16,885 nt of DNA from contig SCRI01000016.1 of NCBI GenBank assembly GCA_004298675.1, positions 1 to 16,885 on the forward strand. The letters run 5' to 3'. The DNA is from a bacterium. GTDB taxonomy: Bacteria; Vulcanimicrobiota; Vulcanimicrobiia; Vulcanimicrobiales; SCRA01. Below the pieces are notes generated by a model. The model saw only the letters and a list, made by a program, of their open reading frames with translations. It searched no databases and was not told the DNA's origin. Shown one piece after another: positions 1 to 16,885 of the stretch; positions within the stretch are counted from its first letter, which is position 1; each line of letters starts with the position of its first letter. Position numbers and translations under genes: made by a program.

Positions 1-134
1 AGCACTACTACAAGCGCGTACCGCCGGGAACGGCGCCGCTGGCGGCGATGCATTTGGAAGGCCAGACCGATCCCGCTGTGGTTCAGACGCTCGCGGAGTG
101 GCTCTCCGCCACGCTTCCCGTCGCTGCGCGCTGA
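1..134 (+). CDS. C-terminal end of an unidentified protein (partial)
   Basis: An open frame (codons in phase with position 3) runs in from the left edge and ends at TGA 132-134. It gives about 43 residues ending in TLPVAAR, with a plausible terminal amphipathic helix (DPAVVQTLAEWLSATL). Codon third positions are mostly G/C, as in the neighbouring genes. I do not recognise the family. It converges on the permease gene and their 3' ends overlap by 52 nt, which is long for a convergent overlap, so either this reading or the permease C-terminus may be partly spurious. Confidence 0.4.
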   Translation, partial: HYYKRVPPGTAPLAAMHLEGQTDPAVVQTLAEWLSATLPVAAR

Positions 135-1363
135 CGGCGCCGCGCAGTCAGCCACGCCGGGATCGCAACGACGAGCGGATAGAGCGCGCCCCATCCCAAG
201 AACGGATAGACGAGGGCGCTCGTGGCGAACGCGAACCACGCCATGCCCGCCTCACCGCGCGACGGCGCCAGCTTCACACCCGCTGCCGTCCCCAGCAGAT
301 AGACGGCGATGAAGCTTGCCGACGGCAGCAGGATCAGCGTCTGCAGCGAGCTGGCGTTGGAGACCAGTGCCACCAAAACTCCGCCGCCGAGTACGCCGAT
401 CGCCAACAGCCCACCCGCGGGCGCGCCGACGGCATTGGCGGCGCCCAGAAACGCAGGCGCCAGGCCGCGCTGCGCGAGCGAGCGTGCTAACGAGGCCGCG
501 CCACCGAGATAGGTGACCAGCATGGCGCTGACGCAGGCGAGCGCGAGAATCCCCGTAGCCCAGCCCGCCGCCGGCCCGAGCGCAGCGCGCATCACCAGCA
601 CGAGCGAGGCAGCACTGCGTCCGCCGCCGTAACTGCCGGTGCCGACGGTAACAACGGCAGTGCCGACGTAGAGCACCGTGATGATCGCGGCGGCGATACT
701 GACGGCGGGAACGAGATCGCGACGCGGATCGCGAAACTCGCCGGAGAGGTGCGTCACGGCCTCCCAACCGATAAACGACCAGAAGAGAATTGCGGCGGCA
801 CGGCCGACGCCCACGATCCCATGGGGTGCGAAGGGCGTGAAGTGCTCGACGCGCACGTGCCAGGCTCCGCCTGCGACGGCCACCGCCAGCAGTGCGGCGA
901 CGGCGCCTACTACGCCCACTTGCAGCCACGCTGCCGCGCGCATGCCGCGATAGTTCACGGCGAGCACGCCCGCCAACAGCGCCGCCGCCAGCGGCCCAAC
1001 GGCCCGCGCCGGCAATCCGAACGCGGAGACGGCGTACGCCGCTGCGACGAACGTGGAGATCGGGGCGCCAAATGGGATCGCCAAGAGAAAGAGCCAGCCC
1101 ACGAAGGCGCCCGCGCCCGAGCCGAAGGCCTGTTCGACGAACGTCGAGACGCCTCCACCGCCCGGAAAGCGAGCGGCCAGCGTCGACATCGTCAGTGCCA
1201 TCGGCAGCGCGGCGATCGCCATTGCGATCCATGCCATGATCGAAGCGGGACCGGCGAGATCCGCCGCCAATGCGGGCACGATGAGCACGCCGGAGCCGAG
1301 CACGGCTCCGACGTAGAGCACGACGGCGTGGAGACGGCCGAGCGCAGGGTGCGGTGACGACAC
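83..1363 (-). CDS. APC-family amino-acid permease
   Basis: Predicted 426-residue polytopic inner-membrane transporter of the amino acid-polyamine-organocation superfamily, near the family's usual length. TM1 carries the family glycine-rich segment (GAVLGSGVLIVPAL, about residues 19-32), where the substrate amino group and carboxylate bind in this fold. A second family signature, FIGWEAVTHLSGEFRDPRRD, lies at about residues 195-215 (TM6 and the following loop). About 12 hydrophobic segments can be read. The closest type seems to be the small YjeH-like exporters/permeases, but substrate and direction cannot be read from sequence. Two GTG codons are adjacent at the 5' end. I choose the second (1361-1363) because a TACCAT box ends exactly 6 nt before it, with no Shine-Dalgarno, implying a leaderless message. 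The gene lies 83 nt downstream of the quinone oxidoreductase on the same strand. Confidence 0.88.
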   Translation of the reverse strand: MSSPHPALGRLHAVVLYVGAVLGSGVLIVPALAADLAGPASIMAWIAMAIAALPMALTMSTLAARFPGGGGVSTFVEQAFGSGAGAFVGWLFLLAIPFGAPISTFVAAAYAVSAFGLPARAVGPLAAALLAGVLAVNYRGMRAAAWLQVGVVGAVAALLAVAVAGGAWHVRVEHFTPFAPHGIVGVGRAAAILFWSFIGWEAVTHLSGEFRDPRRDLVPAVSIAAAIITVLYVGTAVVTVGTGSYGGGRSAASLVLVMRAALGPAAGWATGILALACVSAMLVTYLGGAASLARSLAQRGLAPAFLGAANAVGAPAGGLLAIGVLGGGVLVALVSNASSLQTLILLPSASFIAVYLLGTAAGVKLAPSRGEAGMAWFAFATSALVYPFLGWGALYPLVVAIPAWLTARRRQRAATGSVAESHSASV

Positions 1364-1380
1364 CACACGATGGTAGCACC
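1364..1380 (-). promoter_or_regulatory. Leaderless extended -10 promoter of the permease gene
   Basis: On the minus strand a TACCAT hexamer (1370-1375) is preceded by TGC, giving an extended -10 (TGnTANNNT). It is followed by 6 nt and then GTG at 1363. Transcription starting 6-7 nt after the box would begin at the start codon itself. No convincing -35 is visible, as is common for extended -10 promoters. Confidence 0.5.
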
Positions 1381-1446
1381 GTTCGCGCGCTGCCGCGTGC
1401 GATTGTTTCGATACACGCCATCGTCCACGTCGATGGCGCGCGGCCG

Positions 1447-2466
1447 CTACGGCGTTACGATGATCTTGCCAACGTTCTGCGCTGTTTCCATGCGCCGGTA
1501 GCCTTCGGCTGCGCGCTCGAGCGGGAGCACCACGTCGATCACCGGGACGATCTTGCCTTCGTTGTAGAGCACGATCAGCGCCGCCATCTCCTGCTCCAGC
1601 AGATCGGCTTGCCCCCAGAGGTGGCCGACGTTCACGCCGATCACGCCGCGGTTCGCGGCCATGAGCGCAAGCGGGCTGAAGCGCGGAATCGCCAGGCCTT
1701 GGCGCAGTACATGAACGAGGCTGCGACGCTCGCCGCGCTGGATGTTGGCGAAACCGTAGACGACGATGCGCCCGCCGGGCCGCAGCAGCTTATAGCCCTT
1801 CACCGTGTCGCGGCCGCCAAGCGGGTCGAGCACGATGTCGACACCCCGCCCGTCGCTGAGGCGGCGCACTTCCTGCGCGTAGTCGACGGCGTGGTAGTCG
1901 ATGGGATACGTACAGCCGTTGGCGCGCAACGCTCCGTGCTTGCGCGACGAGGCCGTACCGAACGTGGTGACGCGCTCCACCGTGCGGCAGAGCTGCAGCA
2001 CCGCCGTTCCCACGCCGCCCGCGGCCATATGCACCAGCACCGACTCGCCCGGCCGCAGGCAGGCGGCGCGGAAGAGCATGTGGTAGGCGGTAAGGTAGGT
2101 GAGCGGGAGCGCGGCGGCCGCTTCGAACGGCATCTGTTCCGGGATCGGTAGCGCCTGGCCGGCTTGCACGCAGAGCAGCTCCGCGTGCGCGCCGAACTTC
2201 GCCAACGCAACCACGCGCTGGCCCACGCGCGCGGCATCGACGCCCTCGCCCACGGCGTCGATCACGCCGGAGGCCTCGTAGCCAAGGACGGCTGGCGGCT
2301 TGGGGGCGTCGGGATAGAGCCCTTGGCGCGCCATCAGCTCTGAGAAGTTGAGGCCGGAAGCATGCACGCGAATGCGTACCTCCCCGGCTTGAGGCACGGG
2401 ATCGGGCGTCTCGCGCACGGCCCAGGCATCGCCGCCGCCGTGCCTGACCAACCACAGTGCGCGCAT
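1447..2466 (-). CDS. Zinc-independent NAD(P)H:quinone oxidoreductase-like MDR protein
   Basis: A 339-residue medium-chain dehydrogenase/reductase of the quinone oxidoreductase / VAT-1-like branch, predicted cytosolic. The N-terminal GroES-like half contains GLNFSELMARQGLYPDAP and VLGYEASGVIDAVGEGV. The Rossmann half has the nucleotide-binding AxxGxxG motif in VLVHMAAGGVGTAVLQL and a later GRGVDIVLDPLGG. The structural and catalytic zinc ligands of the alcohol dehydrogenases are absent, as expected for this branch. The start is ATG 2466, preceded by AAGGAG at 8-9 nt; an open frame continues upstream but only inside the GT9 gene. It lies 23 nt after the GT9 stop, so the two are probably co-transcribed. 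The true substrate is unknown; these enzymes reduce quinones, enones or other activated alkenes. Confidence 0.88.
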   Translation of the reverse strand: MRALWLVRHGGGDAWAVRETPDPVPQAGEVRIRVHASGLNFSELMARQGLYPDAPKPPAVLGYEASGVIDAVGEGVDAARVGQRVVALAKFGAHAELLCVQAGQALPIPEQMPFEAAAALPLTYLTAYHMLFRAACLRPGESVLVHMAAGGVGTAVLQLCRTVERVTTFGTASSRKHGALRANGCTYPIDYHAVDYAQEVRRLSDGRGVDIVLDPLGGRDTVKGYKLLRPGGRIVVYGFANIQRGERRSLVHVLRQGLAIPRFSPLALMAANRGVIGVNVGHLWGQADLLEQEMAALIVLYNEGKIVPVIDVVLPLERAAEGYRRMETAQNVGKIIVTP

Positions 2467-2489
2467 GAGGGAGGCTCCTTTCGTGCGCT

Positions 2490-3503
2490 CTAGACGCGGG
2501 TGAGCAGCGCCTCGCAGACTGCGACGACGCGCTCGGGATCGAGCTCGCGCAGGCAGGCGAAGTCCGGGCAATTCTCCTTGCGGTGCCACGCCGGACACGG
2601 ATAGACCGGCTCCACCACCGCCGTGCGCGGCCCTAGCGGCGCCCAACGCTTGGGCTCGTCGGTTTGCAGCGCGAAAATACCGACGGTGGGCGTGCCAAGG
2701 CATGCTGCGAGATGCATCGGCCCCGAATCAACGGCTACGCACAGACGCGCGCCTTCCAGCAGTGCCGCCAACTCACCGAAGGTCGTCTCGCCGGCGAGGC
2801 AGCGCGCACCCGCGCCGCTTGCCACCGCCTCCGCCAGCGCACGATCGCTCTGCGTCCCGCTCACCAGCACGGGTAACGAGAAGCGCTCGCGCAGGCGCAA
2901 CGCCACCGCGGCCAGCGTCTGCACGGGCCATGGGCGCCCGTTCAAGTCGAGCCCGCGCGTAGGATGGAGGACGACGTAGCCGCCATCTCCGATCCCCAGC
3001 TCCAGCACGCGGGCACGCATCGCCGCGCGCGTCTCGCGATCGACGCGGAAGCTCGGCGTGGGATCAACCTCCGGGCAACCCGCCGCACGCGCGTAATCCA
3101 GTAAGATCTGCGTCCAGTGTGTTTGGCGATCGCCCAACTCGCTGCGCACGGTCACGCGGCGGTTGAAGAGCAGCGAGTACGGCCGGCGCGCCTGCCCCAC
3201 GCGCAGTGGAACGCCGGCGAGAAACGGCAGCAGCGCCGAGCGCTGCGTGGCCCACGTCACGACGGCAACGTCGAAGCGGGCGCCGCGCAGGCGCCGCGCC
3301 ACGGCGAGCAAACCGGCATCGTCCAGCCAGACGCCGTGCAGATCGGGATTACCTTTCAAGACCTCACGGTGACGCGGCGCCGTCAGCGCGACAACTTCTC
3401 GCGCCCCCGCCGCCCGCAAGGCGCGCGCGACGGGCGTGGCCAGCAGGACGTCGCCGGCACCGCCGCCCGCGCAGATCACGAGCGCCCGTTCGAGCTTTCG
3501 CAT
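2490..3503 (-). CDS. GT9 (heptosyltransferase-family) glycosyltransferase
   Basis: A 337-residue protein of glycosyltransferase family 9, the ADP-heptose:LPS heptosyltransferase family, acting on the cytosolic face of the inner membrane. Visible are the N-terminal acceptor-domain motif CAGGGAGDVLLATPVARAL (about residues 11-29), a central VLHPTRG strand, and the donor-site signature AVDSGPMHLAACLGTPTVGIF near residue 260. The C-terminus has the cysteine-bearing segment with CPAWHRKENCPDFACLREL seen in RfaF/RfaQ-like members. The ATG at 3503 is the only in-frame ATG/GTG after an upstream TAG. No Shine-Dalgarno is visible. Its role in extending a heptose-containing core fits the heptose operon at 10106-15333. 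Donor and acceptor specificity cannot be read. Confidence 0.87.
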   Translation of the reverse strand: MRKLERALVICAGGGAGDVLLATPVARALRAAGAREVVALTAPRHREVLKGNPDLHGVWLDDAGLLAVARRLRGARFDVAVVTWATQRSALLPFLAGVPLRVGQARRPYSLLFNRRVTVRSELGDRQTHWTQILLDYARAAGCPEVDPTPSFRVDRETRAAMRARVLELGIGDGGYVVLHPTRGLDLNGRPWPVQTLAAVALRLRERFSLPVLVSGTQSDRALAEAVASGAGARCLAGETTFGELAALLEGARLCVAVDSGPMHLAACLGTPTVGIFALQTDEPKRWAPLGPRTAVVEPVYPCPAWHRKENCPDFACLRELDPERVVAVCEALLTRV

Positions 3504-3517
3504 GCCGGAGCCGCTGT

Positions 3518-3553
3518 TTGCCGTCCACGCCCCGATGCCTCTATACTATGGGC
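3518..3553 (+). promoter_or_regulatory. Promoter of the YcsI-like gene, -10 shared with the divergent GT9 gene
   Basis: TTGCCG (3518-3523), an 18-nt spacer and TATACT (3542-3547) form a sigma-70-type promoter. Exactly 6 nt separate the -10 from ATG 3554, so the transcript would be leaderless. On the minus strand the same bases give TATAGA (3540-3545), a -10 for the divergent GT9 gene with an untranslated leader of roughly 30 nt. The two -10 boxes overlap, as in a bidirectional promoter. Confidence 0.5.
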
Positions 3554-4330
3554 ATGACGCGAGACGAGATCATCCAACAGATCCGCGCCGGCAAGATGAC
3601 GGGTACGACCAGCGGCCTCGCGCCCGAGTACGTGCAAGCCAATCTCGTCGTGGTGCCCGCCGCCTACGCGGCCGATGTGCGCGGGCTCTGTCAGCGCAAT
3701 CCCGTGCCCTGTCCGCTCGTCGAAGAGCTGCCCACTGGCGCGGTCGAGCCGCGCTGCGCGCCGGGGAGCGATCTGCGCACCGATCTGCCCGCGTATCGGC
3801 TCTGGATCGACGGCACGTTGTCTGAACGCCGCCACGATGTGCGCGCACTCTGGCGCGACGATCTCGTGGCATTCCTGATCGGCTGCTCGTTCACGTTCGA
3901 GCACGCGCTGGTGGATGCGGGCTATCGTCTGCGCCACCAAGAGTTGGGCCGCACGGTGCCGATGTTCCGCACCAACGTGCCGCTGGCGCCCTCGGGGCGC
4001 TTGCACGGGCGCATGGTGGTCAGTATGCGCTCGTTTCCCGCTGCCGACGTCGAGGGCGTGCGCACGGTGACGCGCGCTTACGCGGAGGGCCACGGCGAGC
4101 CGGTGCATTGGGGCGATCCCGCCCAGCTCGGCATCGCCGACATCAACCACCCGGATGAGGGGGACCCCATCCCGCTGGAGGCGGGCGAGGTCCCGGTCTT
4201 CTGGGGCTGCGGTGTGACGCCTCAGCTCGTGACCATCGAGAGCAAGCTACCCTTCGTGATCACCCATGAGCCAGGCTCGATGTTCATCACGGCCTTGCGC
4301 CATGAGGCGCTCGCTACGACGGGTAGTTGA
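3554..4330 (+). CDS. YcsI/DUF1445 family protein (putative hydro-lyase, D-glutamate cyclase-like)
   Basis: A 258-residue cytosolic protein of the UPF0317/YcsI family (DUF1445), whose vertebrate relative includes the D-glutamate cyclase that forms 5-oxo-D-proline. Recognisable family segments are TSGLAPEYVQANLVVVP near the N-terminus, the central FLIGCSFTFEHAL and RTNVPLAPSGRLHGRMVVSMR, and near the C-terminus PVFWGCGVTPQLV with FVITHEPGSMFIT. The length matches the family (about 260). ATG 3554 is chosen over ATG 3548, two codons upstream, because the TATACT -10 box lies 6 nt before it. It has its own promoter and converges on the substrate-binding protein gene with a 17-nt overlap of 3' ends. 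The biochemical reaction in bacteria is not established. Confidence 0.85.
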   Translation: MTRDEIIQQIRAGKMTGTTSGLAPEYVQANLVVVPAAYAADVRGLCQRNPVPCPLVEELPTGAVEPRCAPGSDLRTDLPAYRLWIDGTLSERRHDVRALWRDDLVAFLIGCSFTFEHALVDAGYRLRHQELGRTVPMFRTNVPLAPSGRLHGRMVVSMRSFPAADVEGVRTVTRAYAEGHGEPVHWGDPAQLGIADINHPDEGDPIPLEAGEVPVFWGCGVTPQLVTIESKLPFVITHEPGSMFITALRHEALATTGS

Positions 4331-5585
4331 GCTTGCAGATCGTTGACTGCACCGCTGCCGACTGCGCGATTTTCTCCGGCGGCTGACGATCGACGATCTC
4401 GAGGAGATCGTGCGCGTCGCCGCCGGGCCCCGTCTTACGCAGCTCGCCGAACCACATCGGCCACATGAGCTGATGATCGACGGCACGGTACTCCGAAGTA
4501 CCGTCCCAGAGCCCGCTGAATTTCGCACCCGACAACGTCTTGGAGACCTTGACGGCGTCGGTCGTCTTGGCCTCGTTGATCGCCCACAGCAGACGGTCGA
4601 CGGCCACGTGCGCAAACGCGGAGTGCGCGGTCGGCGGTTCCTGATGCGCCTTCATGTAGGCTGAGACGAAGCCGGCGCCCAACTTGTTGCCCTTGCCGAA
4701 CACCAAGTCGCCGCGGTAGTACCACTCCACGCCCCAAAAGCCCACGCGCGCCTCCTCGGGGAGCGCCCACGCCGTCTCGAGATCGATCTGCGGACCGGCC
4801 ACTGGAAACTTCTTGAGCAAGCCGAAGCTGCTGGCTTGCTTGAGGAAGTTCACCAGATCGTTTCCGTTGACGATCGCGATGATGCAGTCCGGCTTGGCGC
4901 CTTCGATCTTCGTGAGGTAGGTGCTGAAGTCGCTCGTGCCCAGCGGCGTGAGGTCGTAACCGACGACCTCACCGCCGACTGTTTTGAGGACGTCTTGGTA
5001 TCCGGCGGCGATAGCATGGCCGAACGCGTAATCGGGCGCGATCAGATACCACTTCTTGCCGAATTTCTTGGCAATCGAGTACCCGGTGGCATGCGTCTGC
5101 ATCCAGGTGGCGTGACAGGTCTGGAACGTATTCCAGTGACACTGAGCCCCCGAGATCTGATCGGCGTGGCTGCCGGAATCGATGAACGGCACGTTCATCG
5201 TCGCCGCGGCTCCGCTGACTGCGAGCGCGGCGGACGAGTTGATGGTCCCCGCCAACGCGACGGCCTTGTCCTGATTGACCAGCTTGCGCGCCTTCTCCAC
5301 GGCGACGCCGGGGTTGTTTTGATTGTCCTCGATCAGCAACTGCACGGGGCGCCCCATCACGCCGCCGCGTTTATTCCACGCATCGACGGCCATCGTGGCG
5401 CCGCGGATCTCGCTGCGCGCAAAGGCCGCGTACGTTCCCGTGATCTCCTCCACGAGGCCGATCTTGAGCGCCTCCGCCGCCTCGCCCCGGCGAGGCACGA
5501 TGGCCGGAAAGCCGGCCGCGAGCACCGCAGCGCCGGCGCCCGCACGCTTCAGGAACGATTCTCTACTGAGTGCACGATCTGTCAT
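4314..5585 (-). CDS. Branched-chain amino-acid-type ABC transporter substrate-binding protein
   Basis: A 423-residue exported solute-binding protein of the type-1 periplasmic-binding fold (Leu/Ile/Val-BP, Peripla_BP_6). After the signal region it reads EALKIGLVEEITGTYAAFARSEIRGATMAVDAWNKRGG, the usual first beta strand and helix, and later LLIEDNQNNPGVAVEKARKLVNQDKAVALAG, the standard signature. ATG 5585 is preceded by GGAGG at 11 nt. An earlier in-frame ATG at 5630 would add a non-homologous stretch. The leader SRESFLKRAGAGAAVLAAG resembles a Tat signal, but the second Arg is Glu, so Sec export is as likely. No permease or ATPase genes lie in the window, so this is an orphan component here. 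The ligand is unknown; relatives bind amino acids, amides, urea or aromatic acids. Confidence 0.88.
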   Translation of the reverse strand: MTDRALSRESFLKRAGAGAAVLAAGFPAIVPRRGEAAEALKIGLVEEITGTYAAFARSEIRGATMAVDAWNKRGGVMGRPVQLLIEDNQNNPGVAVEKARKLVNQDKAVALAGTINSSAALAVSGAAATMNVPFIDSGSHADQISGAQCHWNTFQTCHATWMQTHATGYSIAKKFGKKWYLIAPDYAFGHAIAAGYQDVLKTVGGEVVGYDLTPLGTSDFSTYLTKIEGAKPDCIIAIVNGNDLVNFLKQASSFGLLKKFPVAGPQIDLETAWALPEEARVGFWGVEWYYRGDLVFGKGNKLGAGFVSAYMKAHQEPPTAHSAFAHVAVDRLLWAINEAKTTDAVKVSKTLSGAKFSGLWDGTSEYRAVDHQLMWPMWFGELRKTGPGGDAHDLLEIVDRQPPEKIAQSAAVQSTICKLNYPS

Positions 5586-5754
5586 GAACAACAAAGCCTC
5601 CGTAAGAAAAACGGCTACCCGGTTCCGCATTGGATTCGCTTAGGGTGCGAAGCGCTCTTTCTCGCATCATGCGCAAGCTGGGCAGGAGAGCTTCGGGCCA
5701 AGCAGGAGAATATGATGCGCGCGCATTCCAGGTGCGTCCGTCACAGGAGGAAGC
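5586..5754. promoter_or_regulatory. Divergent intergenic region: substrate-binding protein / RraA-amidase pair
   Basis: A 169-nt region between two divergent genes with no coding signal. On the plus strand TATGAT (5711-5716) is a good -10 candidate about 38 nt upstream of the RraA-like start; its -35 is weak. AGGAGG at 5745-5750 is the ribosome binding site for ATG 5755. On the minus strand GGAGG for the binding-protein gene is clear, but I could not fix a -10 with confidence. The shared region makes co-regulation of uptake and catabolic genes plausible. Confidence 0.35.
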
Positions 5755-6420
5755 ATGTTCGTCGAAGGGGCGCGAGGTCCCGAGCCCGATCCGGCGCTCA
5801 TCCGTATGCTGAACGGATTGAGCCCCTCCACGCTCGGCCATCTGACCGACTTCGGTTTTCCGCGTGGGCTGCGTCCGCTCTTTACTCCGATCTCCTTTGC
5901 CGGTCCGGCCGTCACCGTACGCATTCCTCACATGGACTCGGCGGCCGTGCACGCGGTGATGGACGTCGTGAAGCCGGGCGACGTCGTCGTCGTCGACCAA
6001 TCGGGCGATGAGGATCGCGCTCCCTGGGGAAGTCTCGTCACCACCGCCGCTATGGCCAAGAAGATCGCCGGCGCCGTCGTCCAAGGCGGCGTCACCGATG
6101 TGCGCCAGCTCATAGAGTGGCGCTTCCCCATTTTTTCGCGGACCATCTCCGCGCTCACCACACGCATCCTCGGCACCGAAGGAGCCATCAATGTCCCCGT
6201 GGTCATCGGCGGCGCGCTCGTGCGCCCGGGCGACATCGTCTGGGCCGACGACAACGGTATCGCGATCCTAGATCCCGCCGACGCCGAACGCTGGGCGCGC
6301 ACGGTCGCGGAGAAAGAGTCGGCGGAGCCCGAGCTGTTGGAGCGTATTCGCGCCGGCGAGTCGCTGGCGGCGCTCAGCGGCGCACGCGAGTTGCTGCGGC
6401 GCAACGCCGCGAAAGTGTAA
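5755..6420 (+). CDS. RraA / HMG-aldolase-like protein lacking the signature arginine
   Basis: A 221-residue member of the RraA-like family (4-hydroxy-4-methyl-2-oxoglutarate aldolases, oxaloacetate decarboxylases and the RNase E inhibitor RraA). Family landmarks are LSPSTLGHLTDFG (22-34), the helix-start loop WGSLVTTAAMAKKIAGAVVQGG (91-112), INVPVVIGGALVRPGDIVWADDNGIAIL (145-172) and a helical C-terminal arm. The catalytic loop is normally G-x-x-R-D, where the Arg binds the pyruvyl group and the Asp supports the divalent metal. Here it reads GVTDV: Thr114 (codon ACC, 6094-6096) replaces Arg, while Asp115 is kept. The start is ATG 5755 with AGGAGG 4 nt upstream. The amidase gene follows 8 nt after the stop, so the pair is almost certainly co-translated. 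Aldolase or decarboxylase activity should not be assumed. Confidence 0.83.
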   Translation: MFVEGARGPEPDPALIRMLNGLSPSTLGHLTDFGFPRGLRPLFTPISFAGPAVTVRIPHMDSAAVHAVMDVVKPGDVVVVDQSGDEDRAPWGSLVTTAAMAKKIAGAVVQGGVTDVRQLIEWRFPIFSRTISALTTRILGTEGAINVPVVIGGALVRPGDIVWADDNGIAILDPADAERWARTVAEKESAEPELLERIRAGESLAALSGARELLRRNAAKV

Positions 6421-6428
6421 GTAGGCGA

Positions 6429-7607
6429 ATGACTGCTGCGGAGGCGCGTGCGCGCGCGAAGGCGCATCCCGACTGGAACATCTTCATCTCGTATACGGAC
6501 GAGGAGGGCGATGGCCCCGCGGTGGCCGTCAAGGATCTCGTGCACGTCAAGGGCACCGTGACCACCGGCGGCGGCAAGGTGTTTCCCGCCACCGTCGACG
6601 CACAGGACGATCCCGTGATCGCGCGGCTACGCAAGCACGGTTGCGTGATGATCGGCAAGCTCAACATGCACGAGTTCGCCTACGGCCTCACGAGTATCAA
6701 CCCGCACTACGGTACCGTCCACAATCCAAAGGCACCGGGGCGCGTGGCCGGAGGCTCCTCGGGCGGCTCCGCCGCCGCAGTGGCGGCCGATATGTGTGAC
6801 TGGGCCATCGGTACCGACACCGGCGGCTCCATTCGCAATCCTGCGGCTATGTGCGGCGTGACCGGCTTCAAGCCCACCGTGGGCACCGTCGATACCGCAG
6901 GCGTGATTCCGCTCAGCAAGACGCTCGATACGCTCGGCCCGCTCGCGCACGACGTGATCCAGGCCGCGGGAGCCCTGGCAATGATGTGCGACGTGCCGGG
7001 GCTGGTACCGGCGGCGCCGCGTCCGCTCTCCGCGTTCCGCCTCGCCGTTCCCGCACCCGGCTGGGTGGGCGAGCTCGATTCCGACGTCAGCACGGTCTGG
7101 CAACGCGTCAGCGCCGGCCTTCCGGTGATCGACCTGCCCGAACGCTTGCGCATGGCCAACGTCTCGCTCACGATCATGTATCGCGAGGCCTACGACTACC
7201 ACCGGCCCTGGATCGAGAGCGACTCCTCACGCTACGGCGCCGACGTGCTCGCCACGCTCATGCGCGGCAAAGACGTGACGCAGAGCGACTACGAGCGCGC
7301 GCAGGCGGAACTACTCGCCGTGCGCCGCGAGACCGAAGCAGCCATGGCGGACTACGACGCCATGCTCGTACCCGCGACGGCAATCGCGCCGCCGCTGGTG
7401 ACGGCGAGCAGTCTCGAGATGCGCGAACCGCTCTCGCGCTTCACGCGCCCGTTCAACGTTACCGGCCAGCCGGTCTATGCGCTACCCTATCCCACGACGG
7501 GGCTCCCGGTAGGCATACAGGTGGTGGGGCACTTCGGACGCGACGCCGCTCTCGTACCGGTGGCCTGGGCGCTCGAACGCGCCTGGACCGGCAAGACGCA
7601 GCCGTAG
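6429..7607 (+). CDS. Amidase-signature family hydrolase
   Basis: A 392-residue amidase-signature enzyme, slightly shorter than typical members (about 450-500). The Ser-cisSer-Lys triad can be read: Lys35 in VAVKDLV, cis-Ser110 in GGSSGGSAAAV, and nucleophile Ser134 in GTDTGGSIRNPA; the 24-residue spacing between the serines matches FAAH and GatA. The C-terminal part shows the usual FTRPFNVTGQPVYALPYP and GLPVGIQVVG segments. It should hydrolyse a carboxamide in the cytosol; substrate unknown. ATG 6429 is the first start in homologous sequence, and the open frame upstream only overlaps the RraA-like gene out of frame. It is preceded by a weak GTAGG. No gatB or gatC lies nearby, so it is unlikely to be the tRNA amidotransferase subunit. 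It pairs with the RraA-like gene in a two-gene operon. Confidence 0.88.
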   Translation: MTAAEARARAKAHPDWNIFISYTDEEGDGPAVAVKDLVHVKGTVTTGGGKVFPATVDAQDDPVIARLRKHGCVMIGKLNMHEFAYGLTSINPHYGTVHNPKAPGRVAGGSSGGSAAAVAADMCDWAIGTDTGGSIRNPAAMCGVTGFKPTVGTVDTAGVIPLSKTLDTLGPLAHDVIQAAGALAMMCDVPGLVPAAPRPLSAFRLAVPAPGWVGELDSDVSTVWQRVSAGLPVIDLPERLRMANVSLTIMYREAYDYHRPWIESDSSRYGADVLATLMRGKDVTQSDYERAQAELLAVRRETEAAMADYDAMLVPATAIAPPLVTASSLEMREPLSRFTRPFNVTGQPVYALPYPTTGLPVGIQVVGHFGRDAALVPVAWALERAWTGKTQP

Positions 7608-7615
7608 GGGCGGCG

Positions 7616-7747
7616 CTAGAGCAAGCTCGCGATCACCGCGGCGATGATGCCGGCGATAGCTATTGCGAGGGCGGACTCGACGCTGTTGCCGCGCGTTGCG
7701 GCGATGGCGCGGGCCCGCGGGCCCTGCTGCCGTATCTGGTTTCTCAT
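7616..7747 (-). CDS. Small single-TM protein, 43 residues
   Basis: A short frame reading MRNQIRQQGPRARAIAATR, then a short linker, then a hydrophobic segment ALAIAIAGIIAAVIASLL that ends at the stop codon. The basic N-terminus and C-terminal hydrophobic helix suggest a single membrane anchor with the N-terminus in the cytosol. I do not recognise a family. Support for a real gene is the membrane-protein pattern, a TAGAGT -10 box ending exactly 6 nt before the ATG (7754-7759) without Shine-Dalgarno, and its position filling an otherwise empty gap, 8 nt from the convergent amidase stop. A perfect 14-bp palindrome, GGGCCCGCGGGCCC, lies in the codons for the GPRAR residues. Confidence 0.5.
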   Translation of the reverse strand: MRNQIRQQGPRARAIAATRGNSVESALAIAIAGIIAAVIASLL

Positions 7748-7760
7748 TGCGCTACTCTAA
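7748..7760 (-). promoter_or_regulatory. Leaderless -10 box of the 43-residue gene
   Basis: TAGAGT on the minus strand (7754-7759) sits 6 nt before ATG 7747. The -35 region is poor and no extended -10 TG is present. The call rests on the identical spacing in neighbouring genes. Confidence 0.35.
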
Positions 7761-7808
7761 ACCCGGAGAATGCCATCAGGGTGGCACTCACGCCGGGCTG
7801 CGCCGCCT

Positions 7809-7988
7809 TCAGTGGAAGAGCGACGCGATGAGGAACGTGACGATGAATCCAAGCATCACGAGGGCTACGACGAGCGTCACCAACGACTCGAACATCCCCG
7901 CGGGCCGGCGCCGGCCGCGCCGGCCCCGCAACGAGGTCATGAAGTAGGGGAAGTTGCGGCTGGAGGGATCGAAGGGCGGCTTACCCAT
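7809..7988 (-). CDS. Small single-TM protein with Arg-rich stretch, 59 residues
   Basis: A 59-residue frame: N-terminal MGKPPFDPSSRNFPYFMTSL, then RGRRGRRRPAG, then a hydrophobic segment ESLVTLVVALVMLGFIVTF (about residues 34-52) and a short tail ending LFH. The positive-inside rule puts the Arg-rich part in the cytosol. I do not recognise a family. The start is supported by an extended -10 (TGG then TATGCT at 7995-8000) ending 6 nt before ATG. GGAG is also present but only 2 nt from ATG, too close for a normal ribosome binding site. The architecture matches the 43-residue neighbour, 61 nt downstream. They may act in the envelope, but nothing shows how. Confidence 0.55.
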   Translation of the reverse strand: MGKPPFDPSSRNFPYFMTSLRGRRGRRRPAGMFESLVTLVVALVMLGFIVTFLIASLFH

Positions 7989-8003
7989 AGCTCCAGCATA
8001 CCA
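7989..8003 (-). promoter_or_regulatory. Leaderless extended -10 promoter of the 59-residue gene
   Basis: TGG followed by TATGCT (7995-8000, minus strand), then 6 nt, then ATG 7988. No clear -35. Confidence 0.4.
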
Positions 8004-8054
8004 GTCGTGCGTGCCAACGGCACGGCACGCGGGAACGACGCACGACCTATCAGC

Positions 8055-9044
8055 CTAGTGCGAGCCGAGGAGTCCAGCTGCCGCCTCCAGCAGCCGCGCG
8101 CCGTAAGCTGCGGCCGATTCGTCTTCCGAAGGCTCCAGTATCACACGGTAGGGCGAGTTCCACGGATACCACTGCGTGGCCAAGCGCTGGCCGTGCTCGC
8201 GCGGGAAGATATCGGCTACCGGCGTTCCCACCGCGCCCGCGACGTGCGCGGCACCTGAATCCGGGGTAATCAACACGCCCGCGGCGGCGACGGCGCGCAG
8301 CCACTGCCCCTTCGCTCCCAGCGGGTCGCAGGGATGGCCGCTGGCGGCGCTGAGCTGACGCCCGAGTCCCAATTCCGCCGTGTGTGCCAGCAGGCGCGCT
8401 TTGGGCACAGCGCGCAACGCCTCGCCCATCCACGCCGCATCGCGCCCCGGCGGAATCAACTTACGTGTGGCTTGTATCGCGATCACGTCCACGCGCGAGA
8501 CGTGATCCACGTTCAGTGCCTCGCGCGAAGCGGTTAGCGCGTGCGCCGGCTCTCCCCGCACCAGCCCCGCCTTCACGCCCAGCGCGAAGAGCTGGCGCAC
8601 TTCGTGCGGCTGCTCCACCCAGGCCGCGGGGCGATAGACCACGCGCGTGCAGCGCCAGCGCGTCCAGAGGGATTTGAACGGCTTCTCGAAAGCGTTCCAG
8701 AAGCCGACGCGCACGGGGGTTCCGGCCAGCGCAGGCAGCCGATAGGCGTCGGGCTCTTCGGAACAGATCAGCGCGACGTCGTAGTTACCGGAGATCTCGG
8801 CACGCGCGCGCTCGAACGATTCCTCGGTGGAGCCGTGCAGCCGCGTGCTATCGGGCACCAACACGTGCACGCGCGCGAACAGGTCGCGCGCGAAGAGATC
8901 TTGATTGCGCGGCGAGAGCACGGCACCCAGCGTGCAGCCGGTGTCTCGCAGCCCGAGCGCCAGCGGCAGCATGGCCAGAGCATCGCCGATGCCGTCCATG
9001 CGCACGAGGAGCACGCGCACCGCTGAAGACGTCCGGGTGGTCAC
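8055..9044 (-). CDS. GT9 (heptosyltransferase-family) glycosyltransferase
   Basis: A 329-residue GT9 enzyme. The N-terminus VRVLLVRMDGIGDALAMLPLALGL is the family's first strand and GxGD loop (about residues 9-32). The donor-site signature ITPDSGAAHVAGAVGTPVADIF lies near residues 260-281. The C-terminal cysteine segment of the other GT9 gene is absent, so the two are not close duplicates and probably transfer to different acceptors. I place the start at GTG 9044 rather than the GTG at 9059, because a strong promoter with -10 TAGGCT ends 5 nt before it and no Shine-Dalgarno is seen; the longer form would start inside the promoter. It follows the degenerate response regulator by 63 nt on the same strand. 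Likely cytosolic, acting on LPS core or related surface glycan. Confidence 0.83.
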   Translation of the reverse strand: MTTRTSSAVRVLLVRMDGIGDALAMLPLALGLRDTGCTLGAVLSPRNQDLFARDLFARVHVLVPDSTRLHGSTEESFERARAEISGNYDVALICSEEPDAYRLPALAGTPVRVGFWNAFEKPFKSLWTRWRCTRVVYRPAAWVEQPHEVRQLFALGVKAGLVRGEPAHALTASREALNVDHVSRVDVIAIQATRKLIPPGRDAAWMGEALRAVPKARLLAHTAELGLGRQLSAASGHPCDPLGAKGQWLRAVAAAGVLITPDSGAAHVAGAVGTPVADIFPREHGQRLATQWYPWNSPYRVILEPSEDESAAAYGARLLEAAAGLLGSH

Positions 9045-9079
9045 AGGCCAGCCTAGCACTGCGAGGATTGCAGCGTCAA
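9045..9079 (-). promoter_or_regulatory. Sigma-70-type leaderless promoter of the second GT9 gene
   Basis: On the minus strand TTGACG (9074-9079), an 18-nt spacer and TAGGCT (9050-9055) preceded by TGC form one of the two best promoters in the window, here with an extended -10. The GTG start at 9044 is 5 nt after the -10 box. Confidence 0.6.
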
Positions 9080-9092
9080 CCTCTCTTGACGC
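9073..9092. repeat. Inverted repeat over the GT9 promoter -35
   Basis: GCGTCAA (9073-9079), 6 nt, TTGACGC (9086-9092): a perfect 7-bp inverted repeat whose left arm is the -35 hexamer of the GT9 promoter. It lies between that gene and the stop of the response regulator (9108). It could be an operator or a weak hairpin; no T-tract follows on the minus strand. Confidence 0.5.
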
Positions 9093-9107
9093 ACGCCGGC
9101 CGCGGCG

Positions 9108-9770
9108 CTAGGCGGCGATCCGATAGCCCAAGCCCCGCACCGTCTCGATGACGTGCCCCGCCTCACCCAGCTTGCGGCGCAAGCGGGAGATAGACACACC
9201 GACCACGTTCGAGGGCTCTTCGAACACCGCGCCCCAGACGTGTTCCTCGATCCGCTCGCGCTCCAGCACGATCCCGGCATTGCGCACGAGGTACTCCAGC
9301 AACTGGTACTCGCGCGCGCTGAGCGCCAGCTCCTCGCCGTTTGCCATCGCCCGGCGCTTACGGACGTCAACCTCGATCGTCCCCGCGCGGTAGCACGCGC
9401 TGCGCTGCGTGCCGGTGCGGCGTACGAGCGCACGCAGGCGCGCCAAGAATGTCTGCGCGCGTAGCGGTTTGACGACGTAGTCGTCGGCACCGGCATCGAG
9501 TCCGTTTGCCGCGTCGACGGCGTCGTCTTGCGCGGTCAGCATCACGATCGGAACGTCACTCTCCGCCTCACGCAGACGCCGGCAGATATCCAGCCCGCTG
9601 AGGCCGGGCAGATGCCGGTTCACCACCACGGCGTCGTAGCTGCCGTCAGCGGCGAGATGATCGCCGGCGCGGCCGTCGGCAGCGACGTCAACCGCATGTC
9701 CCTCAGCCTCCAATGCCTCACGAATGATCTCGATGTCCGTTGTATCGTGTTCCACGACGAGTACGCGCAC
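9108..9770 (-). CDS. OmpR/PhoB-type response regulator with degenerate receiver domain
   Basis: A 220-residue two-domain protein: receiver (about 1-115) and C-terminal winged helix (about 125-218, ending IETVRGLGYRIAA). The winged helix looks intact (LSAREYQLLEYLVRN, then VSISRLRRKLGE), so DNA binding is expected. The receiver keeps Thr79 and Lys101, but the phosphoacceptor Asp is Asn51 (VVVNRHLPG; codon AAC), and the acidic metal-binding pair after strand 1 reads Glu7-His8 instead of two acidic residues. Canonical phosphorylation is therefore unlikely, and no histidine kinase gene is adjacent. The start is GTG 9770, where receiver homology begins, with AGGA about 8 nt upstream; an ATG at 9839 would add an unrelated extension. 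It is divergent from a small secreted protein and upstream of a GT9 gene, the most obvious possible targets. Confidence 0.88.
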   Translation of the reverse strand: MRVLVVEHDTTDIEIIREALEAEGHAVDVAADGRAGDHLAADGSYDAVVVNRHLPGLSGLDICRRLREAESDVPIVMLTAQDDAVDAANGLDAGADDYVVKPLRAQTFLARLRALVRRTGTQRSACYRAGTIEVDVRKRRAMANGEELALSAREYQLLEYLVRNAGIVLERERIEEHVWGAVFEEPSNVVGVSISRLRRKLGEAGHVIETVRGLGYRIAA

Positions 9771-9771
9771 T

Positions 9772-9829
9772 GTTCGATTCCTGTTATCTTTCGACCCTAG
9801 GATGCGGCAGTCGAACGCAGGGCGTTCGA
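9772..9829. promoter_or_regulatory. GTTCGA-motif array between regulator and secreted protein
   Basis: In 58 bp there are GTTCGA (9772-9777), TTTCGA (9789-9794), and a perfect 8-bp inverted repeat with 3-nt centre, TCGAACGC-AGG-GCGTTCGA (9811-9829). Candidate -10 boxes are TAGGAT (9798-9803, plus strand) for the secreted protein and TAGGGT (complement of 9794-9799) for the regulator. The inverted repeat would then cover the regulator's -35 and the other gene's transcription start. This is a plausible operator for autoregulation by the adjacent OmpR-type protein. Confidence 0.4.
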
Positions 9830-9854
9830 GCCACAACATGAGGAGGAGATGAAG

Positions 9855-10109
9855 ATGATGAACGATCGATCACGCAGCGCCGGCTACACGATTCTGCTTG
9901 GAGCAGTGCTCTACGCATCGGCTGGAACGGCGATCGCGTCGGCTGAACAGCAGCCGGTCAAGACGATACCCATCGCGCAAAGCGCGATCACATCCGATTT
10001 GCCGGATAGTGATCCCGATGACGAGACGTCCAAATCAAGCTACCAGCGGGCCGTCGAGCGTCGCGAGCGCCTGCGCGCACGCCATCTCTTGCTGGAGGTT
10101 GGCCCCTAA
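9855..10109 (+). CDS. Small secreted protein with N-terminal signal peptide
   Basis: An 84-residue protein: a basic n-region (MMNDRSRSAGY), hydrophobic core TILLGAVLYASAGTAIA and a likely signal peptidase I site after AIASA, leaving a mature part of about 54 residues. The mature part has an acidic patch (DLPDSDPDDE) followed by a basic helix (YQRAVERRERLRARH). No cysteine at the cleavage site, so it is not a lipoprotein. I do not recognise a family. AGGAGGAG at 9841-9848 is the ribosome binding site; ATG 9855 gives normal spacing, whereas ATG 9849 would be in contact with it. It is divergent from the degenerate regulator and its stop overlaps the GT2 stop by 3 nt. Confidence 0.65.
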   Translation: MMNDRSRSAGYTILLGAVLYASAGTAIASAEQQPVKTIPIAQSAITSDLPDSDPDDETSKSSYQRAVERRERLRARHLLLEVGP

Positions 10110-10993
10110 CGAGGAGCCGAGCGCATCTCGCGTTCCATCTCCGAGAGATAGATACCATCGAGAAGTTGAGCACGTGCCGCCTTTTCCAACACCCGCGGCA
10201 CGCGCCCGGCGGCCAGCGCGCCGGCTAGCAGCACACGCACGGGTCCGGGCGTCAACAGACGCCCCTTCCAACGATTGAGCGCATACGCGCCGGTGGCTAG
10301 CACGGCGTCATGTGAGGGGCGCTTGCGCACATAACGTGCGGCCATGCGCCCCTTCTCCGCCGCCTTACGCAATTGCGCGTCCAGCGTCTCGGCAGCCGGC
10401 GGCTTCACGTGCCAGAGGTAAGCATCCCAGGCGAAACGGCGCTCGACGCCGGCATCGCGCAGACGCGCGCCAAGCTCCGTGTCTTCCCAGCCATAGAGAT
10501 CGAAGGACTCATCGAAACCGCCCACAGCATTGAGCCGTTCGCGGCTCACGCTGACGTTGCACGTGCAGAAGAACGCGCGTGAGAAATTACGCGGGCCGGG
10601 TAGCGGCCGTTCGTCGTGCGAGAGCACGTTGATGATGGGTCCGCTCACCGCGCAGACGGCGCCGTCGCTCTCGGCATGGGCGCGCGCGTGGCCGGCCAAC
10701 CAATCCAGCGGCAGCACCACGTCGTCGTCGCAAAAGACCACGATCTCTCCCCGCGCTTGCGCAATCCCGCGATTACGGGCAAGACCGCGGTTGGGGCGCT
10801 CTTCGCGGACGCCGCGCACGTCCAGAACGCTCGCAAAGCGCTCGATCACGGCGGCGGTATGATCGGAGCTGCCGTTGTCCACCACGATTACTTCGAACGG
10901 TTCGCGCAGCACCTGCTGTTCCAGCGAGGAGAGCGCCGCCTCCAAGAAACTCGCGCGATCCTTGGTGGCGATGATCACGCTAAGCAGCGGCAC
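10106..10993 (-). CDS. GT2-family glycosyltransferase
   Basis: A 295-residue family 2 inverting glycosyltransferase (GT-A fold), probably cytosolic or membrane-associated. It starts PLLSVIIATKDRASFLEAALSSL, followed by VIVVDNGSSDHT (35-46) for nucleotide-sugar binding, the DxD-type metal site CDDDVVLP (88-95), and FDLYGWEDTELGARLRDAG, where the Glu-Asp pair provides the catalytic base. The start is GTG 10993 with GGAGG 6 nt upstream; a longer frame to 11080 lies inside the preceding gene and has no homologous sequence. It overlaps the LpxB-like gene by 14 nt and is the last gene of the heptose operon. Donor sugar unknown. Confidence 0.86.
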   Translation of the reverse strand: MPLLSVIIATKDRASFLEAALSSLEQQVLREPFEVIVVDNGSSDHTAAVIERFASVLDVRGVREERPNRGLARNRGIAQARGEIVVFCDDDVVLPLDWLAGHARAHAESDGAVCAVSGPIINVLSHDERPLPGPRNFSRAFFCTCNVSVSRERLNAVGGFDESFDLYGWEDTELGARLRDAGVERRFAWDAYLWHVKPPAAETLDAQLRKAAEKGRMAARYVRKRPSHDAVLATGAYALNRWKGRLLTPGPVRVLLAGALAAGRVPRVLEKAARAQLLDGIYLSEMEREMRSAPR

Positions 10994-12185
10994 GGAGCTC
11001 CTCCAAGAGCGCGCGCGCCATGCGTTCAGCGGCGCCGCGATGACCGGCGTAGAGGGCCCCCAGACGCTCGCGCATCGCACGCATACGTTCTTCGTCGTAC
11101 GCCACTTGCAGCGCCACGTGCGCCACGTGCGCCGGCATCAGCGTGCCGCGCAGCTCCGGAGCCACCATCTCGCCGCTGTCGATATTGGGCTGCGAGACCA
11201 GCGGATAGCGCTTACCCACGCGCGCGATCACCGCGCGCTTGAGCGGAATGCCGATCAGCGGCAGACGGTCCAAGTAGGTCAGCGGCCCGTTCACCACCAC
11301 CTTCTCCGGCAGATTGAGCGGCACGCAGGCCAGGTACGGCACGCCCAGCGCCGCCGCCTCGATCGTCTTGGTGCCGGGTATGGTCAGCACGAGGCGCGCC
11401 TTGGCCATCGCCGCCGCACTGCGCCGCGTGACCGGAAAGCGCTGGCCGCTGCGCTCATCCACGATCTCCGGCGTGAACTCACCGTCTTCCACGCGGCCGC
11501 GCGAGCCGTACACCAGCGGATCGCCGCCGTCGCGCAGCGCCGCCTCCACCTCCGCGCGCGCGGTAAACGGCGCGAGCGCGAAGCCCACCGGCAGATCCGG
11601 CGCCAAGCGGCGCAGCTCCACGGCGGCGCGCAGGAAGAACGGAATGAGGTTCGCCACCTCCTCGCGGCGCGAGCCGGGAAGGATCACGATGCCGCCGGGA
11701 GTCAACTCGCTCAACGACTGCGCGTCGTCGAGCGCGCCATCGATGGCGAGGTTGCCCACGATCTCCACCCGTGCCGGCAAGGCGCCGTTACGGATCAGCT
11801 GCTCGCGGTTCTTTTCGTCGACGGCGAAGATGCGCCGGAAGAGCGCACGGCATTTCTTGGTGACGAACTTGTAGCCGTAGGCGGGTGCGTGCAGCTTGCG
11901 CGCCAGCAGCGCCGTATGGCCGAGATCGCCGCCCAGATACTGCAACGCGTTGACGCCTCCGAGCGAACCGGAGACCAGAAATTTCAGATATTCGTTGGGC
12001 GCGTAAGCGGTGGCCGAAGGAAACTGTTCGCGTACCACCTGCGCCTCATGGCCGCTGGCATACTCGCACGGCGAGAAGAAGACGTGCAGGTCGAGCTCCG
12101 GCTCCAGCCGGTAGAGGGCGCGCGCCAGCGGCCGCACCCAGCCCATGGTCTCGCCGGGGCCGTTGCTGGCGACGGCGATCCTCAC
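10980..12185 (-). CDS. LpxB-like (lipid-A-disaccharide synthase-related) glycosyltransferase
   Basis: A 401-residue GT-B protein related to lipid-A-disaccharide synthase (GT19, about 380 residues). The fold-specific LPGSRREEV is at 169-177, with VEIVGNLAIDGA (140-151) matching the LpxB FVGHPL region, and a C-terminal IPGTKTIEAAALGVPYL matching the donor site. The N-terminal LpxB motif AGExSGD is replaced by SNGPGETMG, as in the uncharacterised LpxB-related group, so it may join a sugar other than the lipid A disaccharide. It could be the organism's only LpxB or a specialised paralogue. It starts at GTG 12185 in a GTGA overlap with the adenylyltransferase stop, with GGAG 7 nt upstream. Peripheral inner-membrane location is likely. 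Confidence 0.78.
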   Translation of the reverse strand: MRIAVASNGPGETMGWVRPLARALYRLEPELDLHVFFSPCEYASGHEAQVVREQFPSATAYAPNEYLKFLVSGSLGGVNALQYLGGDLGHTALLARKLHAPAYGYKFVTKKCRALFRRIFAVDEKNREQLIRNGALPARVEIVGNLAIDGALDDAQSLSELTPGGIVILPGSRREEVANLIPFFLRAAVELRRLAPDLPVGFALAPFTARAEVEAALRDGGDPLVYGSRGRVEDGEFTPEIVDERSGQRFPVTRRSAAAMAKARLVLTIPGTKTIEAAALGVPYLACVPLNLPEKVVVNGPLTYLDRLPLIGIPLKRAVIARVGKRYPLVSQPNIDSGEMVAPELRGTLMPAHVAHVALQVAYDEERMRAMRERLGALYAGHRGAAERMARALLEELRAAA

Positions 12186-12667
12186 CCCGCGCGCTCCGCG
12201 CCGCGGCGCAGGATCGCGGTGGTCGAGCGCCCGTCCAGATGCGGTGCCAAGAGCACGTCACCGCCGTATGCGCGCACGATCTTCGCCTCCGGAAGGTCCT
12301 CCTCGCGATACTGCGCGCTCTTCACAATGGCGTCGGGCTTCAATATCTCGATCAGCCGTTCGGGCGTCGGCTCGTCGAAGCGCACCACGGCGTCGACCGG
12401 TCGTAGTCCGACCAGCACGTGGGCGCGATCCTCGTAGACGTTGACCGGTCGCGGCGCGCCTTTGAGCGCACGCACGCTTTCATCGCCGTTGAGGCCCACG
12501 ATCAGCGTATCGCCGTGTTTGCGAGCCCAAGCCAGATACATCACGTGGCCGGCATGCAGCACGTCGAAACAGCCGTTGGTGAAGATGACGCGCCGCCCCG
12601 CCGCGCGCTGCGCCTCGCGCCAGACGCGCGCCTGCTCCGCGTCGCCGAAAATCTCACCGAAATCCAC
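12182..12667 (-). CDS. hldC: D-glycero-beta-D-manno-heptose 1-phosphate adenylyltransferase
   Basis: A 161-residue cytidylyltransferase-fold enzyme equal to the C-terminal domain of HldE (RfaE2). It transfers AMP from ATP to heptose-1-phosphate, giving ADP-D,D-heptose. The nucleotide-binding motif TNGCFDVLHAGH (30-41) contains HxGH at 38-41; KSAQYREEDLPE and DGRSTTAILRR complete the family pattern. It is separate from the kinase, as in organisms with the HldA/HldC arrangement instead of the fused HldE of E. coli. It starts at GTG 12667 with GAGG about 7 nt upstream, 19 nt after the kinase gene, and shares 4 nt with the LpxB-like gene. Confidence 0.9.
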   Translation of the reverse strand: MDFGEIFGDAEQARVWREAQRAAGRRVIFTNGCFDVLHAGHVMYLAWARKHGDTLIVGLNGDESVRALKGAPRPVNVYEDRAHVLVGLRPVDAVVRFDEPTPERLIEILKPDAIVKSAQYREEDLPEAKIVRAYGGDVLLAPHLDGRSTTAILRRGAERAG

Positions 12668-12686
12668 AAGTGCACCTCGTTTACGC

Positions 12687-13700
12687 TTACGCTTGCGCGG
12701 TGTCCACCGCGCCGTCGGCGCGGTCGTGGTGCTGCAACAACGCGACGATTTCCTCCGGGCTCGCGCTGGCCGTACCCAACTTCTCCACCACCGCCCCTGC
12801 GGCGAAGTTCGCCAGCGTCACGGCGTCGAGCACGGGCGTGCCGGCTGCAAGCGCGAGCGTGAGCACCGAGATCACGGTATCGCCGGCGCCGGAGACGTCG
12901 AAGATCGTGCGCGCAACGGCGGGAACGTCGAAGCGCGGCTTACCGGGGGTGAACAACGACATGCCGCTCTCGCCGCGCGTGATGAGTGCGTGCGTGCAGC
13001 CGAGACGCTCGAGCAACGCGCGCCCGGCCTGCTCCAGCGAGGCGTCGTCGGAGATGATCACGCCGGCGGCTTTGGCGGCCTCGCCGGCGTTGGGAGCGAT
13101 GCAGGTGACGCCGGTGAAGAGGCCGAGATTAACGGGCTTGGGATCGGCGGTCACCACGGCGCAGAGGCCCAGCGCGGCTTCCACCAGCGGGCGCGCGAGC
13201 AAACCCTTGGCGTAGTCGCTGAAGATCACCGCATCCACTTCGCACGCCGCGGCACGTACGTGCGCGGCAAGCTTCGCTGCCGTGGCCTCCGGCACCGCGG
13301 TGGCGCGCTCCCAATCGGCGCGCACCACCTGCTGATTGTGCGCTACGATGCGCGTCTTGCGCGTGGTGGGACGGTCGTGCGCCACGAAGAGGCCATCGTC
13401 TTGCACGCCCAGCCCGCCGACCAGCGCGCGCAGCCGCTCGGCGATGCGGTCGTCACCCACCACCCCCGCCAAGCGCACTTCGGCGCCCAGTACGCGCAAG
13501 TTAGCGGCGACGTTACCGGCGCCGCCCAGCGTAAAGGAATGGTCCGTGACTTCCACCACGGGCACGGGGGCTTCGGGTGAGATGCGCGAGACGCGACCCC
13601 AGATCCACTCGTCCACCATCAAGTCGCCAACCACCAGCACGCGCCGCCCGCGCATGCGCTCGAAGAGCTCGCGGGCCTGCGCTGCGCTAAGATGCGGCAC
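12687..13700 (-). CDS. hldA: D-glycero-beta-D-manno-heptose-7-phosphate kinase
   Basis: A 337-residue PfkB/ribokinase-fold kinase equal to the N-terminal domain of HldE (RfaE1). It phosphorylates D-glycero-D-manno-heptose-7-phosphate at C1. Signatures are VLVVGDLMVDEW (21-32), RISPEAPVPVVEV (39-51), GGAGNVAANLRVLGA (59-73) and the PfkB C-terminal signature FDVSGAGDTV (267-276) with catalytic base Asp274. It starts at GTG 13700, preceded by AAGGAG at 6 nt; the open frame runs on to 13889 but that part lies inside gmhB without homology. The start overlaps the gmhB end by 14 nt. The adenylyltransferase follows. Confidence 0.9.
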   Translation of the reverse strand: MPHLSAAQARELFERMRGRRVLVVGDLMVDEWIWGRVSRISPEAPVPVVEVTDHSFTLGGAGNVAANLRVLGAEVRLAGVVGDDRIAERLRALVGGLGVQDDGLFVAHDRPTTRKTRIVAHNQQVVRADWERATAVPEATAAKLAAHVRAAACEVDAVIFSDYAKGLLARPLVEAALGLCAVVTADPKPVNLGLFTGVTCIAPNAGEAAKAAGVIISDDASLEQAGRALLERLGCTHALITRGESGMSLFTPGKPRFDVPAVARTIFDVSGAGDTVISVLTLALAAGTPVLDAVTLANFAAGAVVEKLGTASASPEEIVALLQHHDRADGAVDTAQA

Positions 13701-14265
13701 GAGCGTCTCCTTGCTGCGCGCCGTTGCCCTCGCCGGCGATGATCCAGCGCGCGGCGTCCAGTAGGTCTTCGGCATCGTAATCGGCGGCGACGCCGCGCTC
13801 GTCGGCGTGGGGTCCGCCGACGATGCGCACCGTGCGCAGTTCCGCCGCGCGGCCCGCTGCGATGTCACGCGGACGGTCGCCGACGGCAACGCTGCCCGTG
13901 CGGTCGTAGTGGTGCTCGGCGATGGCGCGCTCGATCAAGCCGGGCTTGGGCTTGCGGCAATCGCAGCCGTCGCGGTCCAGATGCGGACAGAGATAGAACG
14001 CATCGATGCGCACGTCCGCACGCTGACGCAGTTGGCGCTCCAGCTCCGCGTTCACGCGCTGCGCGTCCTCCAAGGTGAGGCGGCCGCGCGCGATGCCGCT
14101 CTGATTGCTCACCACCACCAGCGCGTAGTTCCGCTCCTGCAGCACCTTCAGCCCCTCGGCAGCGTTGGGCAAGAGATGAACCTGGCGCGGATCGGAGGGA
14201 TAGCCCACATCCGCCATGATGGTACCGTCACGATCGAGAAATAGCGCGCGCTCGTTCACGGTCAC
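13687..14265 (-). CDS. gmhB: D-glycero-D-manno-heptose 1,7-bisphosphate 7-phosphatase
   Basis: A 192-residue HAD-superfamily phosphatase that removes the 7-phosphate before nucleotide activation. The nucleophile and acid are Asp11 and Asp13 in FLDRDGT (9-15); Ser53 in VVSNQSG and Lys107 in CRKPKPG are the further HAD residues; Asp130 and Asp134 are in VGDRPRD. The zinc loop has Cys93, His95, Cys101 and Cys103, with only five residues between His and Cys, shorter than in E. coli GmhB and closer to the HisB N-terminal domain. The neighbours make the heptose role much more likely than histidinol phosphatase. It starts at GTG 14265 with GAGG upstream (GTG 14259 is an alternative), 7 nt after gmhA. 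Confidence 0.9.
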   Translation of the reverse strand: MTVNERALFLDRDGTIMADVGYPSDPRQVHLLPNAAEGLKVLQERNYALVVVSNQSGIARGRLTLEDAQRVNAELERQLRQRADVRIDAFYLCPHLDRDGCDCRKPKPGLIERAIAEHHYDRTGSVAVGDRPRDIAAGRAAELRTVRIVGGPHADERGVAADYDAEDLLDAARWIIAGEGNGAQQGDARAAS

Positions 14266-14272
14266 TCCAACC

Positions 14273-14866
14273 TCAATGCGCGAGGAAGAGTTCCTGTTCC
14301 ACGAGGTCGCAGATGATGTGGCCCATCGTGATATGGACCTCCTGAATGATGGCAGAGTAACCGTCGGGACCGATCAGGCTCAGGTCCGCGACCTGCGCCA
14401 CCTTGCCGCCGCCGTTGCCGGTGAAGGCGATGGTCACCGCGCCCGCGCGCTTACCCATCTCCAGCGCCTGCACCACGTTGGCGGAGTTGCCGCTGGTGGT
14501 GATGCCCGCCACCACGTCGCCGGGACGCGCGAAGGCCTCGACTTGACGCGCGAAGATGCGCTCGTAACCGTAGTCGTTGCCGATGGCGGTGACGGCTGAG
14601 GGGTTGCACGCCAGCGATTCGGCGGCTAGAGCGACGCGCTCACGCAGGAAGCGGCCGGTGAACTCGGCGGCGATGTGCTGCGCATCGGCGGCGCTGCCGC
14701 CGTTGCCAAACCAAAGCGACTTGCCGCGCGCTCGATAGCAGCGCACCAGCGCTTCGACGATGGCGCCCACCTGCGCTTCGTAGCGGGGCTCCTCCAGCAG
14801 ACCTTTGCGATCGGAGAGGATTTCGCGAAAACCGCGCACCCCTTTGACGTCTACGGTGCGATCCAA
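14273..14866 (-). CDS. gmhA: Sedoheptulose-7-phosphate isomerase
   Basis: A 197-residue SIS-fold isomerase, the first committed step of ADP-heptose synthesis (sedoheptulose-7-P to D-glycero-D-manno-heptose-7-P). Motifs are GNGGSAADAQHIAAEFTGRF (54-73) and TTSGNSANV (123-131). The zinc ligands appear as His64, Glu68, Gln175 and His183, each offset by three from E. coli GmhA (61, 65, 172, 180). The start is TTG 14866, supported by GAGG 7 nt upstream; it lies inside the accB 3' end, overlapping by 16 nt. A GTG ten codons in would be an alternative start. Second gene of the operon. Confidence 0.92.
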   Translation of the reverse strand: MDRTVDVKGVRGFREILSDRKGLLEEPRYEAQVGAIVEALVRCYRARGKSLWFGNGGSAADAQHIAAEFTGRFLRERVALAAESLACNPSAVTAIGNDYGYERIFARQVEAFARPGDVVAGITTSGNSANVVQALEMGKRAGAVTIAFTGNGGGKVAQVADLSLIGPDGYSAIIQEVHITMGHIICDLVEQELFLAH

Positions 14867-15333
14867 AAGAGTACCTCATCTACTTTGACCAGCTCGCCGT
14901 TGCGCGGGCCGATCTTCGTCACCGTACCCGCGGACTCGGCCGTGATCTCGTTCATCATCTTCATGGCTTCGAGGATGCAGAGCACCTGGCCGGGCTGCAC
15001 GCGCGCGCCCTCCTGCACGAAGGGCTCGGCGCCGGGGGACGGGGCGCTGTAGAAGACGCCAACCAGCGGCGCCTTGACCACGTGCGTCCCCTCCGGCGGA
15101 GTGTTGGAAACCGCCGGCTGTCCGCCGCCCTGGCTGCCCGCCGGTGTCGCGCCCGCAGGCACGGCTCCAGCCGAGACGGCGGCCTGCGGCGCGGCAAAGG
15201 CCACGGGCGCCACTGGCACCGCCTCACGGCGGACGAGCTCGAACGACGTCTCGCCAAAGCGGACGCGGAGCTCGTCGAGATCGCTCTCCTTCATCAACTC
15301 GAGCAATTGCTCGACGACCTGATCGTGATTCAC
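14851..15333 (-). CDS. accB: Biotin carboxyl carrier protein of acetyl-CoA carboxylase
   Basis: A 160-residue AccB. It has an N-terminal helical region (MNHDQVVEQLLELMKESDLDEL), a flexible Ala/Pro/Gly linker (about 40-80) and a C-terminal biotinyl domain (about 83-160). The biotinylation motif is EAMKM (122-126) with Lys125, and the AccB-specific thumb is APSPGAEPFVQEG (97-109). It carries carboxybiotin from AccC to the carboxyltransferase in malonyl-CoA synthesis. The start is GTG 15333 with GGAG 5 nt upstream. accC, its usual partner, does not follow; gmhA does, with overlapping ends. It is the first gene of the heptose operon. Confidence 0.92.
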   Translation of the reverse strand: MNHDQVVEQLLELMKESDLDELRVRFGETSFELVRREAVPVAPVAFAAPQAAVSAGAVPAGATPAGSQGGGQPAVSNTPPEGTHVVKAPLVGVFYSAPSPGAEPFVQEGARVQPGQVLCILEAMKMMNEITAESAGTVTKIGPRNGELVKVDEVLFWIAP

Positions 15334-15366
15334 ACTGTCTCCGTCACGGCAATACCACCCAGGATA
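15334..15366 (-). promoter_or_regulatory. Candidate promoter of the accB-heptose operon
   Basis: TATCCT on the minus strand (15361-15366) lies 27 nt before GTG 15333, leaving room for a short leader with the GGAG ribosome binding site. The -35 region is poorly matched, so this is tentative. Confidence 0.3.
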
Positions 15367-15417
15367 CGGGTAGGGCAGGCAGCGTCCCTCCGAAGGCGCG
15401 TCCCAGCTCTGGGGAGT

Positions 15418-15460
15418 TTGACGAAGTCATCTACGTCGTACTAGAATGTATTCGTCGTAC
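15418..15460 (+). promoter_or_regulatory. Promoter and direct repeat upstream of the AbrB/PIN operon
   Basis: TTGACG (15418-15423), an 18-nt spacer and TAGAAT (15442-15447) form a strong sigma-70-type promoter. The 7-bp sequence GTCGTAC occurs twice, at 15435-15441 and 15454-15460, immediately before the -10 and near the expected transcription start, with a 19-bp period. Toxin-antitoxin operons are commonly autorepressed by the antitoxin, so this repeat is a likely operator. Confidence 0.55.
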
Positions 15461-15472
15461 CGAGGTAACACT

Positions 15473-15736
15473 GTGGGAAAGATCGAAGCTGAAGCAACCG
15501 TGCGGCTGAAGAGCCAGATCACGCTCCCGGCCGAGATCGCGTCGCGACTGGGCGCCAAACAAGGAGATCACCTGCTGTTCTCGCTGCTAGAGGGCGACGC
15601 GCTACCGCGGGTGGAGATGCGCCTACTGCGTCGCAGCTACGCGGGAGTCGCGAAGGGGCTCTACGGCGAGAGCGACGAGGGCACGGATCGCTACCTGCGC
15701 GAGGAACGCGAGAGCTGGAAGAAAGAGCGCCCGTGA
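15473..15736 (+). CDS. AbrB-family (VapB-type) antitoxin
   Basis: An 87-residue antitoxin. Residues about 3-50 form a SpoVT/AbrB swapped-hairpin DNA-binding domain (ATVRLKSQITLPAEIASRLGAKQGDHLLF). Residues 55-87 (SYAGVAKGLYG, then the charged DRYLREERESWKKERP) are the expected toxin-binding tail. The start is GTG 15473, with GAGG about 8 nt upstream; ATG 15446 would fall inside the -10 box and is rejected. Its TGA overlaps the GTG of the PIN gene by 4 nt. It should neutralise the toxin and repress the operon. Confidence 0.85.
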   Translation: MGKIEAEATVRLKSQITLPAEIASRLGAKQGDHLLFSLLEGDALPRVEMRLLRRSYAGVAKGLYGESDEGTDRYLREERESWKKERP

Positions 15737-16203
15737 TTTCACGCGCGCTCGAGCGCGTTCTAAGCCCCGGGGTACCGCTGCTGCTCGACTCCTCGGTGTT
15801 GATCGCCCACGTACGCGGCGACGAGCACGTTTCGGAGCTGGCGACACAGGTCGTCGACGGGATGGTGCGCAGCGGTCGCAATCGCGCCATCGTCTGCGCC
15901 GTGAGCGTCATGGAGGTGTTGATCGAGCCGCGGCGCAAGGCACGAGCTGTCTATCGCGAGTTGCTCGACTTCTTCGAGCACTTCCCGAATCTGCGTGTCG
16001 AGCCGGTCGATCTCGAGATCGCAAGCAGAGCCGCCGAGTTACGCGCCGACCTCGGTTTCGCCGCGCCCGATGCGCTCATCATCGCCACAGGGCTGGTGCG
16101 CGAGGCCGGCTATATCGTCACGAACGACGGCGAATGGTCGCGCAAGCTCAAGTCGCTGAAACCGGCGATCTCCGTCTGCCGGCTCTCGTTACTCCTGGAG
16201 TAG
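15733..16203 (+). CDS. PIN-domain ribonuclease toxin (VapC-type)
   Basis: A 156-residue PIN-domain protein, the probable toxin of a type II pair; such enzymes cut RNA, often tRNA or rRNA, using Mg2+. The four acidic active-site residues can be read: Asp19 in LLLDSSVLIAH, Glu61 in SVMEVLIEP, Asp113 in AAPDALIIATG and Asp132 in IVTNDGEW, so it appears catalytically intact. The N-terminal 15 residues precede the first PIN strand and are slightly longer than usual. It starts at GTG 15733 in a GTGA overlap with the antitoxin stop, indicating translational coupling. Confidence 0.88.
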   Translation: MISRALERVLSPGVPLLLDSSVLIAHVRGDEHVSELATQVVDGMVRSGRNRAIVCAVSVMEVLIEPRRKARAVYRELLDFFEHFPNLRVEPVDLEIASRAAELRADLGFAAPDALIIATGLVREAGYIVTNDGEWSRKLKSLKPAISVCRLSLLLE

Positions 16204-16310
16204 CGGCGGCATCGCAAAAGAGTTCCCGGGGGTCCGCAGGTCCCAGCGCGGGCCCGCAGAACCTTGCGTTCCCCCTTTCCAAGAAGCACGCCACGCGCAG
16301 TGGTGTGGTG

Positions 16311-16652
16311 ATGGACAACGAAGACGAGACGATGTCGAGATCCGAGGTTATGGAAGGGTTTACCGCCGTCATGAGCGCGATCGAGAGGCTCGACGCCCGG
16401 ATCACTACGGAGATCGGCGCCTTGCGCACCGAGATGCGCGCAGGCTTCGCCCAGGTCGATCGCCGCTTGGCACGGATGGACGATCGCATCTCCGGCTTGG
16501 AGACCCACGTTCAGAGCCTCGACTACCGGGTCGGCAGCCTCGAAGACCGGGTTGCCGGCCTCGAAGAAAAGGTCGGCGGCCTGGAAGATAAGGTAGGCGG
16601 TCTGGAGCAGGACATGCGCTTGGTCAAGAGCCACCTCGGCATCGCCGGTTAG
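16311..16652 (+). CDS. Coiled-coil protein with tandem heptads
   Basis: A 113-residue acidic protein predicted to be almost all alpha-helical coiled coil, without signal peptide or TM segment. Residues 74-101 are four consecutive heptads (VGSLEDR, VAGLEEK, VGGLEDK, VGGLEQD) encoded by 21-nt repeats from 16530 to 16613; earlier heptads are more diverged. It probably forms a dimer or higher oligomer. I do not recognise a function. ATG 16311 has no clear Shine-Dalgarno; ATG 16332 is an alternative. It lies 107 nt after the PIN gene on the same strand. It converges on hisS with 13 nt between stops. Confidence 0.65.
   Translation: MDNEDETMSRSEVMEGFTAVMSAIERLDARITTEIGALRTEMRAGFAQVDRRLARMDDRISGLETHVQSLDYRVGSLEDRVAGLEEKVGGLEDKVGGLEQDMRLVKSHLGIAG
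16530..16613 (+). repeat. Four 21-nt tandem repeats coding for heptads
   Basis: Four imperfect copies (16530-16550, 16551-16571, 16572-16592, 16593-16613), each coding for V-G/A-G/S-L-E-x-x. Copies 2 and 3 are the most alike in protein; synonymous differences are present, so the array is not very recent. Confidence 0.75.
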
Positions 16653-16665
16653 CCGGCCAGGCTGA

Positions 16666-16885
16666 TCACCGTGCGGAGGCGACCGGCACCGGCATGGCAG
16701 CCATCTCGCTCATCGCCGTCAGCAACGCGCCGGCGTCCTCGCCGGCGGTAGGCAGCGAGACCTCGCGCTGCTCCTTCGTCTCCAGATCGCGGAGCACGAG
16801 GACGCCGCGCTCGAGTTCGGCATCACCGCAGATGGCGGCTAGGCGCGCGCCGTTACGGTCGGCTAGTTTCAGCTGTGCGCCCAGC
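16666..16885 (-). CDS. hisS: Histidyl-tRNA synthetase, C-terminal end (partial)
   Basis: A minus-strand frame enters from the right edge and ends at TGA (16666-16668), giving about 72 residues. It begins GAQLKLADRNGARLAAICGD and continues LERGVLVLRDLETKEQREV, which matches the end of the anticodon-binding domain of class II HisRS, where QLKxADRxGA and RDLxTxEQ are conserved. A tail of about 25 residues follows. The start and catalytic domain are outside the window. Confidence 0.85.
   Translation of the reverse strand, partial: LGAQLKLADRNGARLAAICGDAELERGVLVLRDLETKEQREVSLPTAGEDAGALLTAMSEMAAMPVPVASAR

Follow-up and report, generated by a model that had tools for sequence, protein, structure and literature searches.

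We describe a well-supported promoter class that is found across an entire uncultured bacterial order and in which an inverted repeat stands 10 nt upstream of a TANNNT -10 box (repeat-N10-TANNNT). About 40% of these promoters are leaderless, and the class is distinct from the LexA box. This promoter family is seemingly unreported, and we found no prior report of the repeat motif in the open-access literature. Two of its members lie in the window, i.e., the whole stretch of 16,885 nucleotides that was analysed, in front of two genes encoding proteins of 43 and 59 amino acids. The relevant features of the window are as follows, L023 and L024 designating two relatives:

83..1363, minus strand: amino acid permease gene (PF13520), with probable start GTG 1363; the L023 orthologue begins at an aligned ATG
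1375-1370, minus strand: permease -10 box TACCAT, extended by TGC; N6, then GTG 1363
3542-3547, plus strand: YcsI-like -10 box TATACT; N6, then ATG 3554
3554..4330, plus strand: YcsI-like / D-glutamate cyclase gene (PF07286), with start ATG 3554; the relatives lack ATG 3548
7616..7747, minus strand: 43-aa ORF with a single C-terminal hydrophobic helix; L024 keeps its start, its stop and its frame
7759-7754, minus strand: 43-aa gene -10 box TAGAGT; N6, then ATG 7747; TATGAT in L024
7770..7787, minus strand: inverted repeat GTGCCA-N6-TGGCAT of the 43-aa promoter, 10 nt upstream of the -10
7809..7988, minus strand: 59-aa ORF with a single C-terminal hydrophobic helix; orthologues in L024 (80%) and L023 (48%)
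8000-7995, minus strand: 59-aa gene -10 box TATGCT, extended by TGG; N6, then ATG 7988
8011..8028, minus strand: inverted repeat GTGCC-N8-GGCAC of the 59-aa promoter, 10 nt upstream of the -10
8055..9044, minus strand: GT9-family glycosyltransferase gene (PF01075), with start GTG 9044; the alternative GTG farther downstream is replaced by GCG in L023
9055-9050, minus strand: GT9 -10 box TAGGCT, extended by TGC; N5, then GTG 9044
9050..9079, minus strand: GT9 promoter TTGACG-N18-TAGGCT (extended TGC), 5 nt before GTG 9044

The original prediction placed a TANNNT box 5 or 6 nt before the start codon of five genes, and all five boxes are present at these offsets; the extended -10 TG-N precedes three of them (permease, 59-aa and GT9 genes). 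They would be sigma70-type -10 elements, from which the transcript would begin at the start codon or within about 1 nt of it. The idea that these starts are leaderless is supported for the YcsI-like, GT9, 43-aa and 59-aa genes, for which leaderless initiation is the best reading because the box and its spacing are conserved in sister genomes despite the divergence of the flanks. Indeed, the YcsI-like TATACT is identical in four genomes, including the divergent L070, in which the flank farther upstream is not conserved, both the -35 (TTGACG) and the -10 of the GT9 gene are kept in L023 and L024, and the box of the 59-aa gene reads TACACT in L024 and TACGCT in L023. The idea does not extend to the permease. 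Its -10 (TGCTACCAT) is conserved in L023, where the gene has 28 more nucleotides and an AGGAA leader ahead of its ATG, so its leaderlessness would be a local feature. The permease, YcsI-like and GT9 genes would be ordinary, sporadic leaderless genes.

About 1 Mb of genome stretches was sampled, with genes called by a simple purpose-written gene finder, and the TANNNT offset profile was drawn from 976 kb (0.98 Mb) of the same genome, excluding the window. The expected genome-wide enrichment is there: the profile peaks exactly at 6 nt and above chance, with 14 TANNNT boxes at this distance from an in-frame ATG/GTG in the genes that come first in their transcription unit (770 candidates, 395 genes), against a mean of 4.1 at other offsets (Poisson P 9e-5). 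Out of frame, the same genes have 1 box at offset 6 out of 577 (in versus out of frame, Fisher P 0.003), and operon-internal genes show no peak at this offset in the 976 kb sample (3 in frame, 4 out). The excess corresponds to about 10-16 genes in 395, that is, 2-4% of unit-first genes. The raw whole-genome count of TANNNT-N6-ATG, 227 versus 200 for the reversed pattern, is in line with this frequency and is too blunt to be used alone. In D. radiodurans 46% of genes are leaderless and TA-led, and in Actinobacteria about 20% (Zheng 2011, PMC3160421), so that the frequent leaderless transcription initially proposed for this genome is unsupported. Such genes have their TANNNT box some 12 nt ahead of the start (PMC3160421; Deinococcus-Thermus, PMC12340547), and they resemble the ones described here in -10 consensus, offset, lack of a Shine-Dalgarno sequence and unit-first position; apart from the much lower proportion, the difference is that a large leaderless share falls here within one repair-gene promoter class. 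Nor was the view borne out that most operon-internal genes carry GGAGG-type sites, the in-frame excess of GGAGG/AGGAG/GAGGT being only about 0.19 per internal gene; it is about 0.15 per unit-first gene.

Ahead of the 43-aa and 59-aa genes, both promoters carry the inverted repeat RTGCC-N8-GGCA[C/T], which is separated by 10 nt from the -10 downstream of it. The boxes proposed for these two genes are real, but the order-wide class of repair-gene promoters that the palindrome marks had been missed. The arms of the repeat lie at -39..-35 and -28..-24 (A of ATG = +1), on either side of the -35 position, and no recognisable -35 hexamer is found in the repeat-bearing promoters. Sites of the form TGCC-N7-TGGCA-N11-TANNNT number 9 in this genome and 7, 9 and 2 in three other genus members (control 0 each), and 0-10 per genome in the 37 genomes of the sister family (control 0-2). 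The gap between repeat and TANNNT is N10 in 77 of 116 cases, each other gap accounting for at most 10. A matrix trained only on 62 sister-family sites and scored on 1.04 Mb of this genome retrieved 11 sites of at least 21 bits, versus 0 in the reversed control, with the 43-aa repeat as its top match (34.1 bits) and the 59-aa repeat at 25.6 bits. Of 88 class sites, 31 have the start codon exactly 6 nt downstream of TANNNT and 7 have it 7 nt downstream. One site of this genome, L036:11475, is not followed by any convincing ORF. The window could simply hold unlinked, ordinary leaderless sigma70 promoters with two coincidental palindromes, given that many bacteria possess leaderless genes with a TANNNT box (PMC3160421, PMC12340547) and that the other three promoters fit this ordinary type; we regard this as very improbable, as the palindrome pattern has no control match in the genus, is kept in sister genomes and is met again ahead of repair genes.

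These class sites precede recA (11 loci), SSB/ssb, UvrD-type helicases and an RNase_T exonuclease, as well as LAGLIDADG and HNH-like endonucleases, TnpB (HTH_OrfB_IS605) and RecB-like genes. By analogy with known systems, the family is probably switched by DNA damage. The LexA/SOS box is of the GAAC-N4-GTTC type. With repair genes behind the repeat and lexA close to it, a LexA operator was favoured at first; it was dropped, as the lexA promoters carry a separate GAAC-type box, which in those examined is CGAAC-N4-GTTTG (CGAAC[AG]TATGTTTG-type). The system is comparable to SOS in that recA and lexA are among the genes involved, but the repeat differs from the SOS box in sequence and geometry. 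It is absent from the lexA promoter of this genome, and in many sister-family lexA promoters it lies between the -10 and the start, a placement seen more typically with repressors. A repressor, either a LexA paralogue or another SOS-type protein, could cover the -35 through the palindrome until damage relieves the repression, which would suit the location of the palindrome, the DNA-repair targets and the repeats downstream of the -10 in lexA promoters. We find this quite unlikely, since a LexA-type box is missing from the vicinity of 9 of the 11 recA sites, the lexA promoters have their own distinct box, and the distance to the -10 hardly varies, with no recognisable -35 hexamer; from these last two features, an activator is expected rather than a repressor. 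TGGCAC also resembles the -24 element of sigma54 promoters (consensus TGGCAC-N5-TTGC), but this candidate was rejected, the sites having TANNNT instead of TTGC at -12.

Damage responses that depend on an activator and not on SOS have been characterised in detail in mycobacteria (PafBC) and in Caulobacter (DriD). By analogy with these, our best candidate for the regulator of the class is WYL1 (G000:C74:72028-73014), which carries WYL and WCX domains and matches DriD (8tp8, E 4e-10) and PafC (1e-7). Regulators of the DriD type are built as wHTH-3HB-WYL-WCX; in WYL1, no HTH was found by Pfam search. WYL1 is found in 40 of 41 genomes, and the sole genome without a match, G014, is also without a repeat site. 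In three genus members, the 3' end of WYL1 bears a gap-10 site to TACGCT/TACCTT, and the second WYL gene of the genus has the repeat directly upstream; no repeat is found within about 1.5 kb of six sister-family WYL loci. The repeat-N10-TANNNT arrangement might be read by another activator family or by a dedicated sigma factor, as WYL1 is assigned from context and analogy only, G025 has repeat sites and a weak WYL1 match, and G006, G024 and G028 have WYL1 and no exact-pattern site. This is unlikely in our view: repeats adjoin both WYL genes of the genus, the only genome without a WYL match has no sites, and the geometry matches the one reported for DriD (PMC12340889). A dedicated sigma factor, for its part, would have no need of a symmetric site, and the -10 has its usual TANNNT form.

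In Caulobacter crescentus, the WYL activator DriD targets didA, bapE, recJ and dnaG (PMC4211646, PMC12340889), and its palindrome, of consensus ATACGAC-N7-GTCGTAT, overlaps the -35 at a constant distance to the -10, and the DNA-binding domains of DriD flank the -35 (PMC12340889). Both systems have a pseudo-palindrome over the -35, a fixed -10 distance, a poor or absent -35, a regulator with WYL and WCX domains (here a candidate only), and targets that include repair nucleases and a small membrane protein with a single helix. The site is different, TGCCA-N6-TGGCA(C), the set includes recA and ssb, and many targets are leaderless. In mycobacteria, PafBC acts on RecA-NDp promoters, which have a non-palindromic element and form a LexA-independent damage regulon including recA (PMC6789036, PMC11804915). 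These have in common with the present class a -26 element and TANNNT without a -35, and recA as a target; they differ in relying on a PafB/PafC heterodimer, whereas a two-armed repeat and the single-chain candidate WYL1 are found here. The spacing is the same, TTGTCRGTG-N8-TANNNT in the mycobacterial consensus and TTGGCACNN-N8-TANNNT here, and the repeat differs in sequence from both the DriD and the mycobacterial motifs.

The 43-aa and 59-aa genes differ from their L024 counterparts mostly at third positions (11 versus 6 at positions 1+2, and 20 versus 10, respectively). Both proteins are very small, with one predicted membrane helix each (maximum 19-residue KD hydropathy 2.56 for the 43-aa protein, maximum KD hydropathy 2.97 for the 59-aa one), and share their promoter class with recA. 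Neither matched any Pfam or PHROGs family, and the 59-aa protein gave only weak matches outside the genus. They were considered as paralogues and rejected as such, their similarity being only motif-like (BLAST E 1.0). The DidA protein of Caulobacter has 71 aa and one helix and is induced by DriD; DidA/SidA-like inhibitors are, by description, alike in being tiny, with one membrane helix and a damage-type promoter. By this analogy, the two proteins may inhibit division as DidA does.

The course of events would be as follows: a WYL-domain activator, best represented by WYL1, would be activated by single-stranded DNA like DriD and PafBC, and would bind the repeat, allowing the housekeeping polymerase to start at promoters devoid of a -35. 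Upon DNA damage, leaderless mRNAs would thus give the 43-aa and 59-aa single-helix proteins, which would act in the envelope and most likely hold cell division. On analogy, it is reasonably probable that these two leaderless membrane proteins belong to a second DNA-damage regulon, driven by a WYL activator akin to DriD and PafBC. The complete picture, of an order-wide LexA-independent damage regulon with an undescribed operator (RTGCCA-N6-TGGCAC-N10-TANNNT), a homodimeric WYL activator, leaderless mRNAs and two tiny division-checkpoint membrane proteins, is plausible but more tentative.

If true, this would be a further, order-wide case, with its operator, its -10 spacing and its candidate WYL regulator, and adaptation of promoters to WYL-type regulators would be more general. 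The operator and its fixed spacing would offer a sequence handle on probable damage-induced genes in uncultured genomes, one that also picks small unannotated ORFs and mobile nucleases. The promoter analysis fixes the start codons of several genes, and leaderless initiation would be tied here to a stress regulon.

The five TANNNT boxes all lie where the original prediction had placed them, with an extended -10 TG at three of them, as it stated, and they precede the following starts:

GTG 1363, permease
ATG 3554, YcsI-like protein
ATG 7747, 43-aa protein
ATG 7988, 59-aa protein
GTG 9044, GT9 protein

The window is one complete contig (16,885 bp, G+C 67%) of a source genome of 3.03 Mb in 87 contigs. 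Genes were predicted in a 993 kb sample of this genome, and TANNNT boxes ending d nt before ATG/GTG candidates were counted in and out of frame. The 395 unit-first genes (window excluded) give one sharp peak at d=6. Here 14 boxes are in frame, where other offsets average 4.1 (P 9e-5), and a single one is out of frame (P 0.003); d=7 gives 9. Operon-internal genes of the sample show no peak. The predicted enrichment is real across the sampled genome, and it matches the expectation for leaderless transcripts. The excess at offset 6, however, amounts to only about 10-16 of the 395 genes, so that the window exceeds the genome average in such starts and leaderless transcription cannot be called frequent. 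Nor does the GGAGG count in the source genome bear out that operon-internal genes mostly carry this motif.

Upstream regions were aligned with the loci L023, L024, L025 and L068-L070 of relatives. Four genomes share the YcsI-like TATACT-N6-ATG, even L070, which is otherwise little alike upstream, and the alternative ATG 3548 is lacking in the relatives. The GT9 promoter, a full TTGACG-N18-TAGGCT placed 5 nt before GTG 9044, is conserved in L023 and L024; a downstream GTG is ruled out as the start in L023, where it reads GCG. The permease -10 (1370-1375) is also conserved, but the L023 orthologue (18631-19902, other strand orientation) has 28 additional nt before its ATG, preceded by AGGAA, so that one promoter would serve a leaderless gene here and a leadered one there. 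Elsewhere in the window (15473-16203), an AbrB-like small ORF with a PIN-domain-like ORF after it resembles, by eye, a toxin-antitoxin pair.

The two small-protein genes share a further element, an inverted repeat GTGCC-N8-GGCA[C/T] followed by exactly 10 nt and TANNNT. In relatives, the box of the 43-aa gene reads TATGAT instead of TAGAGT and that of the 59-aa gene TACACT or TACGCT instead of TATGCT; T, A and T alone are constant. The whole element (RTGCC in its general form) occurs 9 times in the source genome, and the other members of the genus have 7, 9 and 2 copies; each of these controls gives 0. In 37 genomes of a sister family within the same order, repeat plus TANNNT reaches up to 10 copies per genome. 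When gaps of 4 to 16 are allowed, there are 116 matches; gap 10 accounts for 77 of them and any other gap for at most 10. When a matrix built exclusively from the 62 sister-family sites is run over 1.04 Mb of the source genome, it picks out 11 sites of at least 21 bits; part of this sequence was chosen for containing exact sites, so that this is no density. The reversed control gives none, and the best match is the 43-aa promoter. Judged by sequence, this is a promoter class with a fixed gap and putative transcription starts.

Targets were read at 88 distinct sites, recA and HNH-like genes being identified by eye from sequence. The repeat precedes recA at 11 loci, including the source genome's own, and also SSB, UvrD-type helicases, an RNase_T exonuclease, RecB-like proteins, LAGLIDADG and HNH-like endonucleases and TnpB-type genes, together a DNA-damage gene set, presumably damage-induced. 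The start codon lies exactly 6 nt past TANNNT at 31 of the 88 sites and 7 nt at 7 more, and the class is by this measure in large part leaderless; recA and ssb mostly have leaders of 35-60 nt. TnpB/OrfB-type and homing-endonuclease-like genes repeatedly lie directly 3' of such promoters, leaderless (L197:5383 (-), L240, L241, L124), and mobile nucleases appear to have captured them. One sister genus has, behind the same leaderless promoter, a conserved protein of 68-69 aa (MLETNDWSDPLVIAMRAFERVLLA...; L115, L117, L119, L120). At L253:1498 (+), a 749-aa ORF after one repeat looks Cas3-HD-type by eye; Pfam gave no match with its first 60 aa.

A LexA operator is one reading of a repeat before recA, and lexA is present in 41/41 genomes (40 above the family cut-off). 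This is unlikely, since the lexA promoters read carry a different box, CGAAC[AG]TATGTTTG, of the classical GAAC-N4-GTTC type, and the repeat was not found in the source genome's lexA promoter. The lexA loci L159-L188 show that many genomes of the sister family have a copy of the repeat downstream of the lexA -10 and before the start as well, alongside a CGAAC-N4-GTTTG box; often a divergent -10-like TAYAA is present 10 nt from it on the opposite strand.

The 43-aa and 59-aa ORFs look real from conserved start, frame and stop and from third-position bias. Both proteins have a single C-terminal stretch that is strongly hydrophobic, and family searches gave no match to a known family. SidA, 29 aa and SOS-induced, is a small protein of the same kind as Caulobacter DidA. 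The latter, 71 aa with a single helix, is induced by DriD and blocks division (PMC4211646). Ours are likewise tiny, with one hydrophobic stretch, behind a putative damage promoter; by this analogy our first guess is division control, and further guesses are that they act as membrane toxins or in envelope stress.

As the distance to the -10 is fixed and no -35 is present, the repeat probably binds an activator, which would replace the -35 contacts. Two damage-responsive activators are known to do so, PafBC and DriD, both WYL proteins. PafBC acts at a -26 motif, where it is wedged between the promoter and sigma domain 4 (PMC11804915), and DriD binds as a homodimer to a palindrome overlapping the -35, at constant distance to the -10 (PMC12340889). 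The source genome has two WYL proteins. WYL1 (G000:C74:72028-73014), with WYL and WCX domains, matches DriD and PafC; it has a match in 40/41 genomes, the sole exception, G014, having no repeat site, and a gap-10 site overlaps its 3' end in three genus members. The second WYL gene has the repeat directly upstream. Just upstream of it (L195:6165-6750, G000:C34), a 182-aa protein without a Pfam family in its first 150 aa has the same leaderless promoter, and G002 and G003 show a similar arrangement. The circumstantial evidence points to a WYL regulator of these promoters, and we consider it somewhat probable that leaderless promoters, a damage regulon and a WYL activator together form the explanation.
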